Source of the DNA: Holothuria scabra
Taxonomy: Eukaryota; Echinodermata; Holothuroidea; Aspidochirotida; Holothuriidae
Direction: 5' to 3'
DNA: 64,000 bases
Assembly: GCA_037179385.1 (NCBI GenBank)
Contig: CM074193.1
Span: 40,518,846-40,582,845 of the forward strand
Positions 1 through 64,000 of the stretch are shown piece by piece (within the stretch, counting starts at the first letter, position 1; each line of letters begins with the position of its first letter). Made by a program: the position numbers and the translations under genes. Below the pieces are notes generated by a model. It did not search any database, was not told the origin of the DNA, and saw only the letters and a list, made by a program, of their open reading frames with translations.

Positions 1-923
1 CTCTTTTTCTTCAAAATTTACCACCAATACACCAATTTTATACGGTTAAAATGTGATATTGATATCATAAATGCAATTCTGAGCAATGGAAGATTGAAAA
101 CTTTAATATGCCTGATAGGCCCGATAGCATCCCTAGCTAGCTTTTTCAACATGCCGTGTTAGTCCCATACAGGTCTAACTTATTTAATATTGGCACAAGA
201 CAACTGCAACCTGCGAGAGTATGCCGAAGTTAATCAAAATCAGAATTGCTTAAACTCTTATTTAAAAACGTGTTTAGCAGTAAAACCCTTATTTGCCCTT
301 ACTTTGAAAACACGTTTAAATTGTAAAATTGTTTAGCGTTTAAACTCTAAAATCTAAATATTTAACAATCAAACATGTTTAAAAGCGAAATGTTTAGAAA
401 TTTGACACGCATGCTTAGCATTAACTTAATTTCTGAACAACTTAATTGTTTTTTAGACTGTAGTTTTACATATTTCCGCTCATTTTCTGCCAATTAGGTC
501 TTTAAAAGCTTCTTCTGAAGAGGGAGGTAACACCTCCCTGTTCTGAACAATCGTTTTGGATATCTGATTACATAACTTAGTACTTTACTCACGACAACAC
601 CTGGTTAGACGAAAAAATGTTTCAGTGCATTTAATTATTGTTCCGTACTGAGATGTTTGTTGGAGTTGTTGTATAGGTGTAAAAGAATCAGGATTAGTAT
701 AATTAAATTTTCCAATGGATCTCTATCTAACATTGCTTCTCTGCACCCAATAATTTACTTTCATTATGAAACTTTCTCTTCAAATTTTTCACAAAACCTT
801 TAATCATAATAAATTGTATTTGAGGGGAATCTGCTATTGTTGAACTACTTTACCACTGAACGTATGTTTCTGCCTATCCGTCGACTTGTCTTGAGAACAA
901 GATATTGATTCTCACAATTTTAA
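1..923. other. AT-rich stretch, no gene seen
   Basis: I find no coding exon. The only structure is a small hairpin at 521-539 (8-bp arms AGGGAGGT/ACCTCCCT, 3-nt loop). If the exon at 1839 belongs to a plus-strand gene, this stretch is probably its intron. Confidence 0.5.
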
Positions 924-1478
924 AGTGTACCTCAAGTCAAAAATTCAAAAATATATAGTAAAGAGCATGAAAAATTCATCTTAACAGTTCAACTCCCATC
1001 TTCAGGACTTTCCCAAGCTGATTCGGAGATATAAATGTTGAAGTTTATTCCTTCAAATTTAAATGGTGTATTGCGCAATAATTTGTGATGTCATTGTTCT
1101 ACTACTCAAATTGCAATCTTTCTATATCTTTGTTTTTCTGAATGTTGCTGCACCTTGCACCAAGGTGTGCTGGCACTTTTACTCTTATGGGGGTGACGTT
1201 ATTAAGTCCACTCTGTGCAGTATGCTATGCAAGCAAACAGGAAGTGTCCAAGGTCATAAAAACATTTTTAACTTTAAAAGGAAACAAAACATCTTACGTA
1301 AGTTGTACGACAAGAAAGTCACAAATTATTGCGCAATGGACCAAGTTTTAAGTGAATAAATTTCAACATTTTATATCTCGGCTAAGGAAAGTGCTATGAA
1401 GATGGGAGTTGAACTGTTAGAATTCACTGTTCATGATTTTAAATATAAAATTTTAATTTATTTGATTTGAGGTATACT
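924..1478. mobile_element. Foldback MITE, family A, copy 1
   Basis: The two ends are long inverted repeats. The left end (AGTGTACCTCAAGTCAA at 924) matches the complement of the right end (TTGATTTGAGGTATACT, ending 1478). Inside, CAACTCCCATCTTC faces GAAGATGGGAGTTG and the similarity runs for well over 100 bp per arm. Related copies lie at 24228-24745, 36997-37185 and 47830-47953. No transposase is visible, so it is non-autonomous. Superfamily not assigned. Confidence 0.8.
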
Positions 1479-1838
1479 AAGTAAAACGTCATTCAGTCGT
1501 TTCATTTATTTAAGTACTTTACAAGGTGTGTATATCTCCGCCTGAAGCAGAGACAACTTCGTTGTGCTTTTACACCAAAGCCAAAATCTGCTGTGTTTTT
1601 CGGGAGGAAGATATTGTTTTACAAACAATGGCTATTTTCGGAAATTCCTTCTGTGAGAAATTTGCTATGCTCGAAATTAGAAAAAAATCAAAAATAAAAA
1701 AAATAAATAATAAAAAAAAAAGTTTTCAGCCCTTATACCGCAGCAACTTTCAGCTTTTGTATGGAGACACTTCTTTTATAATTTCGTTGAATGAAAGTTT
1801 TATGTATACGTCTGTTTTATTTGTTCATGATTCCGCAG

Positions 1839-2131
1839 GGGACAGAGTATTTCCCCTCGATCTGGACTGTGTTGCGTGCTCAAGAAGTGACATTTATAAA
1901 TTTGGCAGACGCTGTGATGAGCTGGGAATATCATACATCGGTCTGTGCTGCGGTAACTCTCCCCACTATACACGCACCCTGTGTGAGAGTCTTGGAAGGA
2001 CCCCACCGGCATCGAAGTATTCACCAGATATGAGTCTTCATTGCATCTTTGGGTCCGATGAAAAAGTAGAAGGAAATTTTGCTCCAGACACTTTCGAGAA
2101 GATGATTGGAGAGAAACGTCCAGCCAATTAA
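1839..2131 (+). CDS. Betaine-homocysteine S-methyltransferase-like, C-terminal exon
   Basis: This is the last coding exon of a gene whose earlier exons are not seen. It follows a pyrimidine-rich acceptor ending CCGCAG at 1838 and runs 97 codons to TAA at 2129-2131. The reading includes YIGLCCGNSPHYTR followed by LGRTPPASKYSPDM. Homocysteine S-methyltransferases of the BHMT type carry a paired-cysteine zinc site (G-x-C-C-G) near the C-terminus, and this exon has it at the expected place. BHMT transfers a methyl group from betaine to homocysteine in the cytosol; the third zinc cysteine would be on an upstream exon. An open frame runs upstream to 1526, but it is lysine-rich, low-complexity and lies before the acceptor, so I exclude it. 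The first base of the first codon comes from the previous exon. Another homocysteine methyltransferase type is possible. Confidence 0.72.
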
Positions 2132-2270
2132 ATTCTTTGAAGCTGAAGCGAGATTCATTCAAGACATTTCTAAAACTGGAGCACCAAATCGACTGACTAT
2201 TAATTTTAACTTGTGCTTTGATTTTTTGAAATGGAAAATTTGAAGTTAGTAAAACGTAATGTGTGTCCTA

Positions 2271-2599
2271 CACTCAAAAATCAAAAGAATGAACTTAGTT
2301 TTGTCAGTCTCTAAGAGTGAAGAGTGTGAATTCATTCCATAATAATGTTATTTCATTCCAATAAGAGTGATATTCCCTTCAAGAGAGCGAAGTTTCACTC
2401 TTGAATAGAGTGACTACAGTGATCACTCTTAAAAAAAAGAGAGAAAGTGATCATTGCATGCACTCGTGGAGGAATGAATTGTCACTCTTCCTGGAGTGAA
2501 TTTCACTCTTCTTGGGATGTTTTGTCACTCCCATGGAGTTAACTCACACTTTTCACTCTATTATAAAGTGACTGAGCTCACTCCTTTGATTTTAGAGTG
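2271..2599. mobile_element. Tc1/mariner-type MITE with TA target duplication
   Basis: A 329-bp element has ~23-bp inverted ends (CACTCAAAAATCAAAAG... / ...CTTTGATTTTAGAGTG) flanked by TA at 2269-2270 and 2600-2601. The interior is built from many GAGTGA/TCACTC strings in both orientations, so it can fold extensively. It contains no ORF. TA duplication and CACT-type ends point to a Tc1/mariner-driven non-autonomous element. Confidence 0.78.
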
Positions 2600-2601
2600 T
2601 A

Positions 2602-3850
2602 ATGCAATTTTAAGATAGTTAATTGCCCCATAATTCGCAAACTTGAAAAAATACCAAAGATTTGCCAACTGGTCTCCACACTGGAACCCTGTGATAATAT
2701 GAAGCTAGGCACATAGAGAACCGCGTATACTGCAGAATGGTTGAAAACTAAACTTTCCAGCCTTATTGAAATCTTAAACCCTGGCATGATAAATCCTGGA
2801 CCGCTGAAAGTGTGTCCGAAAGGCACCACTTTCGAATTCAAACTAAATCCCACAGTGTGTGTTCGAAGTAACTCCCGCCCCTCTACCCTCCTCCATTCAA
2901 AATGAAACAGCTCCCAAGATAAATCCGAGGGTATGCAAAAACGTGTCAAGAAAAAGTCACTTTCAGTCATGCGTGTGAATGGGAGGATGGGGTTATGTTG
3001 ACCTGACAATATTTCTGTTGAGTTTCAACGAATTTTAACCAGCCATGGACTCGGCAAGTTTGACAATTCTACAACGAACATTATGTATCGGAAATACAAC
3101 ATTTTAAGAAACATTTAGTTAGAAGTTATGATTAAATTGCGTTGCATTGCAAAAGTTGCATTCAATTAACGAAATATCAGAAGAAACATTTTCTTCATTA
3201 ATCATTTTCATCTCAATTTATCTCCCTTTTAGTGATCATTTCAAATTCGAGATTTCTCCGCTGGCTGTCATTTAACGCGGTGCATTGATTTGGTTTATGA
3301 AACTGACTCCGTTTCTCAAATCTTTAAAAGTTTCTTTGACATACTTTAAATACACACGGTAAAAGTTAACCACAAAATACTACATGCAAATCATTGTTTC
3401 ATAGCGGTCATATTAAAAGTGGCCCAGCTCACCCGGACTACCTAAATGTAGCCCGGCTATGCAATGTGCGAAGTCTCTAATCGAGGGCGTACTCACAATT
3501 GTGTCTTTATTGCACTGGTAGAAACGTATATACCGAGCGAACTTTTGTGTATCTTTCATGTGAAAACTTGACATATGTCTTACCGGAAAAACCACATAAC
3601 TTTTGAAAAAGGTGTTTGATAGTTAATGAGAGAGTCTTTACATAAAAAATAGTCCATGCCCAGCAGATGTCTTGCTACAGTCTTCGTTGTGTAAATTAAA
3701 ACCAACAAAATATGCCCCTTTCATTGATGTTTTCCTTCGGTGTTCTTAGAATCTCAGATTGACATAAATTTTAATACCTTCGATCCTAAGCATAACTTAA
3801 AAAGGGATATTAATCGCAGGAAGTATTGTAGGCCTACTGTGTTTCGTATC
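2602..3850. other. Intergenic, no supported gene
   Basis: An open frame on the minus strand (2578-3009, 143 codons) has no recognisable motif, overlaps the MITE end and shows no splice support. I see nothing else here. Confidence 0.4.
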
Positions 3851-3854
3851 TGTG

Positions 3855-4490
3855 AAAGGGCTGAAAATCCAAGTCGGGCTTCGTTTTGCATACCAGGAAT
3901 TGCGTTTCCCTATTGACAGATTTCATGAAACCATGAAACCGTAATGTAATTTTTTGTAAGTAAGGCTAACACTCCTAATGTATGGAAAGGTGTTTTGAAT
4001 TAATAGAAACATCTCTGAAATGAAAGTTTGATAGTTCAATGTGCGTTTTCGAAATTACAAAAAAGGGTGCTTACGCGGTGTTTTGCACAAGGGGTATTGG
4101 TATGGAATGGTGGGGTTGGGGGACCGTCTCCTATATTAGCAAGACAATATGAAAACACTGGAAGGAAAATAAGCCGGAAAAGAAGGAGAAGAAGCGTTCA
4201 ACTCATGCTTTGCCCCTGTTAACTTATCAAAATACCCTGGCACCGGGCCCCTGTTGTTGCATTCGTTTTGAGAATCAAGACCGGGCCCAAATATGCCTCT
4301 TTCCTCTTTCGTTCTCTTGTGTTTCTTAATTAGAAAAGGGCTGAAAATAGAAGTCTTCGTTTTGTATATCATTAATTGCATTTTCACTTTTGAAATATTT
4401 CATACGACGTAATTGTTTAAAGGCCGACACCCTCAACGTTGGTACAGGATTTTTCAATGGAAGTGTCTGTGAATTGAATTCTTGCTAGTT
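3855..4490. repeat. Two diverged direct copies of a ~150-bp repeat
   Basis: 3855-4020 and about 4335-4490 share blocks in the same order: GGGCTGAAAAT, CTTCGTTTTG, a TTTCAT block, GTAAT, ACCCTCAA/ACTCCTAA and ATGGAAG. They are an old direct duplication. The bases between, and 4490-5640 downstream, show no gene. Confidence 0.5.
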
Positions 4491-5640
4491 TTTTTAGGTG
4501 TCGCATGCTGTATTGTTGCGCAGGGACGATGGCAGGGGTGACTGTCCGATAAATTTGCAAGGAAATGGGGGAAGAGAAGAAAAATCGCACGCGAATGATG
4601 ATCTCAGCTTAGACGGCGCTGCCCTGGTCACAAGGGCGGCAATATCATTTTCTTATGATGGGGAGTCAATTAAGCCGGGAAATGGTTCAAGTTATCAAAA
4701 GGAGCATCAAATCATGCATCTGAGTGATATCAAACTTCAAGTTCCTCTCTGAACGTGCCACTGCATAATTGCACATGTTAATAACATCAGTAGGCTGTAA
4801 CAACACCCAACGGCGGGGGATCAGCAATCGCTTGAACTTAAATCAAACACCATGTTCCCCTTGGTTCAGAGATGTGTAGGTGTCTAAAACGATGCCTGTT
4901 GTAATAACCTACATACGAGGCACACACGAAGTGTATGTGTGGGGGTAGTGGGGGTTTAAGTCAAAATCACTTAATATGCCAACAGGGTGGGTCGCACCTC
5001 CGCGATTTTCGATTTGGTTGACGGAACTTTTCTTAACCGGACCAATTGATTTTTATTCAGACTGCTGTAAAATGTCCATGCTATATCGATGTTAATGTCT
5101 CACGATAAACTGTTCTGCTACCTCTGCTACCATTAAATATAACTTTTACCGTTGAACACAGCGATACAGAAGTTCAAAAATCAATTCGATTTTTGCAAGG
5201 GTGTGTGCCCGCCGGGAAACGCTTTCTGTAGATCTGATGACACCAAAAAGTTATTCTACTTTTCATTTTCGCAGTCCTCTCATAAAAATCATACATTCAC
5301 ACAGATTGGGAAAAAGTTGGCTTTTTTGACTTTGGATGAAAATTTTAACCAAACCTCATAAAAAATCAGACCGTATACTGATCCTATTCGAAATTACTCC
5401 ATTGCTACCCACGCTTAACGCTAAATGACCCAATTTGTTAGTTGCTTTGTTAGATGAGATTTAACGACGCACCAACACGAGTGTCAATCAACTCGATAAA
5501 AAGTTCAAAGTTTAAATTTATTTTCGAGTATGGTTTAAGTTCAAATTTTGTTTCTCGTCAGTTCAGTTTCATTTTCACCAAACTTTATTTCAGACTTATT
5601 CACATTTATAGACAGACAAACGTAAAGAAATACAAAATAT
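4490..5640. other. Intergenic, no supported gene
   Basis: Short open frames only, none with a motif or plausible splice sites. No tandem structure stands out. Confidence 0.35.
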
Positions 5641-6070
5641 AAGAATAGGAAGAGCCTGAGGAGTGATTACAAGAAGCTTGGAAAGCTTATAGGTGTAATC
5701 ACCCAAACACAACACAAACAAAGATAAACGAAAATACAACAAGCAGGAGAAAAGAAAATGTATAGCTTAAAAATTATAGCTATATATGAAGGAGATGATC
5801 TTTAAGCGTCCTTTTGAAAGTGTTAACATGAATAAAACTTCTTATATTGTTGGGGAGAGAGTTCCATAATTTAACACCTACGTATCTAATGCTGAGCTGA
5901 GCGGATTTAAGTCTAAACAATGGGACAGAAATTTTACTTGCAGAGCGTGTATGGTAGGCATGAGCCACGCCGCAGAAGTGAAAATACTTATTAAATATTA
6001 CTGGGCAGGTACCATGAATCCAACTGTACATACTGAACATACCATTGCAGTAACGATTAAGGTCATGCAC
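5640..6070 (-). pseudogene. LINE 3' end (CR1/Jockey-type), RT C-terminus and 3' UTR
   Basis: The minus-strand frame 6070-5780 encodes the tail typical of Jockey/CR1-superfamily reverse transcriptases: YHTRSASKISVPLF, then a Y-x-G-x-x-LWNSLP segment, then FKRTLKDHLL. Downstream (5663-5702) a hairpin with arms GTGATTAC.../...GTAATCAC and an AAGCTT core resembles the stem-loop that LINE 3' UTRs use for template recognition. Everything upstream of the tail is missing, so this is a 5'-truncated dead copy. The strand agrees with the larger LINE at 60.3-61.9 kb, but the sequences differ. Confidence 0.7.
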
Positions 6071-6290
6071 CCTTTGGGGAAGACTTCCCTCCCCCTGATG
6101 TTGAGAAAATCCAATTTCATCGGGGATCTTTCATCTACAGGCCCACGATAAAAAAAATGTGGGTCTGCTGACTTCAGTCACCCCGACGGTCTTCTTGATT
6201 TTGCTTACTAGAAGACCATATTCTTCAAGGAAACTGAAAATTCCAAGTTTTCCTTACAAAAACGAACGAGAGGTTGTTCGTGTACATGCA

Positions 6291-6735
6291 GTGCCCAATG
6301 GTACTTTTTCCAAAGTCCTCCCGACCCTATGGCGAAGGGCCGTTCGGCGAAACCAAACTTAAACTGCTTCCCGAAGAAGCTATATACGTTAACTGAAGGA
6401 CAACCAACCTCATGACCTTCAGACCATTTATTGGTCTGTCTTGTATGACTCAATTCTAGTCTGGCTGAAAAGAACAGATGCTACACATGATCTTAGCATT
6501 GTCCAGTGGTACTTTTTCCAAAGTCCTCCCGACCCTCTGGCAAAGGGCCGTTCGGCGAAACCAAACTTGACACTGCTTCCCGAACAAGCTCCACTTAAGG
6601 ACAACACTTGACTAACCTGAAGGCCTTCAGACCATTTACATTATTGGTCTGTCATGCATGGATCCATTCTAGACTGGATGAAAAGAACAGATACTTCCCT
6701 TGATCTTAGCCAAAAGGCCGAGAAGCATTGCCCAA
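6291..6735 (-). repeat. Tandem repeat headed by U2 snRNA sequence (two units)
   Basis: Two units with a ~208-bp period share GTACTTTTTCCAAAGTCCTC, AAGGGCCGTTCGGCGAAACC and a TTCAGACCATTTA block. On the minus strand, 6726-6683 of the second unit reads as nt 4-47 of canonical U2 snRNA with two mismatches (GCTTCTCGGCC..., GGCTAAGATCAAG, GTATCTGTTCTT). The first unit has the same head with an internal deletion (about 6496-6465). After the U2 nt ~47 equivalent both units switch to an unrelated body shared with 23540-24115. A bona fide U2 gene would continue into the branch-recognition and Sm regions, which are absent. Confidence 0.75.
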
Positions 6736-6794
6736 TGGTCTGCCATCTGGCCCGCCCCGACAGCCGAAGTCTAGCAACGGTAACGAAAATGGGC

Positions 6795-8290
6795 CAGTGG
6801 CGTGAATATGTTCCCCCTAAAGTCTGACTGAAAATTTATTTGAAGCCACCTTGTAACATGACAGTGTTTCAAATACGTTGGAAGTAAGATCAGTAATAGT
6901 CTGGAGATCGGGCAGTCACTAAAACAAAATTCTAGTTACAAGAAATTTACAAGAAATGCCATTTTCGGGTGTCTGTGGGGTTAGCTTTTTTTTTAAACAA
7001 TTTTCTATACGTTCCGCGCCAACTGATGGGTGGCGCTCCGCTTAGATAGTATTTTGGTCGAAAAAATTACTCAACAGAACAATGCATGCTTGCATATTAT
7101 TCTTCTTTTGGGGGCAGTATTACAAAGTGAAAATTTTATTGCGAAAAGAAGTTCAAAATAATGACTATCGGTACTTTGTTGCTAGTTACCAGCCCGTCGG
7201 GGAACTTTTTCCTGCTATCTGGGGGTTCTTAATTTTTCAAAAATATCTGGGCGCTTCACTTATAGTCTTTCGGGCAATATTACATTTTTCGGACAAAATA
7301 AAAACAAAACAATTCTGTCCTCTCTCAAACTGAAACACTCCCGTCCGCCTATTTCAGAACTTCAAATATATGGGAAGCCAAACCTTTTCCGCGGGAAAAT
7401 TTTCCAATATGGTCAGACGGCATTAATCCGCCTAATGATATTCAGTAACCCCAACAAAACTGTACAAAACTACACATCATCCCCTACTTGAATTTTCTTA
7501 TAGAAAGGTCAAATTCTTCCATAAAACCCCAAAATCTGTCATAATATAATCTTCAGTTTGTTATAAGTGGCAAAATTTTCCAATTTTGATGGATAATCAG
7601 TACAAAAAATAACCATAAAACTCTGCTAATCACCCAACATTCTACCTTATTTTTCTCTTGAAAGGCATATCACAGTAAAGAACCCAAATTTTTTATTTTA
7701 ACCTTACCAAAAACTAAATTTTCTTATGTTAAATTCTAAAATTTTTGCAATAAAATAAGCTCTTAATTTTCAAATCTTTGTTCAAAAAAGAATTAAAACT
7801 TTTTGGGCAAAACTTTTTGTCTCGTCTTGAAACCTTACAGTACGTAAGCCTAGAACGATTAAAAACATAACCCCAACAGAATTTTAGGTGCCGTTTTTCA
7901 ATTTGCCCATATGAAGGATGGATTCCTCGACAAACACCCCCAATTTTTAATCGTTCTTACAAAAGCCAAATTTCTTCCAAAAAATAAACTCCAGATTTTT
8001 AAGTATTTGTTTAAAAATAAGCCAAAAATTTCGGCACGCTGCGCGCGCCTCCAATTCTGTCAAGTTACGTCCCACCAGGACTGACTCATCGCCTTTGTCG
8101 GGGTCTTAAACTGCCGGCCCTCTTTTCGGGGTGCTTGCCTTCCCTGTCGGAAAATCCTGTCGCCATCCCTGCCTCCAGCCCACATGTGAAAAACCAGGAA
8201 GAGGATGAGTATTAACGGTCTTTTGTGCATTTTATAGGCGATAGTCGAGAAAAAACTACTCGCCACACACTACCGCCTCACCTTATAGTT
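6795..8290. repeat. Repeat family C, copy 1 (degenerate transposon)
   Basis: The left end reads CAGTGGCGTGAAT, like the other CAGTGGCG-ended elements here. From there to ~8290 the sequence aligns block by block with 25010-27370, for example TTTTCT(A/G)TACGTTCCGC, GTGAAAATTTTATTGCGAAA, GGGGGTTCT and ATCGCCTTTGTCGGG. The second copy holds a later 581-bp insertion absent here. 7005-7040 also carries, in inverse orientation, the GGAGCGCCA...TTGGCGCGGA unit of 11-13.6 kb. No coding capacity is visible. Confidence 0.65.
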
Positions 8291-9230
8291 TAACGTCACA
8301 CCCATGACCCTAAATATTCCAGAATTTTCCAACGGGTTGGTCTGAAATGGGTTTATGGGACACGGGCCTTCTACCGAGAGCCCTTTCTTCACCAGGACGG
8401 TGGACGGTCCATGCTTCCATCCCATTTCAAAAATAGTACAATATCATGAAAGTTGTGTATTAGGCTAGCAGTCAGTTAAATTGGTTTTCAAATTGATAGC
8501 CTAATTTCTGAATGTTGAGACATGAAGCGAATCATTAGCCTTATAAACGTAAAACGACTTCAACAATGCTATCGGGCGGGCTTCGATCACCCACATGATC
8601 ATTTTTCTTCGTCCATTATAAGTTATATTGAGCTCGATTATTTTTCAATACCCATGCGACTCAAAATAACCTATCCAAATCGAAACACCACGGGTAATGC
8701 CGTGAGTGCTAGTGGCCGGTTTGACAGGGAAGGGTGGATCTAGCAGGACCGATGTTACATTATGGGGCCTCTTGAATTAGACGTTAGTGGTACGACAGTT
8801 GCTCCTAATGACCTTAAGGAGTATGATGTATAATTTTGCGGGTCCCTTTGTGTGGGGACCCTTAAGCAGGTTTTCTGATGACTGTATTCAGACATGCATG
8901 TGTCCATGGATGGAGAAACTAGTAGATAAAGGGCATCTCAATGAAACTTAGAAACTTAGAAAAAGCAGGAAAACGTGCTGTCTTTAAATTGCTATTTTTG
9001 TCGGGCGCGTTGCGCGCAAATACCTCAAAAAATTCAAATTAGTTAAAGGTAGGATAGTTTTGTTGCCTGCTTAGTAGGCATGCAATTTCATGTTTAAAAC
9101 CTTTAACTTTTCATTGTGATGACTACATATTGTGAACAGTATCCAGTGTCCTCCGAAGTTCTCATCTCCCTTGCCTACTTCCAGTGAATTGCCTCTCGTC
9201 TACCCCGCTATGATACTAAGACAAGAAATG
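8290..9230. other. Intergenic, no supported gene
   Basis: Short unrelated open frames only. No repeat or RNA gene was recognised. Confidence 0.3.
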
Positions 9231-9234
9231 GTCG

Positions 9235-9735
9235 AATTATTATTAGTATTATAAATTTCATTGGTTTTCTGGTATTTAGTTCGTATCTAACAGTGGCAAT
9301 GTCCCAGAGTCTTACAATAAATATTTTCCAAAGCTCAGAAAAATCAATCAAAATCTCGTAAGATCTGATTTTAATGGCATTTTGATGTTAAATATTCTTT
9401 CACTGCCGGTTTAAGTCACTTAATCAGACTATATATGTAATACATGGATATTTAGGCCTACTTTCTATTTCAAGCAGAGAAATAAACTTACGGATGATCA
9501 CTTTCGAAGGTGAAGGGTGATTGAGGATAGTGGTGTATATGTGTTAAATGTTCATGTTTTAGTTAATCCATGGGAGGGTGAACAGAACTGTCAAACCACA
9601 TTCATACGTTCCCTTCTATTTTTAGAGAAACGGTTTTATCAAGTGTTATATTTTAAAGCGGATTTTTGTCATTTTTTAGCTTTTTGTTCTATTGAAGAAG
9701 TTTTCATAATGGCATACTTATTTTTTTTAAAATAG
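9235..9735. repeat. Repeat family D, uninterrupted copy (empty site for the LTR element)
   Basis: The segment matches 15720-15931 plus 21962-22130, the flanks of the Ty3/gypsy element: GGATGATCACTTTCGAAGGTGA, GTTCATGTTTTAGT, CAGAACTGTCAA(A/G)CCACATT and GAGAAACGGTTTTAT occur in the same order. Here the TTCATGTTTTAGTTAATCCA junction is continuous, so this is the pre-insertion arrangement. Its first part (9235-9375) recurs directly at 9875-10045 (TTGGTTTTCTGGTATTT...). Confidence 0.75.
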
Positions 9736-9779
9736 TTTCCGAACCTTTAATTTTATTCCCAACCCCCTCCCCACCTCCA

Positions 9780-9802
9780 GGATCTCCCCCCCCCCCCCCC
9801 CA
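9780..9802. repeat. Poly-C tract
   Basis: A run of C with few interruptions follows CCCCTCCCC-rich DNA. On the other strand it could form a G-quadruplex. Confidence 0.7.
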
Positions 9803-9874
9803 TTCTCTTCCTTGGCCACTTCCAGCAGGGAGTTGTCTTTTGACGACCCCACTCACACAGGAAAATGATCGCCG

Positions 9875-10045
9875 TTGTTATTACTATTATGTTTTTATTG
9901 GTTTTCTGGTATTTGGTTCGAATCCAACAGTACACTGTCTTTAGACATCCAATGTCTCCGAGTCTCCCAATAAATTTTATCCAAAGCTAAGAATAATCAA
10001 TCATATACGAATGCTATCATCAAAAACTCTCATAAGATCCGATTT
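9875..10045. repeat. Partial direct copy of the start of repeat D
   Basis: TTTTTATTGGTTTTCTGGTA, AATCCAACAG, AATAAATTTTATCCAAAGCT and AAGATCCGATTTGCAT parallel 9240-9375 in order and strand. It is a local segmental duplication about 640 bp away. Confidence 0.6.
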
Positions 10046-10049
10046 GCAT

Positions 10050-10890
10050 CACTTGTAAAGAGTAATTATCTTACACCGAAACGGTTTCGTGTTTCAAGTT
10101 GACTTGTGTTAGTTACAATTGACAGTAATTCCTTAATCTCATCAGGGGAACCGCAACATCGCGGATTACCACAAGTGTGATCATGCCTCCATTCAACTTG
10201 GTAAGTACTCATTGCCAATGCCAAAGCCCAAAAAAGAGCACAAAGCGACTTTTCAATAATGCGGTGTGGTATCTCATCAGCAATGACAGAAGGTGTACGT
10301 ACAAACTGAATTGCTTACATTTAGGAAGATCGGGCGACCCGGGCGAGCCGGACGACATTTAGTATGACCCTTTCATAGCCGAATTTTTCAAAATTTGCGA
10401 CTATGTCACATTTCAAATTATACATGCAACCTTCTCAAGCCGTGGGGTATAAAAACTTCCAGAGGTTTTTTTTACGAAACAATTTGAAGTGAAATTTGAC
10501 TTATTATGTTAGTGACAAGCATTGTTATATGTAAAAGTAACGTTCAACATCATCCTTATGAAATTAACTCAAAATACCCCTTTAGTTTGCCAACTTAGAT
10601 GTGATCCAATACAATGTAACTCCTGATATATGGATGCTAGGATGGAACGGGGTGAAGCATGCTTCCGCCCCCTCATATTTCACCCCACCCCGCTTCCTAC
10701 GCCTATGTTCTTCCTTGAAAATTTCGAAAATTGTTAGATGCGTTTCTCATTTCCCCACCCTTAACTGTTTACTATCTCCTTTCCCTCTATACATATGACG
10801 TGCAAGCTGTTGACGGCAGCAGGCCCAGAAGACCTAGACAACCTGATTTGACTAGGTGTACCGAAACATTGCACGGCCCTACTCTAAACA
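10050..10890. other. Intergenic, no supported gene
   Basis: No frame with a motif. Some AT-rich blocks vaguely resemble 13870-14000, too weakly to call. Confidence 0.3.
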
Positions 10891-10892
10891 AT

Positions 10893-13119
10893 GCAGTGGC
10901 AGGTCCAGAATTTGCCAGAAGGGGGAAGGGGCAGGTCAGTTGTGGCGGAAAGGATAACTATGGGGGTGAACGCCAGAAGTACTATCTTGGCGGAAAAGCA
11001 CTATTGGTTGGCACGGAGCGTACAAGAAATTTTTTTACTTCACTCACCCACCAGATGGCCGGAAACGACACTTCCCGAATGAGAGTAATATGAAAAAAGG
11101 GTGCAAATATTTTTGTTTTTCACGTAGAATGACTACATAAAACTAAGTAGCAATGTCACATTTTGAGACTAGCACCTGCAATTGTCACTTAGTGTAAAAG
11201 TAAGAAAATACGTCACTGATGTTTAATATATAAATTTATACGTATCAGGTATTGAAAGTTACCTTCATAATCTCGCCAAAAGGGTAAACACAGATATAGG
11301 CGTAAGGACGGAAGGCATTTCAGTTGACCATGAAAAAGGGGACAGAAGATTCTCTGTCCGAAAAATGCAATATTGTTTAAAAAGACTATCTAAGTGGAGC
11401 GCCAACATCGAATGCCGCGGAGCGCTGACCCACAATTTTGAAAAACTCACGACCCCTCAGACAGCCGGAAACGCCATTCCTCGAGCTTGTAAGCAGAAGC
11501 TAAGCAGTCATTATTTCGTAATTCTGGAGGAAGGACCATCCAAGTGAAGCACCATCAGTTTGATGCACAGAAGACTTGAAAAACTGTCAACCCCTCCAAC
11601 AGTCAAACAGCCAGAAATGGCGTTGCCTGAAAGCAGAGGCGTACAAAAGCATTTCACTTTGTCGGCAGAAGATTTTTTGCCCGAAGAATGTAGTTCTGCC
11701 CGAAAAACTATCTAAGCGGAGCGCCATCATCAGTTGGCGCGGAGTGTAGAGAAAGTTTTGACAAACCATACCCCACAGCCAGTCGAAAATGGCATTCCCA
11801 AGGCTTACAAGGATGATCTAAGCAGTCGCTATTCTGAGTTTTGTTGCAGGAAAACATTCGTTTGAACTTAATTTCAGCTAGAAAGACTATCTAAGTGGAG
11901 ATCCACACTAGTTGGCGAGGATCGTACAGAACACTTTGAAAAATAGGAACCCTCAGACAGCCTGAGATGGCATTTTCCAGGCTGAGAAGGAAGATCAAAG
12001 CAGTTGCTATTTTGATTAGTAAATTACCAGATAAAATGTATCATTGGATAAAATTATCTTGTATCTTTTCGGGGAAAAATTTTCAAACCGAATTGAAAAC
12101 ATACTAATGTAATTGACTCCGTTGAGACTCTTGGCTGAATTCAATACATATTGAATTGATGATATTGTCTTTGTGACTACCTTGTAATTACCGGAAGTAA
12201 TTGTGAAAAGTTCGGGAATTACTGAAGAATTTGTAATTCGCATTGGCACGTCTGAGATTGGGCGACGGCCTAAGATCCTTGCTGCTACACAATGTTATCT
12301 AAGGCCTACAAATTGAGGCTCTCCGACGTCATTTTCAGAGTAAAGACCTTATATTTGAGAAAATTTGGAATTCACTGATAGAAAACTCATGGTAATAGCA
12401 CTGTTATGCCGATATCACTCGATTATCTGTTTACTTTGTCATTTCCAGAGTAAGGAAATTTATGAGGGAACACGTCTGCAGGAGTGACTCCAAATTAATG
12501 CGCGCAAAGCGCTCTGAAAATTTGCATTTTTGAAACAAATGATTACAAAAATGGAACTCACTCTTATTGAAGAGGATTTGGCTTTTTATGAGAGAAGAGT
12601 TGGCCTGAAAACCCACAGTGCAGTGAAATGATGTCACAAATGGCAAACTTCCGAATCTTTCACTTATCAAAGCCAGAGGGCAATCGCCCCTGCCCCTTGT
12701 AGCTACGGCCCTGCCGTAGCTACAAGGAGCAGGGGAGATTATGAAAAAATGTCACTTTACTAGATGGGTTGAAGTGAATCCTTCAAGAAAATTTGAAAAG
12801 TTGGAGGATTATTGACGAATCTGCATTCCAATTCAGTGGCAAATCTGAAATTGCACGATGGGCAACCCGCAGATATCTTTCAAAACTCGTTTTTTAGAAA
12901 ATTCCTACGTGTGCCCGAAATGTTAAAAAAATGCCTGAAAAAAAGGAAAGAACGTCATATCTGAGGTTAAATTTTCATGAAAAATCAACAAGATTCCAAA
13001 AAATCGCTGTACACATTCGGGCAGCGTAAAGAGCTATTATTCGTGAGTTTTAAATTTTTTCACTTTTCAGAGACGGGGGAGGGGGGGGGGGGCAGTCGCG
13101 TCCTGCAGCTACGCCACTG
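10893..13119. mobile_element. Candidate CAGTGGC-ended element with ~200-bp internal repeats
   Basis: A left terminus CAGTGGCAGGTCCAG at 10893 and a right terminus GCAGCTACGCCACTG ending 13119 are inverted matches of the kind that ends the complete element at 14112-14826. Inside are at least four units of ~180-200 bp (about 10925, 11320, 11650 and 11870) carrying CTATCTAAG(T/C)GGAG and CAGCC(G/A)GAAA(T/C)GGCATT. A fifth unit lies outside at 13490-13600. 12060-12740 matches the body of the 14112 element. No target duplication supports joining these two ends, so two or more adjacent insertions are equally possible. Confidence 0.45.
12687..12735. repeat. Strong hairpin, 22-bp arms
   Basis: Arms 12687-12708 and 12714-12735 are complementary at 21 of 22 positions around a 5-nt CCCTG loop. 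The core is TTGTAGCTACGG. It probably marks two abutting element termini in opposite orientation. Confidence 0.8.
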
Positions 13120-13124
13120 GATTA

Positions 13125-13250
13125 CACATTTACTAACCTTGGAGCAATAAACTGAGATTATGTCTGGTTGAAGACGAGTTTTGTGGGAGGGGCTTAAGTA
13201 AGTGGGTTAGCACAATTTGAACCGTCTGGGGTGAGAGGATTTAGCGTTAA
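13125..13250. repeat. Truncated copy of TTAA MITE family B
   Basis: GAGCAATAAACTGAGATTAT, TGTGGGAGGGGCTTAAGTAAG and GGGGTGAGAGGAT match the right half of the MITEs at 22859-23154 and 59882-60173. The left half is missing, and the end at TTAA (13247-13250) is degenerate. Confidence 0.6.
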
Positions 13251-13489
13251 AATACTTGGCCACGGAAATTTAAATTACAAAAAAAAAAAAAAAATGAGCG
13301 CTTTTCTTGCTTTCGTCTTCACGGAGTCAATTCCAGTCAGGAACTGATCTTCTCGGGGAAAACCATTTAAAGACTTGTTTCCCTCCCCCTCACTTCCCCA
13401 ACCCCCCCCCCTCCCCAAACTCCGACAGATGTTGTGACGCTACTGTCTTTCGCACGGGCTGCGATCCGTCTATGAAAGTGGGTGATATA

Positions 13490-13600
13490 GTAAGTGTCAC
13501 TATCTTAAGTGGAGCGCCACCATCAGTTGGCGCGGAGCGTACAAAGAAAATTTCGGCAAAAATACGCCCGAGATGACCGAAAATGGCCCATTCCTGGTTA
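13490..13600. repeat. Isolated unit of the GGAGCGCCA repeat
   Basis: The unit has an internal dyad (GCGCCACCATCAGTTGGCGC) and matches the units at 11.3-12.0 kb. It is also found inverted at 7005-7040. Confidence 0.6.
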
Positions 13601-14111
13601 CCTAACGTTATCTACCAAACAACTATCAGACGCGTCTCTCATAACAAGGTAGAAAGACCTATGGCAAAAAGTATGGGAAAGTAAAAGTTGTCTGATTTCT
13701 TTAAAGCGGCTTATTGAGTTGGTACATTGACTTCAACAAATTTCCCAAACCTATTAAGTTTTCTTCACAAACCAATGACAAATGATCAAGCTTAGACAAT
13801 CCCCATATTCTACATACGAATAACTGTTTTATGAGTGAGTAATTAACGGTTCAAGTCCGTTTTCAAAAATTCGTGACCAGACACTTTTTCAAATTAAGTA
13901 CAAAACCGTTACAAGTCAGGACACTAGAAAATTCAAAATTTAACGTTTTCTGTGACTTTTGCACTTAAAACTTGACTTGTTGTGCTAACTTTAGGCATTG
14001 TAATCTGATAGTGACCCTTTGAGACTCTCATTTAGTTATCGATATCAACTCAATGAGCCTCTTTAAAAAGGGAACTCAACTTCTGAATCGAGTGAAAAGA
14101 AAGCCATTGAG

Positions 14112-14826
14112 CAGTGGCGTAGACAGACTTTTTCCGGGAGGGGGCAGCACCCAAATTTTCCGAATTTTTATCTAAGTGTAAACGCCATTTCTATGTGGAC
14201 CTGATTTATGGCGCGCATAGAGCGCCGAAATTTCTGCCCTTGCTCAACAAAGTTTTGAAAATGTGCAGCTTGTAAATTTTGGGTTATGGGTTCCCTAGAT
14301 AAGGAAATGTGAAAAGTTCGAGATCAGAAGCTCTATTTATTTTTCGCAAGTCCGGGATTGCACAGCTACCAAAGATCGTTGTTGCTATACTGTGTTATCT
14401 AAGACCTGCACATTGATGCCTTTAGGCGACATTTTTATAGTTAAGTGCTTATACAAGGGGAAATTAAGAATTTTTTTATGATAGAAAATTCATGACAATA
14501 GCACTGTAGTTGCCGATATTATTTAATGATCTGGTGATTTTTACATTTCCAGAGTTCGGAAAAGTTTACCAAACTGATTTATGGGGGAAAACGACTGCAG
14601 GAAGTAACTGAAAATTTCTGCGCGCGACGTTCGGAAAATTTTGCATATTTGAACGAAATAATTACAGAAATGGAGCTGTTATTGAAGAGAATTCGGAATT
14701 TCATTAAAGAAGAGTTGGGAAAGCCACACTTTAGTTAACTGATGTCGCAAGTGGCAAATTTACGAATGTTTCCCTTTTTAGAGCCAGGGGGTAATCACCC
14801 CTGCACCTCTCTTAAGTAGGCCACTG
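14112..14826. mobile_element. hAT-like non-autonomous element, 715 bp
   Basis: The ends are inverted: CAGTGGCGTAGACAG at the left and TAAGTAGGCCACTG at the right. They are flanked by 8-bp duplications CCATTGAG (14104-14111) and TCATTGAG (14827-14834), which differ at one base. An 8-bp duplication is typical of hAT transposition. The body is homologous to 12060-12740 (for example TGATAGAAAA(C/T)TCATG, CGATAT, TTTCCAGAGT, GAAGAGTTGG). No ORF. Confidence 0.75.
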
Positions 14827-15139
14827 TCATTGAGTATCGATCATTGATTTCTTTATTTTGTCTATCTTCCATTTCCATAGTACTTGTTAGTCACAGCCGT
14901 GTTAGTCAATATCAGAGAATTTCAAGTTTCTTTTCGACACTCCTCGGGCCATTTATAATTGAATAAGGAATTAATTTATACTTTGGAGTACACTGTTCAT
15001 AATCACATCTCTTTTAGCAGTTTAGTAGCCTTAAAAAAGGCCTAAATATTAAGTAATTGTTTATAATTATCAGTCATTTTCTGGATTAAAGTGGTGGCCG
15101 ACTGCACGGTCAAGTGTTTAAAGCATCCTACTTACAACT

Positions 15140-15257
15140 AACTGACCTACCGACCGACCGACTAACTGAATTACTGACTAACTGACTAATTGACTAACTG
15201 ACTAATTGACTTACTGACTTACTAACCGACTAACTGACTAATTGACTTACTGACTAA
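15140..15257. repeat. GACT/GACTAACT microsatellite (left part)
   Basis: A degenerate tetranucleotide-octanucleotide array of ACTGACTA-type units. It continues at 15538-15560 after an inserted MITE. Confidence 0.85.
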
Positions 15258-15537
15258 CATGGGCGTCCGCAGAAAAAAGTCAGGGGGGCAAAATTTCTAG
15301 GTGGGGGCAAAACCTCCAAGTCACCATGAATTGACACAAAGCATGCGAAAATTTCAGCCCAAAATGCCTCCCAGATCGTCGGAAATGGCATTTCTAAAGC
15401 CTATTTTACACATTGAAACTTGGAAAACACGTTTTGTTCGGGTTTTTGCTTTGATTTTTATACGTTTTCTCAAATTTTTGATTTTCAGGGGGGATCGAAT
15501 GCCCCCTCCCCCTTTCCCATACCTGCGGACGCCCATG
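15258..15537. mobile_element. MITE inserted in the GACT microsatellite
   Basis: 280 bp bounded by perfect 15-bp inverted repeats, CATGGGCGTCCGCAG and CTGCGGACGCCCATG. The same tetranucleotide array flanks both sides, so the target duplication cannot be measured. The interior (GGGGGCAAAAC, CGTCGGAAATGGCATT) is related to the subterminal repeats at 11-12 kb. Confidence 0.82.
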
Positions 15538-15719
15538 CTGACTAACTGACTAACTTACTAACTAATAATTTTCAAAGTAAAAATCACTGTAGGAACCGTG
15601 TGGAGCTTAAACTGCGGTATAATAAAACTCATCTGGAGAAGCAGAAACCAAAGTTGTCACAGAATTAGTTTAAATCTTTCCTGAAGAAAAACGCTCCGGC
15701 GCGTCTGGCAATTATTGTA

Positions 15720-15931
15720 AAAAGTCTTTTGCAATTTTGATGGCATTTAAATATTCCATATTCTTTCACTGCATGTAAAAGTCACCATATCAGACCATGT
15801 ATGTTAGAAAGGGATACCGTATTACCTTCTGTATAAAGCAGAGAAATATAAACTTATGGATGATCACTTTCGAAGGTGAAAAGCAATTGAGGATACTGGT
15901 GCACGTATGTGTAATATGTTCATGTTTTAGT
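15720..15931. repeat. Repeat family D, left half, interrupted by the LTR element
   Basis: Homologous to 9360-9556. The matching right half resumes at 21958 on the other side of the Ty3/gypsy insertion. The last four bases, TAGT (15928-15931), are the target duplication. Confidence 0.75.
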
Positions 15932-16175
15932 TGTAGGGAAACCTACATAGAGACTAACACAGAGAAACAAAACGAACTGAACACATCAACGTCTGGAGTC
16001 ACACTGACTTCTCTTTATTCCGTACATAACATATAGCTAGTCGCATGCTACTTGCCTCGCCCTACTAATACAATACTTCATTAACATAAGTAACTAAAAA
16101 TACAATTAACATAACAACAGAGGCAGTGCGACATTAACATAACAAGACAGAAAAAATTCCTAGTATGACTCTACA
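15932..16175 (-). repeat. 3' LTR of the Ty3/gypsy element
   Basis: 244 bp. On the element strand it starts TGTAGAGTCATACTAGG and ends TTTCCCTACA, so TG...CA ends are kept. The internal block CATCAACGTCTGGAGTCACA matches the 5' LTR. Small indels separate the two LTRs. Confidence 0.92.
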
Positions 16176-16188
16176 TCTCCCTCTCCTT
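16176..16188 (-). other. Polypurine tract
   Basis: On the element strand AAGGAGAGGGAGA abuts the 3' LTR directly. This is the expected primer for plus-strand DNA synthesis. Confidence 0.85.
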
Positions 16189-16397
16189 ATAAAAAGCTAC
16201 GATACTAGCTTTAATTGCTCTACGTGGGCAACTCGTTTGTCAGAACCTTCTTCTGATTCTATAACAAAATTAACAGGTGACTACTGAGCTTTTACAATAA
16301 ATGGTCCTCTCCACTTTGGAGCTAATTTTGCTGAAAAGTGTCTTTTAAGATCAGATAAAGGATGGGACTTGAGCAGCACCTTATCATTTACTGCCAC

Positions 16398-17400
16398 TTA
16401 TATTTTAGATCTTCTCTGATCATAAGGAACTTTATTTTGTCTTGTTTGCTTTTCCATATTTTGTTTTGCTGCAGCAAGCATTACTTCATGCGCTACAGCC
16501 CCCTGGTCCTGCAACACTTCCATCCATTCCCCCGGACCTTTAATGTCCCGCCCCAAAAACAACTGAGAAGGTGAAAACTTAGTGGCATCATGCTTAAAGG
16601 AATTGAGGGCAAACATAAATTCAAAAAGATGTTGGTCCCAGTCAGCATGATCCGGAGCGACGAAACAGCAGAGCATTGAGACAAGATTTCTATTCACTCT
16701 TTCTACCCAATTTGATTGGGGATGGTACGGTGTTGTAAAAGCCCTTTTTACTCCCCACAGAATGCACATGTTTGCAACAGCTTTAGACACCATCTGAGGA
16801 CCATCATCAGAAACTATGGTCTTACATGCCCCCCCCCCCCCAACAAACAAAATAGCTGTCTTAGAATCGAAGCAAGCACTTTACCCGATGCTCTTTTCAA
16901 TGGATATAACAAGCAAAATTTTGAAAAGTGATCTGTTACTACAAGAATGTTTTTTTTTAATTACCATCACGACTTTGTGGAAATGGTCCCACTTAGTCCA
17001 TCGCAAGGACCTCCCAGGGGGCTGTTGTTACAGTAGACTGCATAAAGCCTGGGGGCTTCTGGTAGACTGGTTTGCAGAATTGACATACTCTACACTTCTC
17101 AATAAAAGATTCTTCGTCATTCTTCATGTTCTTCCACCAAAATCTCTCAAAAATCTTAGTTACAGTTTTCCTAATTCCCATATGGGGATAGATGGGTGAA
17201 CAATGATAATGAGTAACAACATCCTGGACTAGACTTGTAGGTACCACCACCTTAGAGGAGCCATTCGCAGAGGGCCCAACATACTTTAAAATACCATCCT
17301 CAGAACGGAATCGTTTAGACACTGCTCCTACGTCAGAGCTAGAACGTAGTTTATTAACAACATCAGCTATGAATGAGTCATTCCTTTGTTCTGAAATAAA
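16398..17400 (-). pseudogene. Integrase of the Ty3/gypsy element, broken
   Basis: The N-terminal HHCC zinc module is visible (H-x3-H-type histidines in HYHCSPIYPHMG, cysteines in CRVCQFC). The catalytic core follows: the first Asp in LAMD (~16993), the second in VSDDGPQ, and the Glu in WVERVNR within the frame 16850-16398. Between 16993 and 16850 the frame has a stop straight after LAMD and at least two frameshifts, one at a G/C run near 16830. Integrase would insert the cDNA; this copy cannot. The C-terminal region (YDQRRSKI) ends near 16398, leaving ~200 bp to the polypurine tract. Confidence 0.85.
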
Positions 17401-17469
17401 CTTGTTCATGTCTGGGAAAACACTTTCTACCTTGTTCACTGTCTGTTTACTTGATGTCATAGCAGGAGA

Positions 17470-17616
17470 ACATTTATCACAAAAATATTCATCTAAGTTA
17501 TCAACTTCCTTTAAATTAAGGCCCAGACAAAATAAGTGGAACCACTTATCGCACCCATCACACTTAATCCAGTTTACTGTCTTAGAGGGGTCTCCTTTGC
17601 AGTCTGGATAAAAACA
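17470..17616 (-). pseudogene. PHD-type zinc finger between RNase H and integrase
   Basis: Within the frame 17784-16993, residues 57-105 carry a C4HC3 arrangement: C57 and C62 (x4), C75 and C78 (x2), H83, C86, then C102 and C105. The hydrophobic WFH-x2-C core (KWFHLFC) and an acidic stretch before FCDKC are typical of PHD fingers, which read histone H3 tails in chromatin proteins. The first spacing (x4 rather than x1-2) is slightly unusual. All eight ligands are intact though the polyprotein is dead. In a retrotransposon the module could steer integration to chromatin marks; that role is inference. Confidence 0.75.
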
Positions 17617-17639
17617 CACATTTTTGTCATAATCCACAG

Positions 17640-18303
17640 ACCCTACTACTGCTCTAGACAAGGCGCCAGGGACGACATTTTGAGCCCCAGGTCTGTTGTG
17701 TACTGAGTAATCGTATTCTTGGAGCTTTGAAGCCCATCTCACTAATTTGCCTTTGAGATCTTTACTACGCAACATCCATACCAACGCCTGATGCTCAGTG
17801 TTAACTGTTGTATGATTACACTCTATATATGGACGCCATTTTTCAAATGCCCAAACGACCGCAAGACATTCGAATTCAGTGGCAGAGTAATTTTTTCTGC
17901 TGGTTTGAGACTTCTAGATGCAAAGGCAATACCTTTTAATTTCACCATTGACATTTCTTTGGGCTAACACTCCACCAAGACCTGTAGAACTAGCATCTGT
18001 ATGAATTTCAAAATCACTTTTGAAGTCCGGAATTGTAAGAGAAACTTCCCTTGATACCTCTGCCTTTAACCTACGAAATGCTTCCTCACAATCTGGTGTC
18101 CAGTCCCACACAATATCTTTCTTCCTTAATCTGTTCAACGGTGCAACAATATCAGCATAATTTTTAACAAATTCAGAGCACCAACCGGACAACCCTAAAA
18201 ATCTTTCCAGCGCCTTCTTACTGGTTGGAGCAGGAAATCTTTGTACAGCCTCGCATTTTGCAGGATTCAAGTGTATACCCTCACTATCTACAATATAGCC
18301 CAA
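17640..18303 (-). pseudogene. RNase H of the Ty3/gypsy element, broken
   Basis: The frame opens with the RT thumb/connection (FLGLSGWCSEFVKNYA...), then the RNase H start FEIHTDASSTGLGGVLAQ with the first catalytic Asp. A frame break near 17914 separates NYSATEFECLAVVWAFEKW, containing the catalytic Glu. The TDH motif reads TEHQAL, and the usual ...DALSR end reads PGALSRA, so two conserved acidic positions differ. The domain degrades the RNA strand during reverse transcription. Confidence 0.82.
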
Positions 18304-18306
18304 CTA

Positions 18307-19052
18307 CTTGACTTGTTTACAAAGAAGATTACACTTAGTAGGGTTTGCAGTCAGACCTGCATGTCTGAGACGTTCCAAAACCTCTCTCAAGTCTTGGATG
18401 TGGGTCTCAATATTTGGGGAATGTATTACAATGTAATCAATGTAAGGATAACAAAATTGTCTCTCATTACTAATTGGTCAACGATATCAACAAGATTTTG
18501 AAAATATTGACTAGCATTTTTAAGCCCAAAGGGTAGTCTTTTGAAGAAAAATACCCCCTCCTCACAGACAAATGTAGTTTTGTATTGGTCATCCGGGTGT
18601 ACAAGGGTTTGCCAAAATCCTGCTTTCAAGTCTAAAGTGGAAAATACTTTTGAATCACACATTGAGTATAAAATTGACTCAATAGTGGGAATAGGATAGT
18701 TTGAAGGTTTCGTGACCGAGTTCAGAGCACGATAGTCTACAGCTAATCTGTAGGTTCCATCTGGTTTATCAACCATAACTACTGGGCTAGACCACTCAGA
18801 CTGAGAAGGACTAATAACATCTAGGTCTAACATTTCATTAATTTGCTGTCTTAAACTTTCCCGCTTCTTTTTCGGTAACTTGTATCGGCGTTTTTCAACT
18901 GGTTTAGCATCTCCTGTATCAATACGATGCTGAAATAGAGTACAACAACCTGGCTTATCGAGGAAAACATCACTATTATCACTCATTATTTCACTCACAA
19001 CATGTTCATACCCTTCAATCTTTTTGTTTACTGTGGGACAACTCTTCCTCAA
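18307..19052 (-). pseudogene. Reverse transcriptase of the Ty3/gypsy element, catalytic site mutated
   Basis: The core includes SEWSSPVVMVDKPDG, FSTLDLKAGFWQ with the first catalytic Asp, and FKRLPFGLKNA. A frameshift lies near 18470. The catalytic Y-x-D-D box at 18433-18444 reads YIDY, so the second Asp is Tyr. A TAG at 18304-18306 ends the frame before LGYIVDSEGIHLNP. These changes make the enzyme non-functional. Confidence 0.9.
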
Positions 19053-19145
19053 TATCTTCAGCTTTAGAGATACCGTGTTTTACTTGATAACACTGCTGAC
19101 CCACCAGACTATCTTTAACAACATTAGTATAATTCCCAATCCACA

Positions 19146-19640
19146 CTAAGGAAATTTAATTTGTGGAATGTCATTTGTCCAGTAAACATTATTACACATA
19201 TCAAATGTCACAGAGAATTTCAGTAACAAGTCTCTGCCAATTAAGACTGGACATGGGATATCAGCCATGAAAAGTTCAACATCATGTTCTTCCCTGCCAG
19301 CAATAGAAATAGACGAAATCATCTTACCAGCGACTGTCACCGGTGTTCCATCCAACAGCGATAGTCTAAGGGGCTCTTCCAGAGGTTTGAAACAATCCTT
19401 TGGCACAACAGACGGATGTACAAGGGATTTTGCTGCACCCGTATCCGCATACGCCAACAAATTCATGCCATTCAAATTCAACTCAAAGTAGGCACCATCC
19501 AACTGAGGTTTACATGTATTATCCAAATATTTCCGATCCGGGAGATGCATCATGTCTTCATGACGATCCTCATTAGAAAGCCTCACGAGATTAATAGTAG
19601 AATTTTGTGAATTCGGACAGTTATAACTTAAATGACCCAC
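19146..19640 (-). pseudogene. Zinc knuckle and aspartic protease
   Basis: The frame begins inside a CCHC zinc knuckle (C-N-E-V-G-H-x4-C). The first knuckle Cys lies across a frameshift and reads as Ile. The protease follows with the catalytic AYADTGAAKSLVHPS and the flap/ILG-equivalent region CPVLIGRDLL. The enzyme would act as a homodimer and cut the polyprotein. A TAG at 19146-19148 interrupts pol; readable sequence continues beyond it and shifts frame before RT. Confidence 0.85.
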
Positions 19641-20609
19641 CTCATTACAAGAATAAATCGGGGTTGCCTCGTAGGTGATCTTGATTTTCCAGAGGCAGGT
19701 CCTTGCTGTAGACTACCAGCGTCATTTGCTGAATTTGGGTTGTCAATGTCTTGGGTTCTCTTCCTACACGAGGTACGAGCGACAGTTATATTATCAGCAA
19801 ACTGGGTTAGATCCTCCAGATTTGACCATTTGTGTTCTAACAACTTCATCCTCAATGTAGCATCACCCAAGGAATGAATCATTTGGCTCGCTATTACTTT
19901 TTCCATCACAGAAACAAACTCAGCATTTGACAACAAGTTGTCGGAAGGTTTTGTCGACCTCCTAAAAACAGGCTCAGACGACTTCCATATTGACCGAAAG
20001 TTTCTGTCGAAGATTTAGTCACTAATCTGAATTTTTCTCTATAGGAATCCGGAGTCAACTTGTAAGCGGTAAGTATAGCCTCCTTGACAATCAAATAGTC
20101 TTCCTTCTGATGTTCTGTCAGTACATGGAAAGCTTTCTGGGCTTTCCCAGTAAGATATTCTAGAAGTAGTGTCCACCTTGAGCTAGGAATATTTCGACTT
20201 TTCACTCGCCTCTCAAAACTAGTGAGATAACACTCTAAATCGTTTTCTGCACCCAAGGGATGAAACCCACGCAACTTATATTCAACGTTAGAAGAATTCG
20301 TTTGTGCAGGAACATCTCTTAACTTTGGAACAGTTTGCAATGCATTAATTCGTTCTTCCTTTGTTTTTAACCCCTTTATGTCTATGTGGTCTGCAATGCA
20401 CACGTCCTTAAAATAAGCCTGTGGAGTGTGTTCACTGCAAAGCTGATGCCACTGTCTCTGCGTGTGTGCACGTAACCCTTTAGCCGAGTGGTGCAGATAT
20501 TTTAGCTTAAAATAAGCCTGTGGGGTGTGTTCACTGCAAAGCTGATGCCACTGTCTCTGCATGTGTGCACGTAACCCTTTAGCCGAGTGGTGCAGATATT
20601 TTAGCTTAG

Positions 20610-20863
20610 CCCTTTACCGTTGTGCTCCGATCGGGGCATATTTAAGCGCCTCGGCAATGGTCGGAAAAGCGGACGTAGCCCGCCCCGCATCGGCTTCCGT
20701 AGGCCATTGACCCCGTGACCTCAAACTACTGTCCTTCTCGTTGGTGTGTGGCCGAATTTCCGGGTAAGCTCCTCGCAGTTTCGAGCTCCGCGTGAAACAG
20801 TAAAGATGGATAACAGCCGAGCTCTCCGCATGGGTCCGAAAGAACCCAAACAACGGTAAAGGG
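20610..20863. mobile_element. TTAA (piggyBac-like) MITE in gag, copy 1
   Basis: 254 bp with inverted ends CCCTTTACCGTTGT... / ...CAACGGTAAAGGG. The right flank is TTAA (20864-20867); the left is TTAG (20606-20609), one base off. CCCTTT-type ends at TTAA match the piggyBac superfamily. No transposase. Confidence 0.85.
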
Positions 20864-20966
20864 TTAAAATATGCCTGTGGAGTGTGTTCACTGCAAAGCT
20901 GATGCCACTGTCTCTGCATGTGTGCACGTAACCCTTTAGCCGAGTGGTGCAGATATTTTAGCTTAG

Positions 20967-21220
20967 CCCTTTACCGTTGTGCTCCGATCGGGGCATATTT
21001 AAGCGCCTCGGCAATGGTCGGAAAAGCGGACGTAGCCCGCCCCGCATCGGCTTCCGTAGGCCATTGACCCCGTGACCTCAAACTACTGTCCTTCTCGTTG
21101 GTGTGTGGCCGAATTTCCGGGTAAGCTCCTCGCAGTTTCGAGCTCCGCGTGAAACAGTAAAGATGGATAACAGCCGAGCTCTCCGCATGGGTCCGAAAGA
21201 ACCCAAACAACGGTAAAGGG
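20967..21220. mobile_element. TTAA MITE in gag, copy 2
   Basis: Exactly 357 bp from copy 1 and, by eye, identical to it, including the TTAG left flank mutation. It therefore arose by tandem duplication of the composite unit, not by an independent insertion. Confidence 0.85.
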
Positions 21221-21323
21221 TTAAAATATGCCTGTGGAGTGTGTTCACTGCAAAGCTGATGCCACTGTCTCTGCATGTGTGCACGTAACCCTTTAGCCGA
21301 GTGGTGCAGATATTTTAGCTTAA

Positions 21324-21574
21324 CCCTTTACCGTTGTGCTCCGATCGGGGCATATTTAAGCGCCTCGGCAATGGGCGGAAAAGCGGACGTAGCCCGCCCC
21401 GCATCGGCTTCCGTAGGCCATTGACCCCGTGACCTCAAACTACTGTCTCCCTCGTTGTTGTGGCCGAATTTCCGGGTAGCTGCTCGCAGTTTCGAGCTCC
21501 GCGTGAAACAGTAAAGATGGATAACAGCCGAGCTCTCCGCATGGGTCCGAAAGGACCCAAACAACGGTAAAGGG
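21324..21574. mobile_element. TTAA MITE in gag, copy 3 (best preserved flanks)
   Basis: 251 bp, CCCTTTACCGTTG... / ...CAACGGTAAAGGG, flanked by perfect TTAA at 21320-21323 and 21575-21578. It differs from copies 1 and 2 at several positions, including short deletions. The sequence to its right returns to the start of gag, so this copy joins the N-terminal coding segment to the repeat array. Confidence 0.88.
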
Positions 21575-21698
21575 TTAATTTTCTCATCTAGCATATACTT
21601 GAGGTGAGGATAACGTTCCCCCTCTGGACTCTCGGCTCCATCCAAAATTGGTAAGATAAAATGTCAAAACATTCAGCTCGGCTGTCTCGCCGCTCCGG

Positions 21699-21716
21699 AT
21701 CCTGCCGACTACGCCA
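21699..21716 (-). other. Primer binding site for tRNA-Ser
   Basis: On the element strand TGGCGTAGTCGGCAGGAT lies one base after the 5' LTR. This is an 18-nt exact complement of the 3' end of eukaryotic tRNA-Ser of the GTAGTCG...CGACTACG-CCA type, as I recall that sequence. Confidence 0.85.
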
Positions 21717-21717
21717 A

Positions 21718-21957
21718 TGTAGGGAATCCTACATAATGACTAACACAGAGAAACAAAACGAACTGAACACATCAACGTCTGGAGTCACACTGACTTCTCT
21801 TTATTCCATACATAACATATAGTAGTAGCATGCTACTTGCCTTGCCCTACTAATACAATACTTCATTAACATAAGAAATTAAAAATACAACTAACATAAC
21901 AACAGAGGCAGTGCGACATTAACATAACAAGACAGAAAACATTCCTAGGACTCTACA
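21718..21957 (-). repeat. 5' LTR of the Ty3/gypsy element
   Basis: 240 bp, TGTAGAGTCC...TTCCCTACA on the element strand. It would carry promoter and polyadenylation signals. TAGT follows on the plus strand (21958-21961). Confidence 0.92.
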
Positions 21958-21961
21958 TAGT

Positions 21962-22130
21962 TACTACATGGGTGTACAGAACTGTCAAGCCACATTCATA
22001 CGTTCCCCTCTATTTTTCGAGAAACGGTTTTATGTTACATTTTAAAGTGTGGATTTTTGTACTAATCATTTAATTTTCCGTTCTATTACAAAAATGTTCA
22101 TATTAGCTACTTAAATTTTTACATAGTTTC
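21962..22130. repeat. Repeat family D, right half
   Basis: TACAGAACTGTCAAGCCACA and GAGAAACGGTTTTATG continue the homology to 9557-9735 interrupted by the LTR element. Confidence 0.75.
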
Positions 22131-22195
22131 CGAAACTGAAGATTTGTTTCCATGTGCACTCTTAAAAGTTTTGGGTAAAATATTACCCAACGAGT

Positions 22196-22236
22196 GCCCA
22201 ACGTTGGTGCTGTGGTTAACCGCACCAACATTGGGC
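22196..22236. repeat. Hairpin, 15-bp arms
   Basis: GCCCAACGTTGGTGC and GCACCAACATTGGGC are complementary at 14 of 15 positions around an 11-nt loop containing GGTTAACC. TTACCCAACG-type strings flank it and recur at 23410-23450, so it may be part of a degenerate element. Confidence 0.7.
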
Positions 22237-22858
22237 AAAAATACCCATTATTGCTGGGCACTATTGTTATGGACAGAACTTATTTAAACTTCAAATATTC
22301 AGGGCGCCGTCCAAAGTATAAAAACAGAGCGTCTAACCGGAACAGTTGGCATAACGACACGTCATTGTCATATAAACTATTTCTATCGCTCGTCACCCGT
22401 CACCCTAAAAATCGTCACCTTGGTTTTATTTGAATTTATCGTCAATTACGTCACGTCAAGATTCGCTCACGAGGCCCAACGTTGTGAGTATATCATATTT
22501 ACGTGGTTAATTAATAACTTATGATTAGTTTTAGTAATTTACTTAATAGTTACAAAGACTTTCGTTAAGTTCCGAAGAAGTTGCGTCTTCGCTGTAGGGG
22601 AGGGCGGATCCCGTATGAAAGTATATGCTACGAACCAAGTGAACGATTTACGATTGTACATCTTACAATTGCCTGATTGGAATTAATGTAACCATTTCCT
22701 TTCTTTGCTTTATTTACTATCAATTTTTTAGCGTTTTATTATTTATTCGTTCAGTAGTAATAGGTTTATTATTATATTTCACGCACTCATAAACTTACAC
22801 CAGTTACGTATAGGTTTCGATCCATATCGTGTACGACATTCTTTGGCATAGGTATTAA

Positions 22859-23154
22859 AGGGCAAAACCTCTCACCCCAAATTATAATTTTGGTACGAGG
22901 GTACCAAAATTCTCAATTGGCTCAGCCATTTGATTGACAATTAATTCAAACAATTCAGAGTACCAAAGCCTTTATTACACAGCATGAACGTTACTGAGAG
23001 TGTTCTGATTATATAAATTGAGTTTTTCTTAACTCAACTTGAAGCAATAAACTGAGAATGTATCTTAATTAGCATGAATTTCAGGCACTTGTGGGAGGGG
23101 CTTAAGTAAGAAGGTTAGGAGAATTAGTACAGTTTGGGGTGAGAGACTGGGCCT
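22859..23154. mobile_element. TTAA MITE, family B, copy 1
   Basis: 296 bp between TTAA at 22855-22858 and 23155-23158. Imperfect inverted ends: AGGGCAAAACCTCTCACCCC at the left, GGGGTGAGAGACTGGGCCT at the right. A near-palindrome TTTTGGTACGAGGGTACCAAAA lies inside. The relative at 59882-60173 has the same size and boundaries. Confidence 0.78.
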
Positions 23155-23539
23155 TTAAGTGAAATCTGGCATCGTCATACCGTCCCATAGGGTTGTTGTT
23201 AATGTGACCTCTGACTTGGATATAATTTGTCACACATATGGATGATAGCAGTGCGAGTCAATAACAAGGCTTAGTTTACCTGATAACCAACTTCCTCTTG
23301 TCATTTATTTTGGTAAAGCTAGTCACGATTCTTGACGAGGGTTGATAACCCATTTTACATCTATTTCTAACCAACAACTGAGTATGATGTTTGACCACAA
23401 AAAAGGTATTTTTTACCCAACAGCAGGTGTAACTATTACCCAACGATTTTTTTTTTTTGATTTCCATGTAATACCATTTATAAAAATTCAAGAAAATACT
23501 CTGAATCTTACACCGTTTGTCCTCCAGGAGTGGTTGGGG

Positions 23540-24115
23540 GGACCAGTGACACTTTTTCTAAAGTACTTCTTACCCTCTGGCGAAGAGCCCTTCGGCCGTA
23601 AGGACAAAACTTGACCAACCTCAAGGCCTTCAGACCATTTACGTTATTGGTCTGTCATGCATGGCTCCATTCTAGACTGGATACTTTTTCTAAAGTTGCG
23701 CTTTTTCTCAAAAGTCCCCCGACTCTCTGGCAAAGAGCCAGGGGCGAAAACCAAACAATACTCCTGAGGGAGTTCTGCTCCCAAATGGAGCTACGTCCTC
23801 AAGGGACAACTCAACTCATCATGGCAAAGAACATCCTTTACGTTTTCGTGATAGCTGTGCTTTGACTTTTTATAAAGTCCTTTTTTTTCTAAAAGTCCCC
23901 ACGACTCTCGCACAAAGAGCCAGGGGCGAAAACCAAACATTTACTCCCGGAGGAGTTCTGCTTTCTTAAGGAACTAAACGTCCCCAATGGACAAGTACGC
24001 CCTCTAAAGGGCAAACATGTGTGATCCTGCTCTAGACTGGCTGAACAGAACAGAAGCCACACCCTGGATGCAGTTTAACGTCTTGCCCATAACATCCTCC
24101 CGACCCTGGTTAATA
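23540..24115. repeat. U2-headed repeat family, diverged tandem copies
   Basis: Three diverged units carry ACTTTTTCTAAAG(T)..., CTCTGGC(G/A)AAGAGCC, GGCGAAAACCAAAC and TCTAGACTGG blocks that also occur at 6291-6735. The U2-like head itself is nearly lost here (GACTGGCTGAACAGAACAG near 24036). Confidence 0.6.
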
Positions 24116-24227
24116 AAAAGTGAAGTGTGTAGTTTGAACTAATAATCCAATTGCGCAATTTGTATTTCTTGTCCCATTGATTACGTAGTAGTGAAAACTT
24201 TTTTTCGTATACGACCATTGCTCTTAA

Positions 24228-24745
24228 AGTGTACCTAAAGTCAAAAAATTCAAAAATATATATTTAAGAGAATGGAAAATGAATTCTAACAGTCCAACTC
24301 CCATTTTCATATGAAATTCCTGAGCTGAGATATGAAATGTTAAAATTTATTCACTTAAAACAAATTGGTCGATTGCGTAATAATTTGTGACTTTCTTGTT
24401 GTACAACTTACGTAAGATGTTTTGTTTCCTTTTAAAGTTAAAAATGATTTTATGACCTTGAACACTCCCTGTTAGCTTGCATAGCATGTTGCACAAGAAG
24501 GGCTTAATTAATTACATCACCTCATGAAAGTAAGAGTTCTATCACACCTTGGCACAAGGTGCAGTAACATTCGAAAAAACAAAGAAATACAAAGATTGTA
24601 ATTTGAGTAGTACAAGAATGACATCACAAATTATTGCGCAATCGACCAATTTAATTTGAGTGAATCAACTTCAACATTTTATATGTCAGCTCAGGAATGC
24701 CCTATGAAGATGGGAGTTGGACTGTTAGAATTCATTTTTCATATT
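24228..24745. mobile_element. Foldback MITE, family A, copy 2
   Basis: AGTGTACCTAAAGTC, CCAACTCCCATTTTC and the mirrored GAAGATGGGAGTTGGACTG parallel 924-1478. The outer right end is missing. The middle shares GTACAACTTACGTAAGATGT, in inverted orientation relative to copy 1. Confidence 0.78.
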
Positions 24746-24939
24746 TGTTGTGACTAGGGAGTTGCAGGTCCCTGTTATGGCGAAGGCAAGACGACAGAAA
24801 GTATTAGATAGCCTATTCGCCCGGGCTTAATATCATACATGGTTCGTGTATTTGGATTTTTGTTGTGAGGGAAAGGATGAAATATTCCCTTGAATATTCT
24901 CGTAGATAAACACTTAGTGTATTTGTTATTGCTGATTTG

Positions 24940-24997
24940 ACGAAAAAAAGGGGGGGGGGGGGCTGAGGCCTCGAAAGCTGCCCCCCCCCCCCCTTAG
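24940..24997. repeat. Facing G-run and C-run
   Basis: A ~14-base G run and a ~14-base C run are separated by ~20 bases (GCTGAGGCCTCGAAAGCTG), forming a G:C hairpin or alternative quadruplex. Confidence 0.75.
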
Positions 24998-25009
24998 ATC
25001 CTAATCCTA

Positions 25010-27370
25010 ATAATTTTGACTGAAAATTCATTTCAAGCCACCTTGTCAGGTGGCATATTTTCAAATACGTTGGAGAACGGGCAGTCTCGTAGAAAATTAA
25101 TTTCGTCCATTTAGTGGATATTGCAATATATTGAAAACAACAATATGTTTTCAATTTCGTTGCATAGCTTTCCCCGAAAAGAAACAAGGCAATTGCACCT
25201 GGTTGTAGGAGTACCTTTTATTTGGTAATTTTCTGATCACTCTGATAGTTGTTTTTTCTATTGAACTGAATCTTCCTTTTCAAAGAAAAACTCAAAATAA
25301 CGACTGCTTCATATCTATTTACAAGTCTGGCTGTCAGAGGGGTTAGATTTTTTTAACGATTTTCTGTACGTTCCGCACCAACTGATTGTGGCTCTCCGCT
25401 CGGATAATGCTTTGGTCGAAAAGAAGTAAACAGGACAAGGCATGCTTGCAAATAATTCTTCGTTATGTGGCAGTATTATAAAGTGAAAATTTTATTGCGA
25501 AAGAAAGCTCAAAATAATGACTTTTTTTTCTAGTTACCAGCCTTGGAAATGCGTTTTCCTGCCGGGCTGTTTGGGGGTTCTCATTTTTTCAAAAATATCT
25601 GTGCGCTCCACTAATTAGATAGTCTTTCGGGCAGGATTACATTTTTCAGACAAGAAAAAAAAAAGAACAATCTACCCCTTCCCAAAATGAAACGCTCCCG
25701 CACGCTTGTTTCAATATTAACAACAAATATATAGGAAGTCAACTGAGTTTTTCCGATGGAAAATTTTCCAATATGCTCCGAGGGCCTTATTATGCCTGCC
25801 GATAGGCCTGTTCAGTAACCCCAACAAGCTACAAATCGCCCCTACTTTATTTTTCTGACAAGAAGATCAGATTCTTCCATAAAATCCCCCAAATCTGTCA
25901 TATAATTTCCACAATAAAGGCAGTACAACAAATAACCTCAGCCTACCCTGTTAATTACCCCGACATTGTAGGCCTACCTAATTTTGCTCTTGAAAGGCAT
26001 TCCCGCTTAAAAAGAACCCAAAATTTTCAACATAACCTTACCAAAATACCAAATTTTCCCATACTAGCTACAATATAATAATTAGACTAAGCTCCTAATT
26101 AGACTAAGATTTTCAAATCTTCGTTCAACTGCGGAAAAGGGGAAAAAAATTCGGGCAAATTTCTGCCTCGTCTTGAAACTACTTCAGTACGTGGGCCTAG
26201 AACGATTAAAGGCATGTTCTGGTGGCTTTTTGTCTTTGTCTTGTTAAAAAAATAAAAATATTCCACACCATGTCCTTCAAACCCTGTCATAATACCATTT
26301 TCCTAACTCAAGATATCTCACTTTAAAGATTGGTTACTTCTGTTAAAAAATACCTCTGCTCTTCAACAAAGCCACAGAAAGTTATGTAATGTGGGCACAT
26401 TGCTTCAAATTCCTTTTGTTTTTCTTTATAATTGAACATCCTGTTTGTCCTTGAAATTTGATACTGTTGGAATGTTTGAATATCTTTTCCTGTAGATCTA
26501 GCATTACCCTTTAACATATGTAGAGCACAACCAACATTGATGCTTGATATTGTCTACAGCGGCATCATAATTATAAATAAATTGAATGCAACGTCAAATT
26601 AATGTGCCACAATGACGTCACAGATTTCCCATGATGCATCAAATCCCAAGAAAAATTTGCAATTCTTTAAAAATTTGTATCTTCCAAATGCTATACGCTA
26701 TTGAAATGCTGTTTTCACTGGCACCTTCTGAAAGAAAAAAATTTTTCTTCTTATTTTGAAGTTAATGAATTTTGTCTCCAGAGCATGCCTTTAAATGCAT
26801 AACCCCGGCAGAATTAAACATCGGCTTCCGCATATGAAACTTTTTTTTTTTATTTTGCCCAATGGCATACAGTTTTGAACTCCGTGATATAGAGAATTCA
26901 AGATTAAGACACACCCAGTTATGCTATTCTGTTAGAGTATATTTCTTTTCAGACTTTCTTCTCTGAATGCTACAGTAAAAGTGATACATATTAGATGAGA
27001 TGAAGGAGATTGTTTTGTCCAGAACCAACTTACTCTCACAGCCGTTGGGGGAAAGATATAAAAGATATGGACTGATCAATTATCATTGTCAGGGGTGATC
27101 GTAGGAATGTATGAAAACAGAACATTACACAGATTCTTCAAAAATAACCCAACTTTTTCAATTGTCCTTAAGCCAAATTTTCGGGCTTTCAAAACTTAAA
27201 ACGATATTTCTTCAAAGTAAACTCCAGATCAAGTCCCACCGGGAGTAACTTATCGCCTTTGTCGGGACCCTGAAATACTGGCTCCCTGGTGGGGGAGCTT
27301 CCACCTCTCCCCCTCCCCTCAGTCTGTTCAGTTGGACAAATCCTGGCGCCAACCCTGTTAAACACATTTT
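25010..27370. repeat. Repeat family C, copy 2, with a nested MITE
   Basis: Collinear with 6820-8290 from CAAGCCACCTTGT to AGTCCCACCGGGAGTAACTT. The extra length is mostly the 581-bp MITE at 26210-26790. Short open frames only. Confidence 0.65.
26210..26790. mobile_element. TTAA MITE nested in repeat C
   Basis: Ends AGGCATGTTCTGG and CCAGAGCATGCCT are inverted with one mismatch and flanked by TTAA at 26206-26209 and 26791-26794. The homologous position in copy 1 (7855-7870, CGATTAAAAACATAACC) has one TTAA and no insertion, giving an empty site. Confidence 0.82.
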
Positions 27371-28427
27371 GAAAAATCGATTTTCCCTTCACCCTGATAC
27401 GAAAGAAAAGTATGCCGCGCAAATTACGCAATATCATTACGGTAATTGCATAACTGTTACCACTGGCCACAGCGTCCATCATGATGATATGCACAGAGGC
27501 AGGTATGATGTAAGCAATGTGTACACTTGAGGCTAGTTGAGTTTACAATATTCACTTTTCAGACAGAAAGCTTCTAGCCTAGTAGTTCTACGTCTCGTGT
27601 TCGCTGACAGGGAAAATCTTTTCATTCTTGGACATAGCTTGTTTCCCAGTTATCTGGCCTTTGTGATTTGAATGTTCCAGCAGGGAAGTTGAAGGTCAAG
27701 TAGTGAGAGCTAGGCCACAGTAAGCTTAGGGCCTAGGCCTACGTTTCATCAGCGCTGCAAAGTCAGAGGTTACTAGGCCTAGCTTGGTATTGTACATACT
27801 TCATAGCCTGTAGGCCGACCCTATGTTTATAAAGACCCTAGCTACTGTAGGCCTAGGCTAGCTAACATTAAAATGCATGAAGCCCAGGCTGTAGGCCAGT
27901 TATGGTCAAGGGTAACGTTGCAGTGCAGCCGTGCCCATGAGAGTGAAGTGCTGCAGTAAATATTGATGGCACCTAGGCTACATGCACCCAGACCAGGGCA
28001 CAGTACCCACCATAGGCCTAGGCCAGATAACCAGACAGAGTGTAAAAAAGGAAACAGAAATGACATGTTGTCAGGCTCATTGACAGGAACAGAATGAAAT
28101 CAATTTATTCAGTATAAAAGGGAACACTATATGCAGGTTTGCACACAAAATAAGGTAACAGAAGCCATGAGGTGGAGTTTTAATTATTTGCATACTGCAG
28201 GTGAGTGAGAGCTTCAACAGTCAGACCTATTCTTTTGGTAGACAAAAGTATTGGGTAATAGGCTAATTTACATACATACAGGTTAGAGAGAGTGGTCTAT
28301 CATTATTATCAGGAAGACTCATGATGGAAGTTATGTAATAGCATTTACATACAGGTGGGTAGGTGGAAGGTGAAATAAATTTGTAAACAAGTGTTAGCAG
28401 AAGCTGTCTGCTACAACGTAAGCGTAA
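27371..28427. other. Intergenic, rich in TAGGCCTA strings
   Basis: TAGGCCTA-like strings cluster at 27700-28040. No gene was found; the minus-strand frame 27842-28066 looks like chance. Confidence 0.4.
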
Positions 28428-30502
28428 CTTTTAGGCTGTGTTCACATAGGGTTAGGATCTTGTCCCAGATCTTGCCGGTTCGTATACATTGGATTATTCC
28501 ATTATATATAAGGTGTCCATTGTGTGCGCATTAAGTGTGCACACAATAGCAGTCTGCATTACGGTGGTGCGGTAACGTTGTACCATCAAATAAGAAGATT
28601 AAACGGCATATTTCATGTAATAAACACTGGTATATTTCTGTTTCCAACAGGTGATATGCAAGAAACCTTCAAGGAGTTCATCAGATCATCGAGCAAGTGT
28701 AAAGGATGATAATTGTGTCAGACATACATAGTCTTTTACAGACAGCCGTTTTATTTCTCAACCATGTAGGTGATGGGCTGTTGCTGGTGGTTTTGTGTTA
28801 CTGGTCATGCTTGGGTGTTGGTGTGCTATTGTCAATGTTATGAACACGGCACAAGCTATAAATTGAGATAAGTTAGAATTCCCGACATTGGTTATGTTCT
28901 ATTTAATTTGTAAAGATTTTTAATAACCAACCAATGGTCTAGGTTGTGAACACCGCACATGTTATAAATTGCGATGAAGTTAAAATTCCCGACATTGGTT
29001 ATATTCTATTCAATTTTTAAAGATTTTAATAACCAACCAATGGTCTATGTTATGAACACCGCACAAGCTATAAATTGAGATAAGTTAAAATTCCCGACAT
29101 ATTCTATTCAATTTTTAAAGATTTTAATAACCAACCAATGGTCTATGTTATGAACACCGCACAAGCATACGCCATAGACCATTGGTTGGTTATTAAAAAT
29201 CTTTACAAATTAAATAGAACATCATGGCACTCTGTTGGTTGGTTATTAAAATCTTCAATATTAAATAGAATATAACCAATGTCGGGAATTGTAACTGCAT
29301 CGCAATTTATAACTTGTTCATTGTTTATAACGTAGACCATTGGTTGGTTGTTAAAATTATATAAAAATATGGTTTCACGTTGCGTTTTTTACCAATAACC
29401 AATGTCGGGAATTTTAACTTCATCGCAATTTATGACTTGTGCGGTGTTGTTTATCAAAATCTTTACAAATTAAATAGAATATAACCAATGTTGGGAATTT
29501 TAACTTCATCGCAATTTATAACTTGTGCGGTGTTCGTAACATAGACCATTGGTTGGTTATTAAAATATTTAAAAATTAAATAGAACATAACCAATTACAT
29601 AGAACATCGTGGCACACAGTTGGTTGGTTATTAAAAATTAAATAGAATATAACCAATGTTTAACTACATCTCAATTTATGATTTTTGCAGTGTTCATAAC
29701 ATAGATCATTGTTTGGTTATCAAAATCTTTAATTTGTTGGTAATCAAAATCTTTAATTGGTTTGTTATCAAGTCTCTATTATTAAGTTATTTCGGGACAT
29801 TATTGGTCAACTTTTTTCAGCTTTTATAGCTTCCAGAAGGCCCGAAGGTCCGGAAAAAAAAAATGAGTCAATAGCACTCCAGCACCCCAACAGCCCATCA
29901 TCTACATGGTTGAGAAATAAAACGGCTGTCTGTAAAAGACTATGTATATCTGACACAATTATCATCCTTTACACTTGCTCGATGATCTGATGAACACCTT
30001 GAAGGTTTCTTGCATATCACCTGTTGGAAACAGAAATGTACCAGTGTTTATTGCATGAAATATGTCGAAATATGCCGTTTAATCTTCTTATTGATAGCAT
30101 ATTGACTTTGATGGTACAACGTTACCGCACCACAGCAATGCAGACTTCTGTTGTGTGCACACTTAATACTCACACAATGGACACCTTATATATAATGGAA
30201 TAATCCAATGTATACGAACCGGCAAGATCTGGGACAAGATCCTAGGGTTATACTATTTGGGTGCATGGTGCACATTTTTGAGGGCTCGCGAATAGCTTGA
30301 ATCGAACAATAGGATTTCCTCACACCAGGTCACAAAAGACGGCACTATTCGAAATGTTGTATAGCCGCTTGTAGTATAGTATAGTTGGAATCGTGCTTGT
30401 TCGATTTTCGTGCAGCATATACCATCCTTGTCTCACACTTGTCCCTATAGCGTATACCGTATACTGTTTACTGTATACTTCTATGTGAACACAGCCTAAA
30501 AG
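28428..30502. mobile_element. 2-kb palindromic element with internal inverted arrays
   Basis: Outer inverted ends are CTTTTAGGCTGTGTTCACAT (28428) and its complement ending at 30502. An inverted arm of ~350 bp (28445-28795 against 29890-30245) includes GATCTTGCCGGTTCGTATAC and CTGTTTCCAACAGGTGATATG. The right side has ~220 extra bases between this arm and the outer end. The centre (28840-29740) is about three direct ~106-bp units followed by several in reverse orientation, built on CCCGACATTGG and AACCAACCAATGGTCTA, with a turning point near 29166. No transposase frame. Superfamily not assigned. Confidence 0.78.
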
Positions 30503-31170
30503 CTGTATTCCATTAGTAAGTTAAGAATCGAAATTATGTTAGAACACACAAACGAAATAGTTTTAAATGTCTGGCCTTGTCTACATGAATGACTGAGCTA
30601 TGGAGTGGACCTCACCAGGGTTGTAGCTGTGGTGGAGAAACTGGGCGGCTGCACCCAATATTACTGTCTGGCCCTCCAGGCAAACATACGTCTCCAGCCC
30701 ACCTAAAATCTGCCTACAGAGAATTAAAACTCTAGCCCCAAATTAACTCCCTAGCCTAAAGTAAAATGAGAAAAAAGTGAAAAATTAATAGGTGGAAAAT
30801 GGGGTAAATGAGATGGAGTAAGGAGAGCTAGCCGTTTTGCCAGATCAGACAATTACCCAGCTTTCAAACTTGGCTAAAAATACTACCCTGGACCTCACTC
30901 ATTCTCAAACCCTAAAATATGGTTAGCTAGGCTACAGTTTAGTACTCTTTTTAATGATAAGGTAGCTTGCAGGCTATTCAGCTCAATGTTCGCAGGCATT
31001 GGAGTCAAAATCATTTTGACCTGCATCAAAATCCAAGGCAAACTTCATTTACATACGTGGATTGGTTGAAGCGAGGCTATTAAATGTTATGTAACAGGTA
31101 AACACTTGTACTGTACCATTGGTTACTCGTGGTTTCACCACCAAGCCAGCTCGCCTCCGACCAGTTTGCC
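30503..31170. other. Intergenic, no supported gene
   Basis: No motif-bearing frame and no repeat recognised. Confidence 0.3.
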
Positions 31171-33692
31171 CTGGTTGTTTTGCCCCCCTTGTGAGTTCGC
31201 CCCCTTAATAGGTCATTTCGCCCCCAAAGTGGAAGTTGTTTTGCCCCCCCAAAATTCGAGTTTGACATAGAATGAACTGCCCTTAAAATAGAGTTGTGAT
31301 GGTTGTCATAACAGTTTAGACAAGTTATGACAGTGTAACATGGAAAGTATGTGACAAAAAAAGATGCCAGATTCTTGAATACCACCACCATTTAGGAAAA
31401 AATACTCATGCAGAGATTTGTAAATGACACAGCTGTCAACCACGCTGTCTCGCTTTCATGTCTGTGCTAGTTGAAGTTTGGTGATTAATGGATGCTTACA
31501 TCGAGGAAGTACAAGTGATTATATCGCAACTCACTTGAATGGACTAATCATGATACAGTATGTGTTAGTTAAAACAGTGTTTTATTTCTATTGTAACATC
31601 ACTGTAAAACTATTTTGTGAAACTCTGACAAAAACTTACACAACTCTCCAGCAAACTTACATGTGCAGTCGACATTACCAACAACCAATCAAATGTCGAG
31701 TTGACTGGTATTCTCTTGCACACGTGCAGAATTAATACACTTTGACATATGCAATTTTTGCTTTTTTTTTAAACCTTTTTTAGTTTTGCACATTTTATCC
31801 CAAATTATTTGTAGTTCCAAACTAAAAAATTAATTGAATTGAGTATGGTTCAAACTTTTTCCAAACTTGTTGCAGCTACTTCTTGCTCTACTGTATGAAA
31901 GAGCAAAAATTTGTGACACCTTCAACGTGAAGAGAAGCTGTACAACAGGAGTTGATTGGCAGTGTACAGTATGTTATGTCAGAAGAACAGGAAATGCACT
32001 GCCACAGTGGTACAGCGCCAGAAGACAGAGTTTTGTGTAGGTCAAAGTAGTCGCAATCAGGATCGGCAACCGTGGAGAAAGTAAGTGCAACAGTGAAGGA
32101 GAGGGCAAAAGACCACCTTTTCAAATCGTCAGCAGCCATTGTTGGTGAAGTTTTGCTGACAGAAATGATGGGTGCACCAGTACCATCAATGCTGAAGCCA
32201 GAACGCCTAGCCGGAGCAGCAAACAGACTACGGCAGCAGTTAAGACCAGCTGATCAAGTAAACATGGTCTTTGACATTGACGAGAGACACATTCCAGATG
32301 GGTTCCTTCGTGCTGATGTTGCAGTCGGAGATAGGAGACACATAGTTTTTGCAACTGATGAACAGCTACCTACTTGAAACCTTGAGACCTACTTGAAAAG
32401 GCCAAAGCCTGGTATGTTGGTGCCACTTTCAAGCTGTGTTGGCCACCATTGGCCACCATTTACTCAACTGTTTTATGTAAATGCATTCGTCAGAGAGGTG
32501 AAAATTGCAAACAGGTACCACTCAGATTCATCTTGATTTCTGGCAAGAAGAAGAAGGATTAAAGAAAGATCTTGAGAGAGTTGCAGAACCTTGTGCCAGA
32601 ATGTCGAGTCCGACAAGTGACGATGGATTTCGAAAAGGCACTCGGGACAGAGTTTGGATGGGGTTTTCCAGATGTACTGTAAAGCTGCAAGGATGTGTCT
32701 TTCATTGGACACAAGTGGTGTGGAGAAGTGTCCAGAGCCACGGGTTGTAGAATGCCTACATGAAAGACAATGACGTACACAAGTTCATCAAGAGACTTAC
32801 GGCTTTGCCATACCTGCCACATGAGTTCATACCAGAGATGTTTCACTACCTGAAATGCCTGGCTGATTCCGATGTGATCAAGGGGGTGGTTGACTACATC
32901 GAGAACACATGGATCAATGGCTCATGGCCACCATCAGCCTGGAGTATATTCATGCAATCAGTGAAAAATAAACAACGACGTAGAGGGATGGCTTAACAGA
33001 CTAAATCGTCAGGCCATGGAGAAATGCCAGTTGCCTTTCTACATGCTGATCGAACTTTTGCACAAGGAAGCCAGATTGATGTCAATTCAGATCTGTTTGC
33101 TGTCTGACTGTAAGCTGCAGAGGTTGTAGAAGAAAAAGTACAGAGAACTTCAGGGCAAGATTTTTGCCACATGGGACTGGTTTAACAATGGCGAGTTGTC
33201 AGCCAAGCAGCTACTGAAGGCGTGTGCTCACATTAATGGCCTGGTCATTTGACCCTGTGTTTAAGAAAGATTGAAAGAAAAGAACCCAAAAAGTAGCTCC
33301 CAAAAAGAGAGTTGCAAAAAAAAAAAAATGGTAGCTCCAGTGTAGTGTAATGTAACACAGATTAGAAAGCACACATACAACCAACACAGTCACTCATCGA
33401 ATGAGCCGTTATGTACCTTAACGTGATAAGTTAATACAAATAAACAACTGGTTTCACTCTAGAAATAAACCTCATCTCATCCTGAAAGAGAATTACATAA
33501 GGAAATTCACCGCTAGACATCATTTTTCTATTAAAAAAATGCTTTGTGGAAAGAAAACTGCTTTGGAAAGATTAGGGGGCGAACTGGTAGGTCAAAGGGG
33601 GCGAACTGGCACATCTGGGGGGGAAAACTGGTCATTGCTTGGGGGCAAACTGGCATTTAGGGGGTTAACTGGCAAGTGGGCAAAACAACCAG
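31171..33692 (+). mobile_element. Mutator-like (MULE) DNA transposon, degenerate
   Basis: The ends CTGGTTGTTTTGCCC (31171) and GGGCAAAACAACCAG (ending 33692) are inverted. Each end is followed inward by several copies of a G-rich subterminal motif (GGGGGCGAACTGG and relatives on the right; CGCCCCC and TTGCCCCCC on the left). Between them lies a FLYWCH/MULE transposase remnant. No clear target duplication was found. Confidence 0.8.
31890..33252 (+). pseudogene. FLYWCH-MULE transposase, broken
   Basis: A W-x-C segment (VDWQCTVCY) at 31950-32000 is consistent with a decayed FLYWCH zinc finger. The conserved region then reads KERAKDHLFKSSAAIV, RLRQQLRPADQVN and IPDGFLRADVAVGDRRHIVFAT (32072-32377). 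Other frames continue with WYVGATFKLC, PFTQLFYVNAFVR, VRQVTMDFEKALGT with a catalytic Asp, and the C-x2-H motif GCVFHWTQ. They end with YIENTWI, NNDVEGWLNRLNR with a catalytic-type Glu, and WFNNGELSAKQLLKACAHING up to TGA at 33250. At least five frameshifts or stops separate these blocks. MULE transposases cut and paste their element by a DDE mechanism; this one cannot. Confidence 0.82.
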
Positions 33693-34559
33693 CTACTGTA
33701 CTATTGTACAACAGGATCCTAGTGTCATTCCCCATCGGTACATTCTGCCATATTTTGGGCCTTTCCCCCATGGCAGAAAGGTGCGAAACCTATGGTGGAA
33801 TGACAAATTGAAGGTCTTGTTTGGATAAATTACCGGTACTCATTATATGCACAGACAAAAATAACTGTTAGGATGTGTAGATGATTAAAATATTTACACG
33901 AACATTTATACCCAGTAAGAAACTGAAATGAAATTATCCCCTTTTCCTTCCTGCAATTTCACCGTATTTCAGCCCATGCAACACCATATACAATATGCAT
34001 TGTTTAACAGTGCACGCACAATCCACAGATGACAAATTCTGTATCGCCTGTAAAAACAGTCAACCCTTAGTATAAGTTAAGCAATCATTCCTTATGTTTG
34101 AGGGATTGTTCCTAACTTTGATCTCCTACCAAGTTCTATGTAAAATCTCGCTGTGACTGTTTATGGCCCATAAGATCATAACTCTAGGTTCATATTTTCA
34201 ATATTATGCAAGTCACAACTTCCAAAGCAACTTTCCAGCTTTTGGAAGCTTCGTAGTTCTGCTGTACAGTCAATCATTCGCTGCATCGTTCACATGTACT
34301 GAACATGTGCAGTGTGTACCTACTGTAGTGCTACGTGTTCTTGTGAGTAAATACACACAGTCTGTATGCACAGTGCAAATCATGAATTGAGAGATTTGAA
34401 TCTTTGTTTGGCAGACAAAAGTACGGAGTCCTAAAATGCATGCCCAATAAACATCCGACCGAACATAACGCGGCATCATGTTACAATGTACATAACCTGC
34501 TATTTAATTTTTCTTTCTCAGGTATATTTTCCAGATTCAGATATATTTCTGCTTAAAAT
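33693..34559. other. Probable promoter or 5' UTR region of the gene at 34560
   Basis: No frame is supported. A good acceptor (TTTTTCTTTCTCAG, ending 34521) lies 38 bases before the start codon, suggesting that a 5' UTR exon is spliced here from upstream. Confidence 0.4.
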
Positions 34560-34923
34560 ATGGCCAAAACAGCTGCAAAAGATGTTAGGAACAAAAAAGT
34601 CACTGACAGTGAAAAGGCCAAGCTTCATAAAGTTGTAAAGAAGACTTTGAAATCAAAACAGAAGGAAGGAAGCTCACCATTATCATCCTCTAAGAAAACC
34701 CCACAAAAAGAAAAGAAAGTGCAGGTTGAAGGAACTTCCCAATGGGAGGAAGAATACAGGAAAAGAATGGATTGTCCAGCCCCATTACCCAAAAGAAATG
34801 ACAAAGGTGAACTAATATTTAGTGATTGTCCTGATATGAGGCCCAACATGACGCCAAAAGAAGTCCTTCATGCAGGAAGTTTCGGTGGGACATATTTTAG
34901 ACCAATTAAATCAAGTGTAACAG
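34560..34923 (+). CDS. Conserved eukaryotic protein with GWFQWYC core, exon 1
   Basis: The start ATG at 34560 opens 121 codons plus one base, ending at donor CAG|GTGAGT. Four exons join with matching phases into a predicted protein of about 264 residues. Residues 1-55 are Lys/Ser-rich and probably disordered, possibly nuclear; residues 60-121 lead into GGTYFRPIKSSVTG. The core continues in exons 2-4. I recognise the pattern as a conserved eukaryotic family but cannot name it or its function, and I do not guess one. The frame continuing past the donor to 34955 is intron read-through. The phase match at all three junctions and the aromatic-rich core make this the most secure host gene in the window. 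Confidence 0.85.
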
Positions 34924-36623
34924 GTGAGTTTTTCAGACAGTTACTCATTATATGATTGGAGGACTTTTCCCATGTTTGGTATACTCTATAAATTTATCAT
35001 GTTGACAGGGAGACCCTTTTAATTTGGGGTGGAGGGTGATTTGAGGTCACTAGATACAGTATCAAAAACTATAAACCTTGTGAACATACAGTAGTATTGA
35101 ATAGACTCTGGATGGGAAAGATGGGAAATTTGTTCCTAATTACTTTTTCATGTCAAAAGGAGTAAACTTCATTGTATTAAGTGGGTGGGTTGGTCTTAAG
35201 TCACAGTGGTAAAACTGTCAACATCAGGACAGAAGCCAAACTTTTAGAAGTGAATGGAAAGTACTGTACTAAACAATGATTGTGTCCATTTATGGCACAT
35301 TGTCATGTTGTTACTTGTTAGGACTATATTTCACATAGCACTGTATTAAAAATATAAAGCATAATATATATTTTAGCTGCAGTGCAACAAAGTTGTATTA
35401 AGTATAGTACACCACTCTAATCATCTAGTATTACATTTCAGATTTACAGGGTGACTGTATTAACTTTAGTTTTTCTTTTTTTTTTGGGGGGGGGGGGGGT
35501 GTTGAAGTTGGGGAAGGGTGGAGGTGAGTCAACTAGGGCTGTAAATGTTTAGCAAAATAACTAAACGTTTAACTTCAAAAATTTGCGATAATTAGCGATT
35601 AATAGCAATTACCTTATCCCATCCAAAATAACTTGAGTACGTAGTGATTGATACTGAATGTAATGCAGAAATAATAATAGTTGTTTTCTTGCACTGTTAT
35701 GTCAAAATAATTTTAAAAATTTGAAACCTACAAGGTTCAAATATGCCCAGAATGTTCCATTTAACAAAAACCAGGGATCATCAGATTTAACAAATGAATG
35801 AAAAACTTTCAAAAACAGGTTTTGCGATTAATTGCTTTTAGCTTTGTACTAAACGTTTATTCCATGCGATCGTTTAGTGATTAATCTCTACACGTTCACA
35901 GCCCTAGAGTCAACAAAAATTGGGGGGAAAGGGCTTGAGTGCGGAAAAGCATGACTGTGAATTTTGCAGCCAAAATATACAACGTGATCACTTCAAAGTT
36001 TATATGGCTAATTATTTATTTGACTAGACTTGTGTATAGATTTACTGTACAGTACCACATTTAAGTGTCATACTGTTTACTGTAGCAATGCATTCAAGTT
36101 ACTGTACTGTATGCAAGCGTTTAAGTCTCAGGTTGGGGCTGGAGTTAATGAGACGTTGTTTTTTCTCTTCATACATTTTTTACTTTATTTATTTATTTTT
36201 CTTATTTTTTCTCTTTTTGTTTGTTTGTTTTGTTTTCTTGTAATTAATCCTGTTAATGTTATTTTTAATGCCTCTTATACCTCTTCGGAGGATGAAAAGA
36301 GAATAAACTATAAAAAACTATACTAAGTTGTCTTGGGAAATAGTTAAAACATGACTTACTAGTACATACAGGAGATGCCCTGAAACAAGTAGTTACATCT
36401 TGTGACTAAGGGTGCATGAAGTCAAAATGAATCTGTATGGGTACATGTGCACATGAGGTGTATGTTCCCAATAGTGTTTCAAAAATTTCTCTTTAATGAC
36501 TTTTCAATTTGAGGAAATGGCCATTGATGTTTTACTAGAAGACAGTTTGTTTGTTAATTATCACTTTGACAGGAAAAATCATGTACCTTATATAATTATC
36601 ACATTTTAATTTATCAACTACAG
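34924..36623 (+). other. Intron 1, containing a hAT MITE
   Basis: GTGAGT...CTACAG boundaries, 1.7 kb. It includes a G-run near 35490 and the hAT MITE below. Confidence 0.75.
35534..35906. mobile_element. hAT MITE, 373 bp, perfect 8-bp target duplication
   Basis: TAGGGCTGTAAATG and CGTTCACAGCCCTA are inverted ends. GAGTCAAC occurs immediately outside both (35526-35533 and 35907-35914). End sequence and 8-bp duplication are diagnostic of hAT. No ORF. Confidence 0.9.
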
Positions 36624-36694
36624 GTGAGAAGTATTCAGGAGTCTGGAAGGAACTACCAAAGGATTGGCTCGAAGGTTTATCTATTTCTAAACAG
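36624..36694 (+). CDS. Conserved GWFQWYC-core protein, exon 2
   Basis: 71 bases between acceptor CTACAG and donor CAG|GTTGGT. The first two bases complete a Gly codon begun in exon 1; 23 codons follow (EKYSGVWKELPKDWLEGL and on), residues 122-145. The exon ends on a codon boundary. The segment is Trp-rich like the rest of the core. Confidence 0.82.
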
Positions 36695-36996
36695 GTTGGT
36701 GTAGTGCTGTGCCTTCTGGAGATGAAACTTTAAACCTAGTGAAGCTTGAGCAATCAACAACATGCACATTGTGCAGACCAGTGTACTGTATAATTGTTCG
36801 TGTCTGCGTATACTGTATATGTGTCAGGTGCTTAGTCAGGATTGTGTCACGGGGGGCACAAAATGAGGGAATAGTCCAAGGATGGAGAGAAATAAACCGC
36901 TATTTTAGGTGTTTTTTGCATTGAAGGTTGGGTCATGAGGGGGGTTTGACCCCCAACCCCCCCCCCCCATTGTTATGCCATTGATATGTGTGTTAA

Positions 36997-37185
36997 AGTG
37001 TAACTTAAAAAAATTTCAAAAATATATGTTACAGAGCATGAGAAATGAATTCAAACAGTCCAACCCCCATTGTCATAGGACATTCCTGAGCTGAGGTGTA
37101 AAATGTTGCAGTTTTTTTTACTCAATTTGAAATTGTAGATTGCACAATGATGTGATGTTATTTTGTACTGCTCAAATACAGCTTC
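36997..37185. repeat. Foldback MITE, family A, partial copy 3
   Basis: AGTGTAACTTAAA, CAGTCCAACCCCCATTGTCA and TTCCTGAGCTGAGGTGTAAA match one arm of 24228-24745. The second arm is missing. Confidence 0.7.
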
Positions 37186-37689
37186 TGTGTTTCTTGGTTT
37201 CTGGAAAGGTACTCAAGCTTAGGCTCAAGTGTAATCCCAATTTTAGTGTCATGGGGTGACTTGACTACACTGTCAAGATTAAGACAAATTTTGGTTGATG
37301 TAAAGGAATGGTTTACCTTTTTGCCTGTCATAAGTTTCAAAATGACACTTTCATACTCCATTAAATGAACAAACTTCAGCATCTAATTGGAGGGGGGTTG
37401 GGTGTTAAAACCCCATGTCCCAACCTTGCAATGCAAAAACACCTAAAATAGCAGTTTTTTCTCTATCCCTAGACTTTTCCCTCATTTCATGCCCCAAAAC
37501 ACCCCTCGCCCATGACACAATGTGAGTTAGAGGAGTTTTTGTGACTCAGTTTCTCACCAATTGGTGTCAGTCATGCTTGCCATACAAGGCTGATTTTTCC
37601 AGTTGTGCCTTACTTTTTTGTCTTCCCTACTCCATTGAGCATGCTGAGCACCAAGCACAAGGTTCAATTTTCTTCTGTATGACCAGGTT

Positions 37690-37772
37690 TTCGGTATGAC
37701 CTGGACAGGAGTCAAACTCCAGACCTCCTGGTTGCAAGTTGGGTGCTCTAACCACTTGACCATGCAGTTGGT
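37690..37772 (-). repeat. tRNA-like element (SINE or tRNA pseudogene)
   Basis: On the minus strand an A-box-like TGGTCAAGTGGTTAGAGC (37762-37745) is followed ~25 bases later by a B-box-like GGAGTTTGACTCC (37720-37708), as in RNA polymerase III promoters. An anticodon-loop-like CAACTTGCAACC lies between. Acceptor arms do not pair, so it is not an intact tRNA gene. Confidence 0.55.
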
Positions 37773-38954
37773 CCATATAAGTCACTGTGAGAGATTATAA
37801 ACCTTGTGTGTGGGCCAGTGGCAGAGTGGTCTATTCCAGCTGCTGTGTGCCAATGTGTCTCACATGTGCATGTGCATGTGCATGGGATTGTGTCCCACTC
37901 GATGAACATGGGTGTTTTGGGGTACTACAGCTTTCCTCCCAATTGGCATAGGCTTGCCACTAAAACTGGTTCACCAGTTAATGAAGTGGCCAAGTGGGTT
38001 GCATGCCAGAGTGAAGCACCTTCAGGTGAACCAGTTAGCTAGCTGACTTTTGCCTTTGGCAAATCTTAGTACAGTAGCCATATAAGTTATAGATATTGAC
38101 AAAAGAAACCTATTGATTTACTGTATAGTACAGTAGTATAATTTCAGCCAATCGTCCATTACCATTAATGCATGCACAGTCAGTATATCAGCCTCTTGTG
38201 AATGTCAAAAAAGTGTTCATGTTGGGCTACTGTTACAGTACAAAATGCACTTGCCCTTAGTTTTGAAGTTTAGCTTAACTCAATTGCTATTACATAAAAC
38301 AGGATTTCCATACAGGAGTAGGGGATATAGGAATGTTGAAAAGTCTGGAATTTTATCATAGCTGTGAAAATGTTTGGTCTGGAAAAATTGCTGTATGGAC
38401 TTGAAATGTGAAACTATAGCCATATTTTTTTGGCATCCTTGCTGAGTAAATGTGTAAAACTCAGGGCCACTTTGTACCAAACTTTGTACTTTCTAGAACT
38501 AAATATTTCCATTAAAGTTTTCAAAAAGTTTTGGGAAAATCTTGAATTTCAGTACAAGATTTGGAAAGTGTGGGAACTCTGAAATATAGCACAAAAGTAT
38601 TATAAACAATTAGAATTAAAGTGGTGTAATTGACTAAATTGAACTGCAAGGGGCATGCATGGCTTGCGGCCAGATGGTGCAACCCATGCCAGTACATGTA
38701 TACATTTGCCCCTTAGAACTCAATAAAGCTTTTGTTTTTGACACATGGTACACTAACTGTTTTTTAAGGATCAGACTTGCAATGGTGCAATACTGTTTTG
38801 AAATTGAAAGGCTCAGTTAGTTAGTCGGTTAGGGTGTTCGGCAACAACAAGATTTTGGTTTAGTCTAGCAGCTCTTGTGTCATTTTTCAACTTTGTAGGG
38901 TACTGGTTTGTATTCCTTGCTCATGCAGAGTTTTACACATTGTGGTAGTACCTA

Positions 38955-39108
38955 CAATCCTCGACAAAAATACATGGGACAAACCCCGCTCCCCGTATCA
39001 GTGTTGAAGTTTCAGGACGCCTTGGGCTGCTGCAACATCGAATGGGGGAGTGGCGGAATGATGTTCCGTTCATTGCTTGTTTTGTCCCATCATTTTTGTC
39101 GAGGATTG
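38955..39108. mobile_element. CAATCCTCGAC foldback MITE, 154 bp
   Basis: Inverted ends of about 27 bp: CAATCCTCGACAAAAATACA at the left and TTTTTGTCGAGGATTG at the right, with GGGACAAA/TTTGTCCC inside each. A 65-bp relative is at 40301-40365. Target duplication not resolved. Confidence 0.78.
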
Positions 39109-40300
39109 TTGGAAGCCTGTACAAATGTATATGAAGAAGTTTTCGATCTTGAGCAACGTAATGACAGTTGGTGAATAAAAGTTGTGTCCTTTGAAAGGGG
39201 TGATTCGATGACAAATGTCTCGGTGTAAGCATTATGAAGAACAATTGATGCATGAGAAGATAATAAAAGCGGCTTTAAATTTTTCACAGGGAAGAAATGT
39301 AACTTATTACTCATTATGGACTTCTGTCCATGTTGTCTTTCTAATAAGGACAGGGAAGTGATCAAAATAAGGTACCTGTGGGTGGTTTAACGTCGTTAAC
39401 TAACCCATTCAGAAGACCCGTTGCCTCAGGGTACCGAAGGGGGGAGGGGTCACTTTCAAGCGAGAAATATTTCTTGGGGAGGGGGACCAATCAAAACAAT
39501 CATCAGGAGAGGGGGAGAACAGATATTCCAGATAAATTACAGGACATACGCAGCGTTTTAAATTTTTGAAACCGAACTGCTACAGAAAGCTCCGAAAGTG
39601 GACTTTATAACGCTTAATTTATTCATTATCCCGATGTAGAACTCGACACTGCTCCCTATTACTAAGAATATTTAATTAGCGCCACAGTTCACTGTTGACC
39701 TCATCACGATTAACCATTGACCTCCACACTATTTCAGTGACTGTCGAGGGTTAATCGTGCAGATAGAAGATCTCTCTATTTATGGGAAACTTTCATTGTT
39801 AATGGTTAACCCTTTCAAAATCTTCACATAAATTGTCATGTTCACTACCCCTAATGCTTACATATAGTTTTGTCTTTAGCCAGATTGTAGTTTGGATCAT
39901 CGCTCAATGTTTATTTATGCGAAAAAAGAGAGAATTTTGTGGTTAACCGTTGGGTGTATCGTGAAATATGTTACCCCTAACCCCTAACACAAAAAATAAG
40001 ATGGAGAAAATTCTCTGTTTTTTTTTTCCATTACAGTACATGCAATTTTTAAAGTAAATTTAATCTCTCCGTCACCACCCTGAGTACTACTTCCCCCTTC
40101 CCCTTCCTTGTATGAGCTACTTGGGGAAGAAATATCTTTATTCGAGCGCCCAGCGCTAATCTGACACGCCAGTATACTAGTCGGACAAATTCAACTGTTA
40201 CTACTTTCCTGTAGCCTCAAAAATAAAAAGGCAACCTACTCGTTTCAGGGCATTTAAAATGAAAATTTGAAAATTCCTGTACCTTTGTAAAGGCTTCCAA

Positions 40301-40365
40301 CAATCCTGGACAAAAATACATGGGACAAACCCCACTCCCCGCTCTGGTATTTTTGTCGAGGATTG
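40301..40365. mobile_element. Short CAATCCTCGAC foldback, internal deletion form
   Basis: It keeps the left arm CAATCCTGGACAAAAATACA and GGACAAACCCC(A/G)CTCCCCG, then ends ATTTTTGTCGAGGATTG. Most of the loop of the 154-bp form is missing. Confidence 0.75.
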
Positions 40366-40375
40366 TATCTTCCAC

Positions 40376-40462
40376 TTTTCAATTCTTTTGCCATATGACA
40401 TGAACTTGGAGTCAAACCCGTGCTTCCCATGTGAAGCTGATGCCATATACCACTAGACCAAA
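40376..40462 (-). repeat. tRNA-Val-like element (SINE or pseudogene)
   Basis: On the minus strand TTGGTCTAGTGGTA (40461-40448) resembles the A box, GCTTCACATGG sits at the anticodon position (CAC, Val), and GGGTTTGACTCC (40419-40408) resembles the B box. The acceptor stem is not complementary, so a functional tRNA is unlikely. Confidence 0.55.
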
Positions 40463-41108
40463 AATGTGGTCCCTAAAGACTCAGTAATATCACCTCTGTC
40501 AGTATTACAAGTTCCTCTACAAACTCCTTGACCTACCAGTAGTAAGAAATTAATCACAGTACAGTGCACCTACCAGTCATACTAGTTTCCCAATTTCATT
40601 AGGCAGTATTGACATACAACTGTGGGCTCAATTGGGAACACAGAGCAGAGAATTGTAAAACTTATCATTGACTAACCAGGTGGGATTATTTCTTGAATGG
40701 ATGTCAGTTATGGTGCATTCACCATTCATATCTATTTCATATGTAGAACTACTCCATAACATGGAAGATGCTACAGTGGAGTAGGGAAAAAAATCCAGTA
40801 CAATATCTCACAAGCAGGAGAAGGCAGTGGATTTTACTTCACTTAAACCAGAAGGTTATGTGTGGAGGCATAAATCCTTATCATATTAACCTGCTGAATT
40901 TGCTTAAATGAAAAAGGGCTGACTGATATACCAAAAAATACACCAGGAATCATTGAAACTGAGGAGTGAAAAATTTCAGTTCTTTTTTGTGCAGTGCAGT
41001 TTTCTAGAGCCAGAGGATTTAGCAATTCTTCTTACTCTCTTTTTTATCTTGGTGAATTTTGGCTGATTTCTATGAGAATGGTCACTATTTTTAAACTCTG
41101 TACCACAG

Positions 41109-41239
41109 GTTGCTTCATCTACTTACCATACTGATGTAAATACCTATAAGGTAAAGTGTGGGGGTAGTCTGGAGATGTGGGAGTCAAGTGGATGGATAGA
41201 CAAGCAAGACCCATATGGCTGGTTTCAGTGGTACTGCAG
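41109..41239 (+). CDS. Conserved GWFQWYC-core protein, exon 3
   Basis: 131 bases between CCACAG and CAG|GTAAGA. The 43 codons (residues 146-188) include CGGSLEMWESSGWID and DPYGWFQWYC, the hallmark of the family. The last two bases combine with exon 4 to give Arg. No open frame of notable length marks this exon; it was found by phase and motif continuity. Confidence 0.85.
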
Positions 41240-44200
41240 GTAAGAACAGCAATGATTAATGTGTAAAAATATTCATAAAAATGATGATGATCCCCATTTG
41301 TGAATTTGTGAATACAGTAAAAGTCAGAGATCATTTGGGGGTCTAAAGATAAAAACCTTGAAAACATTGCATCTGTAATGTTAATGGAATAAGATTCTAT
41401 AAACAGCATTAAGCTTACCAGTATCAAGTAATCAAGTAAATTGTCCTTATTGTTTTTGGTGAAGGTCAAAGGTCATCTTGCATCATACAAAACAGAACGA
41501 ATTGCATTGCTTATGGAAATTATGTAAAACGGCAGTGTGTTAAGTGTGAGCTTTTTTAGTCAGGGAATAATTTAGTACAGAAATTTTGCAATACAAGATC
41601 CATTTTGTGTAGCAATTTTCAGAATTTGCATAAAGTAGCAATTTTCACTGTCATACTTTTCGTCTTTTATGCTGTACTCTGAATTATGCCCAGATGCTAT
41701 TCCCCGCTATGATAACGGTGTTAAGGTATACGCTGAAACTAAACCTAAACATTGACTTGACAATTATATGGATCTGCAGAAACAAGGCACTGAGTACTGA
41801 CTTCAATTCCATATGGGACTGAATCAGCTCCTTGCTTTGCTGTACAGTATAAGGTCCTCCAGAAAGTATGTCAAAAATATTCACTCAACGAACTTGATGC
41901 ACTGCTAACAAACTGGAACACGCCAGAAGACAGTCAATACCTTAGTGGTTTTCTTCCACCATGGTAACAAGCAGTTTGCATGCTTCTTAAATCCTAGGAT
42001 TTTCCTAAATTTCGAGTTAGCAGTCCGTTCCTTTAAGTGTTCTCAAGCTTCTCATATGTATTACATACAAGGACTACTATGGGTATTGCTACAGCCTCAT
42101 GTAGGGTAGTCAGAACAATGTCAATTTGAAAGATGTCCAATATAGTCAAGTTTTCACACATTTCATAAAATAATTATGAGGCACGTGTGAAATACTCTTA
42201 CTAAGCCCTTTGTACTATTTTCGAAAGATTAACTCCTGTGATTTTGCCGTACAATGCTTTTACTCTAGAGTTTTTGTGCTAGTCTTTGCACCATCCTAAA
42301 GTGTTTGTATATGAAGACTGTGTAGAGCCTAGGCCAGTGTCTTGTTTCTGTATCAGAAGTTTGATCCCTATGGGGAGTCTCTGAGCTATCATAACAGTAG
42401 CACTTACAGAGTGCCTCATACACAGCTGCATACGTTGAAGTTGTACCATCGACAATGTAATTAGCGGCCAATAGGTAAACGTAAAAGTTTCGTGAATAGG
42501 CATAATTACCTTGCTGTTTTGAACATACTCAAATGTTTGGATACTTTTTTGCTCTTTTTTGCAGTATTTTGCTCGACAAGTGTACCTGTACTAATAGTAT
42601 ATTGAATAGTTGTAGGCCTGCATGCAGTATTCCTGTTGTCATTTCCATTCACCCAGTACCGGAACTTTTGCTTGAAAGTTGCATTGCAAATTTTGCTACA
42701 CCTATTTTTATTTGTGTCACAAATATGTCATTTTGCATCGCATTTTGCGATGCGATACCGGGTAAATTATTTCCTGTTAGTACGTATAAAAGGACCCTGA
42801 GAAACAAATGAACCCAACTGGGACCAAAATGTAACAGAAAACCACAGTCAGTATCCACACCGCAGCAAAGGAAACGGAAGTCCTCCACCACAGTGCAGTA
42901 CGTGCTCGTGATCAATGTGACCATAGTCTATAGAGGGCAGAGTAACTTGATCTCAGTGCGGGGATTTTTACACACCAAACTTCCATTGACCATATTGCGA
43001 GTTGTGATTGGCCCTGGTTAATGAGCCAATCAGGGTGTTTTTTATATAGACTTGCTGTTGGTATGCAACTGCAGAGCAGGCTATGTTGCTTCAGCTTGTA
43101 TAATGCTGTATTGCAAGGCATACATCTCACTGTTAAAGCTGAAAGAATTTAGAAAAGTAGCATTTGTTATGTGGGAAGCGCCAAGTTTTGAGTTTAAACA
43201 TCTAATTACTTGCATTCTAGTGATAAGTTAGAACTTCACAATAAGGTCTGAGGGCATGGCAGCCATTCACGGAGGGCACAACGGCAACTTTGGCTGTGAT
43301 TTTAACCATTTTACCAGGGCATCACGGCAAAAAAGGAAATGTACGACGGCAGTAGCTGTCGTGTCCCTCATTTAATTAGAGGTCTGGAAGTTTGATTGCT
43401 CAAAGACAGTAGTGTATCTGCGGGGGGGGGGGGGGGGGGGGGGGGGCAAAGTGTTCCCCTGACATCCCCCTGACTGGTTTGACTGGGAAAATTAGCCCAA
43501 TTCTATCGGGTTGAAAAAGGAAAAATTAAGGAAAGGAGAAAAGGAGAAACAGAGAAGAAGAAGAGTGAAAGGGAAAGACATTATTTAGCTTCAGATAGGG
43601 GTACCACAAATCTTTTTTGTGTTTCTGGTTTATCAGGCTAGTTATTCTTTAACCCTTTCCCGCTCGTCTGAGTGTACATATTACCCAAGAATTGAGACAT
43701 TTTTTTTAAATCCATAACTCTGTCACTATACACTCCTCAGCCTTTATTCAACCACCATATTATAGCTCAAAAGATGCTCTTTATTGTGAACTACTTTTGG
43801 TGGTGGGGGGGGGGGGGGGGCTTCATGGACAATTTTTGAACAAATCACGGTTGAGGTTGTTGTTTACATAAAAAAGGAAAAAATATCAAAATTTACGAAT
43901 TTCGGTTAAAAATTGTTTCAAGTATCTATCAAGCAGGCAACATCTCTTTACTTGTTTTGGAACTACTGTACCTTCATACATCTAAAACATTCTCAGACAG
44001 TTTTAACTAATAGGGATGCAGGGTCTTGGAGAAATAGCTCCGTAAAGTTGAAAAATTGGAAAAATATTGCCGAAAACGACCTAAAACAAGTCCTCCTTTC
44101 AAAAATTCATTCAGGGATAACAAATAAGGATTAAAGAGTGATGTGGGTGAGTTTTTTATCGTTGGTAGGGCTTTGGAACATCATGAGAGCAAAAAAATTG

Positions 44201-45364
44201 TGTAGGTGCAGGGCGTGTAATAGAAAGTAATTGAATGTAATTAGGTTAATTGTGTCATAGGGTCTTGTTAGGATAGCGGTTAGGTCATCTAGGTGTGCGG
44301 AAAAGGGTAAGTCTCTTTGTCTGCATGCACATCTGCTAGTCCAGTTTTAATAAACCTTTGTGGAAATTTTCCAAGGATACTTGCCTGGCAGGCTATAGCA
44401 GATTAAGCTGTGTACTTGCCTGAGAAACTTCTCACTTGTCCCAGACTCTGGGGCATGGGATTTGTCAAAGCCTGCTTCATATAAGAGAGAACTGAAAATA
44501 TCTGAGCCTTTTCTTATAACCTGTGGAAGTTTTAGTGAAATACTGCATGAATGTTTGTCAGGTTAATGCAGAGAAAAGTTCTTAACAGTTGTTTTTTGCA
44601 ATTCCCATCATTTTTATCTGCAATATACAGATAATACTGTACCACATGTATAGCACTGATATTGTGTTGCAGAGAACCAGTAGTGTTAGTTGCCCTTTTT
44701 GAAACCAAAGGCGCAACGGAAATACGCAGGACTCATTTCCTGGCGAGGGACTGGTTAAAAAAAAACCTTATCTGGAGAGGCATGCCTAGGGGCAAAATGC
44801 ATGAGACCAGTGTTTAGTTACTTTGTTTTGACTGCTAGCTACTCCAAGGCATTGCCAATATTTCTAATAGTTGCCAGTGTTGGCTTTGTTTTCAATTCAT
44901 GTCCCATAATGGCAGGTCTTCTATAAGCACAAAAGTAATACTGTATTTGGGACTTCCATGCTCAGAGCAAACGGATTCTTTTGCAATATTATTATCAGAC
45001 TTTTGCACAGACTTTCCTTGCTGTGTGAGGACATTCCATACAGACAGGTCATTGATTTTTTTTTGAAGAAGTTTCTGCATTTGACTCATCATCTCTTCTT
45101 TCATGCTCAGCTGAAGCAGAAGTCTAAAAGCTCACTAATATAAATGTCCAGCATCAGTTTGGGAGTCAAATGTTTTTGTTTCTGGTTAAAAGGGGAAATC
45201 AGTCCAACCTAAATTAGTAGACTGTCCATTTCATAATTGTTTCTAAAGCATTGTGACAATATTTCTTCTCCTTTATTGTGAAATATATTAGAAGTATCTA
45301 CTTGGTTTACTTTGAATATACAACATCCTCATTGGTTGGTTCCTGTTTCTTTTTTAATGCACAG
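41240..45364 (+). other. Intron 3
   Basis: 4.1 kb, GTAAGA...TGCACAG. It contains one DR1-type string AGGTCAAAGGTCA at 41463-41475 and two long G runs (43422-43446 and near 43806-43820). No other gene was found. Confidence 0.7.
43422..43446. repeat. Poly-G run, 25 bases
   Basis: An uninterrupted G run, able to form a quadruplex. Runs of this length are also error-prone, so the exact length should be treated with caution. Confidence 0.85.
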
Positions 45365-45593
45365 GTTTTACTTGGGTAGACGTACGAGTGATGACGAAAG
45401 ACAGATTAGCCGTTGGAAGAAGTGTGCTGGGGTTAAAGGTCGCTGGAGAAATAATTTGATTGGCAAGTGTGTAAGAAGTGGCTGTGCTTTTGATAACAAA
45501 GCCATCTCACCAGTTGTACGACAAACATTACAGCATTGGGGGTATCGATTAACAAAATCAGACTTTGACAAAGGTGCAAAAAGGGTCAAGTAA
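45365..45593 (+). CDS. Conserved GWFQWYC-core protein, terminal exon 4
   Basis: Begins after TGCACAG, completes the split Arg codon and runs 75 codons (residues 190-264) to TAA at 45591-45593. Key segments are FYLGRRTSDDERQISRW, KGRWRNNLIGKCV and ISPVVRQTLQHWGY, ending in a basic tail (DKGAKRVK). The density of Arg, Trp and conserved-looking motifs argues for strong constraint, and perhaps nucleic-acid binding; the function is unknown. Confidence 0.87.
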
Positions 45594-46389
45594 CAATCGG
45601 TTGGCGGGTGGAACTGTTAAAGAGGCAGTAGCATCTAGCACCCTATTGGATTTATTAAAATCTCAGGAATGAAATACCTTAGTGTGTAGCTTATAACATG
45701 CTATTTTTTGATGATGGTACAATTTAAAGTGGATTTTATAAAGTTTATTAGTATTCTTTACATTGTTTTTTGTATTGCCATTACCATCCTTGGAAACTTG
45801 TATTGTATATTAAAATTTTTTTCTTATTTATTGAAAGTTGCCTTTGCATACTGAAACAGGGTATAAAGCATTGTTTTGTTTATTTGAACTGCAACTGCTT
45901 CACAAAAATCATTATACAAATGAACATTCACTCTGTTAAATTGGATATTAGTTGGTAAAATACAAGTTGCCTTGGTTTGCAGAAAACTTCATGGTTGTCC
46001 TTCAGGAAATCATAAACTAATTTTAGTTGGCTGGAAGGACATATGTATGCAAAAAAATCATAAATTGCACGGCAGAACATGCCTGACTGGCTGATTGCAG
46101 ATTTCTGAAATCCTGATCTAAACTACTGGCCTTGCATTTCAACTGGATTATCATCCCATGGTTTGAGGGACAGAATTTATAAGTACCAAAATCTGTTGAG
46201 AAAATTTGGAAAAAGTCAATCAGTAAGCAGAGGTCTAAAATCTGATAATAAAAAAAGCAAGAAAGCTGCTTTTTAATCCTTATTCTAACCATCAAACAAA
46301 TGGTTGTCGATATTGGAATTTGAGTTATTTTCAACAGCAATGCAACCCCAAATATCGAGTCCTCATTAAATTTGATTTTTTCATACTAT

Positions 46390-46740
46390 TATTAGCTCAA
46401 GCCAGCTCAAAGAGCTGTTTGAGCTATTGTGATCTGCCACCGTCACTCTGTCTATCCGTCTATCATGTCTGTTCACAATTGCCTTTAATGCTCTCAGGGG
46501 CACATTTGTTGATGAACTGTAACAAAACTTGGACAAATTGGTCATTGGATGTACAGTAAGGCTACATGCTGTGTGCAAATTGCTGAGGTCAAAGGTCATC
46601 TAGTGGTTGTTTTGTGAATATTTTTTGAAGTGTAAGTTCTGCAAATAAGGCTCAATGTCCTTGGAAGTTGGCCGGTAGCGGTTGTTGAATCTTGTACTTA
46701 ACTTGTTTATCCAAGGTCATCGAGGTCATAGGTGTAAATA
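46390..46740. repeat. AGCTCAA repeat with DR1 and DR3 nuclear-receptor strings
   Basis: It begins with the inverted strings AGCTCAA and TTTGAGCT around AAGAGCTG. AGGTCAAAGGTCA (DR1) lies at 46586-46598, and AGGTCA-TCG-AGGTCA (DR3) at 46724-46738. It probably belongs to a dispersed family; only one copy is in this window. Confidence 0.5.
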
Positions 46741-47829
46741 TTCTGAAATGCTATTTTCTCCTAGATGCGTTGCAAACTTGTTTCCAAAATTGTACAGATG
46801 GGTAGCTAGCATGTGCTGATTACAAGAGAAAGGTAATCATTTTAAAAGTATTAAGTTCCTTGTCATTTTACCTGAGAGAAATTAAAGCATTCTAAATTTT
46901 GGGTACATCTGTTCCAGAAAAAAAAAATAGCCATTTATGACAAGTACAGTCCCTGTAGCGATTAGATTTTTTTGTTAGGGGAGTGATTTTCTAAGCATTG
47001 GAAGTCTTCACTGTGCATTAATTCAACAGGTTTGAGCCATCAGTACTGATGGTGCTCTAGTATCCACTCCATTATATTGTCAATGTTGTGGCATTTATTT
47101 TTACTATAAACAACGGACACCAAAAAAGAATAGATGAATGGATATATTGCTTCTGATTAAAGACTTTTATTCATCAGACACCCTCTGTGAAGGTTATATC
47201 GACCCCAGTTTAAGCATTTTTCATGTATCATATTGAATGGTGTTGACAGAATTTTAGGTTAGAGGCTTTAAAAGCCAAATATCATCAACAAAATTTAAAA
47301 ATCATGATAAAAAAAAAACATCCAATAAAGGTTGTAACCATCTAATTTATGAAAAGGTAACATCCAAAGAATAAATCAAATCTTAACTTTTCAATTTTTT
47401 ACTCATCAATCATTCCAATATAAACACACTTATGTATTTATTTTTTTTTTGAGGTAGTCAAATGTATTCAGTGTTGTAATGAAAATTCCATGCACATAAC
47501 ATGAGAAATAAGTGATAGACCTGCTCACTTAAAATTGCAACAAATATGTATTACAGATGTTGCAAAGTAAATCTTATGCAATTAACTCTCATACAGCTTG
47601 TTCCATTGTTAAAATAAAACAGTTAAAACAAATCAGATACTACTTGTGACATTATTGTCGCACAGTCCACAATACATGCTGTGTTTCTCTTAAATTAGAA
47701 AAATGTTTGTATGAGCTTGAATGAATTCTGTTTTCTTCCTTAGCATGTTGTAAAGAGAGAACTTGCATAGGAAAGTCACCTCATAGCTGTTGGAGCCCAA
47801 TTTTAATTTTTGACAAAGTCATTTCATAC

Positions 47830-47953
47830 AAACAAAGAAATACAAAGATCGTAACTTGGAAAAGTACAACAATTACATCACAAATCATAGCACATTATTG
47901 ACTGATAATTTCAGTATACTATATTTCAGATCAAGGAATGTCCTGTGATCTTA
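47830..47953. repeat. Foldback MITE, family A, fragment (copy 4)
   Basis: AACAAAGAAATACAAAGAT, ACATCACAAAT and CAAGGAATGTCCTGTGAT match the inner right half of 24228-24745. Confidence 0.6.
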
Positions 47954-50294
47954 AAAATTAAGCAATCTTTTCCAAAAATGCTATTTATGGACTTAATACA
48001 GGCAAATAATATTTATTCTCCTATGTTCACTAAAGGCATGATAGTCAGTGTTTTGAAAACAAATAATGAATCTTGTTTCAGGATTTCCAAAGGCAGTAGT
48101 TTATATATAGAATATCACAGTTAATTGCACATCAATGGAATGCCAATACAGTGTATTGGCCTTGGCAAAATACAGCCACTTTCATGACAGATAATCTCTT
48201 CTTTTACAACATAAATCTTTAGTTCTTTATTTATTTACTTTTTCCATTTCTAGTTCCATCTTTTCTATGATCACTTTTCTATAGGCACTAGTTTTTAGTT
48301 ATAAGGTATTTCACTTTTTTATGTAATGAAATGTCATAAAATTTTAATCTTTTCTCTTCTTTATGGTGAAATAAAATGGACAGAGCCCCACATATTTGAA
48401 TGTTGAACATTTCTCTCTGGTTGAACTGCATTGGGAAAAGAATGGCACTGAGAACAATACAATACTGTATCTTCCAAATTGCAGGCGTTTTTGTGGGGAG
48501 AATATGTCCTACCAAAACAACCAATAGCTAGCCATCTCCTAATTTTATGAAAGACATTTTACTAAAATAAGGATCATACTATCTAAGTGTTATACATTCT
48601 GGTTAAGTAGTACAAAGCTTAAAGCTAATAATCCTAAATGGACAGCTGCATGTATATATGTTACAAAACTAAATTTTGGGGAATAAAAGCACTGAAAATA
48701 CAGAAGAAGTAGTTAAAGCTTAAAACACTTCTACCAAAGAGCAAAAAGATCTATACAACAATTCTCTAAGCCTCACAATCAAGTTATCTTTCCTGCGAAA
48801 AATTTAAAATCCATTTAATTTTCATGGAAAGTTTGCAAAACTTTCCAGCAATGAGCAATAGCTGTGTAACTATAAAATATTCAATTTTGGCATGATTCTT
48901 TTGAATACTCTTAACACTGCCCCCATTAGTTGCTCAAACGTTTTATTAAAATTATTAAAATTATTAAATAACTTGCTTAATGGTGTTTTTTACTAGCATA
49001 TAAATATTTACAAGTAATTACTCTTATTATATTAATTCTAGTCATAATTTCAATTCCCAAAATATCCTTATAGAAAAAATTATAGAGTAAATCAGTGATA
49101 TTACTAAGCTGCTCATGTTGGCGCATATATGTAGCAATCGAATCAATATTAACAATGATAGCATTACGCATTGCACAGGTTTCCAAGTAAACTCGACCTT
49201 CACTTTATGTAGGAATATGAGGAAATTACTGTTAAAAACAAAACATTAAATGTCATTGATGTTTCAAATTCACAACTATATTATTACAAATATTTCTATG
49301 GAAAGAGTGGCAATTAAAGTTGAGGAAGAGATAGTATGAAAGATATAGTATGAAAGGCATTCTTTAACTACTGCAAAGTTAGTACTGATCTTGGAATGAA
49401 TTTTTAGAGAGAATCAGTTGTCTATGAGTTTAAGCGTCACAATTGATACTTGTTGTTAATAGTAGTTAAAGAATATTCCATGTGGGTCATCGTAACAATT
49501 ACACATTTTTACTGCTCTAGCATAGGCATCATTGTCGGGGTTGGGGGAGGAGGGCATATTTTCCCCACATCTTGAAAATAGACTCATTGACTCTCTCAGT
49601 AAATTCTTCATGGAAGTGGCCATGCTCTCCCCTCCCCCTAATCCCTCACACACATTTTAAAAAAAGATTGACACTTATGCATTCTAGTAATAACCTGGTG
49701 ACTTATAAGTACTGAAGATCTACTCCGAAATGTATACTCTATCAGGATTCAAATTATATTATTAAAGCCAACAAATTTTGTCTTCAAATATAACCACTTG
49801 TCTCTCTCAGCACAATATCAAAAAATTCTTGTTTCATAGCAGTTTTTAAACCATTTACCAGTTCTTCCCATGTGATAGAAATCAGTATTAAGAGAAATTC
49901 TATTGTGTGCCAAATCGATCATTAATAAGTCGAATTGTTCATAAAATCCCTGATCACTGTTGAAGGAATTACATGTTTTAGAGCATGGGTTCCCATTCTT
50001 TTATCAAGGCAATACAATTTTAATTAAACACCATTTTAGGTAGCAATTATTATACCCTCAAGTAAACCTCCAAAATTGCTGTTTCTAGTGTTGCCAGAAA
50101 TTCACAAGGAATGACATATTTTTTTTACTAGCAATACAGAATCACTGGGTATATGTGATTTTTACTTCTTTTGAGTGTGATGAATTTTGAAATAAGCTCA
50201 CAACTACATGAAAGTGCTAAGCAACCCCAGCTGCTGTCATGACACCACAGCAGGGAAACCTATGTTCCACAGTACAAATAGGTTATCCATATTA

Positions 50295-50527
50295 TTAGAG
50301 CGGAGCTGTCGACTTATTAAAACCAAGCATTTGTCTGGCAACTTCCTCCCAAGATGTCAGACCTAGATAGTAATCCTTCACACTGTACAGGCTTCCTTGC
50401 TGATCCAACCACTTCTCCAAGGGTACTAAAAAATCACCAACTAGGTCCTTCTCCAAATATTCATTAATAAAGACATACACCAGCCATGTTGAGAAAAATG
50501 TCAGGAAAGCTTCAGCAGCAACTTGTC
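50295..50527 (-). CDS. Terminal exon of an unidentified minus-strand gene
   Basis: On the minus strand, acceptor TTTCATCAG is followed by 233 bases ending at TAA (50297-50295). The reading runs from GQVAAEAFLTFFSTWLVYVF, through NEYLEKDLVGDFLVPLEKWL, to YYLGLTSWEEVARQMLGF and a short tail. It is a mostly helical, amphipathic stretch with ordinary protein composition and no low-complexity runs. I do not recognise the family. The frame upstream to 50693 is intron. Earlier exons must lie at higher coordinates; the 58901-59080 frame on the same strand is one candidate. Confidence 0.6.
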
Positions 50528-51101
50528 CTGATGAAACAAGAGATAGCAGGACCATATTAATTTGCATATAATTAACATTTAATAAGGTTTTATGGCAAGA
50601 GCAGTCATCACAAACATTTTGAAAGATTAACCAGAAAGCCAAAAGGCTTAGTGATTCCTTGCCACTGAAATTTAAGCTTATCTTTTTTTTCAAATTGACA
50701 GTGCTCCATAATGTTTTTCAAAGTGACAGTGCTCCATAATGTACCCACAAAGTATACATGCAAGGCATCAAAGCTTCCTATAAGAACTGGGGTTCTGCTC
50801 ATGATATCACATCCACATGTGTGAAATTTTGCAGTATCCAAGACTCCAACCATGGGAAATTTGTGTACTTGATATTGAGATTTTGACCCCATGTGAACAA
50901 AAGTGACATTTGATGTCCACCAAAATCTATAGGGATCATTTATTCACCATGCATCATCTACATGTCAAGTATGAGGACCCTACAAATTACATTTCTTGTA
51001 ATATTATGCATATATTGTGTATATTGGATAGTGGATATTGTGTATCTCAAGAATGGTACATGGGACTGATCCTATATATGGGGTGTGGATTGGTCATATT
51101 G

Positions 51102-51503
51102 AGTAGATGATTCCTCTCGATTTCTGTGGAGGTCAAAGGTCATTTGGGATCACGAGAGCTCAAATGGTAAATTCCTCAGAAATTGCTTGTAAACAAGCAA
51201 TTTCTGCTGTGTTGTGTTGTGATATTGTACCTTTTGACCTCTTGTGACTCCCAAATGACCTTTGACCTCCACTAAAAAAAAAACACAACAAAAACAATCT
51301 TATACTCAATATGGCCAACACACCAAATGTGATGAGGATCATCTACTCAATATGGCCAACCCACACACCAAATATGAGATTAGTCACACTTGCCCTTCTT
51401 GAGATACTCTGTTCACAAGCAATTTCTGAGGAATTTACCATTTGAGCTCTCGTGATCCCAAATGACCTTTGACCTCCACAGAAATAGAGAGGAATCATCT
51501 ACT
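51102..51503. mobile_element. Foldback with ~94-bp inverted arms
   Basis: 51102-51195 (AGTAGATGATTCCTCTCGAT...) is the near-perfect complement of 51410-51503 (...GAGAGGAATCATCTACT). Each arm carries one AGGTCAAAGGTCA string in opposite orientation (51130 and 51473); a third, 51256, lies in the loop. It looks like a foldback-type duplication of satellite sequence at the array edge. Confidence 0.78.
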
Positions 51504-51689
51504 TAATATGTTGACCAATCAGTCTTTAAAACGGTTCAAACCCTTTTAATTTTATTGATCTCAAGACACCTGAACAGGAAGTTCTCTGATAGATTCTGGA
51601 TTAAGAGTGGTCAACTAGAGATGGCGAAAACTTGCTATTCATTTCTAGCGTCACGGATCAGTCACATGTACCATTCTTGAGATATTGTG

Positions 51690-53320
51690 TTTACAAGGTT
51701 TTGACCTTTTGACCTCTTGTGACTCCCAAATGACCTTTGACCTCCACCAAAATATATCCCGTTCTTTCCTACATCTTAACGCATCAAAATATCAAGTTTG
51801 AAATAAATCCAAGTTTCCTACCATGAGATATCGTGTAAATAAGGATTTCAGGGTTTGACCCCACGTGACCCCAAATGACCTTTGACCTCCACCAAAATCA
51901 ATAGGGTTCTTCCTAACATCATAATGCATCAACATATCAAGTTTGAAATTAATCCAAGTTTCCTACCATGAGATATTGTGTAAATAAGGATTTCGGGGTT
52001 TGACCCCAAATGACCTTTGACCTCCACCAAAATCAATAGGGTTCTTCCTTACATCATAACGCATCTACATATCAAGTTTGAAATTAATCCAAGTTTTCTA
52101 TCTTGAGATATTGTGTAAACAAAGATTTTGATTTTTGACCCCCTGTGACCCCAAATGACCTTTGACCTCCACCAAAATATATCCCATTCTTTCCTATATC
52201 TTAACGCATCAACACATCAAGTTCGAAATAAATCCAAGTTTCCTACCATGAGATATCATGTTAATAAGGATTTTGGGGTTTGACCCCACATGACCCCAAA
52301 TGACCTTTGACCTCCACCAAAATCAATAGGGTTCTTCCTAACATCATAACGCATCAACATATCAAGTTTGAAATTAATCCAAGTTTCCTACCATGAGATA
52401 TCGTGTAAACAAGGATTTCGGGGTTTGACCCCACGTGACCCCAAATGACCTTTGACCTCCACCAAAATCAATAGGGTTCTTCCTAACATCATAATGCATC
52501 AACATATCAAGTTTGAAATTAATCCAAGTTTCCTACCATGAGATATTGTGTAAATAAGGATTTCGGGGTTTGACCCCAAATGACCTTTGACCTCCACCAA
52601 AATCAATAGGGTTCTTCCTTACATCATAACGCATCTACATATCAAGTTTGAAATTAATCCAAGTTTTCTATCTTGAGATATTGTGTAAACAAAGATTTTG
52701 ATTTTTGACCCCCTGTGACCCCAAATGACCTTTGACCTCCACCAAAATATATCCCATTCTTTCCTACATCTTAACGCATCAACACATCAAGTTCGAAATA
52801 AATCCAAGTTTCCTACCATGAGATATCATGTTAATAAGGATTTTGGGGTTTGACCCCACATGACCCCAAATGACCTTTGACCTCCACCAAAATCAATAGG
52901 GTTCTTCCTAACATCATAACGCATCAACATATCAAGTTTGAAATTAATCCAAGTTTCCTACCATGAGATATCGTGTAAACAAGGATTTCGGGGTTTGACC
53001 CCACGTGACCCCAAATGACCTTTGACCTCCACCAAAATCAATAGGGTTCTTCCTAACATAACGCATCAACATATCAAGTTTGAAATTAATCCAAGTTTCC
53101 TACCATGAGATATCATGTAAATAAGGATTTTGGGGTTTGACCCCATGTGACCCCAAATGACCTTTGACCTCCACCAAAATTATTAGGGTTCTTCCTTACA
53201 TCATAACGCATCTACATATCAAGTTTGAAGTTAATCCAAGTTTTCTATATTGAGATATTGTGTAAACAAAGATTTTGGTTTTTGACCCCCTGTGACCCCA
53301 AATGACCTTTGACCACCACC
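51690..53320. repeat. Satellite: ~145-bp monomers, 570-bp higher-order repeat, nuclear-receptor half-sites
   Basis: TGACCTTTGACCT starts at 51731, 51876, 52011, 52156, 52301, 52446, 52581, 52726, 52871, 53016 and 53158, and with one change at 53303. Steps are 145 bp except two of 135 and one of 142. 51860-52430 recurs nearly unchanged 570 bp later, so four monomers form a higher-order unit. Many monomers read TGACCC-N4-TGACCC-N4-TGACCT-T-TGACCT, that is DR4, DR4, DR1. CACGTG sits in the first spacer at 51862, 52432 and 53002. Monomer bodies share ATCAAGTTTGAAATTAATCC and CCTACCATGAGATAT. No coding. Confidence 0.92.
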
Positions 53321-53427
53321 AAAATAAATAAGGTTCTTCCTCTCAGTAAGGGGTATCTGTGTACCAAGTTTGAGAACTGTCAGACTTTCCCTTCTCAAGA
53401 TATTGTGTAAACAAGCAAAGTGTCACA

Positions 53428-53489
53428 AACACACACACATACACACACACATACACACGCACATACACACATACATACACACACACGCC
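53428..53489. repeat. CA/CATA microsatellite
   Basis: ACACACATACACACACACAT-type repeat closing the satellite array on its right side. Confidence 0.9.
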
Positions 53490-56092
53490 ATCATGAATGC
53501 ATAGGTTTCTCTTTTCATCGAAACCAAAAATGACTCATCAAGACTGAGAAAGGCAAACCACCACTTTTGTTACTGCAAGGTAAATTGAAAATAGATGAAA
53601 TTTTTAGCTATATGTATTTGTGTACTTTAACACAGTTTCAGCAGTCAGAAGTCACCTGAAGACCTAGCACATTATCATCCCTGGCATTGCAGCACTTGCC
53701 ATTGAATACTAAATCTTAGAAAAACATGCATGTTCAAAAAAATTTGTACAAATTTATAGTTAGCTTAAAGTGAGAGACTCAGTCAGGTTTTAGAGCTACT
53801 TTAGTCATATTCATATGATGTCCTTGCTTAGTGTGACAGAATGCTTGATGAAAAATCTCAGTAAAAGGGTAGACCTAAAAAGGAACTTGACCCTAGTGAG
53901 ATGACCTTGTGAGCAATACGGCATTATGTTGAAAAAAAAATGAAAACTATCAATGGTTTGATTCATCAATGAAATGGCTTCACTCAGGACTGGAGTAGAC
54001 ACGACGGGACTCTAGGTGATTTTCTCTTACTTTCTCATATTTGAAAGCTTTTCCCACAGTATTCAACTATAATATTGAAACTACAAAAGGCTGGCAAAAG
54101 CTAACAGGTTAAGAATTTCACAACTTCAGATGTTCAGATGTCCAGGGCTGGAGTTAACTGAGGTTCCAGAAGTGCAGGGCCATTTCTCCATCAGTTTCAA
54201 GGGCATGCCATGTGAACTAGAGGGCACCAAGGCCATACAAGTGGTTTTATACTGACCACAATGTAATCTCACAGTAATAGGCACTGACACCATATGGCCT
54301 TGATTTTCAATTAAGTTTATAGGGCAACAAGCTGCCAAAAATATGAAGGCCATGGCCTTTCTGGCCTTCGATTAATTGCCCTATGTGTCTTAGTATTTTC
54401 AAGCTAGGATGTGTTATCTAGGGCTATAAGGGGTGGATGGAGGGTATGTGATCTTGATTGTTTTTTTTTATAAATGATGATTACATCAGAAGGATTTCCA
54501 ATACATTTTGTCTTGAAGAAATGTGCAGGTCTTTATCCAACAACTGCATGTAACACAAACTGAGAATTACAGCACAAGGAATATGAGTAGTTTTTTAGCA
54601 GTACTTTTACAGACCTATGTAGCCACACCTGTAACACTTAAACTTAACAATTTCAGTTTTGCTGAGCCTAGATGTATAACAGAACTTGCTGTTGTGCTTG
54701 GTGCTCAGCATAAGCAATGGCCAGGGTAGGGAAACCAAGCCAGTGAGTCTTAATCGGTGCAAAAATAAGAAATAGTAACTAGTTTGCGCCATGCAAATTT
54801 CTTGAACCTGAACTGAAAAAAAGGCTGTGGCCAGCTCGGCTTGAACCAACTGGTTGGAAACTGGGCTTTAAAACTTCTACTTGACTAACTTGCATGCATT
54901 TTAATTTGTTTAACTATTTTATGATGAATATCAACGTGCATGAGTTAAGTTTGGTTCAATCATGGGTACACAAATAAATAACTGAAAAAATGACCATCCC
55001 AGTCCAATTAAAATCTTGATGCTCAAACATTCACTCAAAATACAAACTAGAACAGCAATGCTGTTGTAGCTCACACATTCTCTCTTGTCTGTAAAAAATA
55101 GCAACTCAAAGAACCAACTTTTATTTCTTCTTCATCTGTTTCCACAAAACCTCCTTACCATAACAATGGCAAATAACAGGTACAAAATGACCAAAGAACT
55201 CAAAACCCTACTGCAAAATCACAAGGTATGCTAAAAGTCCCCCTCAGCTCCCTCTTTCAAAAAGTGCAAACTTTTACATCAGAAAGAAAACAACCTACTG
55301 TAATTGACAGATCTACAAATACTACTGCGAAAGTTTGTAAAATTAAGAAACCCTGTTGGGCTATACAAACTTAATTAGGACCATTTTGGAAAAATTCTAA
55401 ATATGTAGAATGTATCAAGCATATTTTAAAGTACTGCAAAGTACATTTAGTTTCTCCTATAACTCCATAAGAAACACTGTGTGAATTTGCACTGGTAAAA
55501 TAAAAACATGCATCGCTCCTCAAATGGCTCTCCTACTGCACTTGAACTCAATAAGTTATCACAATTACTTGCCTTGACCAACTTGATTGATCTAGAAACA
55601 GAACAGATGTCCCCACTTACATTAAGCCTATTTCCTTTCTTGTAGGCTACACTTGACCACAGAATTGCTCCCAATTTTGTGTGTCAAGTATCCCTAGCTG
55701 CTCAGTCCATGAAAGCTCTCTTCACAATACAGTGCTATTATCCCAAGACACTGTGATTGCAGAAACCACTGATCCGTGTCCACAGGTGAGTTAGACATCA
55801 AACAACAGTCTGCTTGCAAGGCATTTGCAAGACAGCAATTGAACACACAACCAAGTAGCTGCAGTCAACACAATGAATAAACAGCTAACTGTTAAGCAGG
55901 CACAATGAACTCTGCTCTACATAAATAGCTAAAAAATTATGCTTAACACTCCTACATTGGAATGAAAGTAGGTGGGTTATAATGCTGTACTGACAAACAA
56001 TCATATACCAAAATTTCAGAACGAAATCTTCACAAATGGAAAGGGAGCAGGCTTTTGTTAAAAAGTTGACGCCATCTGGCCTATTTTATAAC

Positions 56093-56121
56093 CTCACACA
56101 TGTACTGTGTACATGTGTGAG
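56093..56121. repeat. Perfect hairpin, 13-bp arms, 3-nt loop
   Basis: CTCACACATGTAC and GTACATGTGTGAG are exact complements around TGT. Confidence 0.85.
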
Positions 56122-58556
56122 CTAAAAAATTACAGAGAAAGTGGCTCTAGCTGCTGTGCATGAGGTCCTGTGTTCAAGCAAGGAGGTTCTTCAAGAATTG
56201 TGGGAGGGGCTTACTGAAGGAGAATTGGAAGACTCCTGCCTACTAGTTGGGGTGGGAGAATTTGGTCAATTTATTATAATCAGCTGGTGGAAAATGACTT
56301 TTACATCTGTTTACATGAAAATGGCCCAAAATTTAGTGTTGCGTTGTTTGGGCCAATCACATCGTGAAGGCTAGGGGGTAGAACGTTAAGAAAAGAGATT
56401 CAAGAAAGAAGACTCGAACAAAGCTTTAAAGTTGACTAATGTTTATTCTAAGTCAGAAAGAAATCCCTTTCTCTGATCGAACAAAGAGCTGCCAGGATAG
56501 ACTTGATTAAACACTGTCACATGTTGAGTATGAATTGATTCTAAGCAACATGATGAGTAACAAACTTCTACTCTAAACGGTGAGAAACGAACTTCTGTCT
56601 CAAAACTTAAGTTTCCTTCCTTTAATGTAAAAACTGATTCCTATAAACTACTCCAAGGTTAAAGGAAAATTCAAAGAAAGTAAGAAGAGCTGGTAGAGTC
56701 CAGCAGGCTTGGCCCAGCGGCAAAGGCCGCGGAGCTGTGCGTGTTTCTTGAGTTGATCCTTTCTGTTTGGCTGTCTATTTCCAACTCTCTCCAGGAAGGA
56801 AGTTACCTAAAAGTGCTAAGGTGGTTTCCAGACAGAGTTGTCTGCAAACTATGGGATGGGGAATCCTGAATTGACTAAGACATTCACATGCCTAACAAAT
56901 GACCAATGAGAAAAGTTTGCAAGAAGTAGGACGCTGACTGGCGACCTCTATTTCTGTATTTGGGGAAGACACTGGCTATGTCACTGGATGGACTTCATCA
57001 AAACTATAAGTGTCAAGAATCTGACAGGACATTGAATTTATTGTGTGGGAACGACCACATAATGGGGCTGAGCTGTCAGAACCTGTCTGCTTGAATTCCC
57101 AAGGTAAACTCCCTGAAGTAGAATGTCAAGGGGGGTATTTAAGTGCATGGCGATTAGCCTTATTATTTGACATTAGGGAAAGTCTGAAATTTGTCTCAGA
57201 CTTGTTCCAAACTTCACAATGTTGGGATCTCTCAATCATGCACTGTGTCCTACTCTTAAGTAGCATGGATGGGTGAACTTTCATGCATGCAACTTTAAAA
57301 ATTAGAAATACTCTACAATTGAAGATGAAATGTCCCTTAAAGTAGGTACTGTACAGTATGCAGAATATGCATTACAATAATTCTAGCTTGGTGGATTGGA
57401 CACCTTTAATGACCATCTTCCAGTAAGACCTTTCGAGACAGGTGGGCATTCCTGTGGTTTTTTATTTAAAACATTTATAAAATAAACTGTACTACATTCC
57501 AAGGCAGTGGCTTAGGGTAATAACAAGGTCGCCTTGAAGGCCTGCGGTCAAATTTTATGAGGATGGAACGGGCGATCCCCTGGTCAGACCTATGATTCCC
57601 AAGCATCACAAAACTGTAATGGTAAGGTCTTAACTTGAATCTGTTGAAATTTCAATCGGAATACAGTATCTTCAAAACTTTGGTTCACTGGAACCACCGT
57701 TGTTGTTAGTTGTTACGGTACTTGTAAAACTGCCAAATTTTTTATACAAGGTGAAGATCGCAAGCTAGCAACCAACTTGGCGCAAAACTTGTTCTGACTT
57801 TCTGTTGTTTTGTAGCATGGCCAGAACGAGTCGCCAAAATGAGCAAGCTACAGTAGGCTGCTGAGTTCGGAAACGGAGTGGAGATAACGATAGACACGGT
57901 TGAGAAAAACATACCAAGTCCGTTGGTTTGAGTTTGCTCCATAAAACAAATATATTTACAACAACGAAACATGTAACATGATACTCCACATATAGACCTT
58001 CACTCCGGACAACAACCACACCAACACAAGAAGACACAAGAAGGATTATAATAACTGACTGCTGCGTACTGTAAGATGGCACACTACAGCAGCCTAGCCA
58101 AGATAAATGAAGCAAAAAGTGTGATTTCCACTGCCCTTAATTCAAGAACCAACCATTGGCTATGGTGAAGAATAACAACTATAACTACTATACTCTAGCA
58201 CTGCAGAGCAGGCATAGATTAGCCCTTGAACTGGACCCAGCATTACGTTCCTATGCTATGCACTTCATTCGTAGTAAGGAGTGACTACAAGGAGCAGATT
58301 ATACGGTCACGTTCAGTGACTAGCATAGATCGAGTCACAAATTGGATGTTCCATATAGTTCTAGCTGTTCATGCTTAGCTCATTACTCAAACTTTGTTTC
58401 ACCATCAATTGAAAGAAGGAGAAGAGAGAATAATGGCCTTAATTATTATGGGAAACCAAATATCTGTCAACAGAGCACTTGGGCCTATGTATGTGACCTA
58501 GCTATAGCCTACACTCCCTGACAAAAGTAATAAATGAAACAAATCACCTTCCCTAC

Positions 58557-58622
58557 CCCCCTTTCAATGTTGGCTACAACCAATTTATTATATACCAGCT
58601 AGGACACAACATTGAAAGGGGG
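58557..58622. repeat. Perfect inverted repeat, 16-bp arms
   Basis: CCCCCTTTCAATGTTG (58557-58572) and CAACATTGAAAGGGGG (58607-58622) are exact complements 34 bases apart. Possibly the ends of a very small MITE. Confidence 0.8.
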
Positions 58623-58900
58623 ACAGGGGTTTCAAGGGAAGTTTGAGAGATAGTGAGTGCCTTTTTTCACCGTAGCAGCGATTTTTGATTCATTGATTTA
58701 GTCCGGATTGTAGCTATATGCTACGCCTATTTCATCATGTCGACTTTGACTAGCGTGGTTGGTAGGCTGGGCGGCTGGTCAGCAGACCTGCAGTAATTAG
58801 GCCTACCTAGGCCTAGGGCCTAGGCTAGGTACCGGGTTAGGTACCGACCACCGAACACATCCAATCAGAGTACAACACAAAGTCAATACTTTTCACTCAC

Positions 58901-59080
58901 TGTAATGGTCTCCTGAATTCCTCCATCTCCTATATGCGTCTTCTCTAGAACAAAAGATACCCAGAAAGGCAATTTCTTACCGTCTGCGTGCGTCTTCTGG
59001 CTGTAGGCTAGGAATGTCATTTTCGAGTAAGCATTGTCACCGAATGAAGTCTGCCCTGATACTGTCCGTATTACATGCAT
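58901..59080 (-). CDS. Possible first coding exon, unidentified
   Basis: The minus-strand ATG at 59080 opens exactly 60 codons before a consensus donor ACA|GTGAGT (58900). The reading includes QTSFGDNAYSKMTFLAYSQK and GKKLPFWVSFVLEKTHIGDG, with ordinary composition. A shorter alternative uses the donor GTAAGA just after HAD. No family is recognised and no partner exon is proven; strand and position allow it to belong with the exon at 50295. A chance frame remains possible. Confidence 0.38.
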
Positions 59081-59881
59081 GTTGTGTTATGTGACAGCTG
59101 CATGCAATCTGCACCGACGTTCAGTGCTCGACCAGCTGATTTGCCGAAATCCCCTGGACTGCTCAAACAAAAGTTCAGCCCGTTTAGCCAATGACAACAA
59201 GACATTCGTTGGAACGCCAGAAAGAAAGGTTGGTTATTGAAAGCATATTGCTACTGTACATCTAAGAGCCAAGTGTAGGTTTATGTTTAGATGAACATAT
59301 CCTAGGGTTGCATTGCATTCTGGTAAAATTTTTGTTCATTTCCCACTACGATGGTTGAGATACAGGGTAATAACAATTGAATGTGACATTTTTCTTCGTA
59401 GATGGAAATTTAATTTCATTGGTACTGTAGCTGATGGTTCTGGTTCTGGTTGGATGCTACAAAGCAGTTCTCCACAAACGGAACATACGGGAGCATATCC
59501 CAAAATAGCAGCTGTATTAATGCGTCCGTTTGTTCGCCCTCAGATAGAGTCCCTAAAAGGAGCACTTTTTTGATATGTTATGGAATGAGCTGGGGTTTTC
59601 TGTAAGTTTCTTGTGAAAGTATATTAAATGAAATGCCACTGGTGAAAAAATGGGCTTAATTGAAGCAATTTTGTGGAAATCATGGGCCTTAGAAGCTGGC
59701 GGAGGCATACCGAGATTTTAGTGAAAAACAAGGCTCGGAAAAGGTGGTTTGAACTTTGAGGTGAAATAGCAAAAATCTTCACGGTCATGATATGGTAAAT
59801 TGAAAGTGCCATGAATGGCCAACTTGTCAGCTTTCATATGAGGGGTAGCTTGGCGCTTGCGAAAACTTCGACAAGCTTTAA

Positions 59882-60173
59882 AGGCAGGCATTCGTCACCC
59901 TAAACTACAGTTTCAGTATGCGTATATCAAAACTCTCAATTGGTACAGCTTGTGGCATTACATTCAAACAATGCATCATAGCTAAATTACACAGCATAGG
60001 CACTGAGAGTGTCTTGATTACACATTATGGACTTGTATGGCCACTAGGACAAGCAATGAAGCAATAAACTAGGCTTGTGTCTGGATAAAGATGAGTTTAA
60101 GATAAATGTGGGAGGGGCTAGAAGTAAGTAGTTTGGGAGAACTGGAACTGTTTGGGATGATAAAAATATGCCT
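59882..60173. mobile_element. TTAA MITE, family B, copy 2
   Basis: 292 bp between TTAA at 59878-59881 and 60174-60177, with imperfect inverted ends AGGCAGGCATTCGTCACCCT / ATGATAAAAATATGCCT. Shared blocks with 22859-23154: CTCAATTGG, GCAATAAACT, TGTGGGAGGGGCT. Confidence 0.75.
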
Positions 60174-60322
60174 TTAAGAGACCCGTTTACTTTTTGGATT
60201 TAGTGTGTAAATTGGAGGAATTAATTGTGGTATGCTCCCATACGGTTGTAGGTGTGTAACGGCTAGCGGACAAGTCAATTAGATCGAATTAATAGATTCA
60301 GATCTCCTCAAAGATGTCAATT

Positions 60323-61876
60323 TCAATTTACATATTTGATTTCTAATAGTTTCAATATATGGGGAGTAATTACGGCTGAGGGTAAGCAATTCCACTCTGT
60401 CACTGTCCTAGGAATAAAAGAGAACTTATAACAGTCCTTTTTTACAGCAGGGAGATGAAAGGAGATCGACGAAGACTTGCGAGTGGAGATTTCATTATTG
60501 TCGGGCTTAAAAATATATCCGTTTAGATCAAATGGCAACTTTATAAGTGATGGAGAGACTTGTATACAGTAAGCTCAACCTTGCACTGGTCCTTCGTTCC
60601 TCCAAAGTAGACCAGTTTAAGTCAGCAAGCATTGATGATACACTACTTTTACGCCCTTGGTCTTTACAGACGAATCTGGCAGCTCTGCGTTGCCCTGCTT
60701 CAAGCTTGTTTATATGCTCCTGATGGTACGTAAGGATCCCAAATACTTGAGCAGTACTCCAATCTTGGTCTAACAAGGGATTTATAAGCAGCTTCCTTAA
60801 CTTTTGGGGAACAACTGTACAGGCTACGACGTAACAAGCCAATGACTCTGTTTGCTTTGGAAGTTATTCCGTTTATGTGATCGGCCCAGCTTAATTTACT
60901 GTTAATAGAGTGGCGGATTTAGGGGGGTGACTAGGGTGGCTAGCCACCCCCCTTTTTTGACCAAAAAAAAATAATAAAAAGTATGCATTGTTTTCACATG
61001 CTATCGTCTTCCTATTATTATTTCCTATGGAACGCGAACAAAAATTTTAAAAGTACATGTTTAAAAGTGAATTAATTAAAATGTTAAATTCAGCAACACC
61101 AAAGACTAATTTATTTCTGGCAGTCTGGTACGAACATAGAAAAGAGCTTGAAGGCGCAACCGTATTACAGGCGAAATACTTATTTTTTCTGAAATATTTA
61201 GAACCCAAATCCTAGCCACCCTCTTTTTAAAACCCCAGATCCGCCACTGTAATATCCACTCCAAGATAAGTATGGCTGGGAACTGTTTGTAGAAACTATT
61301 GTTCATTTCATAAGCAGTTAATAGAGGTTTCTTTTTATGAGTAACACGCATAGCAAAGCACTTAGAAACATTAAATTTCATTTGCCATTTAGATTTCCAT
61401 TTGCAGAGACTATTTATATCATTTTGTAGCGAGATACTATCTTCCATTGAAGTAATTTCGCGATACAGGATACAATCGTCTGCTAAAAGTCGAACTTGGG
61501 ATGATAATCCATCAGGTAGGCCATTAAGGTAAAAGATAAAAAGTAAGGGGCCCAGCACTGTACCCTGAGGGACTCCAGAGGTAACAGCTATAGATGAAGA
61601 TGTAGCACCGTCAAGAACTACTTGTTGCGTCCTTTGAGTGAGAAAGTTCTTAATCCAAGTGTGAAGAGTGCCCGGAATACCAAAATGTTCTAACTTTAAC
61701 ATTGAAGTCTTTGGTGTGGGACTAGCTAGGTCAAAAGTTTTGCTGAAATCCAGAATTATATGACATCAACCTGACCTTGTTTGTCTAAAATTTTGGCAAG
61801 GCCATCTATAGTTAAGGCAAGTTGGGTTTCACAGGAGCGACCCTTGCGGAAGCCATGTTGCTCATCGTTAAAGGGA
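60323..61876 (-). pseudogene. LINE (CR1/Jockey-type) reverse transcriptase 3' half, split by a MITE
   Basis: Minus-strand blocks in order: HGFRKGRSCETQLALTIDGL (61870-61800); a frameshifted D-F-S-K-type segment; LEHFGIPGTLHTWIKNFL; SGVPQGTVLGPLLFIFYLNG; the catalytic RLLADDCILYR; and MKFNVSKCFAMRV (61702-61270). After the MITE at 60908-61249 the thumb and tail resume with LSWADH, YKSLVRPRLEY, LEAGQRRAARFV and FIPRTVTEWNCLPSA, to a stop near 60323. The catalytic box has the normal AspAsp with Leu in front. The endonuclease half is missing, as in 5'-truncated LINE insertions. Frameshifts make it dead. Confidence 0.85.
60908..61249. mobile_element. GTGGCGGAT-ended MITE inserted in the LINE
   Basis: Ends GAGTGGCGGATTTAGGGG and CCCCAGATCCGCCACTG are inverted with few mismatches. 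TAATA flanks both sides (60903-60907 and 61250-61254). Removing it rejoins the LINE reading frame (Y-L-G-x-D-I to the S-W-A-D-H block), giving an independent boundary test. Confidence 0.85.
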
Positions 61877-64000
61877 ATGTTTAAGCAAAAATTTAATTTT
61901 CATATGTGAAAAAGGAACCAAAACTACACTGTGTGGTAAAAGTTCCATTCATTAAGGACAAACAGTTGAGGTCACCGCGAACATGCAATGGCAGTCATAC
62001 CACTCCCAATATTACGCGACCGAGTAACAGCTGAGCGTACATTACTGTGCAGAAGTCGTCACTCACCACTTGTTATTGACTTCTTAGCGATCTTTGTGGT
62101 GAGGAAAGTGGACGAAGGGGCATCGGGTGGGGGAGGGGACTGCAGAGAATGTTCGAGGTTTTAAAAATTAGCACAATAAGCCTTTTAGAGAGCCATACAT
62201 GGGCAGACTGAGAACCCAAAAGGTGTACGTTACTCTATACATGTGCATTATGAAATTGTGAAGTTAAAGCAGTTCCATGGACTGAGTGGGTATTGAACAG
62301 CTTAAAAGTTAAAACCATGGAAAATGACAAAAGAAAATAAAAATATAGCCTCCTTTTAAACTTGATGCTCTCTTAATTTAATCACCTCTTTAAATCACGA
62401 AAATCAAAAATAATTACTTCAATGTTAAAAATTACATTGCTTTACTTAAAAATAAAGATTAAAAAATAATTGCTGCACTTGATATTGTAAAAATAATTAT
62501 TGTATGTCATACAGTCATACTAACAGCCCCCAGCTAGTCTCTCAAAAAATTATTTAACGCCCTTGAAACACTCTTTTAACCCATACTAGTACCCCTACCA
62601 GATATCTATGTATCCATACCCGTAACCCTTCCCCCTTCAAACCCCTCAGTCTCACCGGAACAATCTCTATCATGACAAGTTGTAGTCTAGCACTCTGCGT
62701 TTAAATTTTATTGACTCAGTACAGTTCAAAGTGGGTGAAAGTGCTGAAAGCTTCAAGAACTTAAGGCCTACAATTAAGAGTTTAATGTGGAAAGTACAGT
62801 ATATGCTCAGCTATAATAATGTTTATTGACACAGCACCAAATCAGTGAAGGTCTAAAAATGGTTACACTAGTGATGAAGATTTTGCGACCGGCCCAATCA
62901 ACTCACACTCGATCCCCCCTTTCCCTATTTGAAAGTCACTCTTTGCAGGGAGTTGGTGTTTAGTGCAACTCCCTGTCCATGCATCAGTTAATTACCTCAA
63001 CAAAATGAATAAACAACAAACAAAATATGATTGTGCTACAGTATTCAAACAATATAAAAAAACAATAGCGACCATGCAAGGCGTACGGGGTAGGCCATAT
63101 TTTCTATCAGGGGGCAAAAACATTTTTGCCCAAATAGTGTCACTCCCTTTATCAAGTTTTCCCCATGTTCTGTCCGAATAGACAACCGGTTTTGTCCGAA
63201 TTGGGAGGGCGAGTGCCCCCTGCACCCCGCCTCGTTTGCCTTAGACAGTGACAATGTAATGAGTCAAAATAAATGTGGTTTAACCAAAACAACAAGTAAA
63301 TGATGTTAAGTGTAGGCCTACTTGACCAAAATTGCAACGAAGAGCATTAAAATGGTGCACAGCAGCCTGTTGAAAACAGCAAGAGTTGTCTAAATATGCT
63401 TTATCAAATAACCAAAACCGTCCCGAATCCACGGGGACCTTTACTGGCCCCAATGATGATGCGAACCATCAACAAGTTTTTCCTGTGATTGAAAATCATG
63501 AGGTCACGTACCCATCCACCTGTCTACTAATGAGCCTTGTTATTTGCATATTTTTTTGTTTCTACCTATCCATTTATTAGAGAAATGTTCTTTGGCAATC
63601 TTTAAACTATCCATTGGTACAATTGATAGCCGCACACGGTGGCATTTTTGTTGCTAAATTGCCCAATTTCGTATGAAGTCTTGCTAACTGCGTAGCTTTA
63701 TTGTACTTTAGTGGTTGCAAGTGCGATAACGTAATCTGTGTTTTGGGAGTGATAAGATGGCGGCACGGTGACTTTAAAAATATTGTTACAAGCGCTTTCC
63801 AGGTTTATTATAGAGATCGGTGATATGATGTCATATACGCTTGCTTCAAGTTGACTTTTTGTTGAAAATGTGAAAACTTTACGAGCTCATATCTTGAGAA
63901 CTACACATCGGATTCCAATGCAAATTTCACCCAAATGCTTATGTTTTTTCAAATGAGCCGTGATACTAGTAAAAATATTATGTTCAAGAAGCTTGCACGG
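61877..64000. other. Intergenic, no supported gene
   Basis: Very AT-rich at 62340-62520. At 63112-63131 GGGCAAAAACATTTTTGCCC is a perfect 9-bp-arm hairpin within a GGGGGCAAA...GTCCGAAT repeat resembling the element interiors at 11 and 15 kb. No exon was seen. Confidence 0.4.

What the first reader, a model, noticed from the sequence alone, without database searches (positions are those of the whole stretch)
51690..53320. Satellite whose monomer is a nuclear-receptor response-element cassette
Seen: about twelve monomers, each with TGACCTTTGACCT (complement AGGTCAAAGGTCA), a perfect DR1. Many also have two upstream TGACCC half-sites spaced by 4, giving DR4-DR4-DR1, and some have CACGTG in a spacer. 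Known: DR1 is the RXR/HNF4/PPAR-type site, and DR4 is used by other RXR partners. Inference: the array could act as a receptor sponge, a hormone- or lipid-responsive heterochromatin domain, or a source of enhancers. The ~145-bp monomer is also close to nucleosome length, so each nucleosome could present one cassette.
Basis: partly seen in the sequence, partly recalled or inferred. Interest (0 to 1): 0.75.

Follow-up and report, generated by a model that had tools for sequence, protein, structure and literature searches.

The report
Sea-cucumber rolling-circle transposon with receptor motifs
The repeats are the inner array of a known type of jumping gene in what is most likely a sea cucumber; elements of this kind appear to have scattered tens of thousands of perfect hormone-receptor-type DNA motifs through the genome, with no sign yet that the animal itself keeps those motifs intact.

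Summary
In detail: 12 DR1-bearing monomers at 51708-53341, 11 with a perfect DR1 and 9 with DR4-DR4-DR1. It is not a free-standing satellite. In 20 of 20 fetched loci (the best matches, so a biased set) the array is the core of one mobile element with shared ends, microsatellite, subterminal inverted repeats, 3' palindrome and no target duplication of 2 bp or more. This is the published layout of a non-autonomous Helentron (HINE). The genome matches Holothuria scabra. The window copy (50629-53530) is a chimera of two HINE types joined inside the conserved core. Perfect DR1 occurs 93,824 times in 1.19 Gb, against 145 for the reversed motif and 44,052 for the adjacent core 13-mer. Half-sites carry private mutations about as often as the rest of the monomer, so host selection on inserted copies is not supported. 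Common variants avoid the whole 33-bp core, not the DR1 in particular. The DR1 is therefore kept during element evolution. Receptor occupancy is untested, and no autonomous partner was identified.

The parts
50629..53530 (-). Whole mobile element copy (HINE). True 5' end at 53530, true 3' end at 50629. Chimera of a type-2 3' part and a type-1 array and 5' part.
   Evidence: 5' terminus shared by 19 of 20 related loci, with one-base changes in L102, L104 and L115; type-2 3' end shared with L108, L112, L118; type switch at 51731-51752.
53526..53530 (-). Terminal T5 (AAAAA on + strand), true 5' terminus.
53515..53525 (-). 5' subterminal inverted repeat GGTTTCGATGA (TCATCGAAACC on + strand); its partner in type-1 copies sits 24 nt from the other end.
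   Evidence: exact in 18 of 20 loci (5') and 19 of 20 (3')
53504..53525 (-). 5' inverted repeat/hairpin GGTTTC-10 nt-GAAACC, one arm nested in the subTIR.
   Evidence: present in 17 of 20 loci; -4.0 kcal/mol, z -1.8, 10 of 200 shuffles fold as well
53424..53486 (.). CACA/CACATA microsatellite between the 5' unit and the array.
51708..53341 (-). Central tandem array, 12 DR1-bearing monomers (mostly 145 bp; two spacings of 135, one of 142).
51731..51752 (-). Conserved core where type-2 sequence switches to type-1; identical to both families here. Also the first DR1.
   Evidence: upstream 93% to B (71 aligned), 76% to A (54 aligned); downstream 94% to A (115 aligned), 80% to B (51 aligned)
51654..51730 (-). 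Last type-2 (family B) half monomer, half-sites TGACCT-TT-TGACCT-CTTG-TGACTC.
51511..51653 (.). Unrelated 143-bp interspersed repeat inserted in a type-2 monomer.
   Evidence: 39 other scored copies at 95-99% identity (40 candidates scored of 2,737)
51042..51510 (.). Inverted pair of type-2 monomer pieces (arms 101 bp 97% and 70 bp 83% complementary), each side with a DR1 (51130, 51463); a further DR1 lies between the arms at 51256.
50822..50965 (-). Decayed monomer whose DR1 is broken (TGACATTTGATGT).
50653..50663 (-). Type-2 3' subTIR (GATTCCTTGCC on + strand).
50636..50649 (-). Type-2 3' palindrome AAGCC-AAAA-GGCTT near the true 3' terminus.

Best explanation
The array is the central minisatellite of a non-autonomous Helentron (HINE, rolling-circle transposon) in a sea cucumber, most likely Holothuria scabra. 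Inferred mechanism: Rep/helicase (and endonuclease) made by autonomous relatives acts on the paired subterminal inverted repeats and end hairpins, copies the element by rolling circle and inserts it into A/T runs without target duplication. Monomer number changes by unequal exchange or replication slippage, and families recombine in register through the conserved core. The DR1 is part of a roughly 31-33 bp core kept while the rest of the monomer diverges. Once a copy has inserted, the DR1 mutates about like everything else. About 94,000 perfect DR1 sites have thus been spread, mostly as passengers of such elements (the share that lies in elements was not counted). They can in principle bind receptors of the RXR/HNF4/COUP-TF type, but nothing here shows that the host uses or maintains them.
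For: Shared 5' terminus in 19 of 20 and shared 3' terminus in 20 of 20 fetched copies (36-40 of the first 40 bases), with unlike flanks. 0 of 20 copies have a target duplication of 2 bp or more; 3 have a 1-bp match. Related empty sites exist for 2 of 20 copies, with insertion in an A run and no duplication (L100 against L117, 90.5% over 306 columns; L104 against four places, 78-82%). The parts come in the published HINE order: 5' subTIR exact in 18 of 20, nested IR in 17 of 20, 3' subTIR in 19 of 20, 3' palindrome in 20 of 20. A second type differs in both arms of the palindrome and in both subTIRs together. 2,133 exact copies of the type-1 5' terminus, reversed control 0. Ends are young: median pairwise divergence 2.0% (3' unit, 20 copies) and 3.5% (5' unit, 19 copies). 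The genome has 69 matches to the Helitron Rep domain PF14214, several in open frames above 2,000 aa. Singletons are not depleted in the DR1: 7 in 13 sites against 56 in 102.
Against: No autonomous partner with the same ends was found: of 29 Rep matches on C1 none lies within 10 kb of the 80 exact termini on C1, the nearest being 14.9 kb away (exact termini only, one chromosome). The 20 loci are the best matches, so truncated or free-standing arrays are under-sampled. The window copy lacks the type-1 3' end. Empty sites are diverged relatives: in L100 the filled site lacks five A-rich bases that the empty site has, and the L104 comparisons have gaps near the junction, so small target changes cannot be ruled out. 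DR1 is more widespread than its neighbour in the core (93,824 against 44,052), and its only common variant in family A is the spacer base (T to A, 20 of 456). Both are what receptor binding would predict.
Confidence: 0.86

Rival explanations
1. Element-level selection for receptor binding: the HINE keeps the DR1 because a host nuclear receptor binding it opens chromatin or drives transcription in cells where transposition occurs, so copies with good sites spread more.
For: Four monomer families that are 68-86% identical overall all keep TGACCTTTGACCT (consensus of 11, 14, 10 and 5 monomers). In 72 relatives outside the main arrays the DR1 matches at 94.5%, the rest of the core at 85.7%, outside at 70.9%. 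DR1 is 2.1 times as frequent as the adjacent core 13-mer. The only common DR1 variant in family A is at the spacer base. A functional precedent exists: C. elegans Helitrons carry HSF-1 sites (abstract).
Against: The conserved core extends to CCACCAAAAACAATAGGG, which no receptor half-site explains; DR1 and the rest of the core do not differ in common variants (p = 1.0). The families were segmented on the motif, which favours its retention. In one search, where relatives were found by their spacers, the DR1 (92.1%) is little above the mean spacer identity (89.1%). No occupancy or expression data.
Confidence: 0.2
2. The core is a recombination or replication module (array expansion, monomer exchange, Rep/RPA handling) and its likeness to a DR1 is incidental.
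For: Type-2 and type-1 monomers are joined exactly in the core. The 10-bp TGACCYYNNN unit gains and loses copies (135-bp spacings). The oyster HINE paper reports two conserved segments shared by otherwise dissimilar monomers and suggests motif-guided monomer replacement (passages).
Against: One chimera only; a switch inside the most identical stretch is also what plain homology gives. No biochemical link.
Confidence: 0.45
3. Host-maintained receptor sponge, hormone-responsive domain or enhancer bank.
For: About 94,000 perfect sites, the same order as the 108,582 consensus DR2s of the human genome, 90% in Alu. A sink role has been proposed for HNF4-alpha sites in Alu.
Against: No depletion of singleton mutations in half-sites; a decayed monomer at 50822-50965 has a broken DR1; type-1 termini are scattered along C1 rather than forming one domain.
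Confidence: 0.06
4. A conventional heterochromatic satellite unrelated to mobile elements.
For: Tandem 145-bp monomers near nucleosome length.
Against: Arrays of about 2.0-5.1 kb with shared element ends in 20 of 20 fetched loci; over 2,000 termini genome-wide.
Confidence: 0.03

Closest known systems
Cg_HINE elements of the Pacific oyster (PMC7492417, passages; related satellitome paper PMC8268682, passages)
   Same: Same order of parts: subTIR with nested IR, microsatellite, satellite-like array, second subTIR and palindrome; no TSD; groups that share ends but differ in monomers; two conserved segments in otherwise dissimilar monomers.
   Different: Here in what is most likely an echinoderm; monomers mostly 145 or 156 bp; the perfect DR1 core. 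Whether oyster monomers carry the same core could not be checked (figures not held).
DINE-1/INE-1 and mite HINEs (PMC4067079, passages)
   Same: subTIRs, IR nested in the 5' subTIR, microsatellite, central repeats, 3' stem-loop, T-rich target, no target modification. The paper also names sea urchin among genomes with DINE-1-like elements.
   Different: Different sequences; 3' subTIR 24 nt from the end here against about 38-60 bp in the mite; autonomous partner not identified here.
Helitron-borne heat-shock elements in Caenorhabditis (PMC6927752, abstract and outline)
   Same: Rolling-circle transposons that carry many copies of a host transcription-factor site.
   Different: [quoted passage not shown] here no binding data.
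Alu-driven expansion of DR2 and HNF4-alpha sites in primates (PMC1785376 and PMC3252374, abstract and one section of each)
   Same: A non-autonomous element spreads 10^5 or more nuclear-receptor sites; the sink idea is already in print there.
   Different: Alu is a retrotransposed SINE (recalled), with DR2 sites largely created by CpG deamination; here the site is a conserved part of a tandem monomer.

Membership tests
HINE (non-autonomous Helentron) | No coding capacity | tested here: met
   17 stop-to-stop frames of 50 aa or more overlap 50629-53530; the two longest (140 and 111 aa) run out of the element at its edge, those wholly inside are 67 aa or less. Only 50295-50717 was searched for domains, with no Pfam hit.
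HINE (non-autonomous Helentron) | Subterminal inverted repeats at unequal distances from the two ends | tested here: met
   GGTTTCGATGA / TCATCGAAACC, 5 and 24 nt from the ends; exact in 18 of 20 and 19 of 20 loci. The window copy has a type-1 one at 53515 and a type-2 one at 50653, which do not pair with each other.
HINE (non-autonomous Helentron) | IR nested in the 5' subTIR, and 3' palindrome | tested here: met
   IR in 17 of 20 loci, palindrome ATGCA-AAAA-TGCAT in 20 of 20; both arms differ together in type 2. DNA folding: 5' hairpin weak (z -1.8), 3' z -3.6, one type-2 5' end z -4.1.
HINE (non-autonomous Helentron) | Microsatellite next to a central tandem array | tested here: met
   53424-53486 and 51708-53341.
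HINE (non-autonomous Helentron) | T-rich target and no target-site duplication | tested here: met
   0 of 20 with 2 bp or more; empty sites for 2 of 20 copies, diverged and with small gaps at the junction.
HINE (non-autonomous Helentron) | Autonomous Rep/Hel/endonuclease partner with the same ends | tested here: inconclusive
   69 PF14214 matches exist; none of 29 on C1 within 10 kb of the 80 exact termini there; other chromosomes and inexact ends not tested.
Nuclear-receptor response element (DR1) | Two AGGTCA half-sites spaced by one base | tested here: met
Nuclear-receptor response element (DR1) | Receptor occupancy or activity in vivo | not testable with these tools
   No ChIP or expression data.
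Nuclear-receptor response element (DR1) | Half-sites under more constraint than their surroundings | tested here: inconclusive
   Singletons: no difference; common variants: depleted over the whole core, not specifically the DR1; DR1 more widespread than the neighbouring 13-mer; only common DR1 variant is the spacer.
Satellite DNA (long free-standing arrays) | Arrays not bounded by element ends | tested here: not met
   20 of 20 fetched loci have element ends; biased to best matches.

The most novel reading that the evidence does not exclude
A rolling-circle transposon superfamily has turned a host nuclear-receptor site into a conserved working part of its monomer. Several HINE families keep the perfect DR1 while the rest diverges because receptor binding helps their spread. 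As a by-product they have seeded about 94,000 high-affinity DR1 sites, enough to rewire or buffer lipid and hormone signalling in sea cucumbers.
Probability: 0.17. Interest if true: 0.78.

Novelty: new member of a known kind. Interest (0 to 1): 0.45.

Why it matters
It moves the array from satellite to transposon and puts numbers on a very large amplification of one receptor motif in what is most likely an echinoderm. It also makes the element-versus-host question directly testable: if receptors bind these arrays, sea cucumbers become another large natural case, beside Alu, of transposons spreading nuclear-receptor sites. If they do not, it is a clean example of a textbook motif conserved for transposon reasons, and a warning for motif-based enhancer prediction in genomes rich in such elements.

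Tried and rejected
Free-standing satellite: rejected for the 20 fetched loci, which all have element ends. MITE with target duplication or SINE: rejected for lack of target duplications and because the terminal A run (+ strand of the window) has a nearly constant length. Host-level purifying selection on the DR1: not supported by singletons; the 95% Poisson range of 7 singletons is 2.8-14.4, so only strong depletion is excluded, and assembly errors may be among the singletons. Exact 15-mer AAATGACCTTTGACC in viral contigs: 78 stretches, each with one match, probably chance (my judgement; the collection's base count was not given), not followed. A looser core pattern in viral contigs and one in prokaryote contigs: 0 hits each. 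Text searches for core sequences: one search gave 10 papers, of which one (PMC7161275, passage) lists sea cucumber (H. leucospilota) qPCR primers with the core and one (PMC11239237, passage) is an unrelated cloning primer, the other eight seen only as listings; one search gave one sunflower paper and five papers, none on a marine invertebrate by title. My recollection that bivalve repeats carry a similar core is recalled and untested. A forkhead-like RYAAAYA in the second conserved stretch (367 of 456 family-A monomers) was judged weak: by a rough estimate of mine chance gives one in about a quarter of monomers. (9, 0 and 4 papers, listings only) showed no title on satellite-borne receptor sites.

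Not answered despite repeats: the DR1 count with one mismatch, GTGACCCCAAATG and TGACCTNTGACCT; TGACCTTNGACCT was asked once and not answered.

Full report
WHAT IS THERE. The window holds a tandem array at 51708-53341 with a 145-bp period and 11.4 copies. It has 12 DR1 motifs, 11 perfect and one with a single mismatch. Nine of 12 monomers have two further TGACCC half-sites upstream, each spaced by 4 bp, and 3 of 12 have CACGTG in the spacer. Nineteen matches with up to two mismatches occur in the window against 2.13 expected. The half-sites are 10 bp apart, and the two 135-bp spacings lack one such 10-bp unit. So the DR4-DR4 arrangement looks like copy-number change of a 10-bp internal unit (inference).

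ORGANISM. The window's assembly has 1,192,178,128 bases in 31 contigs, and contig C10 is 53,516,681 bases long. A published Holothuria scabra assembly has 31 scaffolds, 1.19 Gb and a scaffold N50 of 53.52 Mb (PMC11082199, passages). A related species, H. sanctori, differs (1.17 Gb, 46 scaffolds; PMC12754360, passages). I infer that the window is from H. scabra.

A MOBILE ELEMENT, NOT A SATELLITE. The genome search gave 112 matches from 40 scored candidates of 4,341. I fetched 20 loci of 10 kb around the best of them, so the set is biased to intact copies. In 19 of 20 the homology ends at the same terminus (window 53530; one-base changes near it in L102, L104 and L115) and unlike sequence follows; in L106 the terminal hairpin is lost. 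On the other side all 20 start with the same sequence (36-40 of 40 bases), about 195 bp before the array in most; L108, L115 and L118 are rearranged behind that start. Arrays range from about 2.0 to 5.1 kb and 15-36 monomer hits. Read on the minus strand of the window, the element is: T5, subTIR GGTTTCGATGA with a nested inverted repeat GGTTTC/GAAACC, microsatellite, array, subTIR TCATCGAAACC, palindrome ATGCA-AAAA-TGCAT, TCTGGTT. Exact counts over the 20 loci: 5' subTIR 18, IR 17, 3' subTIR 19, palindrome 20. None of 20 copies has a target duplication of 2 bp or more; three have a 1-bp match. Joined flanks matched existing empty sites for two copies: L100 against L117 (90.5% over 306 alignment columns), and L104 against the window, L116, L110 and L101 (78-82%). 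Both show insertion in an A run without duplication, but the comparisons carry small gaps at the junction (five A-rich bases in L100), so fine detail is uncertain. Folding gives z-scores of -1.8 and -3.6 for the type-1 ends and -4.1 for one type-2 5' end. Median pairwise divergence of the ends is 2.0% (3' unit, 20 copies) and 3.5% (5' unit, 19 copies, L106 left out).

This is the published layout of non-autonomous Helentrons (PMC4067079, passages; PMC7492417, passages). The exact type-1 5' terminus occurs 2,133 times in the genome against 0 for its reversed control; the 80 on C1 are spread from 1.1 to 78.9 Mb. The genome has 69 matches to the Helitron Rep domain, some of them pieces of one locus. 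None of the 29 on C1 lies within 10 kb of the 80 exact termini there; the nearest is 14.9 kb away. The autonomous partner is therefore not identified.

A SECOND TYPE AND A CHIMERA. Related arrays (B and D, 145 bp; C, 156 bp; consensus from 14, 5 and 10 monomers) have the same core. Where their ends could be read they are of another type: subTIR GATTCCTTGCC/GGCAAGGAATC and palindrome AAGCC-AAAA-GGCTT, both arms changed together. One complete element of this type is L108 703-2393, though one of its subTIRs has a single change; some other ends are imperfect or truncated (L106, L112, L117). The window copy starts at 50629 with a type-2 end and finishes at 53530 with a type-1 end. Before the core at 51731-51752 the sequence is 93% type-2 B (71 aligned bases) and 76% type-1 A (54 bases); the core is identical to both; after it the sequence is 94% A (115 bases) and 80% B over only 51 bases. 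It is therefore a chimera joined in register at the core. Whether the chimera itself has moved was not shown. A separate 143-bp repeat with 39 other scored copies sits at 51511-51653.

HOW MANY MOTIFS. The perfect DR1 occurs 45,861 + 47,963 = 93,824 times, against 65 + 80 for the reversed motif. The adjacent core 13-mer ACCTCCACCAAAA occurs 44,052 times, against 42. How many of the DR1s lie inside elements was not counted. For scale, the human genome has 108,582 consensus DR2 motifs, 90% of them in Alu (PMC1785376, abstract and one section; that count uses a degenerate consensus and a larger genome, so it is not strictly comparable).

IS THE MOTIF SELECTED? I took 498 monomers from the 20 loci and the window, kept 456 with at most 20 gaps and 448 above 80% identity. 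The DR1 window is the second most conserved of 133 13-bp windows (1.0% non-consensus against a mean of 8.3%). But singleton variants, which I take as mostly recent, are as common in the DR1 (7 in 13 sites) as in the rest (56 in 102 sites; columns 63-72 are in neither class). Variants seen 1-3 times give 16 in 13 sites against 109 in 102. Variants seen 20 times or more are rare across the whole 33-bp core: 4 of 33 sites against 42 of 102, p = 0.0027; DR1 alone 1 of 13, p = 0.030; DR1 against the rest of the core p = 1.0. The one common DR1 variant is the spacer base, T to A in 20 of 456, which fits receptor binding but is a single site.

In 72 relatives outside the main arrays the DR1 matches at 94.5%, the remaining core at 85.7% and the rest at 70.9%. 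When relatives are found by their spacers instead of the core (64 of 73 outside the main arrays used, the other 9 aligning too far from the core), the DR1 matches at 92.1%, the remaining core at 80.9% (which includes bases that differ between families), with a mean spacer identity of 89.1% to the family consensus; 35 of 64 have an exact DR1. So the core is kept over the evolution of the element families, while inserted copies show little or no protection of the half-sites.

INTERPRETATION. Best supported: a HINE whose monomer core contains a DR1, spread as a passenger. Shown: ends, two empty sites, copy numbers, two types, chimera, mutation pattern. Inferred: rolling-circle mobilisation by a Helentron, and the reason for core conservation. 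Open: receptor binding. Precedents exist for rolling-circle elements carrying functional factor sites (PMC6927752, abstract) and for Alu carrying receptor sites with a proposed sink role (PMC3252374, abstract and one section).

PRINT CHECK. Text searches for the core sequences, for satellite plus nuclear receptor, for sea cucumber plus satellite plus Helitron, and for transposable elements with DR1/HNF4 (top 12 of 73 listed) showed no report of DR1-bearing Helentron arrays by title or passage; most subscription papers are not in the held library.

Searches were made for this.

Noticed in passing
window 6288-6729: Rfam U2 snRNA match (6542-6729, minus strand, 57.6 bits) overlaps a 208-bp tandem duplication at 6288-6710 (81% matches), perhaps two U2-derived copies.
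   Followed up: no
window 16398-19712, minus strand: Gypsy-type retrotransposon pieces in several frames; one frame has a PHD finger between the RNase H and integrase zinc-binding domains.
   Followed up: no
window 61106-61765, minus strand: Reverse-transcriptase fragment; family not determined.
   Followed up: no
window 51511-51653: A very uniform 143-bp interspersed repeat; 39 other scored copies at 95-99% identity on many contigs, probably recently active.
   Followed up: partly
window 20407-21578: Tandem repeat with a 357-bp unit (3 copies, 98% matches) in a GC-richer stretch beside the Gypsy pieces.
   Followed up: no
family B monomers; window 51704-51743: The family B consensus has five same-strand half-sites in a row (TGACCT-TT-TGACCT-CTCG-TGACCC-CAAA-TGACCT-T-TGACCT), so DR2, DR4 and DR1 spacings together; the window copy has a changed third half-site.
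   Followed up: partly
monomer columns 41-52: A second conserved stretch has a forkhead-like site, TGTAAACA or TGTAAATA in family A and TGTTTACA, the reverse complement of the first, in families B, C and D. May be chance.
   Followed up: partly
window 22854-22965: Member of the repeat family into which the L104 copy of the element inserted; it gives an empty site.
   Followed up: yes
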